Below, one piece after another: positions 1-64,000 of a DNA stretch of 64,000 nucleotides. The notes beneath the pieces are model-generated. The model did not search any database. It saw nothing but the letters and a program-made list of their open reading frames with translations, and was not told the DNA's origin. The position numbers were made by a program, and so were the translations under genes. How positions within the stretch are numbered: the first letter of the stretch is position 1; every line of letters starts with the position of its first letter. Origin of the DNA: Salinispora arenicola (lineage in GTDB: Bacteria; Actinomycetota; Actinomycetes; Mycobacteriales; Micromonosporaceae); contig NZ_VFOL01000001.1 of the NCBI RefSeq assembly GCF_006716065.1, positions 2,666,001 to 2,730,000 on the forward strand, read 5' to 3'.

Positions 1-1
1 C

Positions 2-331
2 ACGATCCTCGATGGTCGGGGCTGGGCCCCCGGATTCGGTCGTTTCGCAGGTGACGAGCTTCGTTGGTACCGGATGTTCAGTTTCGCCCTCCGTCCCCGG
101 CGGACACTCTCCCGTAAGGGCCTCGCGGTGGAACGTCGCCGGCTGCCCGAAGGGCAGGAACGCTTTTCGATGCCCGCCGACTGGATCATTCTCCGCTGTA
201 CCAGCCACCACGCCCCGGTCGAGATCGCGATGGCACGATCCACCGTCACTGGGTTTCTTTCTTGGCTCGAGGCCGCCCCTCCGGGGGCGGCCTCGCCGCA
301 TCTGGCCGCCCAGGATTGGCCCGCGGCCTGA
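2..331 (+). CDS. DUF2550 domain protein, C-terminal part
   Basis: The window opens inside this gene. The frame is open from base 2 and ends with TGA at 329-331, giving 109 residues. The visible part has the look of the DUF2550 family: a GRFAGDELRWYR segment, FSFALRPRRTL, then a PVEIAM stretch and a GFLSWLEAAPPG tail. The function of the family is unknown. Members are small membrane-anchored proteins, and the N-terminal membrane helix would lie outside the window. In related actinomycetes this gene follows the ATP synthase operon (recalled, not checked). A strong GC hairpin at 268-295 lies inside the coding end. It encodes EAAPPGAAS and should not be read as a terminator. Confidence 0.75.
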   Translation, partial: TILDGRGWAPGFGRFAGDELRWYRMFSFALRPRRTLSRKGLAVERRRLPEGQERFSMPADWIILRCTSHHAPVEIAMARSTVTGFLSWLEAAPPGAASPHLAAQDWPAA

Positions 332-588
332 GGCTCGGCCCCAGTCTGTGGCGGTGCGGGGGTCTGCCTGGGCCCACACCGCTCTCGACGGCCTCGGCCC
401 CTTTCGCCGCGGGACCGCCTTCCGGCGCACCTGACCGCTGTCCGGAATCCCCCGACCGATGCCTCCTGCTGCCTCCGGTTCCTCGAGGAGCCGTCCCCGA
501 AGGCGGATGGTATCTGGCAGGTCGGGTATCCAGACCTGGTCGTGGTGTAACGCGTCGGCGGGACGCCGCGCGTCAGACAGTTGATCGG

Positions 589-1161
589 TCAGCGCTTCCC
601 GCCCGGCACCCATAGCACATCACCGGCCGGATTTGCCGTTCTTGACAAGATAAAGAGTAGATCGGAGAGCCGGTTGAGATACTTTGCCGGGAGCGTGTTG
701 GTTCGATCGGGATCGTGGGTAATCAGTGCCCAGGCCGCACGCTCGGCGCGTCGGGCGATCGTCCGCGCCACGTGCAGTAGCGCCGCGCCAGCGGTGCCGC
801 CGGGGAGGGTGAAGGAGTCGAGCTTGCTCAGGCGTGCGTTGTATTCGTCGCACCAGCCCTCAAGGCGCTCGACGTACGCCTCGGTGACCCGCAACGGCGG
901 ATACTTCGGGTTCGGCTCGACCGGCGTGGCCAGGTCGGCGCCCACGTCGAACAGGTCGTTCTGGACCGACCCGAGCAGCCCTCGCAGCTCCTCGTCGAGT
1001 TGCCCGAGGGCGAGTGCGACGCCGATCGCCGCGTTGCACTCGTCGACGTCCGCATACGCGGCGATCCGGGGATCGGTCTTCGGGACCTGCTCGTTGTTGC
1101 TCAGCCTGGTCGTGCCGGCGTCGCCGGCCTTGGTGTAGATGCGCGTGAGGTGGACGGCCAT
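589..1161 (-). CDS. pduO: PduO-type cob(I)alamin adenosyltransferase
   Basis: 190 residues. This family transfers the adenosyl group of ATP to cob(I)alamin, giving coenzyme B12. The N-terminal [15 protein letters not shown] is the PduO ATP-binding segment. The C-terminal [10 protein letters not shown] and [12 protein letters not shown] match the conserved helices that bind ATP and corrin. The ATG at 1161 is preferred over the longer open frame because the family begins right at this motif. Ethylmalonyl-CoA mutase and the isobutyryl-CoA mutase subunit further along the window need adenosylcobalamin, so the gene fits its surroundings. Its start codon overlaps that of the divergent murA within the tetranucleotide CATG. 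Confidence 0.9.
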
Positions 1162-2590
1162 GACGCACAGCCTACGGATACCGGATCTGACGATTCCGGC
1201 CCGGCCGGAGCCTGGCTGGTTGGCTGGCGCGGGTGGCGCCGGTGCCCCGCCGGTGGACGACATCATCCGGGTACGCGGTGGAACCAGGATGACCGGCACC
1301 GTGCACGTGGTGGGTGCCAAGAACTCGGCCCTGAAACTCATGGCCGTGGCGCTGCTGGCGCCGGGCCGCAGCGTCATCACCAACGTCCCACGGATCACCG
1401 ACATAGCGATCATGGGAGAGGTCCTCCGCCGACTCGGCTGCGGGATCCGTTTCGACGCGGACGACCCGGTGGATCCCATGGTGGCGCACGGTGGTGTTTC
1501 CCGTTCCCGTTCCGTGACCATCGACGTACCGGACGTCCCTGGAGCCGAGGCGGACTACGAGTTGGTCCGCCGGCTGCGTGCGTCGATCTGCGTACTCGGT
1601 CCGCTGCTGGCCCGCCGCGGGTCCGTCCGGGTGGCGCATCCGGGAGGCGACGCGATCGGCTCACGCGGTTTGGACATGCACGTCTCCGGGCTTGCCCGGA
1701 TGGGTGCCGAGATCTCCGGCGAGCGCGGCTTCGTGGTCGCCTCGGCCCCGCGCGGGCTGCGGGGGGCCGAGATCGTGCTGGACTTTCCGAGCGTCGGTGC
1801 CACCGAGAACCTGGTGATGGCGGCGGTGCTCGCCAAGGGCACCACGGTTATTGACAACGCTGCCCGGGAACCCGAGATCGTTGACATCTGCACGATGCTC
1901 AACCAGATGGGCGCGCTCATCGACGGTGCCGGCACGTCGACCCTGACCGTCGTCGGCGTGCCGGGGCTGCAGCCGGTCCGGCACGCCACGGTGGGGGACC
2001 GAATCGTCGCGGGTACGTGGGCATTCGGTGCGGCGATGACCCGTGGTGATGTGACCGTGACCGGAGCCTCCCCGGCCTTTCTCGATGTGGCCCTGGACAA
2101 GTTGGTGTCGGCCGGTGCGCTGGTGGAGACCCGGCGGGGCGCCTTCCGAATCCGGATGGCTGACCGCCCACGCGCCGTGGATGTGGTCACGCTGCCGTAC
2201 CCCGGGTTCGCCACCGATCTGCTACCGATGGCGATCGGGCTCGCGGCGGTCAGCGATGGGGCCTCGCTGATCACGGAGAACATTTTTGACGGGCGGTTCA
2301 TGTTTGCCAACGAGATGATGCGACTCGGCGCGGACATCCAGACCGATGGACACCATGCCGTGGTCCGGGGGCGGGAGCGACTGTCCGGGGCGCCGGTGGC
2401 GGCTACCGACATCCGCGCCGGCGCGGGCCTTCTCATCGCCGGGCTTTGTACCGACGGTGTTACCGAGGTCTCCCACGCGCACCATGTGGACCGGGGCTAT
2501 CCGGATTTCGTGGCAGACCTGCGGGCGCTCGGTGTCGAGGTGGCGCGGGGTGGCGCGGCGGGGGGGCCGGGTGTTCCCCTCGGACTGTGA
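1160..2590 (+). CDS. murA: UDP-N-acetylglucosamine 1-carboxyvinyltransferase (MurA)
   Basis: This enzyme transfers enolpyruvate from PEP to UDP-GlcNAc, the first committed step of peptidoglycan synthesis. It is cytoplasmic. The call gives 476 residues; a GTG at 1253 would give 445 and sits closer to the usual family N-terminus. The [11 protein letters not shown] motif carries the Lys-Asn pair, and [13 protein letters not shown] holds the catalytic Asp near the C-terminus. The active-site loop reads PGGDAIGSR (Asp codon 1649-1651) where fosfomycin-sensitive enzymes have PGGCAIG. The same Cys-to-Asp change makes mycobacterial and chlamydial MurA resistant to fosfomycin. The ATG at 1160 overlaps the start of the divergent adenosyltransferase, so the true start is uncertain. 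Confidence 0.93.
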
Positions 2591-2640
2591 GGGCTGTCCG
2601 AGCGGGGCCCCGTGGCACCCGTGGGCATTCATCGCCCCAC

Positions 2641-2658
2641 ACTTAACTTACGTTCAGG
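2641..2658 (+). promoter_or_regulatory. Candidate operator and promoter of hbd
   Basis: The 18-mer contains TAACTTACGTTC, matching the TARCNNNCGTTM motif also found upstream of ccr, the thiolase and icmA. A TANNNT -10 candidate (TAGGGT, 2668-2673) follows, so the motif would cover the -35 region. It lies about 50 bases before the hbd start codon. Confidence 0.45.
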
Positions 2659-2709
2659 CCTGCCGACTAGGGTGCAGGCAGACACCAATCACAGTGAGGG
2701 AGTAGGCAG

Positions 2710-3558
2710 ATGGCGGGTCGACTTGCAGTCGTCGGTGCTGGCCTGATGGGCTCGGGAATCGCCCAGGTTGCGGCGCAGGCGGGTTGGCAGGTGACGCTGC
2801 GTGACCTGGATGACGCGGCCACGAAGCGGGGCCTGGACGGCATCCGGCGGTCGCTGGAGAAGTTCGCCGAGAAGGGGAAGATCTCCTCGGCCGACGCGGA
2901 GGCGACGATCGGCCGGATCACCCCCACCACCGACCTGGCGGCTGCCGCTGACGCGGACATCGTCGTCGAGGCGGTTTTCGAGAAGCTCGAGCTCAAGCAA
3001 GAGATCTTCCGCGCGCTCGACAAGATCTGCAAGTCGGATGCCGTGCTCGCCACCAACACCTCGGCGATCCCCGTCACCCAGCTCGCCAGCACCACCGAAC
3101 GCCCGGAGTCGGTGGTCGGCACCCACTTCTTCTCCCCGGTGCCGATGATGGCGCTCTGCGAGCTGGTCCGCGGCTACAAGACCAGCGACGACACCATCGC
3201 CACGGCGAAGGCGTTCGCCGAGGGAATCGGTAAGACGGTCGTGGTCGTGAACCGAGACATCGCCGGCTTTGTGACCACCCGGCTGTTCTGCGCGTTTGCG
3301 ATGGAGGCGGTCAGCCTGGTCGAATCGGGGGTGATCTCTGCCGAGGATTTGGACAATGCCTTCAAGCTGGGCTTCGGCCACGCGATGGGCCCGCTGGCGA
3401 CGGTGGACATGACCGGGGCGGACGTCCTGCTCAACGCCACCCGCAACATCTACACCGATACCGGCGACGAGAAGTTCTTCCCCCCGGAACTGCTCCAGCG
3501 GATGGCCGCCGCTGGTGACCTGGGCCGCAAGACCGGTCAGGGCTTCTACTCGTACTGA
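2710..3558 (+). CDS. hbd: 3-hydroxybutyryl-CoA dehydrogenase
   Basis: 282 residues, the usual length of the single-domain family. It interconverts acetoacetyl-CoA and 3-hydroxybutyryl-CoA with NAD(P)H. The N-terminal Rossmann fold has VVGAGLMGSGIAQ. NTSAIPVTQL and the catalytic His segment THFFSPVPMMALCE follow, and the C-terminal dimerisation domain has GFGHAMGPLATVDM. A GAGGGAG ribosome-binding site precedes the ATG at 2710. With the thiolase, ccr and ethylmalonyl-CoA mutase in this window it would supply the second step of the ethylmalonyl-CoA route. The operator-like motif upstream supports common control. Confidence 0.92.
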   Translation: MAGRLAVVGAGLMGSGIAQVAAQAGWQVTLRDLDDAATKRGLDGIRRSLEKFAEKGKISSADAEATIGRITPTTDLAAAADADIVVEAVFEKLELKQEIFRALDKICKSDAVLATNTSAIPVTQLASTTERPESVVGTHFFSPVPMMALCELVRGYKTSDDTIATAKAFAEGIGKTVVVVNRDIAGFVTTRLFCAFAMEAVSLVESGVISAEDLDNAFKLGFGHAMGPLATVDMTGADVLLNATRNIYTDTGDEKFFPPELLQRMAAAGDLGRKTGQGFYSY

Positions 3559-3655
3559 CGGCGAGCGGGACCAGCAGGGAGCCCCCTCCAGACCGTGGAA
3601 GTCAGGAGAGGGCACTCCCGCTGCCGGGATGTCGACCGTAGGCTCGTCCCGAGCC

Positions 3656-4498
3656 TCAGCCGTCGCGGCGGGTGGTCCAGCGGAAGGTACCGAGGCAGAG
3701 CAGCAGGCCGACAACGCACCAGACGGCCAGCACCAGGGCGACCCGACCCAGTTCGTACGAGCCCCCGGGTTCCTGCCCGCCGAAGGTGTCCGGCAGAAAG
3801 ACCGAGCGGAGACCCTGGCACATCCACTTGAGCGGGAACAGCGCTGCCACCTGCTGCATCCAACTCGGCAGCTGGGTGAAGACGAAGAACACCCCGGAGG
3901 TGAACTGGAGAACGAGGGCGACCGGGGTGACCACTGCCGAGCCGCTGCGAGCCGTGCGCGCCAACGAGGAGATCGCGATGCCGCAGAGCGTGCAGGCGGT
4001 GATGCCGAGGACGGACACCCAGCCGAAGGTCAGCCACTTCGTGACGGTGCCCGGCAGTTGCAGGTCGAACAGGGCCACCGAGACGGCGAGCAACAGCGCC
4101 GTTTCCGCGATGCCGACCACCACGACCATGATCACCTTGCCGGCGAAGTACACCCACTTCGGCATCGGCGTGCCGCGGTAGCGCTTGAGCACCCCCCGGT
4201 CTCGTTCGATCGGAATCCAGATGCCGAGGTTCTGGAAGCTCACCGTCATCAGACCGGTGGCGATCATGCCAGTGATGAAGTACTGGGGAAAGCTCACCCC
4301 GGGCGCGATCTCGCCGTCGAAGATCGCGGCAAAGATCAGGATCATGATGACCGGAAACCCCATCGTGAACACGACGGACTCTCGGCTGCGCAGAAATTGG
4401 TTGATCTCCAGCCGACCCTGCCGCAGCGCGAGGGCGAGCGGGCCGGGACGGTGGCGCACTACCCCGGCGGCCGTGGTGGGCTTCAACGTCGTGGTCAT
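3656..4498 (-). CDS. ABC-2 type exporter permease
   Basis: 280 residues with about six hydrophobic segments, and the ABC-2 membrane signature: a long cytoplasmic N-terminus, then PQYFITGMIATGLMTVSFQNLG, followed by ERDRGVLKRYRGTPMP. It would form the channel of a two-component exporter with the ATPase encoded just upstream. The two genes overlap by four bases (ATGA), so they are translationally coupled. Such pairs often export drugs, lipids or antibiotics; the substrate cannot be told from sequence. No regulator gene is adjacent. Confidence 0.88.
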   Translation of the reverse strand: MTTTLKPTTAAGVVRHRPGPLALALRQGRLEINQFLRSRESVVFTMGFPVIMILIFAAIFDGEIAPGVSFPQYFITGMIATGLMTVSFQNLGIWIPIERDRGVLKRYRGTPMPKWVYFAGKVIMVVVVGIAETALLLAVSVALFDLQLPGTVTKWLTFGWVSVLGITACTLCGIAISSLARTARSGSAVVTPVALVLQFTSGVFFVFTQLPSWMQQVAALFPLKWMCQGLRSVFLPDTFGGQEPGGSYELGRVALVLAVWCVVGLLLCLGTFRWTTRRDG

Positions 4499-5343
4499 CG
4501 GTGTCCGATCATCCGCAGGTAGACGTCCTCGAGAGTTGGCCGGGTGACCGTCAGCCCGGGCACCTCACCGCCGAAGCGCGCGGCCAGCTCCGTCACCAGG
4601 TCCGTGGGCGTCGCGGTCTCCGCGCTCTCCACGACCCCCTCGGGCGTACGCCAGGAGACCGTCGCGTGGGCCTGTTGCCGGTTGCCCAGGTGTTCGGGTA
4701 CGGCTACCTCGATCAACCGGCCGTCGGCGATCACCCCCACCCGGTCCGCGAGAGCCTCCGCCTCGTCGAGGTAGTGCGTGGTCAGCACGATCGTCGTCCC
4801 GGCCGCTGCCAGATCCCGAATCAAGTCCCAGAACTCGCGACGCGCCTCTGGGTCGAAGCCCGTGGTCGGCTCGTCGAGGAAGAGCAACTCGGGCCGGCCG
4901 ATGATGCCGAGCGCCACGTCCAAGCGGCGCCTCTGCCCGCCGGAGAGGGTGTGGGTGCGGGCCCGGGCCTTGCCAGCCAGCCCTACGCGGGCGATCACCT
5001 TCTCCGGATCGTCGGCGTCGGCGTAGAAGCCGGCGAAGTGGTGGACCAGTTCGGAGACGCTGAGCTCGTCGAACTCGCCGAGGCCCTGCAGGACGATGCC
5101 GATCCGGTTGCGCCAGTCCGCGGCGGGGGCCGCCGGGTCGCTGCCGAGCACCGAGACCTCGCCGGCGTCGCGTCGCCGGTATCCCTCCAGGATCTCCACG
5201 GTGGTCGTCTTGCCGGCGCCGTTCGGGCCGAGGAGGGCGAACACCTCGCCCCGGCGGACCTCCAGGTCCACCCCGGCCACGGCCACGTTCTCCCCGTACG
5301 TCTTGCGCAGCCCCCGCGCGACGATCGCGAGCTCGTTCTCCAT
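4495..5343 (-). CDS. ABC exporter ATP-binding protein (DrrA-like)
   Basis: 282 residues. The motifs appear in order: Walker A (GPNGAGKTT), a Q-loop (GIVLQGLGEFDELS), the ABC signature (LSGGQRRRLD), Walker B (LLFLDEPTTGFD) and the H-loop (TTHYLDEAE). A short C-terminal domain follows the DrrA/CcmA pattern. It energises the permease encoded immediately downstream. The start is placed at ATG 5343 because the family begins shortly before the first strand, ten residues into the longer frame. No clear ribosome-binding site is seen; a TAGGAC element ten bases upstream suggests a very short leader. Confidence 0.9.
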   Translation of the reverse strand: MENELAIVARGLRKTYGENVAVAGVDLEVRRGEVFALLGPNGAGKTTTVEILEGYRRRDAGEVSVLGSDPAAPAADWRNRIGIVLQGLGEFDELSVSELVHHFAGFYADADDPEKVIARVGLAGKARARTHTLSGGQRRRLDVALGIIGRPELLFLDEPTTGFDPEARREFWDLIRDLAAAGTTIVLTTHYLDEAEALADRVGVIADGRLIEVAVPEHLGNRQQAHATVSWRTPEGVVESAETATPTDLVTELAARFGGEVPGLTVTRPTLEDVYLRMIGHR

Positions 5344-5421
5344 AACGTCAAGTGTCCTACCCCCGAACAACAGGTCGGGCCCGGGGTGCAGCGGTCGCTG
5401 TGTAATTTTCCACAGCGCGCT

Positions 5422-5435
5422 TTACCGGCCGGTAA
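5422..5435. promoter_or_regulatory. Perfect 14-bp palindrome before ecm
   Basis: TTACCGGCCGGTAA is a perfect palindrome 14 bases before the ecm ATG, in the divergent gap between the ABC exporter and ecm. A TANNNT -10 candidate (TAACTT, 5433-5438) overlaps its right arm, so a bound protein would block RNA polymerase. Its TACCG..GTA core recurs upstream of ccr and the aldehyde dehydrogenase. Confidence 0.5.
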
Positions 5436-5449
5436 CTTAAACTCCCGCC

Positions 5450-7507
5450 ATGGACGAGAAGGCCCCCCCAGGTCGGCTACCCGAACGGGACCGTCCGTGG
5501 GTGATGCGAACCTACGCCGGGCACAGCTCGGCCGCCGCAACCAACGCGCTCTTCCGCCGCAACCTGGGAAAGGGGCAGACCGGGCTCTCGGTCGCCTTCG
5601 ACCTGCCCACCCAGACCGGGTACGACCCCGATCACGAACTGGCTGTCGGGGAGGTCGGCCGGGTGGGCGTGCCGGTGGCGCACCTCGGCGACCTGCGGGC
5701 TCTCTTCCAGGGCATTCCGCTGGCCGACATGAACACCTCGATGACCATCAACGCCCCGGCGATGTGGCTGCTCGGCCTCTACAGCACCGTCGCCACCGAG
5801 CAGGGGGCCGAACTCCACAGTTGTGCCGGCACAACCCAGAACGACATCATCAAGGAGTACCTGTCCCGCGGAACGCATATCTTCCCGCCGGCGGCGTCGC
5901 TGCGGCTGACCGCCGACCTCATCGCGTACACGCTGCGCGAGATGCCCCGGTGGAACCCGGTCAACATCTGCTCGTACCACCTCCAGGAGGCGGGGGCCAC
6001 GCCGGTCCAGGAGGTCGGCTTCGCGCTCGCCACCGCGGTCGCCGTCCTCGACGCCGTCCGTGACTCCGGCCAGGTGCCCGCCGAGCGAATGGGGGACGTG
6101 GTCCAGCGAATCAGCTTCTTCGTCAACGCCGGAGTCCGGTTCGTCGAGGAGGTCGCCAAGATGCGCGCCTTCGGTGCGCTCTGGGACGAGATCACCCGCG
6201 AACGGTACGGCGTGACGAACCCGAAACAGCGCCGCTTTCGCTACGGCGTCCAGGTCAACTCCCTGGGCCTGACCGAGGCGCAGCCGGAGAACAACATCCA
6301 GCGCATCGTCCTGGAGATGCTCGGCGTGACCTTCTCCCGAGATGCCCGGGCTCGGGCGGTGCAACTCCCCGCCTGGAACGAGGCGCTCGGCCTACCCCGG
6401 CCGTGGGATCAGCAGTGGTCGCTGCGGATGCAGCAGGTGCTCGCGTACGAGTCGGACCTGCTGGAGTACCCCGACCTGTTCGACGGCTCGCACGTGATGA
6501 CGGCACTGGTCGACAGCATCGTCTCCGGAGCCCGGGTCGAGCTGGAAAAGGTGCTGGAGATGGGGGGCGTGGTTGCCGCTGTCGAGACCGGGTACCTGAA
6601 GAGCGCCCTGGTCGCCTCGCTCGCCGACCGGCGTCGTCGAATGGAGGCCGGCACGGACGTCGTGGTCGGCGTCAACCGGTTCACCGAAACCGAGCCGTCC
6701 CCGCTGACCGCGGCCGGCGCCGAGGCGATCGAACAGGTCGATCCGGCGGTGGAGGCTGCCGCCGCGAACGCGGTGCGGAACTGGCGGGCCAGCCGGGACA
6801 CGGCAGCCGCGGACGCCGCACTCGCCCGGCTGCGCGCGGACGCCGCGTCCACCACGAATCTGATGCCGGCCACGCTGGCCTGCGTCCGCGCAGGTGTCAC
6901 CACCGGTGAGTGGGCGGGCGCGTTGCGGCAGGTGTTCGGGGAGTACCGGGCCCCCACCGGCCTGTCCGGGTCGGCTGGCTCCGGCGGGGACGTCACCCTG
7001 TCGGCGGTCCGGGCCCGGGTGGCTGCCACTGCCCGACAGTTGGGCAGCGGACGGCTGCGGCTGCTGGTCGGCAAGCCCGGTCTGGACGGGCACTCCAACG
7101 GCGCCGAGCAGATCGCGGTTCGGGCCCGTGACGCGGGCTTCGAGGTCGTCTACCAGGGCATCCGGCTGACCGCTGGGCAGATCGTGGCCGCCGCCGTCGA
7201 GGAGGACGTCGACCTGGTCGGTCTGTCGGTTCTCTCCGGTTCGCACCTTGCGGCCGTGCCGGCCGTCCTGGACGGTCTGCGTGCCGCCGGCCGCGGCGAC
7301 ATGCCCGTCGTCGTCGGCGGCATCATCCCTGAGACGGACACGCAGACCCTTCGGGACGCCGGAGTCGTCCGGGTCTTCACGCCGAAGGATTTCGCGCTCA
7401 CCGACGTCATCGACGAGTTGGTGACCGTGGTTCGCCACGCCAACGGGCTGCCGGAAGAGGACGGGCCGTCGCCGGCACCGGGCTTCGAAAAGGCGCACCG
7501 GCGCTGA
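5450..7507 (+). CDS. ecm: Ethylmalonyl-CoA mutase (MeaA family)
   Basis: 685 residues. This coenzyme-B12 enzyme converts (2R)-ethylmalonyl-CoA to methylsuccinyl-CoA in the ethylmalonyl-CoA pathway of acetyl-CoA assimilation. The N-terminal TIM barrel spans about residues 10-520 and includes [34 protein letters not shown] and [17 protein letters not shown]. The C-terminal B12-binding domain (about 550-670) has the cobalt-ligating DxHxxG in [13 protein letters not shown]. The barrel is closer to actinomycete MeaA proteins than to true methylmalonyl-CoA mutase. ATG 5450 lacks a ribosome-binding site, but a -10-like TAACTT lies 11 bases upstream, so the leader may be only a few bases. A perfect palindrome overlaps this promoter. 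Confidence 0.9.
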
Positions 7508-7548
7508 AGGTACCGCCTGCCCACGGTCTGCCGAGGCACTGTCTCCGC

Positions 7549-7554
7549 TACCCT
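7549..7554 (+). promoter_or_regulatory. -10 element for a leaderless nucS transcript
   Basis: TACCCT fits TANNNT and is followed by exactly six bases and then the GTG at 7561. No ribosome-binding site is present. This spacing puts the transcription start on the start codon. Confidence 0.55.
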
Positions 7555-7560
7555 CGTTGG

Positions 7561-8220
7561 GTGCGGTTGGTGATTGCGAAGTGCTCTGTGGACTACGTGG
7601 GACGGCTCTCGGCCCACCTGCCGCCGGCCACCCGGCTGGTCATGGTGAAGGCGGACGGGTCGGTGTCGATTCACGCGGACGATCGGGCGTACAAGCCGCT
7701 GAACTGGATGAGCCCGCCGTGTCGGTTGGAGGAGGCCCCGGGCGTCTGGCGGGTGGTCAACAAGGCCGGTGAGGAACTGCGGATCACCCTGGAGGAGGTC
7801 TTCCAGGACACCGCCTACGACTTGGGCGTCGACCCGGGCCTGCGCAAGGATGGCGTGGAGGCGCACCTTCAGGAACTGCTGGCAGCCAGCCCGGAGGTAC
7901 TGGGTGAGGGCCTCACGCTGATCCGCCGGGAGTACATGACGGCGATCGGCCCGGTGGACCTGTTGTGCCGCGACGCGGCGCACGGCACCGTCGCGGTCGA
8001 GGTGAAGCGTCGCGGTGAGATCGACGGTGTGGAGCAGCTCACCCGCTACCTGGAACTGCTCAATCGGGATCCCCTGCTCGCGCCGGTGCAGGGCGTCTTC
8101 GCCGCGCAGGAGATCAAGCCGCAGGCGCGAGTGCTCGCCACGGACCGGGGGATCCGCTGCGTGGTCGTTGACTACGACAAGCTGCGCGGCATCGAGCGGG
8201 ACGAACTGACCCTGTTCTGA
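7561..8220 (+). CDS. nucS: Mismatch endonuclease NucS
   Basis: 219 residues. NucS cuts both strands at mismatches (G-T, G-G, T-T) and carries out the non-canonical mismatch repair of Actinobacteria and some Archaea, which lack MutS/MutL. The N-terminal DNA-binding domain is followed by a nuclease domain with GPVDLLCRD and [17 protein letters not shown], which hold the Asp, Glu and Lys of the PD-(D/E)XK-like site. The C-terminal DELTLF resembles the sliding-clamp-binding tail. The GTG start at 7561 matches the [12 protein letters not shown] beginning of the family. The gene is convergent with the aldehyde dehydrogenase and appears to be expressed alone. Confidence 0.95.
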
Positions 8221-8254
8221 GGGTGCGCGCGGCCGGTGGGTGGCCGGTGCCGGG

Positions 8255-9751
8255 TCAGCGACCGTAGAAGAGCTTGACGAGCTTGACCAGTCGGGCGACG
8301 TCCGCGTCGGTGCGATCGAAGGTTGTCGCGGGCAGCAGCGATCTGGCCCGGCGGCGGGTGATGGCCTTGGGCCGGGCGAACTCCCGAAGCCCGTCCGCGC
8401 CGTGGATGCGCCCGAAACCGGAGTTGCCCACACCGCCGAACGGCAGGGTGGACATTCCGGCGAAGGTCAGGGCCGAGTTCACCGAGGCCATCCCGGAGCG
8501 CAGGCGCTGTGCGACCGCCATGGCCCGCCGCCGGCCGAAGACCGATCCGCCGAGCCCGTAGCGCAGGGCGTTGGTCCGGGCGACTGCCTCGTCGACATCG
8601 CGGACCCGGTTGATGGTCAGGGTCGGACCGAAGGTCTCCTCGCGTACGGCGACCGAGTCCTCGGGCACGTCCACCAGCACGGTCGGCTGCACGTACGGCG
8701 GCTGCACCGCATCTGCCCCGCCGAGCACCGCCCGCCCACCCCGGGCCAACGCGTCGTCGATGTGCCGACGGATCACCTCCAACTGGCTCGGCATGGTGAT
8801 CGGGCCGATATCGGTGCCGTCGGCGCCCACGGTCAGCCGCTCGGCCCGCTGGACCACCCGGTCGACGAAGCCGTCGAAGACCCCTTCGACGGCGTACACC
8901 CGTTCGATGCCGATACAGGTCTGACCGGCGTTGGTGAGACCGCCCCAGACGGCGGCTTCGGCGGCGGCGTCCAGGTCGGCGTCCGTGTCGACGATCATCG
9001 CGTCCTTGCCGCCCGCCTCGATGAGCACGGGGGTCAGTGATTCGGCGCAGGCGGCCATCACCTTCCGACCAGTCGCGGTGGAACCGGTGAACGCCACCTT
9101 GTCGACTCCGGATCGGCACAGTGCCGCGCCGACGTCACCGAGGCCGTGCACCGCGGTGAACACCGGCTCCTCATGGACGATCTCCGCGAAGCTGTCGACC
9201 AGCCACTGGCCGACGGCCGGGGTGTACTCACTGGGCTTGAGCACCACGGCATTGCCGGCGGCAAGGGCGTAGGCGATGGAGCCGATCGGGGTGAACACGG
9301 GGTAGTTCCACGGGCCGATCACGCCGATCACCCCGTAGGGCTGGTATTCCAGGTGGGCGGCGAACTCCGCCAGCATCAGCCGGGATCGTACTCGGCGGGG
9401 ACCGAGCACCCGCTTGGCGTTACGCGCGGCCCAGTCGACGTGCTCGACGGCGGTGACCACCTCGACGACAGCTTCGGCGACCGGCTTGCCGCCCTCGACG
9501 TGCACCAGCTCGGCGAGCTCCTCGATCCGGGATGCCAGTCGGGCCCGCCAGCGCAGTAGCCGTTCCCGGCGACCGGCGACGTCGAGACCGGCCCACCACC
9601 CGCTGGCGGACCGGGCTCGTGCGACGGCCGCCTCGACATCGGCGGGTGACGCAACCGGCAACCGCCCGGCCTCCACGCCGGTCGCCGGGTTTGTCGACAG
9701 GAGTCGACCGTCCTCGATCAGCGGAGTGCCCGGAACATGTACAGCCGTCAT
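8255..9751 (-). CDS. NAD(P)-dependent aldehyde dehydrogenase
   Basis: 498 residues, full length for the family. It oxidises an aldehyde to the acid. The cofactor segment has GVIGPWNYP and KPSEYTP. The catalytic Glu lies in EAGGKD and the catalytic Cys in NAGQTCIG. The C-terminal PFGGVGNSGFGR is typical of succinate-semialdehyde-type and long-chain fatty-aldehyde-type members. The substrate is not determined by sequence. No ribosome-binding site precedes ATG 9751; instead a TAGACT -10 element lies six bases upstream, pointing to a leaderless mRNA. The gene diverges from the fused hydroxyacyl-CoA dehydrogenase gene, which suggests a role in acyl or alcohol degradation. Confidence 0.9.
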   Translation of the reverse strand: MTAVHVPGTPLIEDGRLLSTNPATGVEAGRLPVASPADVEAAVARARSASGWWAGLDVAGRRERLLRWRARLASRIEELAELVHVEGGKPVAEAVVEVVTAVEHVDWAARNAKRVLGPRRVRSRLMLAEFAAHLEYQPYGVIGVIGPWNYPVFTPIGSIAYALAAGNAVVLKPSEYTPAVGQWLVDSFAEIVHEEPVFTAVHGLGDVGAALCRSGVDKVAFTGSTATGRKVMAACAESLTPVLIEAGGKDAMIVDTDADLDAAAEAAVWGGLTNAGQTCIGIERVYAVEGVFDGFVDRVVQRAERLTVGADGTDIGPITMPSQLEVIRRHIDDALARGGRAVLGGADAVQPPYVQPTVLVDVPEDSVAVREETFGPTLTINRVRDVDEAVARTNALRYGLGGSVFGRRRAMAVAQRLRSGMASVNSALTFAGMSTLPFGGVGNSGFGRIHGADGLREFARPKAITRRRARSLLPATTFDRTDADVARLVKLVKLFYGR

Positions 9752-9757
9752 GGTGGG

Positions 9758-9788
9758 AGTCTAGACCCGATTTGCTACTCGTCGGTAG
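9758..9788 (-). promoter_or_regulatory. Leaderless promoter and inverted repeat of the aldehyde dehydrogenase gene
   Basis: On the minus strand a TAGACT -10 element (9758-9763) precedes ATG 9751 by six bases. Just upstream lies CTACCGACGAGTAGC (9774-9788), an inverted repeat with CTAC/GTAG arms. It differs only in its three central bases from the repeat upstream of ccr, CTACCGTTCAGTAGC. Confidence 0.5.
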
Positions 9789-9935
9789 GGTGAGAGCGCG
9801 CATCGCGGCTTCGGATGCCTGACACGACGGCGGTTCGAGCCGGGATCGAGGCAGCCCGACCCGGGCGGTGGCCCACCGTGACATACCCCACCGCATCTCG
9901 ACAACCGTCCGGCACATGGCAGACTCGCGCGCAGA

Positions 9936-9953
9936 CCTTAGCGGCCGTGTGAT
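9936..9953 (+). promoter_or_regulatory. Degenerate copy of the acyl-CoA operator motif
   Basis: CCTTAGCGGCCGTGTGAT shares its left half, CCTTAGCG, exactly with the operator candidate before icmA, but the right half has diverged. It lies about 35 bases before the fused dehydrogenase start. It may be a weak site or chance. Confidence 0.25.
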
Positions 9954-9988
9954 GCCGGCTGCGTGGAGCTGACCAGGGGAGGCCGGGC

Positions 9989-11779
9989 GTGATGCGCGAG
10001 TTCGCCAGTGTGGGTGTGGTGGGTCTGGGCACCATGGGTACCGGCATCGTCGAAGTTTTCGCCCGTAACGGCATCGACGTCGTCGCGGTCGAGGTGGCCG
10101 AGCCGGCGCTGGAGCGTGGTCGGGCCACCCTGACCGGCTCAACCGACCGGGCGGTGGCCAAGGGCAAACTCGCGGCGGCTGACCGGGACGCGCTCCTGGC
10201 CCGCGTCGACTGGCAGGTCGGGCTGGATGCGTTGCACTCGGTGGACCTGGTGATCGAGGCCGTTCCCGAGCACCTCGACCTGAAACAGCGGATCTTCGCG
10301 GAGCTGGATCGAGTCTGCAAGCCCGAGGCGGTCCTCGCCACCAACACCTCGTCGCTGTCCGTCACCGAGATTTCGGTGGCCACGACCCGCCCCAACCAGG
10401 TCCTCGGCATCCACTTCTTCAACCCGGCGCCGGTTATGAAGCTGGTCGAGATCGTCCGGACGGTGGTCACCTCGGCGGAAGTGGTCGCCGACGTGGAAGG
10501 GCTCTGCAAGCGGCTGGGCAAGGTCGATGTGACGATCAATGACCGCGCCGGCTTTATCGCCAACGCCCTGCTCTTCGGCTACCTCAACCATGCGGTCAGC
10601 ATGGTTGAGGCGCGGTACGCCAGCCGGGAGGACATCGACGCGGCGATGAAACTCGGCTGCGGTCTGCCAATGGGCCCGTTGGCGCTGATGGACCTGATCG
10701 GGCTGGACACCGCGTACGAGATTCTGGACACGATGTACCGGCGGGGTGGTCGGGACCGTCGGCATGCTCCGGTGCCGCTGATCAAGCAGATGGTTACCGC
10801 CGGGCTGCTCGGGCGGAAGTCAGGGCGCGGCTTCTACACCTACGAGCGGCCGGGTTCGCCGGTGGTCGTACCGGACGAGCAGACGCCAGCGGGCGCGGAG
10901 TCGACCCTGGGCGCCGGCGTTCGGGGCATCACGAAGGTCGGCGTGGTCGGTTCCGGAACGATGGCGACCGGGATCATCGAAGTGTTCGCCAAGGCCGGCT
11001 ACGAGGTGGTCTCGGTGACCCGGGGGGCGGAGAAGTCCGCCAAGCTCTTCGAGGCGGTGAAGACCTCACTCAACAAGGGAGTGGTGCGGGGCAAGCTCGG
11101 CGAGGCCGATCGGGACGCCGCGCTGGGCCGGATCACGTGGTCCGCGACCTTGGAGCACCTCACCGACGTGGATCTGGTGGTCGAGGCGGTCATCGAGGAA
11201 CTGAGTGTCAAGAAGGCGTTGTTCGCCAGCCTCGACGAGATCTGCAAGCCGGGCGTCGTTCTCGCCACCACCACCTCGTCGCTGCCGGTGATCGACGTGG
11301 CGATGGCCACTCAACGTCCGGCGGACGTGGTGGGCCTACACTTCTTCAACCCGGCACCGGTCATGCCGCTGGTGGAGATCGTGCAGACCATCCGCACGTC
11401 GGCGGAGACCACCGCCACCGCGAGGGCGGTCTGCGCGGACCTGGGCAAGACGGGTGTGGTCTGTGGAGACCGCTCCGGGTTCATCGTGAACGCGCTGCTC
11501 TTTCCGTACCTCAACGACGCGGTCAAGATGCTGGAGGCGAGCTACTCGACCGCCGATGACATCGACCACGCGATGAAGCTCGGTTGCGGGTACCCGATGG
11601 GTCCGTTCGATCTGCTCGACGTGGTCGGCCTGGACGTGTCCCTGGCTATCCAGCGGGAGCTCTACCTGGAGCTGCGCGAGCCGGGCTTCGCCCCCGCGCC
11701 ACTGCTGGAGCACCTGGTCACCGCCGGCTATCTGGGCCGGAAGTCTGGCCGTGGCTTCCGTGACCACACCCGCCGCTGA
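9989..11779 (+). CDS. Tandem fusion of two 3-hydroxyacyl-CoA dehydrogenases
   Basis: 596 residues made of two complete dehydrogenase units. The first (about 1-285) has VVGLGTMGTGIVE, NTSSLSVTEIS, HFFNPAPVMKLVE and GCGLPMGPLALMD. The second (about 308-595) has VVGSGTMATGIIE, TTSSLPVIDVA, HFFNPAPVMPLVE and GCGYPMGPFDLLD. Both keep the catalytic His and the nucleotide-binding glycines, so both may be active. A linker of about 25 residues rich in Pro/Ala/Gly joins them. The single-unit enzyme hbd is also in this window. GGGGAGG lies six bases before the GTG at 9989; ATG 9992 is the alternative start. The probable role is fatty acid or 3-hydroxyacyl-CoA oxidation. Confidence 0.9.
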   Translation: MMREFASVGVVGLGTMGTGIVEVFARNGIDVVAVEVAEPALERGRATLTGSTDRAVAKGKLAAADRDALLARVDWQVGLDALHSVDLVIEAVPEHLDLKQRIFAELDRVCKPEAVLATNTSSLSVTEISVATTRPNQVLGIHFFNPAPVMKLVEIVRTVVTSAEVVADVEGLCKRLGKVDVTINDRAGFIANALLFGYLNHAVSMVEARYASREDIDAAMKLGCGLPMGPLALMDLIGLDTAYEILDTMYRRGGRDRRHAPVPLIKQMVTAGLLGRKSGRGFYTYERPGSPVVVPDEQTPAGAESTLGAGVRGITKVGVVGSGTMATGIIEVFAKAGYEVVSVTRGAEKSAKLFEAVKTSLNKGVVRGKLGEADRDAALGRITWSATLEHLTDVDLVVEAVIEELSVKKALFASLDEICKPGVVLATTTSSLPVIDVAMATQRPADVVGLHFFNPAPVMPLVEIVQTIRTSAETTATARAVCADLGKTGVVCGDRSGFIVNALLFPYLNDAVKMLEASYSTADDIDHAMKLGCGYPMGPFDLLDVVGLDVSLAIQRELYLELREPGFAPAPLLEHLVTAGYLGRKSGRGFRDHTRR

Positions 11780-11861
11780 GCGGTAGGCAAGGCGCTGCTC
11801 CCACCACCGCCGGGTGACTCCGCGCCTGCTGGCCGGACGCCGAACGGCGACGCCCCGGCCG

Positions 11862-11867
11862 TACGCT
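11862..11867 (+). promoter_or_regulatory. -10 element for a leaderless transcript
   Basis: TACGCT followed by six bases and GTG 11874. The GGAGG between them is too close to the codon to act as a ribosome-binding site, so a leaderless start is the simpler reading. Confidence 0.5.
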
Positions 11868-11873
11868 GGAGGA

Positions 11874-12200
11874 GTGAGCCCTCGCCGAAACCGACCCCGC
11901 CGAGATGAGAGCGTGCAACTGGATTCCGCGCGGGTCCGGCAGGGTGTCGAGTCAGTGCAGCAGTGGCGCGACGGCGACTGGCAGGTCCGCGGGATCAGTG
12001 GTGGCGCGTCGGCGAAGACCTACCGTTGCCCCGGTTGCGACCAGGAGATCCGGCCCGGCGTGGCGCACGTCGTGGTGTGGCCGGCTCAGGGGTGGGGAGA
12101 CCTGACCGACCGGCGGCACTGGCACAGTGGCTGTTGGCGGGCCCGGGACCGGCGGGCGCCGATCGTGCAGCGGGGCCGCGGCGCGCCCCGGCACGGCTGA
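11874..12200 (+). CDS. Small zinc-ribbon-like protein of unknown function
   Basis: 108 residues. A basic N-terminus (PRRNRPRRDE) leads into a conserved core with CPGCDQEI and, about 35 residues on, HWHSGCWRARDRR. The two Cys of CPGC plus the later His and Cys could bind one zinc ion. Similar proteins are widespread in actinomycetes and are sometimes labelled ATP/GTP-binding without a visible nucleotide motif; none is seen here either. Third-position GC is high and the gene sits between two other plus-strand genes. The start is GTG 11874, chosen because a -10-like element lies six bases upstream and the residues after it resemble family N-termini. Confidence 0.7.
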   Translation: MSPRRNRPRRDESVQLDSARVRQGVESVQQWRDGDWQVRGISGGASAKTYRCPGCDQEIRPGVAHVVVWPAQGWGDLTDRRHWHSGCWRARDRRAPIVQRGRGAPRHG

Positions 12201-12258
12201 GAACGCGATCTGGATCACCGTGTTTCCGACCGGCGGGGTGACCGGGCCCACGGCGGGG

Positions 12259-12264
12259 CAGACT
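12259..12264 (+). promoter_or_regulatory. Possible -10 element for a leaderless hydrolase transcript
   Basis: CAGACT is followed by six bases and GTG 12271. It differs from TANNNT only at the first base. The same hexamer and spacing precede the epimerase gene. Confidence 0.35.
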
Positions 12265-12270
12265 GGGCAG

Positions 12271-13083
12271 GTGAGTACACCCATCCGCGCCTCGTCGATC
12301 CTGCCCGGCCGCCGGGAGGAGATCGAGCTGCACACCGCCGACGGGCTGCGTCTCGTCGGTGAGCTGGCCCGCCCGGCCCACCGTGCCCCGGTCGCCACCC
12401 TGGTCTGCCTGCATCCGCTGCCCACCCACGGTGGAATGATGGACAGCCACGTGTTCCGCAAGGCCGCCTGGCGCCTGCCGGCCCTGGCCGACCTGGCAGT
12501 GCTGCGTTTCAACACCCGGGGCACCTCCAGCATGCGTGGCACCAGTGAGGGGACCTTCGACAACGCGGTCAGCGAGCGGTACGACGTCGCCGCCGCCATC
12601 GAGTACGCGGAGTTTCATGAACTGCCGGAGATCTGGCTGCTCGGCTGGTCCTTCGGCACCGACCTGACCCTGCGGTACGGCTGTGATCCGGCGGTGGCCG
12701 GCGCCGTCCTGCTCTCCCCGCCGCTGCGTTTCTCCGGCCCCGAGGACCTGGCGAACTGGGCATCCGCCGGCAAGCCGATCACGGCGTTGGTGCCGGAGTT
12801 CGATGACTACCTGCGGCCCGAGGAGGCGCGGGAGCGCTTCGCCGCGGTGCCGCAGGCTGAGGTGGTCGGGGTGCCCGGCGCCAAGCACCTGTGGGTCGGT
12901 GACGCCGAGACCGTCCTGGACGAGATCGTCAGACGGGTCAACCCGTCTGCCCACGTGCCGCTGCCGACCAGCTGGGATGGCCCGTTGGAGACCGGCGACG
13001 TCAGTGCCTACGCGGACCGGACGGTGGCGGCGTTCGCTGACCGGCCGGTGCCCGGTCCGGCGGCCGGTCAGCGGGAATCCTGA
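12271..13083 (+). CDS. Alpha/beta hydrolase
   Basis: 270 residues. The fold is indicated by an early LVCLHPLPTHGGMMDS segment (oxyanion region) and the nucleophile elbow LLGWSFGTD with Ser in G-x-S-x-G. A late Asp (EFDDY) and His (GAKHLWVGD) would complete the triad. It resembles the KANL3/Tex30-like and YfhR-like hydrolases, whose substrates are mostly unknown. GTG 12271 is preferred because the first strand follows about 15 residues later. The last 16 bases overlap the convergent AI-2E-family gene. Confidence 0.82.
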   Translation: MSTPIRASSILPGRREEIELHTADGLRLVGELARPAHRAPVATLVCLHPLPTHGGMMDSHVFRKAAWRLPALADLAVLRFNTRGTSSMRGTSEGTFDNAVSERYDVAAAIEYAEFHELPEIWLLGWSFGTDLTLRYGCDPAVAGAVLLSPPLRFSGPEDLANWASAGKPITALVPEFDDYLRPEEARERFAAVPQAEVVGVPGAKHLWVGDAETVLDEIVRRVNPSAHVPLPTSWDGPLETGDVSAYADRTVAAFADRPVPGPAAGQRES

Positions 13084-14309
13084 CGCGGGACGATCACCTC
13101 GCGCAGGATCAGTTGGAACGCCGCGACCGTGGGGATCGCGATGAAGGCGCCGACCACGCCGATCAGGGCGACGCCGAGCAGCGCCGCGACCAGCGCAGCC
13201 ACCTCGTTGACCTGCACCGATCGACGCATCACCTTGGGGTAGATCAGGTAGTTCTCCAACTGCTGGTAGATGAGGAAGAACACCACGCAGGCGATCCCCA
13301 CCGGCAGGTCGGTGGCGAAGCCGACCAGGCTCACGATCACCGCTCCGAGCGTCGCGCCGATCTGTGGGATCAGGTCGGCCACCGCCACCACGACAGCCAG
13401 GGCGAACGGGTACGGTAGCTCGGCGATCACCGCGAACACGAAGGTGGTCGTGCCGGCGAGGACGGCGATGATGAGCGCCCCGACGATGTACGCGCCGACC
13501 TTCATGATGATCTCATCGCCGATCAGCCGTACCCGGTCCCGCCGGGACCGGGGAACGAGCGCGTACCCGAGCGACCGCAACCGGTTGAAGTACGCCAGGA
13601 AATAGACGGTGAGCACAAGTACGGTCAGGGTCCGGAATGCGGTGCCGAAGATGAGCTGAGCGCCGCCGAGTACCCCGCCGAGCGCGTGGCCGAGCGTGTC
13701 GGTGTCGGCGGCCCGCTCTATCCGTTCCATCAGGTCGTACCGTTCGACCAACTCGTTGATCGTCTCGTTGCGCCGCAGTGACTCAACGTAGTTGGGAAAC
13801 TGCTCGATGAACTGGTTGGACTGAGTGACGACCGGAGGTACCAGCGCGACCACGCCGCTGCAGAACAGCAGGAGAAGTGTCAGCGTGACGACCGCGACCG
13901 CCAGTCCGTGGGGCAGCCCGAGCCGGCGTAGCCGCGCCACCGCCGGGTAGAGCCCGACGGCGAGAAAGAGCGCGATCACCACGAGGACGAGCAGGCCGGC
14001 GGCGTTGCGCAGGCCGAGGAAGAGTGCGTACGCCAGCAGTGCGCCGAGGCCGCCGGTGAAGCCGACGAGGAAGCTGTTGCGCCGCAGTGGCCGTCCCGGC
14101 ATGCCGAACCGCCCGGACCCGTTGTCGGGCTGCCGCTGCGGCGCTTCGGGCGGAACCGGGGGCGCACCGGGTTCGGCCCCTTCCCCCGCGGTGTCGCCGG
14201 GGAAGGAGGGGCGCGGTGCGTTGGTCGGGCCTGGTCCGGTGGGCTGACCGGCCGGCGGCTGGTTCATGCGGCCGGTCGGCTCCGGCAGCTCCGGCTCGCC
14301 CTGTGTCAC
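13068..14309 (-). CDS. AI-2E family transporter-like membrane protein
   Basis: 413 residues. A disordered Pro/Gly-rich cytoplasmic N-terminus of about 75 residues precedes about seven or eight membrane segments. The family core is seen in the PYPFALAVVVAVADLIPQIGATLGA motif region and the terminal LGVALIGVVGAFIAIPTVAAFQL. Members have been linked to autoinducer or Na+/H+ export, and the substrate here is unknown. GTG 14309 is the longest start; ATG 14267 is also possible, as the N-terminus is low complexity. The gene overlaps the 3' end of the convergent hydrolase by 16 bases and follows the scy-like gene with a gap of 117 bases. Confidence 0.85.
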   Translation of the reverse strand: MTQGEPELPEPTGRMNQPPAGQPTGPGPTNAPRPSFPGDTAGEGAEPGAPPVPPEAPQRQPDNGSGRFGMPGRPLRRNSFLVGFTGGLGALLAYALFLGLRNAAGLLVLVVIALFLAVGLYPAVARLRRLGLPHGLAVAVVTLTLLLLFCSGVVALVPPVVTQSNQFIEQFPNYVESLRRNETINELVERYDLMERIERAADTDTLGHALGGVLGGAQLIFGTAFRTLTVLVLTVYFLAYFNRLRSLGYALVPRSRRDRVRLIGDEIIMKVGAYIVGALIIAVLAGTTTFVFAVIAELPYPFALAVVVAVADLIPQIGATLGAVIVSLVGFATDLPVGIACVVFFLIYQQLENYLIYPKVMRRSVQVNEVAALVAALLGVALIGVVGAFIAIPTVAAFQLILREVIVPRQDSR

Positions 14310-14426
14310 CGGATCTCAGGCCGCCCGTCCACCGTCGCCGCCTGCCCCACGTCGCCGGCTGTCCGACCCGCGTCGCCCGGCCTTCGGCCGCGCCCGGCGT
14401 CCGAGATCGTCGCCCGGTCCGCTGGC

Positions 14427-16679
14427 TCAGTCCTTGTCAACGACGACCTTGCTGGGCTTGGAGCTGCGTTCGTCGGTGGTGGGCTTCGTCGGCCGGTTGT
14501 TGTTCTCACCGGTACTCGTGATCTTGGTGGGAGCGGCGGCGCGACCGCCCTCACCTGGAACGGCCGCGACGGTCGGTTCGCCGTCCACCCCGGCGCTGGC
14601 CTCGTCGCCGTCCTTGGTGGTAACCGACTTCACAGTGCCCTTCGTAGGCTCGTCACCAGCCGGCTCGATTCGCCCACGGGCCGGCTGGCCGGCCTCGGCC
14701 GGCTCGACCTTGCTCACGCCGGTCTGATCGTCGTCGGATGGCGCCGGTGCGGTCGAGGGCGCGCTGCCGTCAGCGGATTCGCCGCCTGCCGGTCCTGCCG
14801 GGGCGGGCTGCGCCATACTGTCGGCTCCATCCGGGGATGCGGCAGTTCCTGGGGGAACCACGGTGCCGACGGCGGGTTTCGCGGTGCCGACGGCGGGTTT
14901 CGCGGTGCCGACGGCGGGCTTTGCGGTGCCGACGGCGGGTTTCGCGGTGGCTGCCGCCTGGGCTGGGGCACCGGCGAGCTCCAGCCGAAGCTCCGTGACC
15001 TGTCGCTGGAGCTCGTCGGACTCCTGCCGGGACCGCCAGGTCTCCTGCCGCAGATCAGCGAGCTGCTGCTGTGCCTGAGCGATCTCCAGCATCACCTGGG
15101 CGAGCTGCTGCCGACTGGCGGCGGCCTCCTGCTGCGTCGCCGCGAGATGCTGCTGAGTGGTCGCCAGGGCCTGCTGGGTGGTGGCGGCATACTCCTCGAA
15201 CTGGCGACGGGATGTGGCGACGTGCTCGTCGGCCGTGCGGCGCTTTTCGGCCGCCTCCTGCTCAGCCCGAGCCAGCAGTTCCGTCGCTTCCTGCTCCGCA
15301 CGCTGGCGCAGCGTCAGGGCGTCCTGCTCGGCGGTCCGCCGGATCTCCTCGGCGGCACCCTCGATCTCGTTTTTTCGGGCTGTGTAGGCGGACTCCAACT
15401 CGGCCTTACGGGAGGTGAACCCGGATTCCAGCTCCTGTTGCCGGGACGCGAAACCCGACTCCAACTCGGCCTTCTGGGAGGCGAAGCCGGATTCCAGCTC
15501 CTGTTGCCGGGACGTGTACTGCTGCTCCAAGTCCGCGTACCGCGACTCGTACCGTTTCTCCAACTCGTCGCGGCGGCTGGCGAACTCCTGGTCGTCAGCG
15601 GCGCGGCGTTGGGCCAACTCGCGGTCTGCCGCCGCCCGGCGGTTGTTGACCTCCTTCTCCACCCCCGCCCGCCAGGCCCCCAACTCCTGCTGTGTCTGGG
15701 CGCGGGTCTGCCGGACATACGCCTCGGTCTCGGTGTGCATCCGCTGCACGTACGCCTCGGTCTCGGCGCGCTGGCGCTTCGCCGCGTCGACCGCCTGCGC
15801 GGCGAGCCGCTCCGCCTCCTGACGGGCCTTGTTGTGGGTGGCCCGCCCAGCGACGTTGGCATCGTCGATGATCTGCTTGGCCTCTTGTTGCGCCTTGGCG
15901 TGGGTGGCCCGGCTCGCCTCGGTCGCCTGCTCCACGAGGCGCCGTTCCTCCTCCTGTGCCCTGGCGTGCACCTCCTTGGCGGCATCCCGCAGCTCGGTCG
16001 CCTCCTTCTGGGCCTTGGCCCGAGCCTCGCGGGCCGCCTCGCGCAGTTTCGTCGCCTCCTGCTGGGCCCGCGTGTGAACCTCTTTTGCGGTTTCCCGGAG
16101 CTGGGTGGCTTCCTGCTGGGCCTTTGCCAGTGCCTCCTGCGCGGTCTTGCGCAGCCGCGCGGCCTCCTCGTTCGCGGCCTTGACCGCGGCATCCGCCTCC
16201 GCCTTCCGAGCGGCGGTGTGCCGAGCCTCCTCGGCGCGGCGGGCGGCCAGCGCGATCTCGAAGTCCTTGAGGGCCTTGGCGGCCTCTGCCCGCGCCTCGT
16301 CGATGATGTGTTCAGCGGTGGCCCGGCGCGATTCGATTTCCTTGTTCGCGGCGGCGAGGATGTCCTCGGCCTGCTCCTCGGCGAGGGTGAGGACCTGTTC
16401 GACCCGGGGCCCGAGGTGCCGGAAGGAGGCGCGGTCGACCACGCCGATCTGCTTGCGCACCTGGGCGAGATCCCGCTGGAGTACCTCCACCTGGCCGGCC
16501 AGCTTATGGATCTGGGTGTAGGCCTGCTCCCGTTCAGCGGTCAGGGTGGCGATCTCGTGCTCGGCGCGAGCGACGTACCGGTCGACTTGCCCTCTTACGT
16601 ACCCCCGCAGGCCGGACTCGAAGCTGGGCTCCGTGGTCACGTCCCCGCCGAGGGCGAACAGTTCCTCGCCGTGCGACAT
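14427..16679 (-). CDS. Scy-like polarity coiled-coil protein
   Basis: 750 residues. A short DivIVA-like N-terminus (SGLRGYVRGQVDRYVARAE) is followed by an almost unbroken coiled coil to about residue 560, then a disordered Ala/Pro/Thr tail. Within the rod there are 18-residue repeats (AQQEATQLRETAKEVHTR-type) and 11-residue repeats (ELESGFASQKA and variants). The adjacent FilP gene and the nearby epimerase and thiolase genes match the scy-filP neighbourhood recalled from Streptomyces, where Scy organises the hyphal tip with DivIVA. This protein is clearly shorter than the roughly 1,300-residue Streptomyces Scy. ATG 16679 is supported by GAGGA seven bases upstream. Confidence 0.75.
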   Translation of the reverse strand: MSHGEELFALGGDVTTEPSFESGLRGYVRGQVDRYVARAEHEIATLTAEREQAYTQIHKLAGQVEVLQRDLAQVRKQIGVVDRASFRHLGPRVEQVLTLAEEQAEDILAAANKEIESRRATAEHIIDEARAEAAKALKDFEIALAARRAEEARHTAARKAEADAAVKAANEEAARLRKTAQEALAKAQQEATQLRETAKEVHTRAQQEATKLREAAREARAKAQKEATELRDAAKEVHARAQEEERRLVEQATEASRATHAKAQQEAKQIIDDANVAGRATHNKARQEAERLAAQAVDAAKRQRAETEAYVQRMHTETEAYVRQTRAQTQQELGAWRAGVEKEVNNRRAAADRELAQRRAADDQEFASRRDELEKRYESRYADLEQQYTSRQQELESGFASQKAELESGFASRQQELESGFTSRKAELESAYTARKNEIEGAAEEIRRTAEQDALTLRQRAEQEATELLARAEQEAAEKRRTADEHVATSRRQFEEYAATTQQALATTQQHLAATQQEAAASRQQLAQVMLEIAQAQQQLADLRQETWRSRQESDELQRQVTELRLELAGAPAQAAATAKPAVGTAKPAVGTAKPAVGTAKPAVGTVVPPGTAASPDGADSMAQPAPAGPAGGESADGSAPSTAPAPSDDDQTGVSKVEPAEAGQPARGRIEPAGDEPTKGTVKSVTTKDGDEASAGVDGEPTVAAVPGEGGRAAAPTKITSTGENNNRPTKPTTDERSSKPSKVVVDKD
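14863..14946 (-). repeat. Four 21-bp tandem repeats in the scy-like tail
   Basis: Four nearly identical 21-bp units encode AVGTAKP repeats between the coiled coil and the acidic tail. The near identity at DNA level suggests recent expansion; copy number probably varies between strains. Confidence 0.85.
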
Positions 16680-16779
16680 GCTCCCATCCTCACACGCAAT
16701 TGGCCCTCCTGGGGCGATACGGATGCGTCGGATGCAGCGGTTCAACCAGTGCTATCCGGACAGGGAACGCCATATGATA

Positions 16780-16811
16780 CGGGGCGACACCGAATCTCCG
16801 GCATCGCCCCG
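16780..16811 (-). terminator. Possible hairpin between filP and the scy-like gene
   Basis: CGGGGCGA pairs with TCGCCCCG across a 16-base loop. It lies downstream of filP and about 100 bases before the scy-like start, so it could terminate or attenuate filP transcription. No T-run follows, which is usual in actinomycetes. Confidence 0.35.
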
Positions 16812-16840
16812 CGCGGTGGAACAGGCCCCAGCCGAATCGG

Positions 16841-18097
16841 TCAGCTGGAGGCTTCAGCGGATTCTCGGTTTCCCGTCTCCGCTTCCGTCTCTCCCTCCGC
16901 CGCCGCCGCGGCGTCCGGCCCCGTACCCGGGACGATGCCGGCGAGCCCGGAGAGCATCTGGCCCAGCTGGGAGGTGACCGCGTCCTTCTGGCGGGTCAGG
17001 TCCTCCACCTCACGGCGGGCCGTCTGGGTGGCCAGGTCAGCCTCGGTGCGAGCCTCGGTGAGCAGGCGTTGCGCCTCGGCCTTCGCTTCGTTCAGGCTCT
17101 TCTCGGCGGCCGCTCGGGCCTGCTCGACCGTGTCGTGGGCGGTACGCTCCGACTCGACCCGCCGCGCCTCGGCGCGCTGCTCGATCTCCTTGGCCCGCTC
17201 CTGGGCAGCCCGTGCCCGCTGCTCGGCCTCGTTGACCAGCTTCTGGGTCTGTGCGACCTGCGTGGCGTGCCGCTCCGACTCCTCCCGCTCGGCCTTCTCT
17301 CGCCGCTCGGCCAGCTGGAGCTCGAGGGCTTGTAGGTCCTTGTCGCGCTTGTCCCGCGCGTCGGTCAGGAGCTTGGTCGCCTCGGCCCGCTTCTCCTCGG
17401 CCTCGCGCGCGGCCTTCGCCCGCTGCTGGGTGATCTCGCGCTCGGCGGTCGCGCGGAGCGTGGACACCTCCCGCTCGACTGTGGACTTCAGCTCGGCGAC
17501 CTCGTGGGCGGTGACGGTGCGCAGCTGCTTGGTTTCTCGGTCGGCATCGGCCCGCAGGGTGTCGGCTTCGCGGCGGGCCTGGACGCGGACCTCGGCCGCC
17601 TCCCGCTCGGCAGCGGTGCGAACGTTGCCCGCCTCCCGTTCCGCTGTTGCCTTCATCGCCGCCACCTCGGCGCGCGCCTTGTCGGTGATCTCCCGAGCCT
17701 CGAGGCGGGCAGCGGAGAGAATGCCCTCAGACTCGCGTTTGGCGTCGTTGCGGTGGTCGTTGGCCTGCTCTTCGGCGAGCCGGAGGATCTGCTCGACGCG
17801 CGTACCGAGGCCGGAGAGGGTCGGCCGGTTGTTCTCCTCGAGCTGCTTGCTGGCCTCGGAGAGCTTCTGGTCGAGAGCGGTCATTCGCTGCTCGGCCTGG
17901 CGGAGCCGGCGCTGCGCGTCGTTCATCCGCTGTTCGGCCTCGGCGCGGGCCTGCTCGGACTGGGTCAGCGCGGCGGTCAGCCGACCGATGAAGTCGTCAA
18001 CCTGCCCGGTGTTGTAGCCGCGTAGGCCGACGGTGAAGTCCGGCTGAGTGTTCGCGTTATCGAAGAACGCAAGAGGGGAGGACTGCTGCTGGGGCAT
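16841..18097 (-). CDS. filP: FilP-like cytoskeletal coiled-coil protein
   Basis: 418 residues. It opens with a DivIVA-like segment (VGLRGYNTGQVDDFIGRL), has a short break near LSGLGTRVEQILRLAEEQAND, then a long coiled coil to about residue 380. The end, RREVEDLTRQKDAVTSQL, closely parallels the FilP C-terminus. FilP forms intermediate-filament-like networks behind the hyphal tip and interacts with DivIVA and Scy. The protein is about 100 residues longer than the Streptomyces FilP I recall (about 310). The gene is transcribed towards the scy-like gene with a 161-base gap. Its upstream region of 300 bases, shared with the 3' end of ccr, probably holds its own promoter. Confidence 0.8.
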   Translation of the reverse strand: MPQQQSSPLAFFDNANTQPDFTVGLRGYNTGQVDDFIGRLTAALTQSEQARAEAEQRMNDAQRRLRQAEQRMTALDQKLSEASKQLEENNRPTLSGLGTRVEQILRLAEEQANDHRNDAKRESEGILSAARLEAREITDKARAEVAAMKATAEREAGNVRTAAEREAAEVRVQARREADTLRADADRETKQLRTVTAHEVAELKSTVEREVSTLRATAEREITQQRAKAAREAEEKRAEATKLLTDARDKRDKDLQALELQLAERREKAEREESERHATQVAQTQKLVNEAEQRARAAQERAKEIEQRAEARRVESERTAHDTVEQARAAAEKSLNEAKAEAQRLLTEARTEADLATQTARREVEDLTRQKDAVTSQLGQMLSGLAGIVPGTGPDAAAAAEGETEAETGNRESAEASS

Positions 18098-18397
18098 TGG
18101 GACATACTGGCAGACGACCGGGGGTCCTTCGCAAGAGCGTCCCGGCCCTTCACGTCCTCTTTACTTGGTCAACCCGGTCGTGTCGTATGGACCGGACCAA
18201 TCGGCGAACGTGGCAGGTCCCGGACGTGGGCGGCGAGTCCGAAGTGGGCTCGGAAAAGGGCCGCAGGGGGAGGCCCCACGGCCCCATTCCGCGCCGAGCC
18301 GGTTTCACCCGGAGCCGGTATCGCTCGAATGGGTGCAGCCCAGCGAATGGAAAGGCGAAGCGGTCTGCCCTATTTGGTGACCGCCCTGCCTGCTCGG
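18098..18397. other. Gap between ccr and filP
   Basis: About 300 bases between the ccr stop and the filP start, both on the minus strand. A GGGCCG/CGGCCC hairpin near 18258-18285 could end ccr transcription. I see no gene. The filP promoter is not clearly recognisable; CAGTAT six bases before the filP ATG is a weak leaderless -10 candidate. Confidence 0.4.
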
Positions 18398-19753
18398 TCA
18401 GTGACCGCGGAACCGGTTGATCGCCACCTCGTGCCGCGCGCGGAGATCGGGGTTGCGGATGCCGAGGCCGTCGGTCGGGGCGAGGCAGCGGACGCCGACT
18501 TTGCCCTGGTGCGCATTCCGGTGCACCTCGTACGCGGCTTGGCCGGTCTGTTCCAGGCCGTAGGTCTTCGACACGGTGGGGTGGATCTTGCCGAGGGCGA
18601 TCAGACGATTCGCCTCCCATGCCTCCCGGTAGTTCGCGAAGTGACTGCCGACGATCCGCTTCAGATGCATCCAGAGGTAGCGGTTGTCGTACTGGTGTTG
18701 GTAGCCACTGGTCGAGGCGCAGGTGACGACGGTGCCACCGCGTTTGGTGACGAAGACGCTGGCGCCGAAGGTCTCCCGGCCCGGGTGTTCGAAGACGATG
18801 TCGGGGTCCTCGCCGCCGGTCAGTTCCCGAATTCGTTCGCCGAAGCGGCGCCACTCGTCCGAGTCCTGGGTCTGTTCGTCCTTCCAGAACCGGAAGCCTT
18901 CGGCGGCTCGGTCGATGACCAGATCCGCGCCCATTCGCCGGCACAGCTCCGCCTTGTCCGGAGAGGAGACCACGCAGACCGGAATCGCCCCACCGGTGAG
19001 CGCCATCTGGGTGGCGTAGCTGCCGAGGCCACCGGAGGCTCCCCAGATCAGTACGACGTCACCCTGCTTCATGTTGGCGCCGTGGTGCGAGACGAGTTGG
19101 CGGTAGGCGGTGGAGTTGACCAGCCCTGGGCTTGCCGCCTCCTCCCAGCTGAGGTGGCGCGGTTTCGGCATGAGCTGGTTGGCCTTGACCACCGCCAGCT
19201 CGGCCAGACCGCCAAAGTTGGTCTCGAAGCCCCAGATCCGCTGCTGTGGGTCAAGCATGGTGTCGTCGTGCCCCGCCGCCTCCTCGAGTTCCACCGAGAG
19301 GCAGTGCGCGACGACCTCGTCGCCGGCCTGCCACCGGGTCACGCCGGGGCCGGTACGCAGCACGACACCGGCCGCGTCCGAGCCGACCACGTGGTACGGC
19401 AGGTCGTGCCGCTTGGTCAGCTCGGAGAGTCGGCCGTAGCGTTGGAGGAACTTGAAGGTCGGCAACGGTTCGAAGATGCTCGTCCACACCGTGTTGTAGT
19501 TGATGGCGCTCGCCATCACCGCGATGACCGCCTCGCCGGGACCGGGTTGTGGGGTCGGCACTTCCTGTACGTGCAGCGCCTTTCGTGGATCCTTGTCCCG
19601 CGTGGCCATCCCGTCGAACATCTGGGTCTCCTCGGCGCGTACGACGACGCCTCGGTAGGACTCCGGTACAGGGAGCCGGGCAACACCGGCGAGTTCACGT
19701 TCGGGCTGCGCCGAATCCTCCGCTGCCATGATCGTTTCGAGGATGTCCTGCAC
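18398..19753 (-). CDS. ccr: Crotonyl-CoA carboxylase/reductase
   Basis: 451 residues. It reductively carboxylates crotonyl-CoA to ethylmalonyl-CoA with NADPH and CO2, the key step of the ethylmalonyl-CoA pathway. It can also make ethylmalonyl-CoA extender units for polyketides. It is an MDR-family reductase with the Rossmann motif GASGGLGSYATQMAL. The four residues known to hold CO2 appear conserved: an Asn in INYNTVW, the Phe-Glu of IWGFETNFGG and the His of VGSHFANY. GTG 19753 is chosen over the longer frame because GGGAGG lies six bases upstream and the family begins with QDILETI-like residues. The 5' leader is long (about 120 bases if the operator-linked promoter is real). Confidence 0.93.
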   Translation of the reverse strand: MQDILETIMAAEDSAQPERELAGVARLPVPESYRGVVVRAEETQMFDGMATRDKDPRKALHVQEVPTPQPGPGEAVIAVMASAINYNTVWTSIFEPLPTFKFLQRYGRLSELTKRHDLPYHVVGSDAAGVVLRTGPGVTRWQAGDEVVAHCLSVELEEAAGHDDTMLDPQQRIWGFETNFGGLAELAVVKANQLMPKPRHLSWEEAASPGLVNSTAYRQLVSHHGANMKQGDVVLIWGASGGLGSYATQMALTGGAIPVCVVSSPDKAELCRRMGADLVIDRAAEGFRFWKDEQTQDSDEWRRFGERIRELTGGEDPDIVFEHPGRETFGASVFVTKRGGTVVTCASTSGYQHQYDNRYLWMHLKRIVGSHFANYREAWEANRLIALGKIHPTVSKTYGLEQTGQAAYEVHRNAHQGKVGVRCLAPTDGLGIRNPDLRARHEVAINRFRGH

Positions 19754-19882
19754 ATCGACCTCCCGATTTGTCCGCACCCATGCGTCGTCGGCAGGGGTGC
19801 ACGCCAACGTTGGCACCGGTGCGGTCAGTCGCCATGTCGGTATGGAACCTCCGGCATCGACCGCGCTGTTGTGGAGGCGGAC

Positions 19883-19903
19883 GCTACTGAACGGTAGCTA
19901 AAG
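19883..19903 (-). promoter_or_regulatory. Candidate ccr operator and promoter
   Basis: On the minus strand, TAGCTACCGTTC matches the TARCNNNCGTTM motif of hbd, the thiolase and icmA. It overlaps the inverted repeat CTACCGTTCAGTAGC shared with the aldehyde dehydrogenase. The right end, TAGCGT, could be a -10 with a weak -35 17 bases upstream, so the operator would lie within the promoter. Confidence 0.45.
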
Positions 19904-20099
19904 TTGGAAGTGCTGTGTGAAAAAGTGCATCGACCAACGAGTGATGTTGTGCGGTGGGAGGCGCAACCGCGCAGCGCCGCGCTCGGTGGCCCGGGCGTTG
20001 GTGCGTGGGCCCTGCCCGGCGGGCGTCGAGGCGGCGTTCCCCCGTCATGATCGGCTGCGGGCGCGGGTTGGTGGCAGCCACCCCGCTGGTGGCGACCGG

Positions 20100-20579
20100 T
20101 TACCCGGCCTCATTGGCTGCCGGCTCGACCAACTCGATCAGGACGCCACCGGCGTCCTTCGGGTGCACGAAGTTGATCCGGGAGTTCGCGGTGCCGCGCC
20201 TCGGCTGCTCGTACAGCAGGCGGATGCCCCGCTCGCGCAGCTTCGCGCAGGCCACCTCGATGTCGGTGACCGTGTAGGCGACCTGCTGCACCCCGGGTCC
20301 GTTCCGGTCGAGGAACCGCGCGATCGTTGACGCCGACGAGATTGGGGCGAGTAGCTGAACGCAGCCGCCCGCGACGGTCGGGCCCACCGCCAGCATCGCC
20401 TCGCGGACGCCCTGTTCCTCGTTTGTCTCGGTGTGTACGCACCGCATGCCGAAGGTGCGCTGGTAGAAGTCGATTGCGGCGTCCAGGTCGGGAACGGCGA
20501 CACCGACGTGGTCGATGCGGCGTAGTCCGATGTCGGTGACGTGGTCTGCAGCGGACTCGACGGGGAGATTCTCGGCCAT
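20100..20579 (-). CDS. mce: Methylmalonyl-CoA epimerase
   Basis: 159 residues. It interconverts (2R)- and (2S)-methylmalonyl-CoA and, in the ethylmalonyl-CoA pathway, also epimerises ethylmalonyl-CoA. It belongs to the vicinal-oxygen-chelate fold: two beta-alpha-beta-beta-beta modules, starting IDHVGVAVPDLDAAIDFYQ (metal His) and GVQQVAYTVTDIE. The metal and catalytic residues fall in CVQLLAP and GGVLIELVEP. ATG 20579 has no ribosome-binding site; CAGACT lies six bases upstream, as at other leaderless candidates here. The gene diverges from a small membrane ORF and the thiolase, in the order recalled from Streptomyces around scy. Confidence 0.92.
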   Translation of the reverse strand: MAENLPVESAADHVTDIGLRRIDHVGVAVPDLDAAIDFYQRTFGMRCVHTETNEEQGVREAMLAVGPTVAGGCVQLLAPISSASTIARFLDRNGPGVQQVAYTVTDIEVACAKLRERGIRLLYEQPRRGTANSRINFVHPKDAGGVLIELVEPAANEAG

Positions 20580-20613
20580 GGCGTCAGTCTGGCCGAGCGG
20601 TCGTTTGGGGGGT

Positions 20614-20802
20614 GTGGTCAGTCGGCTATCTCACGTCGCCGAAGAGGGTTGGTATCTGGCGTTGCGGGAGATCCGGGCGCGGAGCCGTCGCGGCGACGGC
20701 ATGGCAAAGGCGGGTCTGGTGCTCGGATATCTGCTGGTGATGCCGATGCTGGGGATGTCGTTCCAGGCGGTGCTCGGGGTCGGGCTGTCGGTCTTCCAGT
20801 AG
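20614..20802 (+). CDS. Possible 62-residue membrane protein
   Basis: The open frame from GTG 20614 shows strongly GC-biased third positions. It encodes an amphipathic basic N-terminus (VAEEGWYLALREIRARSRRG) and one hydrophobic helix (AGLVLGYLLVMPMLGMSF). That composition suggests a small inner-membrane protein. An ATG at 20578 would extend it but overlaps the divergent epimerase start. Only a weak G-rich ribosome-binding site is present. The family is not recognised. Confidence 0.4.
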   Translation: MVSRLSHVAEEGWYLALREIRARSRRGDGMAKAGLVLGYLLVMPMLGMSFQAVLGVGLSVFQ

Positions 20803-20957
20803 CCCGGCCACTGCCTGGTCGTGGTCCGGCGGCCCAGGCCGCGCGGTAGGGGTTCGGTCGGCCGCGGCGGGTGCCGGGTGGCGGCCGCCGGTGCCCGCGA
20901 GATTCAGCGCAACCGCTACCCTTGCAGGGGCGGTCGCCGATGTGCGCGGGGTCACCG

Positions 20958-21007
20958 TTGTCGACCTACTCCCGGCAGCTATGGTGCGTCCTAACAATCG
21001 TTAAGGC
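20958..21007 (+). promoter_or_regulatory. Thiolase promoter and candidate operator
   Basis: A promoter-like pair, TTGTCG (20958-20963) and TATGGT (20980-20985) with 16 bases between, is followed by CCTAACAATCGTTAAGGC (20990-21007). This near-palindrome overlaps the expected transcription start and carries the TARCNNNCGTTM motif. A repressor there would shut off the thiolase-meaB unit. Confidence 0.55.
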
Positions 21008-21035
21008 GTACAGGTCGGCACCCTCGGAGGCAGGT

Positions 21036-22235
21036 ATGGCTTCGGTGATCGTCAGCGGCGCTCGAACCCCGATGGGGCGGCTGCTGGGTAACCTCAAGGA
21101 CGTTCCCGCGACCCGGCTCGGTGCCGTGGCGATAAAGGCGGCGCTCGAGCGCGGCCAGGTCGCCCCCGACCAGGTTCAGTACGTGATCATGGGGCAGGTG
21201 CTTCAGGCCGGCGCTGGCCAGATCCCAGCGCGCCAAGCGGCTGCCGAGGCGGGCATCCCGTTGTCCGTCCCGGCGCTCACCGTTAACAAGGTCTGTCTTT
21301 CCGGCCTGGACGCGATCGCTCTGGCCGACCAGTTGATCAGAGCCGGTGAGTTCGATGTCGTCGTGGCCGGCGGCATGGAGTCGATGACCAATGCCCCGCA
21401 TCTGCTGCTGGGCCAGCGCGGTGGCTACAAGTACGGCGACGTGGTGATCAAGGATCACATGGCCCTCGACGGGCTTACCGATGCCTGGGACTGCTGCTCG
21501 ATGGGCGAGTCGACCGAACGGCACGGAAGCACCAAGGGCATCAGTCGCGCGGAGCAGGACGCGTTCGCCGCGGCGAGTCACCAGCGCGCCGCCGCCGCTC
21601 AGAAGAACGGGTACTTCGCCGACGAGATCACCCCGGTGGTCCTCCCACAGCGCAGGGGGGAACCGCTGGTGATCAGCGAGGACGAGGGTATCCGTCCGGA
21701 CACCACCGTCGAGTCGCTGGCAAAGTTGCGTCCGGCCTTCACTCGGGACGGCAGCATCACCGCCGGCAGCTCGTCGCCGATTTCCGACGGGGCCGCCGCC
21801 GTCGTCGTGATGAGCAGGGCCAAGGCCAAGGAGCTGGGGCTGAGCTGGCTGGCGGAAATCGGCGCACACGGCAACGTCGCCGGCCCGGACAACTCGCTGC
21901 ACTCGCAGCCGTCCAACGCGATCGGGCACGCGCTCCGGAAGGCTGGCCTGACCATCGACGATCTTGACCTTATTGAGATCAACGAGGCGTTCGCGCAGGT
22001 GGGCATCCAGTCGGCCCGTGATCTTGGCGTGAGTCAGGACAAGGTCAACGTCAATGGCGGCGCGATCGCGCTTGGTCACCCGATTGGCATGTCGGGTGCC
22101 CGGCTGGTCCTGACCCTGGCGCTGGAGCTGAAGCGGCGCGGTGGCGGCACCGGGGCGGCGGCGCTCTGCGGCGGCGGTGGGCAGGGCGATGCGTTGATCA
22201 TTCACGTCCCAGCGGGCGCCGAGAGCCAGGGGTGA
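21036..22235 (+). CDS. atoB: Acetyl-CoA C-acetyltransferase (thiolase)
   Basis: 399 residues. It condenses two acetyl-CoA to acetoacetyl-CoA or runs in reverse for degradation. The acylated Cys lies in [11 protein letters not shown]. The His of [17 protein letters not shown] and the second Cys in the C-terminal CGGGGQGDA complete the thiolase site. NEAFAQ is also present. ATG 21036 follows CGGAGG by five bases. meaB begins 40 bases downstream, so the two are probably one transcript. It feeds hbd and ccr at the head of the ethylmalonyl-CoA pathway. A near-palindromic operator candidate overlaps its promoter. Confidence 0.95.
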
Positions 22236-22275
22236 GCCAGGCGGGCGGCCCCCGTCGTCGGGAACGAAAGGCACC

Positions 22276-23265
22276 ATGACTGACGCCGTCAACAACGTCC
22301 CGCCGGTGCGCCGTAGCCGGGATGTGCCGATGCTCGTCGAGCGGGCCCGCGCGGGTGACCCCCGTGCGGTCGCTCGGCTCATCACGCTGGTCGAATCCGG
22401 CGACGGAACGCTGCCGCTGATCGCGGCGGCGTTCGCCCCCTACGCCGGTCAGGCCCAGGTGGTCGGCCTGACCGGTTCGCCCGGGGTGGGAAAGTCGACC
22501 ACGACCAACGAGTTGGTACGCGCGCTGCGCACCCGGGGACACCGGGTCGGCGTACTGGCCATCGACCCGTCCAGTCCGTTCACCGGTGGGGCGATTCTCG
22601 GCGACCGGGTCCGAATGCAGGACCACGCCACGGACCCCGGCGTATACATCCGCTCGATGTCCAGTCGAGGGCATCTCGGTGGACTGTCGGCGGCAACGCC
22701 GCAGGCGGTCCGGGTGCTGGAGGGTGCCGGCTGCGACGTGGTCCTGGTGGAGACCGTTGGTGTGGGACAGGCGGAGGTTGAAGTTGCCTCGCTCGCGGAC
22801 ACCACGCTCGTGTTGCTCGCACCGGGAATGGGAGACGCCATCCAGGCGGTCAAGGCCGGCATTCTGGAGATCGCCGACGTGTTCGTGGTCAACAAGGCCG
22901 ACCGGGATGGCGCCGACGCCACGGTCCGAGACATCCAGGGCATGATCGCTTTGGGTGAGCGGGGGCCGGGGCAGTGGCGACCACAGGTGGTACGCGCCGT
23001 CGCCGTGCGCGGCGAGGGGGTCGACGATGTCGCCGCGGCCATCGACAAGCATCGTGGCTGGTTGCTCGAGCGTGGCGAGCTGCGCCGCCGGCAGGAGGCG
23101 CGGGCCGCCGCCGAGATCGAGGCGATCGCGTTGGGCGCGCTACGGGACCGGATTGGTTCGTTGCGCGACGGTACGGAGCTGTCGGCGCTCGCTGCCCGGG
23201 TGGCCGCGGGCTCGCTCGACCCGTACGCGGCGGCCGACCAGCTCCTCGCCCAGATCGCCGGCTGA
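22276..23265 (+). CDS. meaB: Acyl-CoA mutase chaperone GTPase MeaB
   Basis: 329 residues. MeaB-type G3E GTPases load adenosylcobalamin onto B12-dependent acyl-CoA mutases and protect them from inactivation. The P-loop is GSPGVGKSTTTNEL, a switch region is IDPSSPFTGGAILGDRVRM, the Walker B-like segment is VVLVETVGVGQ and the base-specificity motif is NKADRDGAD. A C-terminal dimerisation helix follows. It lies between the thiolase (40-base gap) and the isobutyryl-CoA mutase large subunit, the expected client. GAAAGG precedes the ATG. Confidence 0.93.
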   Translation: MTDAVNNVPPVRRSRDVPMLVERARAGDPRAVARLITLVESGDGTLPLIAAAFAPYAGQAQVVGLTGSPGVGKSTTTNELVRALRTRGHRVGVLAIDPSSPFTGGAILGDRVRMQDHATDPGVYIRSMSSRGHLGGLSAATPQAVRVLEGAGCDVVLVETVGVGQAEVEVASLADTTLVLLAPGMGDAIQAVKAGILEIADVFVVNKADRDGADATVRDIQGMIALGERGPGQWRPQVVRAVAVRGEGVDDVAAAIDKHRGWLLERGELRRRQEARAAAEIEAIALGALRDRIGSLRDGTELSALAARVAAGSLDPYAAADQLLAQIAG

Positions 23266-23299
23266 CCACGCCGGCGGCCCTACCGGCGGGTACGAACGT

Positions 23300-23317
23300 C
23301 CTTAGCGATCGTTCAGG
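23300..23317 (+). promoter_or_regulatory. Candidate icmA operator
   Basis: CCTTAGCGATCGTTCAGG is a near-palindrome centred on CGATCG. It shares 12-mer TAGCGATCGTTC with the motif at ccr, hbd and the thiolase. A -10 candidate TACACT lies at 23326-23331, so the site would overlap the -35 region. Confidence 0.5.
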
Positions 23318-23369
23318 GTGGGATCTACACTCGGAGGTGCAGTCGAGGACCCGAGGAGGAGCCCCGCGG

Positions 23370-25058
23370 ATGAACGCCGACGAGATCGCTGCTGGACGAA
23401 CACGCTGGCAGGACCGCTACGATGCCGCGCGCAAGCGGGACGCCGACTTCACGACGCTGTCCGGGATGACTGTCGCCCCGGTCTACGGGCCGCCGGAGGG
23501 GACCGACCACCCAGATTTCGAGCGAATCGGCTGGCCGGGCGAGTTCCCGTACACCCGCGGTCTGTACCCGACCGGCTACCGCGGGCGGCCCTGGACCATC
23601 CGGCAGTTCGCCGGTTTCGGCAACGCCCGGCAGACCAACGAGCGCTACAAAATGATCCTGGGCGCGGGCGGCGGAGGGCTCTCCGTCGCCTTCGACATGC
23701 CCACGCTGATGGGCCGGGACTCGGACGACCCGCAGTCGCTCGGCGAGGTCGGGCACTGCGGGGTCGCGGTGGACAGCGCGGCCGACATGGAGGTGCTGTT
23801 CGATGGCATCGACCTAGCCGGCGTCACGACGAGTATGACCATCTCCGGGCCGGCCGTGCCGGTCTTCTGCATGTACCTGATCGCCGCCGAGCGGCGGGGC
23901 GCGGACCTCTCCCGACTGGACGGCACGCTCCAGACGGACATCTTCAAGGAGTACATCGCGCAGAAGGAGTGGCTCTTCGACCCGGAGCCGCACCTGCGCC
24001 TCATCGGCGACCTGATGGAATACTGCGCTCGGGAGCTTCCCCGGTACAAACCCCTCTCCGTCTCCGGCTACCACATCCGGGAAGCGGGCTCGACTGCTGC
24101 GCAAGAGCTTGCATACACCCTCGCGGACGGCTTCGGATACGTCGAGTTGGGGCTCTCCCGCGGCCTCGACGTCAACGTCTTCGCCCCGGGCCTGAGCTTC
24201 TTCTTCGATTCCCACGTGGACTTCTTCGAGGAGATCGCCAAGTTCCGTGCCGCCCGCCGGATCTGGGCCCGCTGGCTGCGCGACGTCTACGGCGCCACCA
24301 GCGAGAAGGCGCAGTGGCTGCGGTTCCACACGCAGACCGCCGGGGTCTCGCTGACCGCGCAGCAGCCGGTCAACAACGTGGTCCGTACGGCCGTGGAGGC
24401 CCTTGCCGCGGTGCTCGGCGGCACCAACTCGCTGCATACCAACGCCCTCGACGAGACCCTTGCGCTGCCCACCGACGAGTCGGCCGAGATCGCCCTGCGG
24501 ACTCAGCAGGTGTTGATGGAGGAGACCGGGGTGACCAACGTGGCCGATCCGCTGGGCGGGTCCTGGTACGTCGAGGCGCTCACCGACAAGATCGAGGCCG
24601 AGGCGGAGGAGATCTTTGCCCGCATCCGGCAGCTCGGTGGCGAGGGGCCGCACGAGATCGGCCCGATGACCTCGGGAATTCTGCGGGGTATCGAGGATGG
24701 TTGGTTCACCGGGCACATCGCCGAGGCGGCATTCGCCTACCAGCGGTCCTTGGAGAAGGGCGAGAAGAAGATCGTCGGGGTCAACTGCCACACCCGAACC
24801 GTCGCCAAGGACCTGGAGATCCTGCGGATCTCACACGAGGTCGAGCTGGAACAGCGCCGTACGCTGACCGAGCGCAAGGCGACCCGGGACGACGCCGCGG
24901 TCAACACGGCGTTGGAGCAGATGGTGGCGGTCAGCCGGACCACGGGGAACATGATCCCGGTCATGCTGGACGCGGTCCGCGCTGAGGCGACCCTGGGCGA
25001 GATCTGCGATGCGTTACGCCGTGAGTGGGGCGTCTACCGCGAACCGGCCCGCTTCTGA
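23370..25058 (+). CDS. icmA: Isobutyryl-CoA mutase large subunit
   Basis: 562 residues. With a small B12-binding subunit it interconverts isobutyryl-CoA and n-butyryl-CoA, linking valine breakdown to butyryl-CoA. It is a substrate-binding TIM barrel without the DxHxxG cobalamin domain, matching the length of IcmA. The residues that separate isobutyryl- from methylmalonyl-CoA mutase point to the former: Phe80 in [10 protein letters not shown] and Gln198 in [10 protein letters not shown], where methylmalonyl-CoA mutase has Tyr and Arg. The sequence is very close to what I recall of Streptomyces cinnamonensis IcmA. GGAGGA lies nine bases before ATG 23370. No icmB gene is present in the window. 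Confidence 0.92.
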
Positions 25059-25170
25059 CCACCGGCACCCGAAGGCGCGGCGGACAGGCGTGATGACCTG
25101 CGTGAGAACCGTGACCTTCGGGGTCGCCGATGGGCGGAGAACGGCGTCACCCGTGCGAGACTAGGTAACC

Positions 25171-26079
25171 ATGAGCGACCCACGGATCACCCCGTCGATC
25201 TTTACCCGCGGGGCGGTAGACCTCAGCGCGCTGCGCACCCCCGCACCCTCCCCGGCACCCGCACCCGCACCTGCCCAGCCCGGCCCGACGGATGGTGGTG
25301 TCGCGAGCACTGTCACCGTCATCGACGTGTCCGAGGCGACCTTCCAGACCGAGGTTCTCGAACGGTCGCTCAGCACGCCGGTGGTCGTGGACTTCTGGGC
25401 CGAATGGTGCCAACCCTGTAAGCAGCTGTCGCCGGTGCTCGAGCGACTCGCCGTCGAGGACGGCGGCGCCTGGGTGCTGGCCAAGGTCGACGTGGACGCC
25501 AACCCCCGGCTGGCCCAGATGTTCCGGGTGCAGGGCATTCCCATGGTGTACGCGGTGGTCGGCGGCCAGCCGGTCGACGCGTTCTCCGGGGTGGTGCCGG
25601 AGGCGCAGCTGCGGCAGTGGATCCAGGCGGTCCTCAAGGCCGGCGGCGCAACCGTGGCCGAGACGACTGACCCGCGGTTGGACGAGGCCGACGACTCGCT
25701 GCTCAACGGTGACTTGGACGCGGCGGAGCAGGCGTACCGCAAGATCCTGGCTGAGACCCCCTCGGACGCCGCCGCGGAGGCGGGGCTGGCCCAGGTCGGG
25801 CTCGCCCGTCGGGTCGCCGGCTCCGACCCGCAGGCGGTGCTCGCCGCCGCGGCTGCAGCAACCGACGACATCGACGCCCAGTTGCTGGCCGCTGACGTCG
25901 AGGTGCTCGGCGGCATGGCCGAGCAGGCATATCAGCGCCTGGTCGGGCTGGTCCGGCGTACCGCCGGTGATGACCGTGAGAAGGCGCGTCAGCATCTGGT
26001 CGGTCTGTTCACCATCGCCGGTCCCGACGATGCCGCTGTGGCCTCGGCCCGGCGGGCTTTGGCCAGCGCCCTGTTCTGA
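25171..26079 (+). CDS. Thioredoxin/TPR co-chaperone (CnoX/YbbN-like)
   Basis: 302 residues. A Pro/Ala-rich linker (about 24-38) precedes a thioredoxin domain (about 48-155) with the active site [11 protein letters not shown]. Three or so TPR-like helical repeats follow to the C-terminus ([20 protein letters not shown] and on). The layout matches YbbN/CnoX, a chaperedoxin that guards substrates of GroEL and DnaK from oxidation. Both active-site Cys are kept, unlike in E. coli YbbN, so it may also exchange disulfides. The start is ATG 25171. It stands alone between icmA and an arginase-family gene. Confidence 0.85.
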
Positions 26080-26144
26080 TCCAGTCATGTCTGAGCGGGC
26101 CGGTGTGACAACCGGCCCGCCCGAGATCTCGAGGACGGGAGCCT

Positions 26145-27335
26145 ATGATGCGCCGGATCGCCGTCCTCGACGCGCCCACCAACCTCGGTCTGCGTCCGCC
26201 CACCTCGACCTCGGTGCCAGGCTGCGGCAAGGCGCCGGGGGCGCTGCGTGACCACGGCCTGCTCGCCCGGCTCCGAGCCCGTGACGCCGGCTGCCTGACC
26301 CCGTCCCGGTACGACCCCGGTGACTGGCGGCCCGGCGATGGCGTCTGCCACGCCTGGGAGATCGCCAGCTATTCGGTGGCGCTCGCTGACCGGATCGGAG
26401 CGGTCATGGACAGCGGCGAGTTCCCGCTGGTGCTCGGTGGGGACTGTTCGGTCCTGCTCGGTGCGGCGCTGGCCATGCACCGTCTCGGTGAGGCGGTGGG
26501 CGGCCGGGTCGGACTCGTCTACGTGGACGGGCATTCGGACTTTCGGCACCCCGGCAACGCCTCCTACGTGGGAGCGGCGGCCGGTGAGGGGCTGGCCCTG
26601 GTCACCGGCCGAGGTCAGATCGACCTGACCGCCATCGAAGGCCGGCGGCCGTACTTCCGAGACATCGACGTGGCGGTGCTGGGCATCCGCGCGCAGGATG
26701 ACTACCGGCTGGACCTTCAGGCCGCCGGGATCACCACCCGACCGGTTCCGGCGCTGCGCGCCGAGGGCGCGGCTCGTACGGCGCAGTGGGCGCACGAGCA
26801 GCTCGCCCACTGCGCCGGCTACTGGCTGCATGTTGATGTGGACGTGCTGGACCCAGCCGTGATGCCCGCCGTTGACGCTCCCGACCCCGGCGGAATCGCC
26901 TTCGCCGAACTGGAGATCCTGCTCGCCGGCCTGGTCGACACCCCGCACTGCCTCGGCGTCGAGGTGACCGTTTTCGATCCTGACTACGACCCGGACGGGG
27001 CGTACGCCGCCGAGATCGTCAACACCCTGGTCGCCGGGCTCCGTCCGGTCACCGTGCCGGGCTCCGTGTCGCCCCGGCTGCGTGCAGCTGCCTCGCCACG
27101 TCCGACCCCGGCGCGCCGACAGAGCCTGGAACGGCCGGTCGCCGTCGCCGACCCGGGAGGGGTAACCGGCGCGGAGAAGCAGCCGGATCCGCCCGCCGTC
27201 CCGGGTGCGCGTACCGTTGTTGCCGCCGCGGACGAGGGTGGGGATTTCGGACCGTCGACCGACTCGGCCCCGCCCATCGACCGGCTGGCGCAGGTCCCCG
27301 GCAGCCTCCGGACTAGTGGGCTCTCTGCACCCTGA
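26145..27335 (+). CDS. Arginase/agmatinase-family protein
   Basis: 396 residues, of which the first 305 or so form the ureohydrolase fold. Metal-ligand motifs are LVLGGDCSVLLG, VDGHSDFRHP and HVDVDVLDP. The usual GGDHS is GGDCS, so Cys101 replaces a metal-binding His; the other Asp/His ligands are present. Such variants occur in actinomycete relatives whose substrate is unknown, and this may not be an arginase. The last 85 residues are Pro/Ala/Arg-rich and of low complexity, probably a tail read past the natural domain end. The start is one of two adjacent ATGs after GGGAG. Confidence 0.78.
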   Translation: MMRRIAVLDAPTNLGLRPPTSTSVPGCGKAPGALRDHGLLARLRARDAGCLTPSRYDPGDWRPGDGVCHAWEIASYSVALADRIGAVMDSGEFPLVLGGDCSVLLGAALAMHRLGEAVGGRVGLVYVDGHSDFRHPGNASYVGAAAGEGLALVTGRGQIDLTAIEGRRPYFRDIDVAVLGIRAQDDYRLDLQAAGITTRPVPALRAEGAARTAQWAHEQLAHCAGYWLHVDVDVLDPAVMPAVDAPDPGGIAFAELEILLAGLVDTPHCLGVEVTVFDPDYDPDGAYAAEIVNTLVAGLRPVTVPGSVSPRLRAAASPRPTPARRQSLERPVAVADPGGVTGAEKQPDPPAVPGARTVVAAADEGGDFGPSTDSAPPIDRLAQVPGSLRTSGLSAP

Positions 27336-27579
27336 CGCGTCGTGCCGGCCCGTTCGTCCCCGCCTGGCCACCACGACCCGGAAGACGAGACCCCGACCGG
27401 GTGATGAACATCCGGAGGCGGGGTAACCCGGTTGGGTCGACGCCTATCGCAGCAGGTGAAAGACCGCAGTCCCGAACCGGACGTCCGCATGATGGTCCGC
27501 CGACCAAGGCGCGGACAGGCAGGGCCTAGGCTGGGCGCAGAGTGACCCACAACGCGGTGGGTCGAGGGGAGTGGCACCG

Positions 27580-30500
27580 ATGGACCGGCGTCCGGCTACC
27601 AAACCGGGACCCGACCTCCGGCAGGTTGATACCGGCCGGGACGACAACTTCGATTCGGCGACCGATTCCGACGGGTTCGGCGACGTCGAGACTGGTGTGA
27701 CCGGCCTGACCGGTTCGAGCATCGACTCGATCTATGACCTGGGCCTGCCCGCCAACGCGTTGGGCGAGGACGCCGAGGACTCGGACCTCGACGAGCCGGT
27801 ACCCAACGCGGAACGCCTGGTGGCGCAGGCAATCACCCTCGCCGGCGACGACCACGACTCGGCGGCGTTGGTCAGCCGCTACTGGCGGTTCGCGCCAGAC
27901 GAGGAGCTGATCGGATTCACCGCCGAGGAGATGCTCGATTCCGTACGCTCCCATCGGGAGTTGGCCGAGCAGCGGGTACCGGGCGAGTTGAAACTGCGTA
28001 TCCACGAGCCGGATGCCGACCAGCACCACACGGTGGTCGAGATCGTCACCGACGACATGCCGTTCCTGGTGGACTCGGTCACCGCCCTGCTCAATTCGCA
28101 CCACCTGGATGTCCACCTGCTGGTGCATCCGCTGTTGGTGATCCGGCGCGAGCCGCTCGGCCGGTTGGTCGAGGTGGCGGCGGAGATGGAGCCCGACGAT
28201 GTGGCCGCAGGCGGCCTCATCGAGAGCTGGATGCGGATCGAGATCGACCCGGTTCGGGACGCCGAGGACCGGGACAATCTGCGCCGTGAGCTGCAACGAG
28301 TGCTCACCGACGTGCGGGAGGCCGTCGAGGACTGGCCCAAGATGCGCCAGCGGGCCCTGGCGCTGGCCGACGAGCTGGCCGCCGCCCGGAACAGCGCCAG
28401 CCGGCCACCCGTGCCGGAGAAGGACATCACCGACTCGGTCGAGCTGTTGCGTTGGCTCGCCCACGACCACTTCACCTTCCTTGGCTACCGGGAGTACCGC
28501 CTGGTGGACGCGGCGGGGGAATCGGGCGGCAAGGCGTTGCGGGCCGTGCTCGGCACCGGCCTCGGGATTCTGCGCTCGGACTCCACCGAGTCCCGGAGGC
28601 TCTCGTCGATGACTCCGGAGGCGAACGAGCGGGTCACCGAGAAGCGCCTGCTGGTCATCACCAAGGCGAACTCGCGAGCCACCGTGCACCGGTCCGCGTA
28701 CCTGGACTACATCGGTTTCAAGGTGTTCGACGAGGCCGGAGAGGTGGTCGGGGAGCGTCGGTTCATTGGCCTGTTCGCCACCGCCGCGTACCGCACCAGT
28801 GTGCGGGAACTCCCGGTGGTGCGGCGCAAGGTGGCGGAGGTGGTCGATCGGTCCGGCCTGAGCCTGCGCAGCCACTCCGGCAAGGACCTGCTCCAGATCC
28901 TGGAGACCTATCCGAGGGACGAGCTGTTCCAGATCAAGACCGATGACCTGTACCATGCGGTAGTCGGTGTGCTGCGCATGGCCGGCCGTCGTCAGCTGCG
29001 GGTGTTCCTGCGCCGGGACGCGTACGGACGGTTCATCTCCTGCCTGATCTACCTACCGCGGGACCGGTTCACCACCCAGAACCGGTTGCGGATGCAGGAC
29101 ATCCTGCTGCGCGAGCTGAACGGTGTCGGGGTCGACTACACCACCCGGGTCACCGAGTCGATGTTGGCCCGAGTGCACTTCATCGTGCGCACCGACCCGA
29201 CCAAGCCGCCGGGGGACATCGACGCTGACCTGCTCGCCGAGGAACTGGCCGATGCCACCCGCCTCTGGGACGACGACTACCGGCTGGTGCTGGAGCGCAA
29301 GCTCGGCGATGAGCAGGCCAAGCACCTGTTTGCCCGGTACGCCGATGCCTTCCCGGAGGGCTACAAGGACGGGCACACGCCGTATGAGGCGATGAAGGAC
29401 CTGGCGAAGCTGGAACTGCTGGAGGAGTCCGGTCAGCTGGAGATGCACCTGTTTCGTAAGCAGTTGGCCCCGCGGGCGGCCAACCGCGGGGCAGGCGTTG
29501 ACGAGCCGATGGACGTCCGGTTCAAGGTCTACCGGTACGGCGAGCCGATGATGCTGTCGGCGGTGCTGCCGGTACTGCACTCGCTCGGTGTGAAGGCGGT
29601 TGACGAGCACCCGTACGAGGTGGAGCGCGTCGACGGGCGGATCTGGCTCTACGACTTCGGCCTGCAGTTGCCCGAGGGGCACCAGGAGCTGACCGAGGTG
29701 CGCCCGCACGTGGAGAACGCCTTCGCGGCAGCCTGGCGGGGCGAGGCCGAGGTGGACGGCTTCAACGAGCTGGTCCTGCGCGGCGGGCTCACTTGGCGGC
29801 AGGTGGTGGTGTTGCGGGCGTACGCCAAGTACCTGCGTCAGGCCGGCACGATCTTCTCCCAGGACTACATGGAGTCGACGTTCATCGCCTACCCGCGGAT
29901 CGCGGCCCTGCTGGTGCGGCTCTTCGAGGCACGGTTCGCGCCGGGATCGACGAGTCCCGAACAGCGTCAGCAGCAGAGCAGGGAACTGGTCGCCGAGTTG
30001 TGCGCCGCGCTCGACGACGTGGCCAGCCTCGACCAGGACCGGATCCTCCGGTCGTATCTGACCCTGATCCAGGCCACCCTGCGGACCAGCTTCTACCAGA
30101 AGCGTGCCGACGGGCGGCCGAAGTCGTACGTCGCCCTGAAGCTGGACCCGCAGGCGATCCCTGACCTGCCGGCGCCGCGGCCCCGGTTCGAGATCTTCGT
30201 GTACTCGCCCCGGTTCGAGGGTGTGCACCTGAGATTCGGGCCGGTGGCCCGGGGAGGGTTGCGCTGGTCCGACCGGCGGGAGGACTTCCGTACCGAGGTG
30301 CTCGGCCTGGTAAAGGCGCAGATGGTCAAGAACGCGGTGATCGTCCCGGTTGGTGCCAAGGGTGGCTTCGTGCTCAAGCAGAAGCCGGGCGACCGGGACG
30401 AGGCGGTGGTCTGCTACAAGGAGTTCATTTCCGCGTTGCTGGACGTCACCGACAACATCGTCAGCGGCGAGATCGTGCCGCCGCCGGACGTGGTCCGCCA

Positions 30501-32637
30501 CGACGGGGACGACCCGTACATGGTCGTCGCGGCGGACAAGGGCACCGCCACCTTCTCCGACATCGCCAACGAGATTTCCACCGCCCACAACTTCTGGCTG
30601 GGCGACGCGTTTGCCTCCGGCGGATCGGCAGGTTACGACCACAAGAAGATGGGCATCACCGCCCGCGGCGCCTGGGAATCGGTGAAACGGCACTTCCGCG
30701 AGCTGGGGCACGACACGCAGACCCAGGAGTTCACGGTCGTCGGCGTCGGCGACATGTCCGGTGACGTTTTCGGTAACGGGATGCTGCTGTCACGGCACAT
30801 CCTGCTGGTGGCCGCATTTGACCACCGGCACATCTTCCTCGACCCGAATCCGGACGCCGCCGCTTCGTGGTCGGAGCGGAAGCGGCTGTTCGATCTGTCC
30901 CGGTCGTCGTGGGAGGACTACAACGCGGAGCTGATCTCCGCTGGCGGTGGTGTGTTCTTGCGTACCGCGAAGTCGGTGCCGATTTCACCCCAGGTGCGCG
31001 CGGCACTCGGTATCGAGGAGGGCGTGTCGCAGCTCAGCCCACAGGAGCTGATGAAGGCGATCCTCACCGCGTCGGTCGACCTGTTCTGGAACGGTGGTAT
31101 CGGCACCTACATCAAGGCGTCGAGTCAGACCAACGTCGAGGTGGGGGACAAGTCCAACGACGCGATTCGGGTCGACGGCAAGGATCTGCGCTGTCGAGTG
31201 GTCGGCGAAGGGGGCAACCTGGGCTGCACCCAGCTCGGCCGGATCGAGTACGCCGAGGCGGGAGGTCGGGTCTACACCGACTTCATCGACAACGCCGCCG
31301 GAGTGGACTGCTCGGACCACGAGGTGAATATCAAGATCCTGCTGAACACGGCGGTCGCCGACGGGGAACTGACCGTCGGTGAGCGGGACGAGCTGCTCGC
31401 CGAGATGACCGACGAGGTCGCCGAGCTGGTGCTGCGGGACAACTACGACCAGGCGCGGGCGATCAGTAACGCGCAGGCCCAAGCGCCGTCGCTGCTGCCG
31501 GTGCACCGACGGATGATCGTTGATTTGGAACGCTCCGGTGCCCTGGACCGGGCCTTGGAGGCGCTGCCGCCGGACGAGGAACTGGCCGTCCGGATGGAGT
31601 CCGGGATGACCGCGCCGGAGTTTGCGGTGCTGCTCGCGTACGTCAAGATCGTGCTCGAGAAGGAGATCCTGGCAGAAGGTCTGGCTGACGAGGAGTGGAC
31701 GACCGAACTGCTGGTCAACTACTTCCCGACGCCGATGCGGGAGCGGTTCGCCGACCGGATGTCCCGACACCGGCTGCGCCGGGACATCGTCACCACCATG
31801 TTGGTCAACGAGGCGATCAACCGGGGCGGCATCTCGTTCGTCTACCGAGTGGTCGAAGAGACCGGGGCGACCGGCGCCGACGTTCTGCGGGCGTACGTAG
31901 TGGTGCGCGAGGTGTTCGGGCTGCGCAAGGTCTGGAACGCCGTGGAGGAACTGGACAACCGGGTTGCCCCCGAGTTGCAGACCGGTGTCTACCTGGATGT
32001 CCGGCGCCTGCTGGACCGGGCGGTGCGGTGGTTGGTGACGAACCGCCGCTCGCCGATCGACGTGCCGGCGGAGATCGCACGGCTTCGTGACGGGGTGGCC
32101 CACCTCCTACCGGGGATGGAAACGCTCTTCTACGGCACCGAGCGGGAGGCCATCGCGGCGCACATCGAGGCGATGGTCGCCAACGGGCTACCGCGGGGCC
32201 TGGCGCAACAGGCGGTCCGACTGATGTACAGCTTCGGCCTGCTCGATGTGGTCGAGACAGCGGCGAGCAGTGGACGTGACGTGTCCGAGGTCGCATCGGT
32301 CTACTTCGTCCTGTCGGACCGGTTCCGGGTGGACTCGCTGCTGTCGAAGATCTCCCTGCTCCCGCGGGAAGACCGGTGGCAGACGCTGGCCCGAATGGCG
32401 CTGCGCTACGACCTGTACGCCGCACTCGCTGCGCTGACCACCGAGGTACTGGAGGCCACTCCGGTCAGCCTGCCGCCGGTGGAGCGGGTACAGCAGTGGG
32501 AGCAGTCGAACGCCACCTCGATCCACCGTGCGCAGCGGGCGATGGGCGAGTTCGACGAGTCCCGGGCCGACCTCGCCGCTCTGTCGGTGCTACTGCGCCA
32601 GATCCGGACGCTGGTCCGTACTTCGGCGGCGTCCTGA
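27580..32637 (+). CDS. gdh: NAD-specific glutamate dehydrogenase, 180-kDa type
   Basis: 1,685 residues. It deaminates glutamate to 2-oxoglutarate with NAD. This giant class was first described in Streptomyces clavuligerus. N-terminal ACT-like regulatory segments (for example VEIVTDDMPFLVDSVTALL) cover the first third. The catalytic core follows with RGGLRWSDR, VKAQMVKNAVIVPVGAKGGF (active Lys), VVAADKGTATFSDIAN, FTVVGVGDMSGDVFGNG and VGEGGNLGCTQLGRIEYA. A long helical C-terminal domain completes it. AGGGGA precedes both GTG 27571 and ATG 27580; ATG is preferred. The 244 bases upstream hold no gene. A strong hairpin downstream ends the transcript. Confidence 0.95.
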   Translation: MDRRPATKPGPDLRQVDTGRDDNFDSATDSDGFGDVETGVTGLTGSSIDSIYDLGLPANALGEDAEDSDLDEPVPNAERLVAQAITLAGDDHDSAALVSRYWRFAPDEELIGFTAEEMLDSVRSHRELAEQRVPGELKLRIHEPDADQHHTVVEIVTDDMPFLVDSVTALLNSHHLDVHLLVHPLLVIRREPLGRLVEVAAEMEPDDVAAGGLIESWMRIEIDPVRDAEDRDNLRRELQRVLTDVREAVEDWPKMRQRALALADELAAARNSASRPPVPEKDITDSVELLRWLAHDHFTFLGYREYRLVDAAGESGGKALRAVLGTGLGILRSDSTESRRLSSMTPEANERVTEKRLLVITKANSRATVHRSAYLDYIGFKVFDEAGEVVGERRFIGLFATAAYRTSVRELPVVRRKVAEVVDRSGLSLRSHSGKDLLQILETYPRDELFQIKTDDLYHAVVGVLRMAGRRQLRVFLRRDAYGRFISCLIYLPRDRFTTQNRLRMQDILLRELNGVGVDYTTRVTESMLARVHFIVRTDPTKPPGDIDADLLAEELADATRLWDDDYRLVLERKLGDEQAKHLFARYADAFPEGYKDGHTPYEAMKDLAKLELLEESGQLEMHLFRKQLAPRAANRGAGVDEPMDVRFKVYRYGEPMMLSAVLPVLHSLGVKAVDEHPYEVERVDGRIWLYDFGLQLPEGHQELTEVRPHVENAFAAAWRGEAEVDGFNELVLRGGLTWRQVVVLRAYAKYLRQAGTIFSQDYMESTFIAYPRIAALLVRLFEARFAPGSTSPEQRQQQSRELVAELCAALDDVASLDQDRILRSYLTLIQATLRTSFYQKRADGRPKSYVALKLDPQAIPDLPAPRPRFEIFVYSPRFEGVHLRFGPVARGGLRWSDRREDFRTEVLGLVKAQMVKNAVIVPVGAKGGFVLKQKPGDRDEAVVCYKEFISALLDVTDNIVSGEIVPPPDVVRHDGDDPYMVVAADKGTATFSDIANEISTAHNFWLGDAFASGGSAGYDHKKMGITARGAWESVKRHFRELGHDTQTQEFTVVGVGDMSGDVFGNGMLLSRHILLVAAFDHRHIFLDPNPDAAASWSERKRLFDLSRSSWEDYNAELISAGGGVFLRTAKSVPISPQVRAALGIEEGVSQLSPQELMKAILTASVDLFWNGGIGTYIKASSQTNVEVGDKSNDAIRVDGKDLRCRVVGEGGNLGCTQLGRIEYAEAGGRVYTDFIDNAAGVDCSDHEVNIKILLNTAVADGELTVGERDELLAEMTDEVAELVLRDNYDQARAISNAQAQAPSLLPVHRRMIVDLERSGALDRALEALPPDEELAVRMESGMTAPEFAVLLAYVKIVLEKEILAEGLADEEWTTELLVNYFPTPMRERFADRMSRHRLRRDIVTTMLVNEAINRGGISFVYRVVEETGATGADVLRAYVVVREVFGLRKVWNAVEELDNRVAPELQTGVYLDVRRLLDRAVRWLVTNRRSPIDVPAEIARLRDGVAHLLPGMETLFYGTEREAIAAHIEAMVANGLPRGLAQQAVRLMYSFGLLDVVETAASSGRDVSEVASVYFVLSDRFRVDSLLSKISLLPREDRWQTLARMALRYDLYAALAALTTEVLEATPVSLPPVERVQQWEQSNATSIHRAQRAMGEFDESRADLAALSVLLRQIRTLVRTSAAS

Positions 32638-32642
32638 CGGGA

Positions 32643-32681
32643 GTGTGGCCCGGCAGCCGAGGTTGGGCCGCCGGGCCACAC
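32643..32681. terminator. Bidirectional hairpin terminator
   Basis: GTGTGGCCCGGC pairs perfectly with GCCGGGCCACAC (12 bp, 15-base loop) between the convergent glutamate dehydrogenase and sortase genes. Confidence 0.8.
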
Positions 32682-32692
32682 GACAGGGCCGG

Positions 32693-33364
32693 TCATCGGG
32701 CCAGGGTGGCGAACACGACGATGTTGTCCGGGTAGCTGTTGGCAGCCTCGTCGAACGTGCCACCACAGGTCACCACTCGCAGTCCGATCTGGTCGGTGGG
32801 ACCGTAGACCAGTTCAGTGGGGAATTCGGTCTTCGGGTACGACACCACCGAGTCGACGGTGAAGTCGACCTGCCGTCCGTCATCCCGGACAACGCTGATC
32901 GCGTCGCCCGGGTCCAGTGCGCCGAGCGAGTAGAAGACCGCGGGGCCGATCATCGCGGAGTCGACGTGCCCGACGATCACCGAGTTGCCGACCTCGCCGG
33001 GGCTCGCGCCTGGCTCGTACCAGCCGGCCAGCTGCGCCTGATCGAGCGGGGGCACCTCGACTGTCCCGTCCGGATTGGTTCCGAGCTCCATGATCGATGC
33101 GTTGACATCGATCCTCGGGATGACGATCCGGCTGGGTGTGGAACGAGGCAAACCAACGGGGGCAGGCTGGGCGACGTCCGGACTGGTTGCTACCCCGACC
33201 TGAGGGTTGGCCTGAGCAGGAGGCTGCGGGGGAGGGGCCGTGGGGGCGTCCGTGAGCGATGCCCCGATCAGGCCGAAGCCCCCCAGAGCGAGTAGGACGA
33301 CGACGACGGAACCGGCGGCACGCCACGGGATTCTGTGGCGGCCGCCGGCCCGGGTCGTCGTCAC
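32693..33364 (-). CDS. Class F sortase
   Basis: 223 residues. Sortases cleave a C-terminal sorting signal and attach the protein to the cell wall. A single N-terminal membrane helix (WRAAGSVVVVLLALGGFGLIG) is followed by a Pro-rich stalk and the sortase barrel. The catalytic His lies in VIVGHVDSA, the Cys in LRVVTCGGTFD and the Arg near the C-terminal end of the barrel is less certain. GTG 33364 starts two bases after the stop of the upstream repeat protein gene, so the two are coupled and that protein is the likely substrate. Class F enzymes of actinomycetes are poorly characterised. Confidence 0.88.
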   Translation of the reverse strand: MTTTRAGGRHRIPWRAAGSVVVVLLALGGFGLIGASLTDAPTAPPPQPPAQANPQVGVATSPDVAQPAPVGLPRSTPSRIVIPRIDVNASIMELGTNPDGTVEVPPLDQAQLAGWYEPGASPGEVGNSVIVGHVDSAMIGPAVFYSLGALDPGDAISVVRDDGRQVDFTVDSVVSYPKTEFPTELVYGPTDQIGLRVVTCGGTFDEAANSYPDNIVVFATLAR

Positions 33365-33365
33365 C

Positions 33366-35822
33366 TCAGACCAGGGAACCATCGGTTCGACGACGGAGCA
33401 GTACCAGGCCGCCCAGAGCAGCTGCACCGAGCAAACCAGCCCCACCGGCGGCTAGCCCCCGGTTGGTGCCAGCGCTCATGCCGCCGTCACCACCGTCGAC
33501 CCCGCCCCGGGGCAGGACGACGAGTTCACCCTCGCCGCACGAGCCCTCGAGCTTGTAGGTGCCCGGCTTGGCGTTCCTGTCGACCGTAGCCTCACCGTAG
33601 TAGATGTAGTCCCGCTTGTGCTCCCAGCGGTCTCCACCGCGGCCTTCGGCGTCGTCGGCGCCCCGGTCGCCCTTGTGGTCGCGCTTGTAGTCGTGGTGTT
33701 CGCGGCCTTCGGCGTCGTCGGCGCCCCGGTCGCCCTTGTGGTCGCGCTTGTAGTCGTGGTGTTCGCGGCCTTCGGCGTCGTCGGCGCCCCGGTCGCCCTT
33801 GTGGTCGCGCTTGTAGTCGTGGTGTTCGCGGCCTTCGGCGTCGTCGGCGCCCCGGTCGCCCTTGTGGTCGCGCTTGTAGTCGTGGTGTTCGCGGCCTTCG
33901 GCGTCGTCGGCGCCCCGGTCGCCCTTGTGGTCGCGCTTGTAGTCGTGGTGTTCGCGGCCTTCGGCGTCGTCGGCGTCCCAGTCGCCCTTGTGGTCGCCCT
34001 TGTGGTCGCGCTTGTAGTCGTGGTGTTCGCGGCCTTCGGCGTCCCAGTCGCCCTTGTGGTCGCCCTTGTGGTCGCGCTTGTAGTCGTGGTGTTCGCGGCC
34101 TTCGGCGTCGTCGGCGCCCCGGTCGCCCTTGTGGTCGCGCTTGTAGTCGTGGTGTTCGCGGCCTTCGGCGTCGCTGGCGTCCCGGTCGCCCTTGTGGTCG
34201 CCCTTGTGGTCGCGCTTGTAGTCGTGGTGTTCGCGGCCTTCGGCGTCGCTGGCGTCCCGGTCGCCCTTGTGGTCGCCCTTGTGGTCGCGCTTGTAGTCGT
34301 GGTGTTCGCGGCCTTCGGCGTCGCTGGCGTCCCGGTCGCCCTTGTGGTCGCCCTTGTGGTCGCGCTTGTAGTCGTGGTGTTCGCGGCCTTCGGCGTCGCT
34401 GGCGTCCCGGTCGCCCTTGTGGTCGCCCTTGTGGTCGCGCTTGTAGTCGTGGTGTTCGCGGCCTTCGGCGTCGCTGGCGTCCCGGTCGCCCTTGTGGTCG
34501 CCCTTGTGGTCGCGCTTGTAGTCGTGGTGTTCGCGGCCTTCGGCGTCGCTGGCGTCCCGGTCGCCCTTGTGGTCGCCCTTGTGGTCGCGCTTGTAGTCGT
34601 GGTGTTCGCGGCCTTCGGCGTCGCTGGCGTCCCAGTCGCCCTTGTGGTCGCCCTTGTGGTCGCGCTTGTAGTCGTGGTGTTCGCGGCCTTCGGCGTCGTC
34701 GGCGTCCCAGTCGCCCTTGTGGTCGCGCTTGTAGTCCTCGCCCTTGTGGTCGCGCTTGTAGTCGTGGTGTTCGCGGCCTTCGGCGTCGCTGGCGTCCCGG
34801 TCGCCCTTGTGGTCGCCCTTGTGGTCGCGCTTGTAGTCCTCGCCCTTGTGGTCGCGCTTGTAGTCGTGGTGTTCGCGGCCTTCAGCAGCCCAACCTTCCC
34901 GTTCCGCCGGGAGGGTCTCGGATGGCGCCGGACGGACCCAGCCGTCGTGGTCGTCGCGGTCTTCGGCTTGGCCGTAGCCGCTGTGGCTTTCGTCGCCCCA
35001 GCCGCGGTCTTCGGCTTGGCCGTAGCCGCTGTGGCTTTCGTCGCCCCAGCCGCGGTCTTCGGCTTGGCCGTAGCCGCTGTGGCTTTCGTCGCCCCAGCCG
35101 CGGTCTTCGGCTTGGCCGTAGCCGCTGTGGCTTTCGTCGCCCCAGCCGCGGTCTTCGGCTTGGCCGTAGCCGCTGTGGCTTTCGTCGCCCCAGCCGCGGT
35201 CTTCGGCTTGGCCGTAGCCGCTGTGGCTTTCGTCGCCCCAGCCGCGGTCTTCGGCTTGGCCGTAGCCGCTGTGGCTTTCGTCGCCCCAGCCGCGGTCTTC
35301 GGCTTGGCCGTAGCCGCTGTGGCTTTCGTCGCCCCAGCCGCGGTCTTCGGCTTGGCCGTAGCCGCTGTGGCTTTCGTCGCCCCAGCCGCGGTCTTCGGCT
35401 TGGCTGTCGCCATAGCCGCCCTTGTGGTCGCGCTTGTAGTCGTGGTGTTCGCGGCCTTCGGCGTCGCTGCCGTCCCGGTCGCCCTTGTGGTCGCGCTTGT
35501 AGTCCTCGCCCTTGTGGTCGCGCTTGTAGTCGCGACCGCCCATGTCTCGGTAGCCCTTGCCATCCCGCCGGTCGTGAGCCGGCTTGAGATCGACCTTGCC
35601 GGTCACCTTCGACCAGACGTAGGCGTGCTCCTGCGGCTTGGGGCAGATCTCGAGCAGCTTGACCTCGTGGCCGGCCTCGACCGCGTGTGGCTTAGCAAAG
35701 ACCTTGCCTTCATCCTTACGGTGATGATCGTCTGCGACCGCAATCCCCGGCGTACACACGAGCAGGGAGGCGCCACCGAGGGCCGCACCCGCCACGACCT
35801 TCCCGAGCAGCTTCTTTGCCAT
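33366..35822 (-). CDS. Repeat-rich surface protein with a split beta domain
   Basis: 818 residues. A signal peptide (KKLLGKVVAGAALGGASLL to AVADD) is followed by half of an Ig-like domain (FAKPHAVEAGHEVKLLEICP). About 690 residues of tandem repeats come next, then the other half (YYGEATVDRNAKPGTYKLE, GSCGEGELVVLP). A Gly-rich spacer, a membrane helix (LLGAAALGGLVLL) and RRR end it. Each half-domain has one Cys, so a disulfide may span the insert. Repeats are of two kinds: nine copies of a 16-residue Gly/Trp/Tyr unit and about 18 copies of a 21-25-residue Lys/Arg/His/Asp unit. No LPxTG is seen. GTG 35834 is an alternative start with a better ribosome-binding site. The function is unknown; a cell-wall-linked stalk or matrix protein is likely. 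Confidence 0.8.
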   Translation of the reverse strand: MAKKLLGKVVAGAALGGASLLVCTPGIAVADDHHRKDEGKVFAKPHAVEAGHEVKLLEICPKPQEHAYVWSKVTGKVDLKPAHDRRDGKGYRDMGGRDYKRDHKGEDYKRDHKGDRDGSDAEGREHHDYKRDHKGGYGDSQAEDRGWGDESHSGYGQAEDRGWGDESHSGYGQAEDRGWGDESHSGYGQAEDRGWGDESHSGYGQAEDRGWGDESHSGYGQAEDRGWGDESHSGYGQAEDRGWGDESHSGYGQAEDRGWGDESHSGYGQAEDRGWGDESHSGYGQAEDRDDHDGWVRPAPSETLPAEREGWAAEGREHHDYKRDHKGEDYKRDHKGDHKGDRDASDAEGREHHDYKRDHKGEDYKRDHKGDWDADDAEGREHHDYKRDHKGDHKGDWDASDAEGREHHDYKRDHKGDHKGDRDASDAEGREHHDYKRDHKGDHKGDRDASDAEGREHHDYKRDHKGDHKGDRDASDAEGREHHDYKRDHKGDHKGDRDASDAEGREHHDYKRDHKGDHKGDRDASDAEGREHHDYKRDHKGDHKGDRDASDAEGREHHDYKRDHKGDRGADDAEGREHHDYKRDHKGDHKGDWDAEGREHHDYKRDHKGDHKGDWDADDAEGREHHDYKRDHKGDRGADDAEGREHHDYKRDHKGDRGADDAEGREHHDYKRDHKGDRGADDAEGREHHDYKRDHKGDRGADDAEGREHHDYKRDHKGDRGADDAEGRGGDRWEHKRDYIYYGEATVDRNAKPGTYKLEGSCGEGELVVLPRGGVDGGDGGMSAGTNRGLAAGGAGLLGAAALGGLVLLRRRTDGSLV
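33642..34886 (-). repeat. 63/75-bp tandem repeat array
   Basis: About 17 in-frame units encoding AEGREHHDYKRDHKG plus a variable spacer (DRGADD, DRDASD, DWDADD). Units are 63 bp, or 75 bp when the DHKG step is doubled. One more lies at about 35430-35480. DNA identity between units is very high, so copy number may be collapsed or expanded in assemblies. Confidence 0.9.
34962..35400 (-). repeat. 48-bp tandem repeat array
   Basis: Nine essentially identical 48-bp units encode AEDRGWGDESHSGYGQ. The unit length is a multiple of three, so the array stays open in several frames on both strands, giving long spurious ORFs. Confidence 0.92.
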
Positions 35823-36329
35823 AACGTGCGTCACTCCATCCCCTGTTGTATCCCCTGTTGTCATGAACTCGGCGACAACCGAGCTAGGGCAGACGTTAGT
35901 CCGTTTCGCAACCTATGAAGGAGAAAATTCGCCTTTTCCGCTTTACGGACTGTGTAGGGGTTGATGACCTTCGGTACGTAGCTATTGGTGTGGTCCCGTG
36001 TGTTACGGGCGTCTGTCGTTGCTCGGGTTGGCCCTGTCGTGGCAGTCGGGCGGGCGTCATTGCCGGCATTGTTCTGGAAGCGCTCCCATGGGAGAATCGG
36101 TGAACGCAGGGAGCCATACCGCGCAGCGGCAGGGACATCGAGGGCAACCGGTTTCGCCGGTCGATCAACCCGCCAGGGCCGAACGACGTGTGTCGTAGGC
36201 CCGCAAACCACCACCACCCGTCCGGGACGGGCCCGGGACGTCCGGTGGCGCCGGCGGCAAGCCGCATGGCATCCACCTGGTCGTTCGCCGAGGCGTCTGC
36301 GGATGGTTTCGCCCAAGGAGATCTGTGGC
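35823..36329. other. Divergent regulatory region
   Basis: About 500 bases between the repeat protein and the cellulase. It contains the CebR-like box at 36075-36088 and must hold both promoters. No credible gene is seen; the open frames on both strands lack coding character. Confidence 0.5.
36075..36088 (+). promoter_or_regulatory. CebR-like cellulose operator
   Basis: TGGAAGCGCTCCCA differs by one base from the palindrome TGGGAGCGCTCCCA, bound by the LacI-family repressors CebR/CelR that control cellulase genes in actinomycetes and are released by cellobiose. It lies about 240 bases before the GH6 start. Confidence 0.75.
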
Positions 36330-38072
36330 ATGAACGTGTGGAGAAGGCTCTCCGGCCCACGTCCGGCCCTCGCGCTGACCGGTGTGAGTGCCCTTGTCAT
36401 AGGCGGGTTGGTGACCCTGCCGGGCACCATGGCCCACGCCGCCACCCAGTGCGAGGTGTCGTACACCACGAACGACTGGCCCGGCGGGTTCACCGCCGCC
36501 ATCAGCATCAAGAACACTGGAGACGTGCTCGACGGTTGGACGCTCCGCTTCGCCTTTCCGGACAGCAGCCAGCAGGTGGTGCACGGCTGGTCGGCCCGGT
36601 ATGGCCAGTCGGGTCAGGACGTCACCGCGCAGAATGAGTCGTACAACGGTTCGGTGGCCAGCGGCGCTACCGCCGTCATCGGCTTCAACGGCTCGTGGGA
36701 CGGCAGTAACCCCAGGCCGACGTCGTTCACTCTCAACGGGGTGGCTTGCAACGGCGGCCCCACCGCACCGCCGCCCACCACCGCACCGCCGCCCACCACC
36801 CCACCACCCGGTGCCCGGGTCGACAATCCGTACCTGAACGCAGTGGGCTACGTGAACCCGGAGTGGAAGGCCAAGGCCGAGTCGGTTCCCGGCGGCGACC
36901 GGGTGTCGAACACGTCGACCGCCGTCTGGATCGACCGGATCGCAGCCATCGAGGGGACGGATGACAGCCAGTCCAACGGCCCGATGGGTGTGCGTGATCA
37001 CTTAAACGAGGCGCTGCGTCAGGGTGCCGACTACATCCAGTTCGTCATCTACAACCTGCCCGGCCGGGACTGCGCTGCGCTCGCCTCGAACGGTGAGCTC
37101 GAGCCGGACGAGTTGCCCCGCTACAAGGCCGAGTTCATCGACCCGATCGCGGCTATCCAGAGTGACGCGATGTACCAGGACCTGCGGATCATAAACATCA
37201 TCGAAATCGACTCGCTGCCGAACCTGCACGCCAACACCGGTAGCAACCCAGGTGCCACTCCGACCTGCGACCTTGTCAAGCAGAACGGCGCCTACGTCAA
37301 CGGCATCGGCTATGCGCTAGCCACGCTGGGTGCGATCAGTAACGTCTACAACTATGTGGACGCCGCACACCATGGTTGGATCGGCTGGGACAGCAACTTC
37401 AGCCCGGTCGCCTCACTCCTGAAGGAGGCCGCCACGGCATCCGGCAGTACGGTCGACAACGCGCACGGCTTCATTGTCAACACCGCCAACTACTCGGCCC
37501 TGCACGAGCCCCATTTCCAGATCACCGACATGGTCAACGGCCAGTCGATCCGCCAGTCCACGTGGGTGGACTGGAACCAGTACGTGGACGAGCTGTCCTT
37601 CGCCCAGGCGTTCCGCGACGAGTTGGTCACCAAAGGCTTCGATTCCGGAGTCGGGATGTTGATTGATACTTCCCGAAACGGCTGGGGTGGCAGCGCCCGG
37701 CCAACCGGTCCCGGTCCGATGACTGACGTCGACAGCTATGTCGACGGTGGTCGCATCGACCGACGAATCCACGCCGGTAACTGGTGCAATCAGTCTGGCG
37801 CGGGCCTGGGTGAGCGGCCCAGGGCCGCGCCAGAGCCGGGCATCGACGCCTACGTCTGGGTGAAGCCGCCGGGCGAGTCCGACGGTTCCAGCGAGGAGAT
37901 TCCGAACAACGACGGCAAGGGCTTCGACCGGATGTGCGACCCAACGTACGACGGCAATGCCCGTAACGGCTACAACCCCAGTGGAGCCCTGCCCGACGCA
38001 CCGATCTCCGGCGCCTGGTTCCCCGCCCAGTTCCAGCAGCTCATGCAGAACGCCTACCCGCCGTTGCCCTGA
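36330..38072 (+). CDS. Secreted GH6 cellobiohydrolase with CBM2
   Basis: 580 residues. A signal peptide of about 37 residues (WRRLSGPRPALALTG to AHA) is followed by a family 2 cellulose-binding module (about 38-140, CEVSYTTNDWPGGFTAAIS). A Pro/Thr linker leads to a GH6 catalytic domain (about 165-580). GH6 signature one is visible as FVIYNLPGRDCAA with the catalytic Asp. Signature two reads IIEIDSLPNL, the form found in exocellulases such as Thermobifida Cel6B rather than the EPD of endoglucanases. It would release cellobiose from non-reducing ends outside the cell. AAGGAG lies nine bases before ATG 36330. A CebR-like box upstream suggests induction by cellulose products. Confidence 0.93.
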   Translation: MNVWRRLSGPRPALALTGVSALVIGGLVTLPGTMAHAATQCEVSYTTNDWPGGFTAAISIKNTGDVLDGWTLRFAFPDSSQQVVHGWSARYGQSGQDVTAQNESYNGSVASGATAVIGFNGSWDGSNPRPTSFTLNGVACNGGPTAPPPTTAPPPTTPPPGARVDNPYLNAVGYVNPEWKAKAESVPGGDRVSNTSTAVWIDRIAAIEGTDDSQSNGPMGVRDHLNEALRQGADYIQFVIYNLPGRDCAALASNGELEPDELPRYKAEFIDPIAAIQSDAMYQDLRIINIIEIDSLPNLHANTGSNPGATPTCDLVKQNGAYVNGIGYALATLGAISNVYNYVDAAHHGWIGWDSNFSPVASLLKEAATASGSTVDNAHGFIVNTANYSALHEPHFQITDMVNGQSIRQSTWVDWNQYVDELSFAQAFRDELVTKGFDSGVGMLIDTSRNGWGGSARPTGPGPMTDVDSYVDGGRIDRRIHAGNWCNQSGAGLGERPRAAPEPGIDAYVWVKPPGESDGSSEEIPNNDGKGFDRMCDPTYDGNARNGYNPSGALPDAPISGAWFPAQFQQLMQNAYPPLP

Positions 38073-38162
38073 CTCCTTGAACTCAGTGGCCGCCGGAGTA
38101 GGCACGGGAGGCCGGCAAGAGCGCGACCGGCGGGCCTGGCGGTCCACCGGCAGCCCATCTAG

Positions 38163-38194
38163 CCCTGGCTCGACCAGCTCCGGTCGGGCCAGGG
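38163..38194. terminator. Hairpin between the cellulase and the downstream minus-strand gene
   Basis: CCCTGGC and CGACC pair with GGTCG and GCCAGGG around a six-base loop, with one unpaired base on each side. It lies between convergent genes and could end both. Confidence 0.7.
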
Positions 38195-38224
38195 TCCGGG
38201 TCCGCGCGGCGGCGACCGCACGGG

Positions 38225-38608
38225 TCAGGGAACCGTGCGTTCGATCGCCGCCCGGCCCTGCTCGACCAGATCCCGGCGGGCCCGCTCAACGTTCTCCGGC
38301 GTCAGGTCTTGACCGCGCGCCGCCACCAGGTCCTCCGGCTCCCACGGCTGCTCGGATCCGGTGCGGATCATGTCTCCACCGGCCCCGGTGCCGGTACCGG
38401 TCGCGCCGGTGCCAGCGGCGTACGGATCGCCGAGGAGATCCTCGGTCGACACACCGCCCTCGGCCTGCTCCCCAGCGGCGGTGAAGGAAGGTGTGTTCCG
38501 GTCGCCACTCCCACCCGTCATCAGTTGGGGAACACCTGTGTCGTCCTCGACCGCCGCGGCTGCCTCAGCGCTCTCCTCCAACGGTCGGTACCGGTCACGA
38601 TCGTTCAT
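38225..38608 (-). CDS. Disordered acidic protein of unknown function
   Basis: 127 residues, rich in Gly, Ala, Glu and Thr, with no predicted membrane segment. The N-terminus (MNDRDRYRPLEESAEAAA) and the C-terminal helix (LTPENVERARRDLVEQGRAA) look structured; the middle (AAGTGATGTGTGAGG) is low complexity. GGGAGG eight bases before ATG 38608 supports expression. The family is not recognised. The next minus-strand gene upstream is also disordered and acidic, with a gap of 220 bases. Confidence 0.65.
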   Translation of the reverse strand: MNDRDRYRPLEESAEAAAAVEDDTGVPQLMTGGSGDRNTPSFTAAGEQAEGGVSTEDLLGDPYAAGTGATGTGTGAGGDMIRTGSEQPWEPEDLVAARGQDLTPENVERARRDLVEQGRAAIERTVP

Positions 38609-38828
38609 GGTGTCGTCCTCCCGTCCGTATGCGCGTGCGCTACCTTTCCGCGTACCCCCTGCGCCGCATGCCATGCTCACTTGTTCTGGTCGTCGCCCAA
38701 CGACGGCGGAGCACCTGGTTCAGGAGATTCGGTATCGGCAGACCGCCGCCTTCGGGTCTTCGTCGAGCTGCCGCCGAACGAGTCGCTGTTGTTCGGCGGC
38801 AGCGTGGCAGGCGGTTGAGTCTGCCTCG

Positions 38829-39281
38829 TCAACCAGCGTCCGGACCTCGCCCGTCGTCCTGGGCCGCCCCATCCCTGCGTCGTTCGAGCTGGCCCTCGGC
38901 GGTGGCGGCTTCGGCGACTGCGGTCGCCCGCTCGGCCCGCCGCTTCACCCACCCGGGGCCGCCGCGGAACTCGGCAGTCGGGTCCGCCCGCCAGCCTTCC
39001 CGTACGGCACCGACGGCACCGTCGCCGGGCCGTGCGGTTGATTCGGCGCGCGCGTCCGGTTCGTCAACGGGACCACCGCCGGCCAGCGCGGACGCGGCGA
39101 CCGCCCCGCCTACCGAGGGCGCACCGAGGGCGCTCGGAACTGGGCCGGGCCGATGAAATTCGGGCCGATCGTCCCTATCCGCCGAATCGGCGCGCTGGTC
39201 GTGACCGTCGGCGTTCGGGGCCGGTCCGGCGGGTACCGCCTCCGGATGTTCAGTGTCTGAGTGCTGTTCGTCCTGGCCCAT
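38829..39281 (-). CDS. Disordered hypothetical protein
   Basis: 150 residues. The first 100 are Asp/Glu/Pro/Ala-rich and probably unstructured. The last 40 (PGWVKRRAERATAVAEAATAEGQLERRR) form a basic helix. GGAGG five bases before ATG 39281 supports this start. The open frame continues a further 360 codons upstream, but without coding character. No family is recognised. Confidence 0.6.
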   Translation of the reverse strand: MGQDEQHSDTEHPEAVPAGPAPNADGHDQRADSADRDDRPEFHRPGPVPSALGAPSVGGAVAASALAGGGPVDEPDARAESTARPGDGAVGAVREGWRADPTAEFRGGPGWVKRRAERATAVAEAATAEGQLERRRDGAAQDDGRGPDAG

Positions 39282-39740
39282 CCTCGCCTCCCTCAGTGCT
39301 GTGCTCCGCACCCGTATTCCCGCCCGACGCGGATCACCAATCCCGATCCGGCGTACTTTTCGGTGCCGTGGGAAACCGCCCACAGCGGGCGTTTCCGGGT
39401 GGCGACTCGCCGCACTGGATGGCTGAGCCGAGGAAGCCGTAGCGGCGGACGACGGGCTTGCCGCACACCGACCGTGCGGTACGGTGCGGACCGTGCTCGT
39501 TGCTGCCGCAGGCTGGGTTCGGGCTGAGTCGCCGGGACTCCCGGCTACCCGCCCGGTGCGGCCCGCCCACGGCGGGCGGTAGTGCAACTGGCAAGGTTGT
39601 AGTGCAACTGGCAAGGATTTCGTATCCTGCCCAAGGCGGCCGTCGATGACGTCTCGGCACCATGCCGGGCGCGTTCCGGCGGGTGCTGCCCCGGCGATCG
39701 CCGGCGCCCCCGCAGCCCCCACCATCCGGCGAGGTCCTGA
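39282..39740. other. Regulatory region of the conservon
   Basis: About 460 bases without a credible gene, between the divergent small protein gene and the sensor kinase gene. It holds a GCCCGCC/GGCGGGC hairpin (39561-39577) and a pair of 16-base direct repeats. Confidence 0.5.
39581..39616 (+). repeat. Direct repeat pair upstream of the conservon
   Basis: AGTGCAACTGGCAAGG occurs twice, at 39581-39596 and 39601-39616, a 20-base period equal to about two helical turns. That spacing is typical of an operator bound by a dimer or by two adjacent proteins. It lies 125 bases before the kinase start. Confidence 0.6.
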
Positions 39741-42272
39741 TTGAACACCCGCGACTGGCCGATCCGGTCCAAGCTGACCGCACTGGTCGTGGCGCCGGTG
39801 ACCGCTCTGCTCGCGCTTTGGATCTTCGCCACCGCGCTGACCTTCGGCCCCGCACAGGGCCTGCTCTCGGCCCACACCCTTCTCAACGACTTCGGCAAGC
39901 CGGGCGAGGCGGTCGTTGCCGAGCTGCAACGGGAGCGTCGCCTCTCGGTCGTGTACCTCGCTGCCGAGCCGGCCCAGGCCGACCTCGTGGTTCAGCGGAG
40001 GCGTACCGACGAGGCCATCGCCGAGTTGCGTCGCCGGATTTCCGGCGACGACCTGCGAGACGCCGCCAGTGATCTGTTGGACGCCCGGCTGGACCGGCTC
40101 GATGCGGCCCTGGAGGCGCTGCCGGATGGTCGTGGTCAGATCGACCGGCGGGAGGCGGACCGGACCGACGCGGTCGACCTCTACAGCGCAATGATCTCCT
40201 CGGCCTTTCACGCCTTCGCGGGGATGGCGGCCCTGCCCGACCCGGAACTGAACCGGCAGGCGTTGGCGGTCACCGCGATCGGTCGTTCCCGCGAACTGCT
40301 CGGTCAGACCGATGCCGTACTGGCCGGGGCGTTCGTCTCGGGTAGCTTCGCCGAGGGCGAGCACCGGCAGCTCGTGCGGACGATCGTCAACCAGCGGTTC
40401 CTCGCCGAGACGGCGGTGACCGACCTGCCCGCGACGGAACGGGCCGCCTACCAGCGGTTGACCGAGCAGGTGGAGTTCCGTCGGCTGGTTCAGATTCAGG
40501 ATCTCCTGATCGCCACCGTCGGCGATCGGCCGCCGATCGCTGCGGACGACTGGCGGGCCGACTACAACGCCGTCCAGCAGGCGATGCGCGATTACGAGCT
40601 GGACCAGGCCGACGGTTTGGCGGATCGGTCGAAACCCACGGCTGTACGCATTCTCGTGTTGCTCGCGTCCGCTGGGCTGCTGGGCCTCATCGCGGTCGTG
40701 GTCTCTGTGCTGGTGGCGGTTCGCGTCGGCCGTACCCTCGCGGGTCGGCTGGCCCGGCTACGCACTGTGCTCGAACGGTCAGAGCAGCAGCTGCCCGAGT
40801 TGGTGGCGCGGATGCGCCGTGGCGAGACGGTGGACGTGGAACAGGAGGTGCCGGCCGTCGACTACGGTGCGGACGAGATCGGCCAGGTGGGGCGTGCCTT
40901 CACCGCGGTGCGTCGCACCGCCATCCGGGCCGCCGAGGGCGAGGTCAACCTACGCCGTGGCCTCAACGAGGTCTTCCTCAACATCGCGCGGCGTAGCCAG
41001 GGGCTCGTGTACCGGCAGCTTGCCATGCTCGATCGGATGGAGCGGCGCACCGAGGACCCGGACGAACTGGCCGAGCTCTTCCAGGTCGACCATCTCGCCA
41101 CTCGGCTGCGGCGGCACGCGGAGGACCTGGTGATCCTGGCCGGTGCGGCTCCGAGTCGGGGCTGGCGCAACCCGGTCGCGATGGTTGACCTGATCCGGGG
41201 GGCGCTGTCCGAGGTCGAGGCGTACCGGCGGGTCGACATCGGTGGCGTGCAGTCGGCGGGTCTCGCCGGCCGAACTGTGGGCGACCTGATCCATCTGCTA
41301 GCTGAGCTGATCGAGAACGCCACCGGATTCTCGCCGCCAGACACCCGGGTTCACGTCACCGGGGTGCGAAAGGATGACGGCTACACCTTTGAGATCACTG
41401 ACCGGGGCCTCGGCATGAGTACTGAGGCGTTGGCGGACGCCAACTCGTTACTGGACTCGTCGCCCGAGTTCGATCCGGCCCGGACTGACCGGCTCGGGCT
41501 GTTCGTGGTGGCCCGGCTGGCCGCACGGCACCGGGTACGGGTCCGGCTGCGCCGGTCCGAGGCGGCTGGGCTGACCGCCGTCGTCCACATTCCCGATGAG
41601 GTGGTCACCGAGGAGCCACCACCATCGGGTACGGACGCTCCAGACGGGGGCCAGCGCGGGGGGTCAGGTGCCGCTCGGCGGGAGGTACCACGCCGGCCGG
41701 CCACCGGGCCGGAGCAGTTGGTGCCTGCAGGTACCACGTCTGTCACGACCGTTGGTGAGCCGGCTACGACCGGCGCGGAAGCGGTGCAGGTCGAGGTGGC
41801 CGGCGAGATCGACGGGCTGCCGCGGCGGGTTCGCCGCCGGCCGTCCACTGATTCGCGGGGGCGGGCGGGCGGAGCGTCGGTGCCGCCGGTTGGTGCCGCT
41901 GGGGCGTCGCGGCAGCAGCGGGCGACCGGGCCGGACGAGGCCAGCGCCGACGGGCGGTCCGGTTCCACCAGCAGCAGCCCGGATGGGCTGATCGCAGCCG
42001 TCCCGGGGGCCACCGGGCCGGCTGTGGACGGGCCGACGATGCGGCAGCCAGCCCTGGGGGGTGGGGGCGATCGGCGGGCATCGTCGGCCGACCCGACGCC
42101 TCGCTCGCCGGAGGAGGCCCGCCGAGTCATGGCGGCGTTGCAGGCCGGCACGGCGAGGGGACGTCGTGTCGCCGCCACGCAAGTGCCGAAGTCCGAGTAC
42201 GGTCCCGGCCTTCGGCCGAAGGAGCCGTCGGACGATCCCGAACCTCCGACCGGGACTGAGAGGGACACGTGA
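39741..42272 (+). CDS. cvnA: Conservon sensor histidine kinase-like protein (CvnA)
   Basis: 843 residues. A membrane helix (LTALVVAPVTALLALWIFA) is followed by an extracellular NIT-type domain (about 35-300), a second helix (ILVLLASAGLLGLIAVVVS) and a HAMP-like linker. The ATPase domain of histidine kinases follows, with N-box LLAELIENATGFSPPDTR and G-box ITDRGLGMS. A disordered 200-residue tail ends it. A clear phosphoacceptor His of the usual H-box is not evident. In conservons this protein forms a membrane complex with the next three products, resembling a G-protein-coupled receptor system. TTG 39741 follows GAGG by six bases. Confidence 0.88.
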   Translation: MNTRDWPIRSKLTALVVAPVTALLALWIFATALTFGPAQGLLSAHTLLNDFGKPGEAVVAELQRERRLSVVYLAAEPAQADLVVQRRRTDEAIAELRRRISGDDLRDAASDLLDARLDRLDAALEALPDGRGQIDRREADRTDAVDLYSAMISSAFHAFAGMAALPDPELNRQALAVTAIGRSRELLGQTDAVLAGAFVSGSFAEGEHRQLVRTIVNQRFLAETAVTDLPATERAAYQRLTEQVEFRRLVQIQDLLIATVGDRPPIAADDWRADYNAVQQAMRDYELDQADGLADRSKPTAVRILVLLASAGLLGLIAVVVSVLVAVRVGRTLAGRLARLRTVLERSEQQLPELVARMRRGETVDVEQEVPAVDYGADEIGQVGRAFTAVRRTAIRAAEGEVNLRRGLNEVFLNIARRSQGLVYRQLAMLDRMERRTEDPDELAELFQVDHLATRLRRHAEDLVILAGAAPSRGWRNPVAMVDLIRGALSEVEAYRRVDIGGVQSAGLAGRTVGDLIHLLAELIENATGFSPPDTRVHVTGVRKDDGYTFEITDRGLGMSTEALADANSLLDSSPEFDPARTDRLGLFVVARLAARHRVRVRLRRSEAAGLTAVVHIPDEVVTEEPPPSGTDAPDGGQRGGSGAARREVPRRPATGPEQLVPAGTTSVTTVGEPATTGAEAVQVEVAGEIDGLPRRVRRRPSTDSRGRAGGASVPPVGAAGASRQQRATGPDEASADGRSGSTSSSPDGLIAAVPGATGPAVDGPTMRQPALGGGGDRRASSADPTPRSPEEARRVMAALQAGTARGRRVAATQVPKSEYGPGLRPKEPSDDPEPPTGTERDT

Positions 42273-42694
42273 TGCTGCAACCTACTAGGCAGAATGTCGA
42301 TCTCGACTGGTTGCTCGACGAACTGGTAAAGCGGGTGCCACCCGCCCGGCATGCGGTGGTGCTCTCGGCCGACGGGCTGCTGCTGGGGGCGTCCGCCGGC
42401 CAGGAACGCGCTGACGCGGAGCACCTGTGTGCCCTCGCCTCCGGCCTCTCCAGCCTGGCTCGGGGTACGAGCCGGCATGTGACCGGCGGTGCGGTCCGGC
42501 AGACTGTTGTCGAGATGGAGTCGGCATTCCTGTTCGTGACGGCGGCTGCGCAGGGCACCTGCCTTGCCGTGGTCAGTGACGCGGATGCCGATATCGGACT
42601 GGTGGCGTACGAGATGGCGATGTTGGTGACCCGGGTGGGGGAGTCGTTGAGCATCCCGGCCCGGCCGACGGCGGGCGCGAGCGATGCGGGCTGA
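42272..42694 (+). CDS. cvnB: Conservon roadblock/LC7 protein (CvnB)
   Basis: 140 residues. Roadblock/LC7 fold: an N-terminal helix (VDLDWLLDELVKRVPPAR), then HAVVLSADGLLLGASAG and a C-terminal helix with VAYEMAMLVTRVGESL. Roadblock proteins regulate small GTPases such as MglA; CvnB is thought to act on CvnD. ATG 42272 overlaps the stop of the kinase gene (TGATG), giving coupled translation; GTG 42269 is an alternative. Confidence 0.9.
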   Translation: MLQPTRQNVDLDWLLDELVKRVPPARHAVVLSADGLLLGASAGQERADAEHLCALASGLSSLARGTSRHVTGGAVRQTVVEMESAFLFVTAAAQGTCLAVVSDADADIGLVAYEMAMLVTRVGESLSIPARPTAGASDAG

Positions 42695-43067
42695 GGCGGG
42701 CATGCCGCACGAGTGGCTGGACGACGACGCTGGTCCGGTGGTGCGCCCCTACACTCTTACCGGCGGGCGCGTCCGGGCCACCGGTGGTTTCGACCTGGTT
42801 GCGTACGTGCTGGCCGACCGGGATGCCCAGCCGGCTGCGCATCACGACCTGCATCCCGAGCACCGACGGCTGGTGGCGCTGGCCGCCCGGCCGGTACCGG
42901 TGGCCGAGCTGGCGACCGGCCTCGACTTGGCGGTCGGTGTCGTCCGGGTGCTGCTCGGTGATCTGGTGGACCGGGGTCTGGTGACGGTTCACCAGCCTTC
43001 GGCCGCCCCTTATCTGCCCGATAACGACATCCTCAAGGCGGTAGTCAGTGGACTCCGTGCGCTCTGA
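42684..43067 (+). CDS. cvnC: Conservon DUF742 protein (CvnC)
   Basis: 127 residues. DUF742 family: VVRPYTLTGGRVRAT near the start, LDLAVGVVRVLLGDLVDRGLVTVH as a winged-helix-like region, and the characteristic PDNDILKAVVSGLRAL end. It is the third member of the conservon complex; its biochemical role is unknown. It overlaps cvnB by 11 bases. ATG 42702 is an alternative start. Confidence 0.9.
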   Translation: MRAEAGMPHEWLDDDAGPVVRPYTLTGGRVRATGGFDLVAYVLADRDAQPAAHHDLHPEHRRLVALAARPVPVAELATGLDLAVGVVRVLLGDLVDRGLVTVHQPSAAPYLPDNDILKAVVSGLRAL

Positions 43068-43650
43068 CCCCACGGGAAACGGCGCCCATATTCCGATCGC
43101 GCTCAAGATCCTTATCGCCGGAGGCTTCGGCGCCGGGAAGACGACGCTGGTCAGCGCGTTGAGTGAGGTTCGCCCGCTCCAGACAGAGGAGATGCTGACC
43201 GATGCCGGGGTCGGCACCGACGATCTTTCCGGGGTGGAGTCGAAGTCCACTACCACGGTGGCGATGGACTTCGGCCGGATCACCATCAACGATGATCTTT
43301 TGGTCTACCTGTTCGGCGCGCCTGGCCAGGACCGGTTCTGGTTCCTCTGGGACGAGTTGGCGTTCGGAGCGCTGGGCGCGGTGGTGCTTGCCGATACTCG
43401 GCGACTGGCTGACTGTTTTCCGTCCATCGGTTACTTCGAACAGCGGGGCATCCCGTTCGTGGTCGGTGTGAACTGCTTCGACGGGGCACGCCGGTTCAGC
43501 CTGGAGACTGTGCGCCAGGCGTTGGACCTGGACTTCGATGTGCCGTTGCTGCTGTGCGATGCCCGGGAACGGCAGTCCGGCAAGCAGGTGCTGATCGCGC
43601 TCGTCGAGCATGTGGCCCGACATCGCGGTGAGCCGGTGCCGGTGGCCTGA
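43048..43650 (+). CDS. cvnD: Conservon small GTPase (CvnD)
   Basis: 200 residues. GTPase of the MglA/Ras-like group: P-loop GGFGAGKTTLVSAL, switch region STTTVAMDFGRI, G3 as LFGAPGQDRFWF and the base-recognition loop GVNCFDGARRF, where NxxD replaces NKxD. It is proposed to relay the signal of the CvnA membrane complex. GTG 43048 overlaps cvnC by 20 bases, so all four genes are one transcript. Confidence 0.92.
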   Translation: MDSVRSDPTGNGAHIPIALKILIAGGFGAGKTTLVSALSEVRPLQTEEMLTDAGVGTDDLSGVESKSTTTVAMDFGRITINDDLLVYLFGAPGQDRFWFLWDELAFGALGAVVLADTRRLADCFPSIGYFEQRGIPFVVGVNCFDGARRFSLETVRQALDLDFDVPLLLCDARERQSGKQVLIALVEHVARHRGEPVPVA

Positions 43651-43797
43651 GCTGGGCCCCGTCGCCGGTCGGTGAGCCTGGCTGGCGTCGGAGTCCACGC
43701 CCGTTCCGCAACGGCTGCGCCGACGGTCCGGGTGTTCCAGCGGGCTGGGGGAACCTCTGGTTTGATCGGGGAGGAGTCGGCGCGAAGGGCGGATTCG

Positions 43798-44859
43798 GTG
43801 GCGGGTCAGGGTGCGATCGTCTATGTCGGTTGCTACACGGTGGGTGCCGGAGGCCACGGCGAGGGGATCGTTGCCGCCCGTCGCGACCTTGTCTCGGGTG
43901 CGCTCACCCCGCTCGGCGCGGCCGCGGCGACTCCGGCGCCGTCGTTCCTCGCCCGGCACCCGGAACTGCCGGTCCTGTACGCGGTCAACGAGGTGACCGA
44001 CGGTGCCGTCAGCGCGTTCCGGGTCGCCTCGGATGGGGGCCTGACCGCGCTCGGCAGCCGACCCACGGGGGGCGCCGAGCCGTGCCACCTCGCGGTTGCC
44101 CCGAACGGCCGGCACCTTTTCGTGGCCAACTACGGTGGCGGGAGCGTGGCGGTGTTCCCGCTCGATGGGCAGGGGATGCCCGAGGAACGCACTGACCTGG
44201 TTCGGCATGAGGGCCACGGCCTGGATCCGGAGCGGCAGCAGACGGCGCACACCCACATGGTCGCCCCGGGCCGGGAGGGTTGGCCGCTGTTCGTGGTCGA
44301 TCTCGGCACTGACTCGGTCTACCTGTACGAGTTCGACGCCGCGACGGGGCGGCTGGCGCCCCGGGCTTGCCGGGTGCCCACCGCCGCCGGTACCGGTCCA
44401 CGGCATCTGGCCCGCCACCCGGACGGGCGGCGCTGCTGGCTCGTCGGTGAGCTGGACGGTTCTGTCGTCACCTACGAGTTCACCACCGAGGGTGCCCTGC
44501 GTCAGCGCGGTCGGGTGTCAGCCAGCGAGCGGCCGGGGCACGTACAGCCCTCGGAGATCGCGGTCGGGCCGGGCGGGCGGTTCCTCTACGTCGCGAACAG
44601 GGGTGTCGGCACGATCGCCGTCTTCGCGCTCGACGGCGAACTGCCGGTGCGGGTCGCCGAGGTTGACTCCGGCGGGGAGTGGCCCCGGCATTTCGCGCTG
44701 GTGGGCCCCAACCTGTACGTGGCGGACGAGCGGGCCGACCTGATCGCGGTGTTTCGGGTTGACCCGGTGACCGGTGTGCCCGTACCGGCCGCTGAGCCGG
44801 TTGCTGTCCCGAGCCCCACCTGTGTCCTGCCCTGGACGGGACACGACGACGCATCGTGA
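43798..44859 (+). CDS. Lactonase-family seven-bladed propeller protein
   Basis: 353 residues. It resembles YbhE-type 6-phosphogluconolactonase and carboxymuconate cyclase: YVGCYT at the first strand, FLARHPELPVLYAVNE, CHLAVAPNGRHLFVANYGGGSV, HTHMVAP, GPRHLARHPDGRR and QPSEIAVGPGGRFLYVANRG. Repeated propeller-blade motifs are visible about every 45-50 residues. The true substrate is uncertain. Starts at GTG 43672 or in between are possible; GTG 43798 is preferred because the first blade begins eight residues later and AAGG lies upstream. Confidence 0.82.
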   Translation: MAGQGAIVYVGCYTVGAGGHGEGIVAARRDLVSGALTPLGAAAATPAPSFLARHPELPVLYAVNEVTDGAVSAFRVASDGGLTALGSRPTGGAEPCHLAVAPNGRHLFVANYGGGSVAVFPLDGQGMPEERTDLVRHEGHGLDPERQQTAHTHMVAPGREGWPLFVVDLGTDSVYLYEFDAATGRLAPRACRVPTAAGTGPRHLARHPDGRRCWLVGELDGSVVTYEFTTEGALRQRGRVSASERPGHVQPSEIAVGPGGRFLYVANRGVGTIAVFALDGELPVRVAEVDSGGEWPRHFALVGPNLYVADERADLIAVFRVDPVTGVPVPAAEPVAVPSPTCVLPWTGHDDAS

Positions 44860-44918
44860 GTCAGGATGCACCCCGCGCGTCGGAAAAATAAGATCAAAGG
44901 TTTCTTCTGCGTAACTTA

Positions 44919-44930
44919 GTCCGAACGGAC
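44919..44930. promoter_or_regulatory. 12-bp palindrome abutting a start codon
   Basis: GTCCGAACGGAC has five-base arms around AA and ends at the base before GTG 44931. TAACTT (44912-44917) could be the -10, which would put the palindrome over the transcription start. Confidence 0.4.
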
Positions 44931-46718
44931 GTGGCAGTAGCTCGACAGCGTCCGAAGAATGGTCGCGTGTCTCCAGGCCGCCATCGCATCCGAACGAACG
45001 TCCGCGCTGCCGGAGCCGCGGCAGCGGCCGGCGTGCTCGCCGTCGCTGCTGGTGGCTACTTCGGCTACCGCCAGCTCGCCTCACCGGGCTGCTCCGGCCA
45101 GATCGAGTTGGCTGTCGCGGTCGCGTCCGAGCTGGCGCCGGCGGTCGACACCGCGGCGACCGAGTGGGAGAACGAGGGCGCAGTGGTCGGCGGCACCTGC
45201 ATCGAGGTCAACGTCACGGCCTCCGACCCGGTCGAGGTAGCCGCCACCGTCGCGGCCAAGCATGGTGCCGTCCTGGCCGGGGTGGGCCAGGCCAGCGGCA
45301 CCGCGATCAGCCCGGACGTCTGGGTGCCCGACTCGTCCGCGTGGCTGCTGCGGCTCAAGACCGGGGGCGCGACCGCGTTCGACCCGGGTAACAGGGCGTC
45401 CATCGCCTACAGCCCGGTGGTCGTGGGGGTGCCGGAGCCGATCGCCACCCAGCTTGGCTGGCCAGAGAGCAAGCTCACCTGGTCGGGGCTGGTCGGCCAG
45501 GTCAACAACTCCAAGCCGATCAAGGCTGGCACCGTGAATCCGACCCGGGATGCCGCCGGTCTCTCCGGGCTTCTCGCGTTGAGCGCTGCCGCCGGGGCCG
45601 GGGAGAACGGCCAGGCAGCCACCGTCGGCGCGTTGCGTGCGCTGTCGACCAACAGTGCGAACCTGCGTCAGGAACTGCTCGCGAAGTTCCCCACCTCCCC
45701 GGATTCCACATCGGTGGCCCGTGGTCTCGGTGCGGCGGCGTTGTCCGAGGAGGATGTGCTCTCGTACAACGCCAGGAAGCCGGCGGTGCCGTTGGTGCCG
45801 CTCTACCTGGAGCCGGCGGCGATGCCGTTGGACTATCCGTACGCGGTGCTGCCCGGGATCGAGCCAGCCAAGGCGTCCGCGGCGCAGATGCTGTTTGAGG
45901 TGCTCGCCACAGCCAGTTTCAAGGACCGGTTGGCGCCGCTGTCGCTGCGTGCGCCGGATGGCACCTGGGGCGCTGGTTTCGGCGCGCCCCAAGGGGCGCC
46001 GAGTCCGCAGGTCGGTGGGGCATCGACGGAGCCCGGCAGTGGCGACGCCGCGGGTGCCGTGGATCCGGTGGCGGTTGACCGGGCGGTCGCCAGCTGGTCG
46101 ATTGCCACCCAGTCTGGCCGGATGCTCTGTGTCATCGATGTCTCCGGCTCGATGAAGGGTTCGGTGGCGGGCGCCGGCGGTGCCAGCCGTCAGCAGGTCA
46201 CCCTGGATGCCGCGCGGCGAGGGCTCAGCCTGTTCGACGACAGCTGGCAGATCGGACTGTGGGAGTTCTCGACGAATCTCGGCAGCGGACGGGACTACCG
46301 GCGACTGGTCGAGATCGGCCCGTTGAGCAACCAGCGAAGCAGGCTTGAGCAGGCGTTGACCCAGATCCAGCCCACTCGGGGTGACACCGGCCTGTTTGAC
46401 ACGGTGCTCGCCGCCTACGAGGCGGTTCAGGAGGAATGGGATCCAGGCCAGGTCAACTCCATCGTGCTCTTCACCGACGGTAAGAACGACGACGACAACG
46501 GCATCAGCCAGCAGCAACTGCTCGCTGAACTGGAGCGGATCAAGGACGCGGAGCGGCCGGTGCAGGTGGTGCTGATCGGGATCGGCGCGGATGTCAGCAA
46601 GGCAGAGTTGGAGTCGATCACCAAGGTCACCGGTGGTGGTTCCTTCGTCACGGAGGATCCAACCAAGATCGGGGACATCTTCCTCAAGGCCATCGCGCTG
46701 CGGAAGCCGGGTGCCTGA
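44931..46718 (+). CDS. Membrane-anchored solute-binding and VWA protein
   Basis: 595 residues. One N-terminal membrane helix (AAGAAAAAGVLAVAAGGYFGY) anchors an extracellular part. Residues about 57-370 resemble a type 2 extracellular solute-binding domain (IELAVAVASELAPAVDTAATEW, GTVNPTRDAAGLSGL). Residues about 395-590 are a von Willebrand A domain with the metal-ion motif IDVSGSMKGS and the later Thr and Asp (RGDTGLFDT, LFTDGKNDDD). Such combined proteins are common in actinomycetes; function unknown, perhaps metal-dependent adhesion or ligand sensing. GTG 44931 has no ribosome-binding site, consistent with a very short leader. Confidence 0.82.
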   Translation: MAVARQRPKNGRVSPGRHRIRTNVRAAGAAAAAGVLAVAAGGYFGYRQLASPGCSGQIELAVAVASELAPAVDTAATEWENEGAVVGGTCIEVNVTASDPVEVAATVAAKHGAVLAGVGQASGTAISPDVWVPDSSAWLLRLKTGGATAFDPGNRASIAYSPVVVGVPEPIATQLGWPESKLTWSGLVGQVNNSKPIKAGTVNPTRDAAGLSGLLALSAAAGAGENGQAATVGALRALSTNSANLRQELLAKFPTSPDSTSVARGLGAAALSEEDVLSYNARKPAVPLVPLYLEPAAMPLDYPYAVLPGIEPAKASAAQMLFEVLATASFKDRLAPLSLRAPDGTWGAGFGAPQGAPSPQVGGASTEPGSGDAAGAVDPVAVDRAVASWSIATQSGRMLCVIDVSGSMKGSVAGAGGASRQQVTLDAARRGLSLFDDSWQIGLWEFSTNLGSGRDYRRLVEIGPLSNQRSRLEQALTQIQPTRGDTGLFDTVLAAYEAVQEEWDPGQVNSIVLFTDGKNDDDNGISQQQLLAELERIKDAERPVQVVLIGIGADVSKAELESITKVTGGGSFVTEDPTKIGDIFLKAIALRKPGA

Positions 46719-46949
46719 CTCGAGGCTCAGTGGGCGGGTTCGTCGTCGGGGCCGAGACCGATGCGGCGGGGCCGGGTTCGGTAGGGTGCTGATCGCGAAT
46801 AGTGACGGCAATGTGTCGGTAATAATCTGCTCCCCCGATTCTCGGGGCAGGATGTCGTTGTTCCGGAGGGAACCGGGCGCCCCCTCGCCCCGGACCACCG
46901 GGCCGCTCCCGGCCACGACCACCGGGGCGATGCGAGGTGGGGAGGGTCG

Positions 46950-48419
46950 GTGAACTCGACGATGCTGTTGACCCCCGGCCGGTCAGCGGTGGTCAATGGC
47001 CTGTTCCGGCCGTGGACACGTGCTGCCGTGCGGTCCTACATCCAGACTCTGGTGGTGCTCGACAGCGCGGTGCTGATCGTCGCCGTCCTCGTCGCGTACG
47101 TCGCCCACTTCGGCGGCGGGCTTCCCCGCGGTGCCGAGATTCCGTACGCCGTGGCCGCCCCTGGCCTGGTGCTGGCGTGGCTTGTCTCGCTCAGGGCGCT
47201 ACGGTGCTACGACGATCGGATCATCGGCTATGGCGCCGACGAGTATCGGCGGGTGAGTTCGGCCAGCCTGCGTCTCGCTGGTGCCGTGGTGATCGCCGGC
47301 TACGTCTTCGATGTCGAGGTGCCGAGGGGCTTTCTCGCCATCGCCTTCGCCGTCGGCACCGTCGGGCTCGAGTCGGCCCGGTTCACCGCCCGTAAGCGAC
47401 TGCATCGGTCCCGGTCGCGGGGCGGCGGATGGTCACGGCGAGTCCTCGTGGTCGGCGACACCGCGCACGTCCTGGAGTTGGTAGACACGCTGCGGCGTGA
47501 GCCGTACGCGGGCTACCAGGTGGTCGGGGCGTGCATCCCGGACGCACTGCTTGCTCCGGTCCCACAGCAGCTGGGCGACGTGCCGGTGGTCGGTTCGTTC
47601 CGGAGTATCCCCGAAGCAGTTGCCACCATCGATGCTGACACCGTGGCGGTGACCGCCTCCGGGCAGCTGACCGCTACCCGGCTTCGCCGGCTCGGCTGGC
47701 AGCTGGAGGGAACCGGCGTTGACCTGGTGGTCGCGCCGGCACTGACCGACGTCGCGGGCCCCCGGATCCATACCCGTCCGGTGGCCGGACTGCCACTGAT
47801 ACATGTCGAGGCCCCTGAGTTCCGGGGCGTGGGCAAGCTGGTGAAAGGGCTGGTCGACCGGCTGGCCGCGCTGCTCGTACTGATGCCGCTGCTGGCGCTG
47901 ATCGCGTTGGCGGTCACGGTCGACAGTCGGGGATCGGCGTTGTTCCGGCAGACCCGGGTCGGGCAGGGGGGCCGTGAGTTCGGCGTGTGGAAGTTCCGCA
48001 CGATGGTGATCAACGCGGACGCCATGCTGGCGGAGCTGACCGCCCGCAACGAGACCGACGGCCTGATGTTCAAGCTGCGGGACGACCCCCGGGTGACCCG
48101 GATCGGTCGCGTGCTGCGCAAGTGGTCCCTGGACGAACTGCCCCAGCTCGTCAACGTCCTGTTCGGGCAGATGAGCCTGGTGGGCCCCCGCCCACCGCTG
48201 CCGTCGGAGGTCGCACGTTACGACGGCGACATCGCCCGGCGGCTGCTGGTCAAGCCCGGCATGACGGGTCTCTGGCAGGTCAGCGGTCGGTCTGACCTGA
48301 GCTGGGAGGATGGCCTCCGACTCGACCTCTACTACGTGGAGAACTGGTCCCTCACCGCCGACCTGACCATCTTGTGGAAGACTTTCGGGGCGGTGCTGAA
48401 GCGTCGTGGTGCCTACTAA
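46950..48419 (+). CDS. Polyprenyl glycosylphosphotransferase (sugar transferase)
   Basis: 489 residues. WbaP/CpsE-like enzyme that moves a sugar-1-phosphate to undecaprenyl phosphate, starting an exopolysaccharide or glycan repeat. Four N-terminal membrane helices are followed by a Rossmann-like central domain ([19 protein letters not shown]). A re-entrant helix ([20 protein letters not shown]) and the catalytic domain complete it, with [32 protein letters not shown] and [18 protein letters not shown] 46950 follows GGGGAGGG. No glycosyltransferases or polymerase are adjacent, so it may act as a stand-alone initiator. Confidence 0.92.
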
Positions 48420-48510
48420 AGCTTCCACGGCAGTGCCCCGACGCTGGTCCGCTGGCCATGGTGGTCCCCATGTCTGTGACCTGGCCTGCGGGGATAGTGG
48501 GTGTTCCCGG

Positions 48511-48529
48511 GGTTGATCTGGTATCAACC
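48511..48529. promoter_or_regulatory. Inverted repeat before xylA
   Basis: GGTTGAT and ATCAACC form a perfect 7-bp inverted repeat around CTGGT, 33 bases before the xylA ATG. A LacI- or ROK-type xylose regulator is a plausible ligand. Confidence 0.55.
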
Positions 48530-48562
48530 ACTGAACATGGCGGACGACATCGGAGGCTGGCC

Positions 48563-49750
48563 ATGGCGCCCCATCCCACCCCTGCCGACAAGTTCTCCTT
48601 CGGACTCTGGACGGTGGGCTGGCAGGCCCGGGATCCGTTCGGAGACGCCACCCGCCCGGAGTTGGACGCGGTCGAGGCGGTGCACCGGCTCGCCGAGTTG
48701 GGCGCATATGGCATCACCTTCCACGACGACGACCTGATTCCCTTTGGGGCGGACGCCGCCACCCGCGACGCCCGCCTGAGCCGGTTCCGCCGGGCCCTCG
48801 ACGAGACCGGCCTGGTGGTGCCGATGGTCACCACCAACCTCTTCACCCATCCCGTGTTCAAGGACGGCGGCCTCACCAGTAACGACCGCGATGTCCGGCG
48901 GTACGCGTTACGCAAGGTGCTGCGCAACGTCGACCTTGCCGCGGAGCTGGGTGCGCGTACCTTCGTGATGTGGGGTGGACGCGAGGGCGCCGAGTACGAC
49001 GTCGCCAAGGACGTCCGCGCCGCCCTCGACCGCTACCGCGAGGCGGTCGACCTGCTCTGCCAGTACACCGTGGACCAGGGGTACGACCTGCGTTTCGCGA
49101 TCGAGCCCAAGCCCAACGAGCCCCGCGGCGACATCCTGCTGCCGACTGTCGGGCACGCACTCGCCTTCATCGCCACCCTGGCCCGCCCGGAGCTGGTCGG
49201 CCTGAATCCGGAGGTCGGCCACGAGCAGATGGCTGGGCTCAACGTCACCCACGGCATCGCCCAGGCGCTCTGGCAGGGCAAGCTGTTTCACCTCGACCTC
49301 AACGGGCAGCGGGGCATCAAGTACGACCAAGACCTGGTCTTCGGCCACGGTGATCTGCTCAACGCGTTCGCCCTGGTTGACCTGCTCGAGAACGGTGGCC
49401 CCGGCGGTGCGCCGGCGTACGACGGCCCCCGGCACTTCGACTACAAGCCGTCCCGCACCGAGGACAGCGCCGGGGTGTGGGTTTCGGCCGGGGCGAACAT
49501 GCGTACCTATCTGTTACTCAAGGAACGGGCCGCGGCGTTCCGGGCGGACCCGGAGGTCATCGAGGCGCTGGCCGCGAGCCGGGTGGGCGAGCTGGCCACG
49601 CCGACGCTCGCCCCTGGCGAGAGCCACGCCGGGCTCCTCGCCGACCGCTCCGCCTTCGAGGAGTACGACGTGGGCGCCGCCGCGACACGTGGCTTCAACT
49701 TCGTCCGGCTCAACCAACTCGCCGTCGAGCATCTGCTCGGTGCCCGCTGA
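48563..49750 (+). CDS. xylA: Xylose isomerase
   Basis: 395 residues, the Streptomyces-type short class. It converts D-xylose to D-xylulose (and glucose to fructose). Catalytic His in [12 protein letters not shown], Lys in [12 protein letters not shown], and metal ligands in [14 protein letters not shown] and [17 protein letters not shown] are all present. CGGAGG lies six bases before ATG 48563. xylB follows after nine bases, giving a xylAB operon. An inverted repeat just upstream is the likely control site. Confidence 0.96.
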
Positions 49751-49759
49751 ACGGAGACC

Positions 49760-51205
49760 GTGTTGCCGCTCGTCGCCGGTGTCGACTCGTCGACCCAATC
49801 CTGCAAGCTCGTCATCCGGGACGCGGACAGCGGTGCCCTGGTCCGCCAGGGCCGGGCGTCGCACCCGGACGGCACCGAGGTTGACCCCGCGGCATGGTGG
49901 GCCGCGTTGGGCGAAGCCGTGTCGGCCGCCGGCGGGCTTGCCGACGTCGTCGCGGTCTCGGTCGCCGGCCAGCAGCACGGCATGGTCTGCCTCGACGAGA
50001 CTGGCGAGGTGGTCCGTCCGGCGCTGCTCTGGAACGACACCCGGTCCGCCGGTGCCGCAGCCGAACTGATCGCCGAGGCAGGTGACGGTGACACCGGGCG
50101 GCGGTACTGGGCGGACGCGGTGGGCGTCGTGCCGGTCGCCAGCATCACCATCACCAAGCTGCGCTGGCTGGCCCGGAACGAGCCGCGCAACGCCGCCCGG
50201 GTGGCCGCGGTCTGCCTGCCGCATGACTGGCTCACCTGGCGGCTCGGCGGCGCCCCGGGCCTGGCCGCGCTGGGCACCGACCGCAGCGACGCCAGCGGCA
50301 CCGGCTACTGGGCCTCGACCACCGGGAGATACCGCGGGGACCTGCTGGAGCAGGCGTTCGGTCGGATGGTGACGGTGCCCCGGGTGCTCGGTCCGGTCGA
50401 ACCGGCCGGCCGGCTGGACCCGGCCGCGTTGATGGGACCACCGGACGCCGCACCGGCCCTGCTCGGCCCGGGAGGGGGCGACAACGCCGCCGCCGCGTTT
50501 GGGGTCGGGGCGGGTCCCGGCGACGTGGTCGTCTCGATCGGTACCTCCGGCACCGTGTCCGGCGTCGCAGAACAACCGACGGCGGACCCGACCGGCATCG
50601 TCGCCGGCTTCGCCGACGTCACGGGTCGCTACCTGCCGCTGGTCTGCACGCTCAACGCGGCTCGGGTGCTCGACGCCGTCGCCGCGCTGCTCGGGGTCGG
50701 TCTCGCCGAGCTGGCCGATTTGGCCCTGTCTGTGCCGCCGGGGGCGGACGGCCTGGTCATGGTTCCCTACCTGGTGGGGGAGCGGACCCCGAACCGGCCG
50801 GATGCCACCGGCGCGGTGCACGGGCTGACCCCGCGCACCGCCACACCGGCGCATCTGGCTCGGTCGGCCGTCGAGGGAATGCTCTGCGCGCTCGCCGACG
50901 GCCTGGACGCGCTCGCCGGGCAGGGAGTCGCCGTCCGGCGGGTGATCCTGGTTGGTGGCGGTGCCCGTTCGGCCGCAGTACGGCGCGTCGCCCCGCAGGT
51001 CTTCGGCGTCCCGGTGGTCACGCCACCCCCGGGTGAGTACGTCGCCGACGGAGCCGCCCGCCAGGCCGCCTGGGTTGCGTCGGGCCGGGCGGATCCGCCG
51101 GTGTGGACTGCGGCCACCACGCGGACCTGGGAGGCGGACCCGGTGCCCGCGATTCGGGCCCGGTACGCGCAGGCCCGGGAACACGTCGTGGATCGCGGGA
51201 CCTGA
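49760..51205 (+). CDS. xylB: Xylulokinase
   Basis: 481 residues. FGGY-family kinase that phosphorylates D-xylulose to xylulose 5-phosphate for the pentose phosphate pathway. The first domain begins [15 protein letters not shown] and has [13 protein letters not shown] and LLWNDTRSA. The ATPase half has [15 protein letters not shown] and [15 protein letters not shown]. The start may be GTG 49760 or the adjacent TTG 49763. It is coupled to xylA and probably co-transcribed with the transporter 53 bases downstream. Confidence 0.94.
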
Positions 51206-51258
51206 CCCGCCGTCACCCCGGTGACCGGGCAGCGACCCGGCCCTGGTTGGCTGCCCGC

Positions 51259-52686
51259 ATGACCTTGGCCACCGGCAGTCCGGTACGGGCGTGGGTCGGT
51301 GGCCCTTCGCACCGGCTCTACAGCGTCGTAGTGTTCGTGCTGCTGGCCTCCCTGGACAACGTGGCGATCGGCCTGGTGCCCCCGCTGTACGGTTCGATCG
51401 CTGCCGCCCTCGACGTACCGCAGCGCCTGCTTGGCCTGGTCACTGCGGCCAACTTCCTGGTCAGCGCGGTGGCCGCGGTGGGCTGGGCGTACGTCGGGGA
51501 CCGCACCAACCGTAAGCCGCTGCTCATGGTCGGCACGTTGATCTGGGCCTTCGGCACCGGTGGCAGCGCGGTGGCGGGAAGCTATCCGACCTTCCTGACC
51601 GCCCAACTCGTCGGTGCGGTCGGGCTCGGTGCGGTCGGCTCGGTCGGCTTCTCGGTGGTCACCGATCTGATCTCACCTCGCCGGCGAGGACTGGTGATGA
51701 GCTTCTGGGGGCTGTCGCAGGGCGTCGGTACGCTGGCCGGAACCCTGGTGGGTGGCCTGCTTGGGGCGGCGGACTGGCGACGCCCGTTCCTGACGCTCAC
51801 CGTCGTGGGCCTCGGCGCCACCGCGGCGTACCTGTTCACCTATGACATCCAGCGCGGGCAGAGCGAACCGGAGTTGGCCGACCGGTTGGCCGGTGGGGCC
51901 GAGTACGACCACCGGATCAGCCGGGCCGACCTGCCGCGGATTCTCGGCCGACGGACGAACCGTTGGCTGATCCTGCAAGGGCTTACCGCGCAGGCCGCGT
52001 TCGGCTCGCTGGTGTGGTTGCCGGTGCTCTTCACTGAACGGGCCGAGGCCCAGGGTTACTCGGCCGCCACGGCGGTTGTGGTGGGCAGCGTCTTCGCCAC
52101 CCTGTTCCAGTTGGGCGGTGTCTTCTCCATTGTGGGGGGGCTGGTCGGTGATGCCCTGCAACGCCGTACCCCGTCCGGCCGGGCGTTGGTCGCCGCGGTC
52201 GGGATCCTCGCGGCGCTCCCGTTCTATCTGGTGCTCTTCTTCGTTCCGATTCGCATTGACGTGCCGGACGGAGCCGGCTCGGGTGCCATTGTCCGAGCCG
52301 TGCTGGCGAGTGTCCTGACCGAGCCGACGGTCGGACTGAGCCTGCTCGCAGCATTGCTGGCACTCGCCCTGACCTCTGCCAACTCGCCGAACTGGTTCGC
52401 GTTGATCGCCGATGTCAACCCGCCCGAGCACCGGGGCACCGTGTACAGCCTCGGCAACCTGGTCAACGGGGTCGGCCGGGCCGCCGGCAACGGGCTGGTC
52501 GGGGTGGCGTTCCACGGGCTGCGGGCGGCCTTTCCGCCGCCGTTGAACTACGCGGTCGGGCTCGCCGCCTTCCAGCTGTTCTTCGTACCGACCGGGATCA
52601 TGTACTGGCTCGCCGCGCGTAGCTCCCCGCGCGACATCGCCGCCGTGCGCGTCCTGTTGCGCATTCGCGCCAAGCGAATGTCGTAG
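51259..52686 (+). CDS. MFS transporter (spinster-like)
   Basis: 475 residues with about 12 membrane helices. The loop-2/3 motif of the major facilitator superfamily appears as GWAYVGDRTNRKPLL and the repeat-related VGDALQRR segment in the second half. Similarity is to spinster-type members. Its place after xylAB suggests transport of xylose or another sugar, but spinster relatives carry many substrates, so this is inference only. ATG 51259 begins shortly before the first helix. Confidence 0.85.
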   Translation: MTLATGSPVRAWVGGPSHRLYSVVVFVLLASLDNVAIGLVPPLYGSIAAALDVPQRLLGLVTAANFLVSAVAAVGWAYVGDRTNRKPLLMVGTLIWAFGTGGSAVAGSYPTFLTAQLVGAVGLGAVGSVGFSVVTDLISPRRRGLVMSFWGLSQGVGTLAGTLVGGLLGAADWRRPFLTLTVVGLGATAAYLFTYDIQRGQSEPELADRLAGGAEYDHRISRADLPRILGRRTNRWLILQGLTAQAAFGSLVWLPVLFTERAEAQGYSAATAVVVGSVFATLFQLGGVFSIVGGLVGDALQRRTPSGRALVAAVGILAALPFYLVLFFVPIRIDVPDGAGSGAIVRAVLASVLTEPTVGLSLLAALLALALTSANSPNWFALIADVNPPEHRGTVYSLGNLVNGVGRAAGNGLVGVAFHGLRAAFPPPLNYAVGLAAFQLFFVPTGIMYWLAARSSPRDIAAVRVLLRIRAKRMS

Positions 52687-52697
52687 GGATCGTTCAC

Positions 52698-52739
52698 GTC
52701 GGGCGTCGGGCGTCGGGCGTCGGGCGTCGGGCGTCGGGC
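52698..52739. repeat. Six copies of a 7-bp tandem repeat
   Basis: GTCGGGC is repeated six times without a break in the 117-base gap between the convergent MFS and LacI genes. Being out of frame with any gene, it is probably a slippage-prone microsatellite. Confidence 0.9.
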
Positions 52740-52803
52740 CGGTCGGTCCGTTCCGCTGGCGTGTAGCCACCCCGTCACGTCGGCCTGGCGGCGGATGGTC
52801 TGG

Positions 52804-53850
52804 TCATCGGGCGGCGGACTCCGGCGTTCGTGGCGGCGCGGTCGTTTCCCGGACGACCAGCCGGGTGGGCAGGACCACCGGCCCGTCCGCGGCGCGAAGT
52901 GGGTCGGCAGGCCGACCGGTCAGTGCACCGAGCAGGGTCTTCGCGGCGATCAGCCCCTGGTCGGTCGGGGACTGGGCGACGGTGGTCAGTCCGAGCACAC
53001 CCGCCAGGTAGTGGTTGTCGATGCCGATCACGCTCACGTCGTCCGGCACCCGCAGCCCGGCGTCCCGCAGCGCGGTCAGTGCCCCCATCGCCATCTCGTC
53101 GCAGGCGGCGAAGATCGCGGTGGGAGGGTCGCCCCGACGCAGTAACTCCTCGGTGGCTCGGATACCGCCGTCGACGTCGAACCGGGATTCGATGTCGAGA
53201 CTCGGGTCGGGTCGGATGCCCGCCGAGCGCAGCGCCTCCCGGTAGCCGCGCCGCCGGTCCAGGTGGGCGGTGAACGCGAGTTCGTCGTCGGGGTCGCCGG
53301 AGATGTGCGCGACCCGCTGGTGTCCGAGGTCGAGTAGGTGGCGAGTGGCGGTCCGCGCGGCGGCGACGTCGTCGATGCGTACGCACGGCCAGCCGGGCAC
53401 GTTCGTGCCGGAGCTGACGATGACCCCGGGCAGGTCCAGCGCAGACAGGAAGGCCAGCTCGGGTGCCCGCAGTGGGGTGGCCGCCAGGATGATTCCGTCG
53501 ACCCGCTTGTGTAGGTCGGCGGTACGCAGCACCCGCTGTCGGGTCCGCTCCCGCCCGCCGAGATTGTGCAGCAGCAGGTCGTAGCCGCCTCGGTGGAGGA
53601 AGTCCTCGACCGTCTCGACGACGACTCCGAAGAACCAACGGGTGATCCGGGGAACGACCACGGCGACCGTGCCGGTACGCCCGCCGGCCAGCCGCGACGC
53701 GTTCGGTGAGACGGTGTACTGGAGTTGTTCGGCGGCGGCTAGAACCCGGTGCCGCGTCGCCGCCGAGACTGTCGGGAGCCCGCGCAGCGCCCGGGAGACA
53801 GTGGCGGTCGAGACTCCGGCCAGCCGGGCAACGTCGTCGATTCGTGTCAC
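52804..53850 (-). CDS. LacI-family transcriptional regulator
   Basis: 348 residues. The N-terminal helix-turn-helix (TRIDDVARLAGVSTATVSRAL) and hinge (NASRLAGGRTGTVAVVV) are typical. A periplasmic-binding-type sugar domain follows. GTG 53850 is supported by GGAG seven bases upstream. It lies 61 bases downstream of the sugar ABC operon on the same strand, separated from it by a strong terminator. It probably represses that operon through the palindrome before the binding-protein gene. Control of the neighbouring xyl genes is also possible. Confidence 0.9.
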   Translation of the reverse strand: MTRIDDVARLAGVSTATVSRALRGLPTVSAATRHRVLAAAEQLQYTVSPNASRLAGGRTGTVAVVVPRITRWFFGVVVETVEDFLHRGGYDLLLHNLGGRERTRQRVLRTADLHKRVDGIILAATPLRAPELAFLSALDLPGVIVSSGTNVPGWPCVRIDDVAAARTATRHLLDLGHQRVAHISGDPDDELAFTAHLDRRRGYREALRSAGIRPDPSLDIESRFDVDGGIRATEELLRRGDPPTAIFAACDEMAMGALTALRDAGLRVPDDVSVIGIDNHYLAGVLGLTTVAQSPTDQGLIAAKTLLGALTGRPADPLRAADGPVVLPTRLVVRETTAPPRTPESAAR

Positions 53851-53865
53851 GCTAACTCCGCTCCC

Positions 53866-53904
53866 GCCGCTGTCGCACCGCCGATACGGCGGTGCGACAG
53901 CGGC
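53866..53904 (-). terminator. Strong terminator of the sugar ABC operon
   Basis: A perfect 17-bp stem (left arm starts GCCGCTGTCG, right arm ends CGACAGCGGC) with a five-base loop, GATAC, lies directly after the last permease gene and before the LacI gene. Confidence 0.85.
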
Positions 53905-53911
53905 GTCTGGT

Positions 53912-54874
53912 TCACCCCTTGACGCTGCCGGCGAGCAGCCCGCGGACGAAGTAGCGCTGCAACGACAGGAAGACGAGCAGCGGCACCACGATCGCGACGA
54001 ACGCACCGGCTGTGAGACGTTGCCACTCGTTGCCCCGGGTGCCGGCCAACTCGGCGAGCCGTACGGTGAGCGGAGCGGTTTCGTCGCCGCCACCCGCGAA
54101 GATCAACGCGACCAGTAGGTCGTTCCAGACCCAGAGGAACTGGAAGATGCCGTACGCGGCGAGCGCTGGGGTGATCAGCGGCAGTACGATCGTGCGGAAG
54201 ATCTTCGGGTGGGTGGCTCCGTCCACCCGGGCCGCTTCCATCAGGTCTCGGGGCAGCTGGGACACGAAGTTGTGCAGCAGGAAGACACCCAGGGGTAGGG
54301 CAAAGCAGGTGTGGGCGAACCAGACCTGGATGAACCGTTGCTCGTCGTCGAGGTTCCAGGCGGGCAGCAGATCAACACCGCTGACACTGATTCCCTGTGA
54401 GAAGAAGCTGAGCAGTGGGACCAGGGCCATCTGTAGCGGCACGATCTGTAACGTGAAGATGCCGATGTAGATCCAGTCCCGACCTCGGAAGTTGATCCAC
54501 GCCAGCGCGTACGCGGCCAGCGCGGCGAAGGCCAACGGGAACAGCACGGACGGCAGCGTGATGACGATCGAGTTGACAAAGTAGCTGGCCAGCTGGCCGG
54601 CCGATGAGGAGCGGCCGAAGAGCACCTGCTCGTAGTTCTCCAGCGTCAGCTGCGGATCGGAGAAGAAGGTCCACCAGCCGGTCGTTTTGATCTGGTCCTC
54701 GGGTCGGAACGAGGAGACGAGGAGCCCGAAGGTCGGAATCGTCCAGACAATCGCGATCAGAATCGATGCGGCAGTGCCCCACCGGGTGTTGAGCCGCTTG
54801 CGGACGCGGCCAGCGACGGTCGTCGGCTGTGTCTCGGTTCCGGCCAGCGCGGGGGTGGTCGTGGTCACGGTCAT
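53912..54874 (-). CDS. Sugar ABC importer permease (AglG-like)
   Basis: 320 residues with about six membrane helices. The permease EAA loop that contacts the ATPase is visible as LMEAARVDGATHPKIFRTIVLP. It pairs with the permease encoded upstream. The start overlaps that gene's stop by four bases (ATGA); GGAGG is nearly in contact with ATG 54874, so GTG 54868 is an alternative. No ATPase gene is present; actinomycete sugar importers usually share the MsiK ATPase encoded elsewhere. Confidence 0.9.
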   Translation of the reverse strand: MTVTTTTPALAGTETQPTTVAGRVRKRLNTRWGTAASILIAIVWTIPTFGLLVSSFRPEDQIKTTGWWTFFSDPQLTLENYEQVLFGRSSSAGQLASYFVNSIVITLPSVLFPLAFAALAAYALAWINFRGRDWIYIGIFTLQIVPLQMALVPLLSFFSQGISVSGVDLLPAWNLDDEQRFIQVWFAHTCFALPLGVFLLHNFVSQLPRDLMEAARVDGATHPKIFRTIVLPLITPALAAYGIFQFLWVWNDLLVALIFAGGGDETAPLTVRLAELAGTRGNEWQRLTAGAFVAIVVPLLVFLSLQRYFVRGLLAGSVKG

Positions 54875-55923
54875 ACCTCCCGCTGCCGACGTAGGTTGCG
54901 TACCTGGTAGATGACGATTGGAATGACCAGGACGAACAGGACGACGGCGAGTGCCGAGCCCTGTCCGGTCTGCCCGTACCGGAACGCCTGGTTGTACATC
55001 TCGGTCGCGATCACGTTCGTGTTGAAGTTGCCGTTCGTCATCGTGCGGACGATGTCGAAGAGCTTCAGTGTGGCGATCGAGATGGTCACCACCACCACGA
55101 TCAGTGCGGGCCGGATGCCGGGCACGGTGATCCGCCAGAACAGCTGCCAGGCGTTCACGCCGTCGATTCGGGCGGCCTCGATCATGTCGGTGGGAATGGC
55201 CTTGATGGCGGCCGAGAGCACCACCATGGCGAAGCCGGCCTGGATCCAGATCATCACCACGATCAGCAGCAGGGTGTTCAGTGGAGAGTTCGTCAGCCAC
55301 TGCTGCGGCTCGCCACCGAGCCACACCCAGACCTGGTTGAGTAGGCCGATCTGGTCTGCCTCCGCGGGCCGAAACGCGTAGACGAACTTCCAGATGATTC
55401 CGGCGCCGACGAACGAGATTGCCATCGGGAGGAAGATCAGAGACTTGGCCAGTGCCTCCAGGCGGGCCCGGTCGATGAGCACCGCGTAGATCAGACCGAT
55501 GCAGGTGGCCAGCAGCGGCACCAGCAACACCCAGAGGGCGGTGTTCACCAGGATGTCGACGATCTCGGGTCGGTCGAACATCCAGCCGTAGTTGCGCAGG
55601 CCGACCCACTCCGTGCTGTCGCCGTTCTTGAACGACAGCACGAGGGTACGGATCGCGGGAACGACGAGTCCGATGCCGAGCATCAGGACAGTGGGCAGCA
55701 GGAAGAAGAGAGCGAACAGTCCGTCGCGGGGCCGGCGTCGGCCCGGTTCGATCACTTTCCCGGCGGCGACGGCCGCGGCGAGCCGGGCCTCCCGACGGCG
55801 GGCGAGCCGCGCGGGGACGGCGTCGAGCAGTAGCAGGAGTCCACCCACCACCGCCACGAAGGCGACCACCCCGTACAACAGCATGGCGAGTTTCGGCGCC
55901 TCGTCGGCGAAGTCGAAGTTCAT
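54871..55923 (-). CDS. Sugar ABC importer permease (AglF-like)
   Basis: 350 residues. An extra N-terminal helix (LAMLLYGVVAFVAVVGGLLLLL) and a basic loop precede the usual six helices, a layout I recall from AglF-type alpha-glucoside permeases. The EAA loop is MIEAARIDGVNAWQLFWRIT. It lies between the binding-protein gene (70-base gap) and the second permease gene (4-base overlap). Confidence 0.9.
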   Translation of the reverse strand: MNFDFADEAPKLAMLLYGVVAFVAVVGGLLLLLDAVPARLARRREARLAAAVAAGKVIEPGRRRPRDGLFALFFLLPTVLMLGIGLVVPAIRTLVLSFKNGDSTEWVGLRNYGWMFDRPEIVDILVNTALWVLLVPLLATCIGLIYAVLIDRARLEALAKSLIFLPMAISFVGAGIIWKFVYAFRPAEADQIGLLNQVWVWLGGEPQQWLTNSPLNTLLLIVVMIWIQAGFAMVVLSAAIKAIPTDMIEAARIDGVNAWQLFWRITVPGIRPALIVVVVTISIATLKLFDIVRTMTNGNFNTNVIATEMYNQAFRYGQTGQGSALAVVLFVLVIPIVIYQVRNLRRQREV

Positions 55924-55993
55924 CCGCCCCTCCGGGGGTTTACGGGCTGGGAGGTGGCCCGACCGGACCGGGCCGGGCCACCAGGGCGGTTGA

Positions 55994-57340
55994 TCAGCGG
56001 GGCCAGGAACTCTCGATGGCGTCCAGGGCCGCCTTGGTGTCCTTGCCGCTGATCCAGGACACCATCTCCTTCCAGAATGTCCCGGCGCCGACGGCGGCGG
56101 GCATCAGGTCGGAACCATCGAAGCGGAAGACCGTGCTCTCGTCCTGAAGGATCTCGACCGACAGCTTGTCGATCGGGTTCGCGACGTTGGCCACGTCGAG
56201 CTTCCTGTTCGCCGACACCCAGTTGCCCAGCTTGGCCCGACTGTTGGCGTACTCGCCGGAGGCGAGGTACGTCTGTACCGCCTGGACCTCGGGGCGGTCG
56301 TCGAAAGCGACGGTGAACTCGCCGCCTCCCAACACCGGCTTGCCCTTCGACGGGTCGATGGCCGGGAAGTAGAACGCAAAGACGTCGCCGTCCTCGGCCA
56401 CCCGGCTGTCCGCGGGCCACTGGTTGGCGTAGAAGGACGCCTGCCGGTGCAGGGCGCACTCACCCTGGAGGATCGGCAGACCGCCCTCCTGGAACGACGT
56501 GGTGGCGATGCTCTTCACGCCGCCGTAGCCGCCGTTGACGTACTTCTCGTTTCGCAGGATGGTGCCGGCACGGTCGACCGCGTCCACCACACGCTGGTCG
56601 TTGAACGGCATGCCGTGCGTGGTCCACTGGTCGTAGACCTCGGGGGTCTGCGTCCGCAGCAGCACGTCCTCGATCCAGTCGGTGGCCGGCCAGCCGGTGG
56701 CGTCACCGGACTCGATGCCGACACACCATGGCTTGATGCCGCCAGCCGCGGCCGAGTCGCTGAGTTTGATCAGGTCGTCCCAGGTGGTCGGGACGGTCCA
56801 ACCCTGCTCCTGGAACATCTTTGGCGAGTACCAGACGAACGACTTGACGTTCGACCCCAGCGGAGCGCCGTAAAACTGTCCCGCGACGGTGCTGTATTTC
56901 AGCCAGTCGGCGGCGTAGTTTTCCTCGGCCATCGCCTTGGTCTCGGCCGAGGCCGGCTTGAGCTTGCCGGCCTGCGCGAATCGGCTCAGCAGGCCCGGCT
57001 GCGGAACGAAGGCGATGTCCGGTGCGTTGCCGCCGTCGACCCGCACCTGGAGCTGCGCCTCGAACTCGCCGCTGCCCTCGTAGTCGATCTCGATGCCGGT
57101 GCATTCCGCGAACTGCTCCCACGACTGTTCGAGCAGGTCTGCCTCCGCGTCACGAATGGACGCGTAGATGGAGACCTCGGCGCCGCCGTGGCCCTGATAC
57201 TTCTGGTATGCCGCGCATTCCGGGGAATCGGCCTTTCCGCTGCCGTCGTTGTCGCCGGTACCGCAGGCGGTGGCGCTGATGGCCAGGCCGAGCGCGCCAG
57301 CGATCACGAGGGCTTGGCGTGGTCTGGCGAAGACCGCCAT
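55994..57340 (-). CDS. Sugar-binding lipoprotein (AglE-like)
   Basis: 448 residues. Lipoprotein signal with lipobox SATAC (Cys26), then a two-lobed solute-binding protein. FAECTGIEIDYEGSGEFEAQL and GNAPDIAFVPQPGLL resemble the AglE alpha-glucoside-binding proteins I recall from rhizobia, so sucrose, maltose or trehalose are candidate ligands. GGAAGGAGG lies six bases before ATG 57340. First gene of the importer operon, with a palindromic operator about 70 bases upstream. No glycosidase gene lies alongside. Confidence 0.88.
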   Translation of the reverse strand: MAVFARPRQALVIAGALGLAISATACGTGDNDGSGKADSPECAAYQKYQGHGGAEVSIYASIRDAEADLLEQSWEQFAECTGIEIDYEGSGEFEAQLQVRVDGGNAPDIAFVPQPGLLSRFAQAGKLKPASAETKAMAEENYAADWLKYSTVAGQFYGAPLGSNVKSFVWYSPKMFQEQGWTVPTTWDDLIKLSDSAAAGGIKPWCVGIESGDATGWPATDWIEDVLLRTQTPEVYDQWTTHGMPFNDQRVVDAVDRAGTILRNEKYVNGGYGGVKSIATTSFQEGGLPILQGECALHRQASFYANQWPADSRVAEDGDVFAFYFPAIDPSKGKPVLGGGEFTVAFDDRPEVQAVQTYLASGEYANSRAKLGNWVSANRKLDVANVANPIDKLSVEILQDESTVFRFDGSDLMPAAVGAGTFWKEMVSWISGKDTKAALDAIESSWPR

Positions 57341-57409
57341 GCCGTCCTCCTTCCTTGCCGGCGCGGGTCCGTGCGACGAACCTGGCGCCGTCCGATGGGC
57401 GTGCTCCAC

Positions 57410-57427
57410 ACGTAAGCGCTTGCACGT
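57410..57427. promoter_or_regulatory. LacI-type operator of the sugar importer
   Basis: ACGTAAGCGCTTGCACGT is an imperfect inverted repeat around AAGCGCTT, the CG-centred core typical of LacI-family sites. It lies about 70 bases before the binding-protein start, and the LacI gene closes the cluster. Confidence 0.6.
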
Positions 57428-57498
57428 GCGTGCGGTCCACCCCAAGGACGACACGAGCAGGTAACGATCTGAAAACCTCGATGCCGCGGCTCGACCAG

Positions 57499-58044
57499 TC
57501 AGGTGTTGAGCTGCCAGATGACCAGATTGAGGGCGCCGGCATAGGTGACCCAGGCCCAGTACGGCAGCATCAGCGCCGCCGCGGCCCGGGAGATCCGGTG
57601 GAAGGCCAGGACGGTCCCGGCGATCGCCAACCACAACAGGACGATGTCGGCGAACGCCAGCCCGTACTGACCTGCGCCGAAGAACAGTGGGCTCCACACC
57701 GCGTTCAGTCCCAGCTGCGTGGCCCATACCCACAGGGCTGGCCCGAAGCCGCTCCGCCGCCAGGCCAGCCATCCGGACACCGCGATCATGGCGTAGAGCA
57801 CCGTCCAGACCGGGCCGAACACCCAGGCCGGGGGCGCCCAGGACGGTTGTTCGAGGCCGACGTACGCGGCGTTGGCGTCGCGAACTCCCAACCCACCGAT
57901 CGCGGCAGCGACGAGAACGGCCATGCCGAAGCCGGGCAGGGCCCACCACCGGCGCCGGCCACCGGCCGGGTCGGCGCCGCGCGCGGTGTGGCTTCCCCGG
58001 GCAGGGCCTGGGCCGCCCCCGTCAGCTGATGACGTTGACCCCAC
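57499..58044 (-). CDS. tspO: TspO/MBR family membrane protein
   Basis: 181 residues with five membrane helices. The TspO hallmark after the first helix is seen as LEQPSWAPPAWVFGPVWTVLYAMI, and the later helices carry GLNAVWSPLFFGAGQ and YWAWVTYAGALN. TspO proteins bind porphyrins and may sense or degrade them under oxidative stress. The N-terminal 30 residues are Gly/Arg-rich. GTG 58044 overlaps the GPGG gene by 23 bases; a later start is possible. It is the last gene of a five-gene unit. Confidence 0.88.
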   Translation of the reverse strand: MGSTSSADGGGPGPARGSHTARGADPAGGRRRWWALPGFGMAVLVAAAIGGLGVRDANAAYVGLEQPSWAPPAWVFGPVWTVLYAMIAVSGWLAWRRSGFGPALWVWATQLGLNAVWSPLFFGAGQYGLAFADIVLLWLAIAGTVLAFHRISRAAAALMLPYWAWVTYAGALNLVIWQLNT

Positions 58045-58165
58045 CTGGTCCGACCAACAGGCCGGCGACGATGAGGACGATCCCCCACAGAATCTGCTGC
58101 CGGAACAGGGCGAGAATGCCGGCGACCACCAGTACGACGGCGAGTATCCAGAGAATCAGTTCCAC
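58022..58165 (-). CDS. GPGG-motif small membrane protein
   Basis: 47 residues from GTG 58165 to TGA 58022. Two hydrophobic helices (LILWILAVVLVVAGILALF and ILWGIVLIVAGLLV) flank a short FRQQ turn, and the C-terminus carries GPGGVNVIS with the GPGG motif that names this small family of actinomycetes. Function is unknown. The start overlaps the metallophosphoesterase stop by ten bases and the end overlaps the TspO start. Confidence 0.8.
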   Translation of the reverse strand: MELILWILAVVLVVAGILALFRQQILWGIVLIVAGLLVGPGGVNVIS

Positions 58166-58932
58166 GCCGGCTTGGTACCCGAGCTGTCCTTCCGGGAAAC
58201 CTCACCCTGATCGAGATGATCGCCCAGATGGAAGATGCTGTACGCCTGCTTGATCACCGGGTGTGCCACGTTGCGGACGCGTACTCCGCCGGGTGTCGTA
58301 CCCCGTTCGGTCCCGTGGTGGGCGTGTCCGTGCAGGGCGAGTGCGGTAGGCGCCGAGTCGATCGCCTGGCCCAACTGGTAGCAGCCGAGGAAGGCATAGA
58401 TCTCCGGCGGCTCGCCGGCGAGCGTGTCCGGCACCGGGGCGTAGTGGGTCAGTGCCACCAGCAGGTCGCAGTCGAGTGAGTGCAGGGCGGCCTCGAGCGC
58501 GTCCGCGCTCTCGGCGGTGGTCCGCACGAACGCTTTCATCTCCGGTTCACCGAAGTCGCTGGCGCACCGCCCGGCGAACCCGCCGCCGAACCCCTTCACC
58601 CCGGCGACGCCGAGCCGGCCGCCCGGGAAGTCCATCACCACTCCGGTGCCCTCCAGTACGGTGATCCCGGCGGCCTCGAGAACCCGCACCACCTGTGGCA
58701 CCTCGTCACACTGGTACTCATGGTTGCCGAGTACGGTCACCACCGGTACGCCGAGGCCGCCGAACTCGCGTGCCACACACCGCGCCTCCGCCTCGGTGCC
58801 GTGCCGGGTCAGGTCGCCGGCGAGTAGCAGCACGTCGGCGTAGTCCGCCACCTCCTCGAGGGCCGGTCGGAAGCGGCCGACCACGTCCTCGTCCAGATGC
58901 ACGTCACCCACGGCGGCGATCCGGATCACCAT
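58156..58932 (-). CDS. Calcineurin-like metallophosphoesterase
   Basis: 258 residues. The binuclear metal motifs are in order: AAVGDVHLDE (D-x-H), LLLAGDLTRHG (GD), TVLGNHEYQ (GNHE), ALTHYAPVPDT and ALHGHAHHGTE (GHxH). The substrate could be a cyclic nucleotide, phosphodiester or protein phosphate. A GAGGGAGAG site precedes ATG 58932. It lies ten bases after the BON gene and overlaps the GPGG gene, in a unit that begins with a nucleotidyltransferase. Confidence 0.9.
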   Translation of the reverse strand: MVIRIAAVGDVHLDEDVVGRFRPALEEVADYADVLLLAGDLTRHGTEAEARCVAREFGGLGVPVVTVLGNHEYQCDEVPQVVRVLEAAGITVLEGTGVVMDFPGGRLGVAGVKGFGGGFAGRCASDFGEPEMKAFVRTTAESADALEAALHSLDCDLLVALTHYAPVPDTLAGEPPEIYAFLGCYQLGQAIDSAPTALALHGHAHHGTERGTTPGGVRVRNVAHPVIKQAYSIFHLGDHLDQGEVSRKDSSGTKPAWN

Positions 58933-58942
58933 CGGCTCTCCC

Positions 58943-59221
58943 TCAGGGTAGTTGCTCGATCTCGGTGGGTGGCTGCGCACGAATCACCCCGATGTCGCTG
59001 GTTACCGGTACGTCCGGGAAGCGCTCGGTCACCCGCCGTAGGATCTCGTCCCGCCGTCGCGTGCTCTCCACCTCGCCGTGCAGCACCAGACCGAGCTCCC
59101 GTCGGACCACGGTGATGCCCTGCTCGGCTACATCGGGATCTTCGGCGAGTAGGCGGTGGATCTCGGCCGCCACATACTCGTCGGTCGGTCGTCGCGTGGC
59201 TACGTCGCGGTGCTCGGTCAC
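58943..59221 (-). CDS. BON domain protein
   Basis: 92 residues, nearly all one BON domain: EYVAAEIHRLLAEDPDV, then the beta strands ITVVRRELGLVLHGEV and the second helix RRRDEILRRVTERF. BON domains are lipid- or surface-binding folds. No signal peptide is present, so it is probably cytoplasmic. GTG 59221 overlaps the nucleotidyltransferase stop by four bases (GTGA). A GGAGGGG-type site lies upstream. Confidence 0.82.
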   Translation of the reverse strand: MTEHRDVATRRPTDEYVAAEIHRLLAEDPDVAEQGITVVRRELGLVLHGEVESTRRRDEILRRVTERFPDVPVTSDIGVIRAQPPTEIEQLP

Positions 59222-59802
59222 GGTGTCCCCTTCCCCTCCGGGGTGCCGGCGTATGCCACCACCTCGAGCCGGTCCAGCAGCACCAGGAACGCCTCGGCGT
59301 ACGGCGAGTGGCGCGTGTCCCTGCATACCCGTTCCCAGTCGATCTGCTCGCGCAACGAGCGGGCAAGTGGCAGGCCCCGGGTGAAGTCGCAGTAGTGCTG
59401 CGAGAAGCTGAGCAGCTTGTGCACCATCAGCTGGGTCGCGGAGAGCACCGGCATGTGGATCGAGTCGATCGGCCGGACGATCGTTTCGGCGAAGGTCGTG
59501 TCGGTCACCGGGGTCTCGACCGGTCGGTGGATCAGGTCGACCACCCGATCGTCGTCAACGACCTTGACCAGCCAGTCCTCGGGCGGGCGCTCGGCGATGA
59601 AGCCAGCCGCGACCAGCGCCTCCAGGGCGCGGTCAACATCAACCTCGCGGATGAGGAAGTCGACGTCGTGCTCGCTGGAGTGGCCGCCGTGCGCCCACAC
59701 CGCGAAGCTGCCGCCGAGCGCGAAGGGGATCTCTCCCTGTTTGAGCGCGGCGGCGACCTTCTTCAACGTGTGCACCAGGGTCTCGGCCCGGCGCTCGACC
59801 AT
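59218..59802 (-). CDS. Minimal nucleotidyltransferase-like protein
   Basis: 194 residues. Pol-beta-superfamily fold: FALGGSFAVWAHGG, then HDVDFLI with the D-x-D metal pair, and a third carboxylate in RVVDLIHRP. A helical C-terminal half follows. Relatives transfer NMP groups to proteins, RNA or antibiotics, often as toxin-antitoxin or signalling parts; no HEPN partner is visible here. ATG 59802 follows GGGAGAG. It is the first gene of the five-gene overlapping unit. Confidence 0.82.
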   Translation of the reverse strand: MVERRAETLVHTLKKVAAALKQGEIPFALGGSFAVWAHGGHSSEHDVDFLIREVDVDRALEALVAAGFIAERPPEDWLVKVVDDDRVVDLIHRPVETPVTDTTFAETIVRPIDSIHMPVLSATQLMVHKLLSFSQHYCDFTRGLPLARSLREQIDWERVCRDTRHSPYAEAFLVLLDRLEVVAYAGTPEGKGTP

Positions 59803-59886
59803 GGGGCTCTCCCGTCGTGGTGGTCCGCGGAGGTGCCCAGTCGGTACCCGGCATCGCCGTTGGCCACACCTGGCACGGTGCGCGGA

Positions 59887-59947
59887 TAGCGTCAACCATG
59901 CCGGAGGTGGATTTACCGGACGAGCGTGAGCGTGGGTGGGATAGCGT
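59887..59947 (+). promoter_or_regulatory. Two alternative -10 elements before the kinase
   Basis: TAGCGT occurs at 59887-59892, five bases before ATG 59898, and again at 59942-59947, seven bases before GTG 59955. Each is placed for a leaderless transcript. Confidence 0.4.
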
Positions 59948-59954
59948 GGGCAGG

Positions 59955-60665
59955 GTGGCCAAATCGAAGGAGGCGCGACGGGCTGGGGCCAGGTTGCGCA
60001 CCATCGCCCTGATCGGCATCGACGGCTCGGGTAAGACGACTCAGGCGCGCCGGCTCGCCGCCGCGTTGACCGGGGCAGGGCTGCCCGCCACCTACCACCG
60101 CAACGCCGGCGGTCGGCGCTTCCTGGGCCGAGTAGCACGGCGGCTGGGTCGGCCGGACCCGCAGCGGTTGCTCGGGCGCACCGGCCTGTTGGTCGCGGAG
60201 TCGGTGTTGCGCTGGCTTGCCATTGCCGCCGCCCGGCTGAGCCGCCTGCTGACTGGCCGGGTCGCGGTGATGGACCGCTACTCCGCCTGCCAGTACGCGA
60301 GCATCCGGGCGCACGGCGGCCACCGCTGGGAGCGGCTGGCCCGGTTGGGCTACCGAGTTTTTCCTCGGCCGCAGGTGACGTTCCTGCTGACCGTCGATCC
60401 CGCCGAGGCGTACCGGCGGATCGAGCGGCGCGGCACCGACCACGAGAGCATGCGGTACCTGACCGCGGCCGATCGCGCGTACCGGACATTGCCGGAACAC
60501 CACACGTTCGTCGTGGTGGACGCAAGCGGTCCGGCGGACGAGGTGAGCCGGCGGATTCGGGACCATGTGGACGGTTGGTTGGGGGTGGCGCGGGCGGCCG
60601 GGCTGCCCCAGGCGCCGGAGCGGGACCGGGTGCCGGAGCGGGACCGGGCGCCGGTGCGCGTGTGA
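59955..60665 (+). CDS. Thymidylate kinase-like P-loop kinase
   Basis: 236 residues from GTG 59955; ATG 59898 would add 19. P-loop ALIGIDGSGKTTQARRLA, a VMDRYSACQYAS motif (the DR-Y/H of thymidylate kinases) and a LID-like ERRGTDHESMR. The usual role is dTMP to dTDP, but the RYSACQ region differs from canonical Tmk, so it may be a related kinase. The C-terminus repeats PERDR. It diverges from the nucleotidyltransferase unit. The hairpin at 60661-60690 ends the transcript. Confidence 0.78.
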   Translation: MAKSKEARRAGARLRTIALIGIDGSGKTTQARRLAAALTGAGLPATYHRNAGGRRFLGRVARRLGRPDPQRLLGRTGLLVAESVLRWLAIAAARLSRLLTGRVAVMDRYSACQYASIRAHGGHRWERLARLGYRVFPRPQVTFLLTVDPAEAYRRIERRGTDHESMRYLTAADRAYRTLPEHHTFVVVDASGPADEVSRRIRDHVDGWLGVARAAGLPQAPERDRVPERDRAPVRV

Positions 60666-60690
60666 TCGGCAGGGTCGACGGCCGATCACA
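60661..60690 (+). terminator. Hairpin terminator of the kinase gene
   Basis: TGTGATCGGC pairs perfectly with GCCGATCACA around a ten-base loop; the left arm includes the stop codon. Confidence 0.75.
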
Positions 60691-60723
60691 GGCGGAGTGT
60701 TGGTTCGAGGCGAGGAGTGAGTA

Positions 60724-60754
60724 TTGACGCTCACCACCCGCGAAAGTAAATTTC
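60724..60754 (+). promoter_or_regulatory. Leaderless promoter with RpiR-type operator
   Basis: TTGACG (60724-60729), 17 bases, then TAAATT (60747-60752), then six bases to GTG 60759: a near-consensus promoter whose transcript would begin at the start codon. GAAAGTAAATTTC (60742-60754), a palindrome of the type bound by MurR/RpiR regulators, covers the -10, suggesting autorepression. Confidence 0.75.
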
Positions 60755-60758
60755 AGGT

Positions 60759-61673
60759 GTGGTCAATAGTTCGAAGGTTTCCGCTGAGAGCGTGCCCAGT
60801 GGGTTGATTGTCCACATCGGTGGGCTTCTACCCTCACTGTCCCCGGCTGAGCAGCGGGTCGCCCGACTGGTGGTGGCAGAGCCGGCGGCTGTGGCCCGCC
60901 GGACGATCACCGACCTCGCCACCGCCGCGGAGACCTCGGAGGCGACCGTCATCCGATTCTGCCGCTCCGTCGGCATGGACGGCTATCCGCAGCTACGGAT
61001 CCGGCTCGCCGCCGAGGCTGCCCGTCTGGTCGAGCCGTCGGATACCCGCGTCGTCGGCGGCGACATCCCACCCGGAGCCGATCTCGCACAGATCATCGCC
61101 ACCATCGCGTTCAACGACGCCCGCGCCGTCGAGGAGACGGCTGAGCAGCTCGACCCGGCGATCTGCGAGCAGGTTATCGACGCGATCACGGTCGCTGGCC
61201 GAATCGATATGTACGGGGCTGGCGCGAGCGGCTTTGTCGCCTCCGACTTCCAGCAGAAGTTGCATCGGATCGGCCGGACCGTCTTCTACTTCCCGGACGT
61301 GCACAGTGCCCTGACCTCGGCCGCGTTGCTGGGCCGGGGCGACATGGCCGTCGGGATCTCGCACACCGGCACCACGTCCGACGTGATCGAGGTGTTGGAG
61401 CAGGCCCGCGCTCGCGGCGCGACCACTGTCGCGTTGACCAATTATCCGCGTTCGCCCATCGCCGAGGTCGCCGACCTCCTGCTCACCACGGCCGCCCGCG
61501 AGACCACCTACCGTTCGGGAGCGATGGCCAGTCGGCTGGCCCAGCTCACCGTGGTCGACTGCCTCTTCGTCGGAGTGGCCGCGCGCAACCGGACCCAGGC
61601 CCGCGAGGCGCTGGAGGTGACGGCCGACGCGGTCCGGTCGCACCGCGTCGGCTCGGCGCGGAGGCGGGCATGA
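60759..61673 (+). CDS. MurR/RpiR-family transcriptional regulator
   Basis: 304 residues. N-terminal helix-turn-helix of the RpiR type (LSPAEQRVARLVVAEPAAV, TSEATVIRFCRSVGMDGYPQ) and a C-terminal SIS sugar-phosphate-binding domain (IDMYGAGASGFVASDFQ, AVGISHTGTTSDVIEVLEQA). It probably senses an amino-sugar or phosphosugar. GTG 60759 follows a leaderless promoter overlapped by a matching palindrome. No sugar gene is adjacent, so the regulon lies elsewhere. Confidence 0.92.
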   Translation: MVNSSKVSAESVPSGLIVHIGGLLPSLSPAEQRVARLVVAEPAAVARRTITDLATAAETSEATVIRFCRSVGMDGYPQLRIRLAAEAARLVEPSDTRVVGGDIPPGADLAQIIATIAFNDARAVEETAEQLDPAICEQVIDAITVAGRIDMYGAGASGFVASDFQQKLHRIGRTVFYFPDVHSALTSAALLGRGDMAVGISHTGTTSDVIEVLEQARARGATTVALTNYPRSPIAEVADLLLTTAARETTYRSGAMASRLAQLTVVDCLFVGVAARNRTQAREALEVTADAVRSHRVGSARRRA

Positions 61674-62187
61674 CGGGCATGACGGGCCACCGTCGCTGAC
61701 CTGACCGTGGCCGGGTCGAGAACGCGAGGACGACGACGACAGGGGCGGCGACGCTGGTGCCGAACATGTTCGGTGAGCGACCGCTGTCGCCGGCCCGGCA
61801 TACAACCCGCTCCCGGATTGTTCACCCCGGCGTGGGGTATCACTACGGGCGTGGATGAACCGAACGGGCCGCCGAGACGTAGCTGACAGTGACCAGGATC
61901 GCAGCTCGGTGGTGACCCGGGTCGCTGTGCCCGTGGTTCGGGCGGTGTTGCCATGGACAACGGGGCCGGTGCATCGCCGTTCCACCTGCCCGTACAGGGC
62001 GCCTGGCGGAGAGTCACCACGTGCGGCGCTGACAGCAAATATGGACCGTACTCTCAGCTGATTATCAGGCATTCGTGACACGTTCGACTCACGATATGGA
62101 ATCCCTGACGCGTCTCAACTGTTGTTCAGGTGTCAGCACCAATGGGCAACGGCGGAGGTTACGGGGAGGGAGCTGGCGGACGTGGGG
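61674..62187. other. Long leader region before the sigma factor
   Basis: About 510 bases with no convincing gene. A 68-codon frame from ATG 61855 exists but has no ribosome-binding site and no recognised family. The region probably holds the sigma gene promoter; I cannot point to one with confidence. A GGAGGGAG site lies at 62164-62171. Confidence 0.45.
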
Positions 62188-63177
62188 ATGGCAAGGAACC
62201 GGGCAACCGGCGCGAGCGAGGGGACCGTGGGCAACGTGGACAAGAATATCGGCATGCGGACCGACGAGGTCGCCGAGGAGCGCGACCTGGTCGGCGTCTA
62301 CCTTCACGAGATCTCCCGGACGCCGCTGCTGGACGCCGCCACGGAGGTCGATCTTTCCAAGGCTATCGAGGCCGGACTCTACGCCGAGCACCTGCTCGAC
62401 GAGGACCGCGTCCCGGCCGGTGTCGAGCGAGCGGAACTCCAGCGGCTGGTCGCTGAGGGTGAGCGGGCCAAGGATCTGTTCATCCGAGCCAACCTGCGAC
62501 TGGTCGTGTCGATCGCCCGGCGGTACGTCCGTTCCGGGATGCCCATGCTGGATCTGATCCAGGAGGGCAACACCGGTCTGGTCCGGGCGGTCGAGAAGTT
62601 CGACTACGAGCGCGGCTTCAAGTTCTCCACCTACGCGACTTGGTGGATCCGTCAGGCGATCAGCCGGGCGATCGCCCAGCAGGAGCGCACCGTGCGGTTG
62701 CCGGTGCACCTGGTGGAGGATGTCAACCGGATGCGGAATGTGGCCCGGCAGCTCACCCGGGAGCTTGGCAGCGACCCCGAGCCGGAGCAGATTGCGACGG
62801 CGCTCGGCGTCAGCGTCGAGCGGGTCAACGAGTTGGTCCGCTGGTCGCAGGACACCGTGTCGTTGGACACACCGGTCGGCGACGACGGCGACACCAACCT
62901 GGGGGACTTGGTCGCCGACAGCGATGCGCCGTCACCGGAGGAGATTGTCCTCACTGGCCTGGAGCGGCAGCGCATCGAGGGCCTGCTCAGTCACCTCGAC
63001 GACCGGTCGGCCGGCATCATGCGGGCCCGGTACGGCCTCGAGGACGGCCGGGAGCACTCGCTGACCGAGGTGGCCTCACGCTTCTCGCTCTCCCGGGAAC
63101 GGATCCGACAGCTGGAGATCCAGGCACTCGGCCGGCTGCGCGAGCTGGCTCGTGCCGAAGGGCTTCAGGCAGCCTGA
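62188..63177 (+). CDS. Group 2 (primary-like) sigma-70 factor
   Basis: 329 residues. Region 1.2 (DLVGVYLHEISRTPLLDAA), region 2 (RANLRLVVSIARRYVRSG, LDLIQEGNTGLVRAVEKFDY, FKFSTYATWWIRQAISR), region 3 (TVRLPVHLVEDVNRMRNV) and region 4 (ERQRIEGLLSHLDDRSAGI, FSLSRERIRQLEIQAL) are complete. It lacks the long region 1.1 of the principal factor HrdB, matching the size of HrdA/HrdD and mycobacterial SigB. It would direct stationary-phase or stress transcription with near-consensus promoters. GTG 62182 is an alternative start. A strong terminator follows. Confidence 0.93.
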   Translation: MARNRATGASEGTVGNVDKNIGMRTDEVAEERDLVGVYLHEISRTPLLDAATEVDLSKAIEAGLYAEHLLDEDRVPAGVERAELQRLVAEGERAKDLFIRANLRLVVSIARRYVRSGMPMLDLIQEGNTGLVRAVEKFDYERGFKFSTYATWWIRQAISRAIAQQERTVRLPVHLVEDVNRMRNVARQLTRELGSDPEPEQIATALGVSVERVNELVRWSQDTVSLDTPVGDDGDTNLGDLVADSDAPSPEEIVLTGLERQRIEGLLSHLDDRSAGIMRARYGLEDGREHSLTEVASRFSLSRERIRQLEIQALGRLRELARAEGLQAA

Positions 63178-63183
63178 GCGAAC

Positions 63184-63229
63184 CACGGCTGACGGCCGGC
63201 GCCCGATCGGACGCCGGCCGTCAGCCGTG
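63184..63229. terminator. Bidirectional terminator with an 18-bp stem
   Basis: A perfect 18-bp stem (left arm begins CACGGCTGACGG, right arm ends CCGTCAGCCGTG) and a ten-base loop lie between the convergent sigma factor and NlpC/P60 genes. Confidence 0.9.
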
Positions 63230-63243
63230 CCTCGGTAACCCGG

Positions 63244-64000
63244 TCAGCGGACCCGGCCATATCCCACGATCGACATGATGTCCATGTCGCGTTTGACGAC
63301 GTTGCGCCCCGCGTTGGGAGCGTCAATGATCTGCCCGCCGCCGACGTAGAGGGCCACATGCCCGAGCCCTCGGTAGAAAACCAGGTCGCCGGGGCTCAGG
63401 TCGTGGCGTTCGATGCGAGCCACCACACCCCACTGCCGTCGGGTGCTGTGCGGCAGCGACTTCCCGGCCGCTCGCCAGGCAGCCGAGGTCAGGCCCGAAC
63501 AGTCGTATCCGGTACGGCCGTCGCCGCCCCACCGGTAGGGCATGCCCAGCGCCCCGTACGCGTACCGCACCGCCACCCCGGCCGCGCCGGGCACAGACGG
63601 TGCCTTCTGGGTACTGTCCGGGCTGGCCGCAGGGCGTTCGGTCGCCCGGCCGTACGCCCGCCGCCGCAACTCGTACAGTTCGGCCAGGTCACGCTCGATG
63701 CGCTGGCGGGTGCTGGTCAGCCCTCGGGCCCGCGCCGTCGCCTGCCCCACGGCGGCGTCCAGGCGGGTCCGCTCCTCGAGGAGCTCCCGCTGGTCGTTGG
63801 CGAAGGCGGTGATGCGTTTCCGCCGTTCCTGGGCCAGTCGGTCGACGGTGGTGAGTCGGTCGAGCAGAACCGTGGCATCGTCCGGATGTAGCAACGCTGC
63901 CGCGGGACCGAGGTCACCGGTCTTGTACGCGCTGACGGCCAGTTGGTTGACCTCGGCCCGGCTTCGCTCGACCTGCCGCTCGAGCGGACCGAGCCGGGCC
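63244..64000 (-). CDS. NlpC/P60 peptidoglycan hydrolase, 5' end beyond window
   Basis: 252 codons are visible; the frame runs off the window end without a start. A long coiled coil (LERQVERSRAEVNQLAVSAY to about LAELYELRRRAYGRA) precedes the catalytic C40 domain. That domain has Cys in TGYDCSGLTSAAW, His in GLGHVALYVGGG and a polar third residue near IIDAPNAG. The layout is that of RipA-like D,L-endopeptidases, which cut stem peptides between D-Glu and meso-DAP during septation; the coiled coil usually regulates activity. A signal peptide would lie upstream. Confidence 0.92.
   Translation of the reverse strand, partial: ARLGPLERQVERSRAEVNQLAVSAYKTGDLGPAAALLHPDDATVLLDRLTTVDRLAQERRKRITAFANDQRELLEERTRLDAAVGQATARARGLTSTRQRIERDLAELYELRRRAYGRATERPAASPDSTQKAPSVPGAAGVAVRYAYGALGMPYRWGGDGRTGYDCSGLTSAAWRAAGKSLPHSTRRQWGVVARIERHDLSPGDLVFYRGLGHVALYVGGGQIIDAPNAGRNVVKRDMDIMSIVGYGRVR

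Follow-up and report, generated by a model that had tools for sequence, protein, structure and literature searches.

A class F sortase-linked surface protein of Salinispora arenicola in which a hypervariable charged repeat insert appears to split one Ig-like domain

Periscope Proteins are described as sortase-attached surface proteins built on almost identical tandem repeats, the number of which differs from strain to strain; each repeat folds singly, and together they form a rod-like stalk beneath an adhesin at the N-terminus (PMC8201768, PMC9704523). The protein reported here also has near-identical tandem repeats in numbers that vary between strains, but its units are of 16-25 residues, are predicted to be unstructured, and sit within a loop of the protein's sole folded domain. 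In the same bacterial family, SspA of Actinoplanes missouriensis is a predicted disordered wall protein of 191 aa, anchored by a class E sortase and disordered over its whole mature part (PMC13293333). It is likewise a sortase-anchored, predicted disordered surface protein, whereas the sortase here is of class F, and the accessible part of the SspA account mentions no split domain (PMC13293333). The physiological role of class F sortases was called unknown in a 2026 paper, in whose accessible sections A. missouriensis is described as forming sporangia normally after deletion of all four of its class F sortases, and the proteins beside srtF1 and srtF4 are named as possible substrates, unstudied there (PMC13251363). 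With the GVDTG_CTERM proteins and class F sortases (NF058571, NF033748), our locus shares the sorting signal and the adjoining sortase gene; it differs in having its domain interrupted by a charged insert that is hypervariable and counts 655 residues in the window. The ultralong CDR-H3 loops of bovine antibodies are also very long loop insertions in an Ig-fold domain, but theirs is a folded knob, rich in disulfides, on the F-G loop, whereas the insert here is an apparently disordered repeat between strands 4 and 5. A literature search, with most subscription papers outside its scope, found no description of this sortase-linked architecture with a loop insert in a split domain.

The protein is encoded in a window of 64,000 nucleotides of S. 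arenicola (RefSeq assembly GCF_006716065.1, contig NZ_VFOL01000001.1, positions 2,666,001 to 2,730,000), in a frame open from ATG 35822 to its stop at 33366 in the ORF list and translation (Table 1). Only a short tail precedes the folded domain, the first half of which (EGKVFAKPHAV...EICPKPQEHAYVWSKVTGKVDLKPA) contains Cys60 and the second half (DYIYYGEATVDRNAKPGTYKLEGSCGEGELVVLPRG) Cys762. These two mature Cys are separated by 701 residues; the original prediction had correctly seen two separated Cys, and had put the distance at about 690. It had not picked up the sorting signal, the adjoining class F sortase gene or the inserts that orthologues have at the same site. The only other Cys, Cys23, was rejected as a lipoprotein Cys, as it sits within the signal peptide in the context LLVC, which we take not to be a lipobox, and the position is mostly F in orthologues. 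No family was assigned to the ectodomain by Pfam or NCBIfam profile searches. A DUF7682 match (24.7 bits, cut-off 27) was discounted because it falls on the repeat, a hydrophobic antisense frame of 766 aa (33618-35918, plus strand) was rejected as mirroring the codon use of the repeat, and a second match in the same genome (G000:C1:5311784, E 4.8e-4), a frame of 102 aa, was taken as spurious. On balance, we read the product as a wall-anchored, disulfide-closed, hypervariable polyampholyte loop carried on one split Ig-like domain, which would serve as a hydrated, steric and electrostatic coat.

Table 1. Features of the surface gene and the adjoining sortase gene, in positions of the window.
Feature	Positions	Strand	Basis
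Surface protein with split Ig-like domain, 818 aa	33366..35822	-	Open frame; C-terminal part matched in 60/60 same-genus genomes
Signal peptide, about aa 1-30, MAKKLLGKVVAGAALGGASLLV...	35733..35822	-	Conserved orthologue block; cleavage site inferred
Ig-like domain half 1, aa 39-82, strands 1-4 by orthologue	35577..35708	-	hhalign, AlphaFold2 on orthologue
Cys60, end of strand 2	35643..35645	-	Equivalent Cys in 84/84 distinct genus proteins
Charged repeat insert, aa 83-737, Cys-free	33612..35576	-	Sequence and TRF
Array I, 8 exact 16-mer copies of GYGQAEDRGWGDESHS	34980..35363	-	TRF array 34955-35411
Non-repeat linker between arrays, DDHDGWVRPAPSETLPAEREGW...	34887..34954	-	Sequence
Array II, units of 21-25 residues, AEGREHHDYKRDHKG core	33665..34886	-	Sequence and TRF
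Ig-like domain half 2, aa 738-773, strands 5-7 by orthologue	33504..33611	-	hhalign, AlphaFold2 on orthologue
Cys762, just past strand 6	33537..33539	-	Equivalent Cys in 84/84 distinct genus proteins
Sorting signal: GVDGGDGG motif, hydrophobic stretch, RRR tail	33369..33503	-	NF058571
Class F sortase	32693..33382	-	NF033748

The GVDTG_CTERM profile NF058571 (cut-off 29) scored 30.3 bits on an 86-aa piece and 31.1 bits in a genome search, and 24.8 bits, below the cut-off, on the full protein. The adjoining gene matched the class F sortase profile NF033748 at 201.6 bits (cut-off 166). As its start is either ATG 33382, overlapping the stop of the surface gene, or GTG 33364 just behind that stop, the two genes are probably translated together. 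The linkage is general in the genus, where a sortase frame recognized by motif lies directly behind the surface gene in 56/56 parsed loci with room for one, the window included; the sequences of G016 and G023 end within 170 bases behind the gene, too soon to judge. The genome itself has three class F sortases over the cut-off, another at 118.9 bits and one marginal match, and a single match to the GVDTG sorting signal. From the sorting signal and gene order, the surface protein is probably wall-anchored and is likely the dedicated substrate of the adjoining sortase. The sortases of the genus keep GHVD and TCGG in 56/56, with no conserved Arg within the 20 residues that start at TC, the stretch in which other sortase classes have their third catalytic residue, an Arg. 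A phmmer search of the sortase against PDB sequences gave no match at E 0.001.

When joined, the N- and C-terminal halves aligned over their full length and in the same order with two-Cys relatives lacking the insert (hhalign 97.4%, against at most 0.4% in 20 column shuffles), in an alignment made without G003, G005, G009 and G043. The score came mostly from the C half, the N half alone being a weak match (35%). AlphaFold2 modelling of an orthologue gave pLDDT of about 94-97 for both halves and 42-59 for the insert (pTM 0.40), with seven strands, 1-4 ahead of the low-confidence insert and 5-7 behind it, in agreement with an insert-less relative. VIA-align superposed the orthologue model, spanning the insert, on Ig-like domains, and Foldseek against the PDB gave no match at E < 0.001. 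These results support the reading of the two halves as one domain, and the insert is apparently disordered in the model. A single Ig-like domain split by an insert, as had been proposed from the sequence of the window, is thus supported by both the insert-less relatives and the orthologue model; the opposite outcome, two unrelated domains in orthologues, was not found, since the two-Cys relatives lacking the insert align with the joined halves. In members with the full domain, the two Cys occupy the positions at which intact homologous domains have a pair of their own, and therefore an internal Cys60-Cys762 bond is predicted.

Within the insert, the eight exact copies of GYGQAEDRGWGDESHS follow each other at a strict 16-residue step, and AEGREHHDYKRDHKG occurs 18 times, mostly 21 or 25 residues apart. 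TRF reported a 48-bp unit in 9.5 copies (99% match) and a 75-bp unit in 16.4 copies (90% match), so the expectation of two repeat families without Cys between the half-domains was borne out by unit counts and TRF alike. The insert consists of D 20.8%, G 15.9%, H 12.2%, R 11.1%, E 9.6% and K 8.5%, with zero Cys; its charged fraction is 0.50 and its net charge -0.11 per residue. Positive and negative charges are interspersed more evenly than in shuffled sequences (approximate kappa 0.071, shuffle mean 0.148, 0/200 shuffles as low). In polymer theory, such an evenly mixed, slightly negative polyampholyte forms a coil that is expanded and well hydrated. Taking about 0.36 nm per residue, we estimate a contour of ~250 nm for a 701-residue loop, with a reach from its foot of at most half that. 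Several draft assemblies break, shift frame or have runs of N here, and three Salinispora loci (L145, L146, L147) stop within the gene, as would be expected if the array, or its length, were an assembly artefact. We consider this extremely unlikely, as the source genome is itself a single contig of 5,632,046 bases, and single-contig genomes of other species (G043, G021, G032, G044, G047) share the insert site with different units and lengths.

The C-terminal half was matched in 60/60 same-genus genomes of a first set and in 104 further ones of a wider draw, weakly in G225 and G347; none was obtained in G321, and the gene is thus not universal within Salinispora and its same-genus genomes. The first set comprised 61 loci, of which 58 were parsed (G001, G036 and G059 were not), and 51 complete proteins were used, leaving out broken or gapped ones (G007, G014, G015, G030, G037, G052, G054). 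Among the named loci, 62 had a recognized start and entered the survey of upstream and downstream genes, 61 without X entered the protein counts, and L110, L111, L183 and L188 were unparsed. An insert lies between the two mature Cys in 51/51 complete proteins, and exactly two Cys follow residue 31, one on each side of the spacer, in 84/84 distinct genus proteins. No Cys occurs among the 22,622 residues of these 84 spacers, which, counted from Cys to Cys and hence including some half-domain residues, are 66 to 701 residues long, 30-76% charged and net negative in 84/84. Relatives thus keep the insert and its bracketing Cys while sequence and length change freely, with unit sequences unrelated between species. 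Between M. chalcea proteins whose N- and C-terminal 160 residues are identical, the insert is 284 or 275 residues in one group and 234, 238 (two identical entries) or 245 in a second group, recounted from the common MAKK start because the annotated lengths of 398-449 partly reflect different annotated starts. Among the matches listed, protein lengths were 388-415 aa for M. aurantiaca and 396-437 aa for M. tulbaghiae, the lengths for named species coming from the best 120 of 166 matches. Over the C-terminal half, the closest named loci were those of Salinispora (91-93% identity); a relative of 314 aa, P0106, has Salinispora-like ends and an insert of 152 residues, and two relatives came from a search restricted to proteins of 450-1430 aa. 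A central block, GGxGGGAAD...DWKGxEHGQDAE, separates two arrays in 50/87 spacers, including that of G043, and in 0/87 shuffled spacers, as judged by a motif HMM seeded with seven sequences read off the same set that it later searched. The block was not detected in the window spacer, where the two repeat families still flank the non-repeat linker at the corresponding place.

The variability of the insert bears on its proposed functions. A His/Asp-rich repeat could act as a metal- or ligand-binding sponge, and the His and Asp contents of the window insert would suit such a role. The His content is not conserved, however, ranging from about 2 to 12% across orthologues, and metal binding is therefore not favoured; together with repeat sequences that are unrelated between species, this makes a sponge very doubtful. 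Both the metal binding through His/Asp and the contact with polysaccharide or other hyphae that the original prediction had raised found no support here.

Most of both half-domains are missing in 9/84 proteins (G022, G032, G033, G038, G044, G048, G053, G057 and L187; L138 is not included in this count), which keep a Cys before and after the charged stretch as well as the sorting signal. A sortase adjoins the reduced gene in all eight loci with G handles. A form consisting of Cys, charged stretch, Cys and anchor was also found in a second genus (g45), in 4/4 loci fetched (L197, L198, L204, L205) from seven matches in six genomes, with no sortase frame within the roughly 3 kb fetched. The two reduced groups are separate on a tree, and a single joint clade was rejected (p-AU 0.00123); this tree was built from the signal peptide and sorting signal (77 columns), leaving out the region of the trait itself, and counts cannot tell gain from loss. 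As intact domains occur widely in the family, we read the two groups as two losses of the fold. Since both groups keep the bracket and the charged stretch without the fold, they are our best evidence that selection would act on bracket and stretch rather than on the beta fold, and they lend weight to the earlier idea of a loop tethered at its two ends. The same groups also suit another reading, in which the Cys pair bonds with neighbouring molecules and thereby links the charged chains into a covalent mesh that covers the hypha, as both Cys are kept though little fold remains to bring them together. The Cys of full-domain members, placed like the pairs of intact domains, speak against such a mesh, which we consider quite improbable. 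More tentatively, the selected unit may not be the Ig-like domain but a closed ring in which two Cys bracket a charged stretch that has no Cys and is free in sequence, with one end attached to the wall. If so, such rings would represent a class of bacterial surface polymers built as topologically closed polyampholyte loops, with turnover of the repeats adjusting their size.

Under the loop reading on the split domain, which overall we find likely, the protein would be exported, the two half-sequences would fold into one small Ig-like domain, and the adjoining class F sortase would join the protein to peptidoglycan through its GVDTG-type signal. The loop between strands 4 and 5 would have grown into a long, disordered, evenly mixed polyampholyte of net negative charge, and the Cys pair, from the end of strand 2 to just past strand 6, would form a disulfide that closes the chain at the base of the insert; the protein would then display a tethered loop and not a free tail. 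Selection would then act on the charge make-up of the loop and its closed attachment, not on its sequence. The composition suggests that the loop coats the hypha as a hydrated layer with steric and electrostatic effects, the reach of which would change by repeat gain and loss. Speaking against this reading are the pTM of 0.40 of the orthologue model, the weak match of the N half alone, the weak matches in G225 and G347 and none in G321, the normal sporangia of A. missouriensis after deletion of its class F sortases (PMC13251363), and the proline- or alanine-rich inserts of some other genera. The insert could instead be a tolerated minisatellite, its repeats expanding in a permissive loop without a function of their own and its composition following from GC-rich codons. 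The high DNA identity of the units, their rapid turnover between and within species, and the GC-rich codons are all in keeping with this. It leaves poorly explained, however, why the insert always falls between the two Cys of complete proteins, why all spacers are net negative and Cys-free although a single base change would turn 235/655 of the codons in the window insert into one for Cys, why two groups keep the charged stretch without the beta domain, and why the central block recurs. We therefore hold a mere minisatellite to be fairly unlikely. With its natural length series (66 to 701 residues between Cys) and two groups without most of the fold, the system makes it possible to ask if closed loops that are disordered and charged are displayed by bacteria as a surface coat, and by what means a charge composition persists without sequence. 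It suggests a little-studied, testable way to coat a bacterial cell.

Beyond the genus, split-domain relatives with other inserts were found in six further genera of the family among those looked at. The inserts are proline-rich in L190 and the second genes of L195 and L196, Lys/His/Phe-rich in L193, and Glu/Lys- or Ala-rich in L191, L192, L194 and the first genes of L195 and L196. Strong charge is thus not universal beyond the genus, as some of these inserts are proline- or alanine-rich. Insert-less two-Cys relatives, with an adjoining sortase frame recognized by motif, occur in L200, L202 and L203. Matches were obtained in 157/300 genomes drawn from the family, counting those to the sorting signal only, and in 43/249 genomes drawn from the order, 36 of these in the same family; the seven outside it start at query position 26 or later, covering the sorting signal and little more. 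L195 and L196, from one genus, each have two diverged split-domain copies in tandem, each copy followed by its own sortase frame, one of them with the proline-rich insert.

Divergent from the surface gene is a gene at 36330-38072 whose secreted product we take to be a CBM2 and GH6 cellulase, and between the two lies a CebR-like operator, TGGGAGCGCTTCCA (36075-36088), with one mismatch to TGGGAGCGCTCCCA; it is the sole such site with two or fewer mismatches in the window. Upstream of the surface gene, the box was found in 58/62 loci and a GH6-like match in 57/62 (tblastn; short in L161 and L187). Among the four loci without the box, L127, L144 and L175 also lack the cellulase match, and L135 has just 346 bases upstream. 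Co-regulation of the surface gene with the cellulase was set aside on this account, the box being absent where the cellulase match is absent in the three loci with room, and the box most likely serves the cellulase; L161 and L187, which keep the box with a short cellulase match, speak slightly against this. Convergent with the sortase is a large gene (27571-32637), presumably for an NAD-dependent glutamate dehydrogenase, which was matched downstream in 60/60 loci with room. Over 3.1 kb, this neighbour was 90.9-91.6% identical in six Salinispora loci, compared with 86.9-88.4% in two of Micromonospora.
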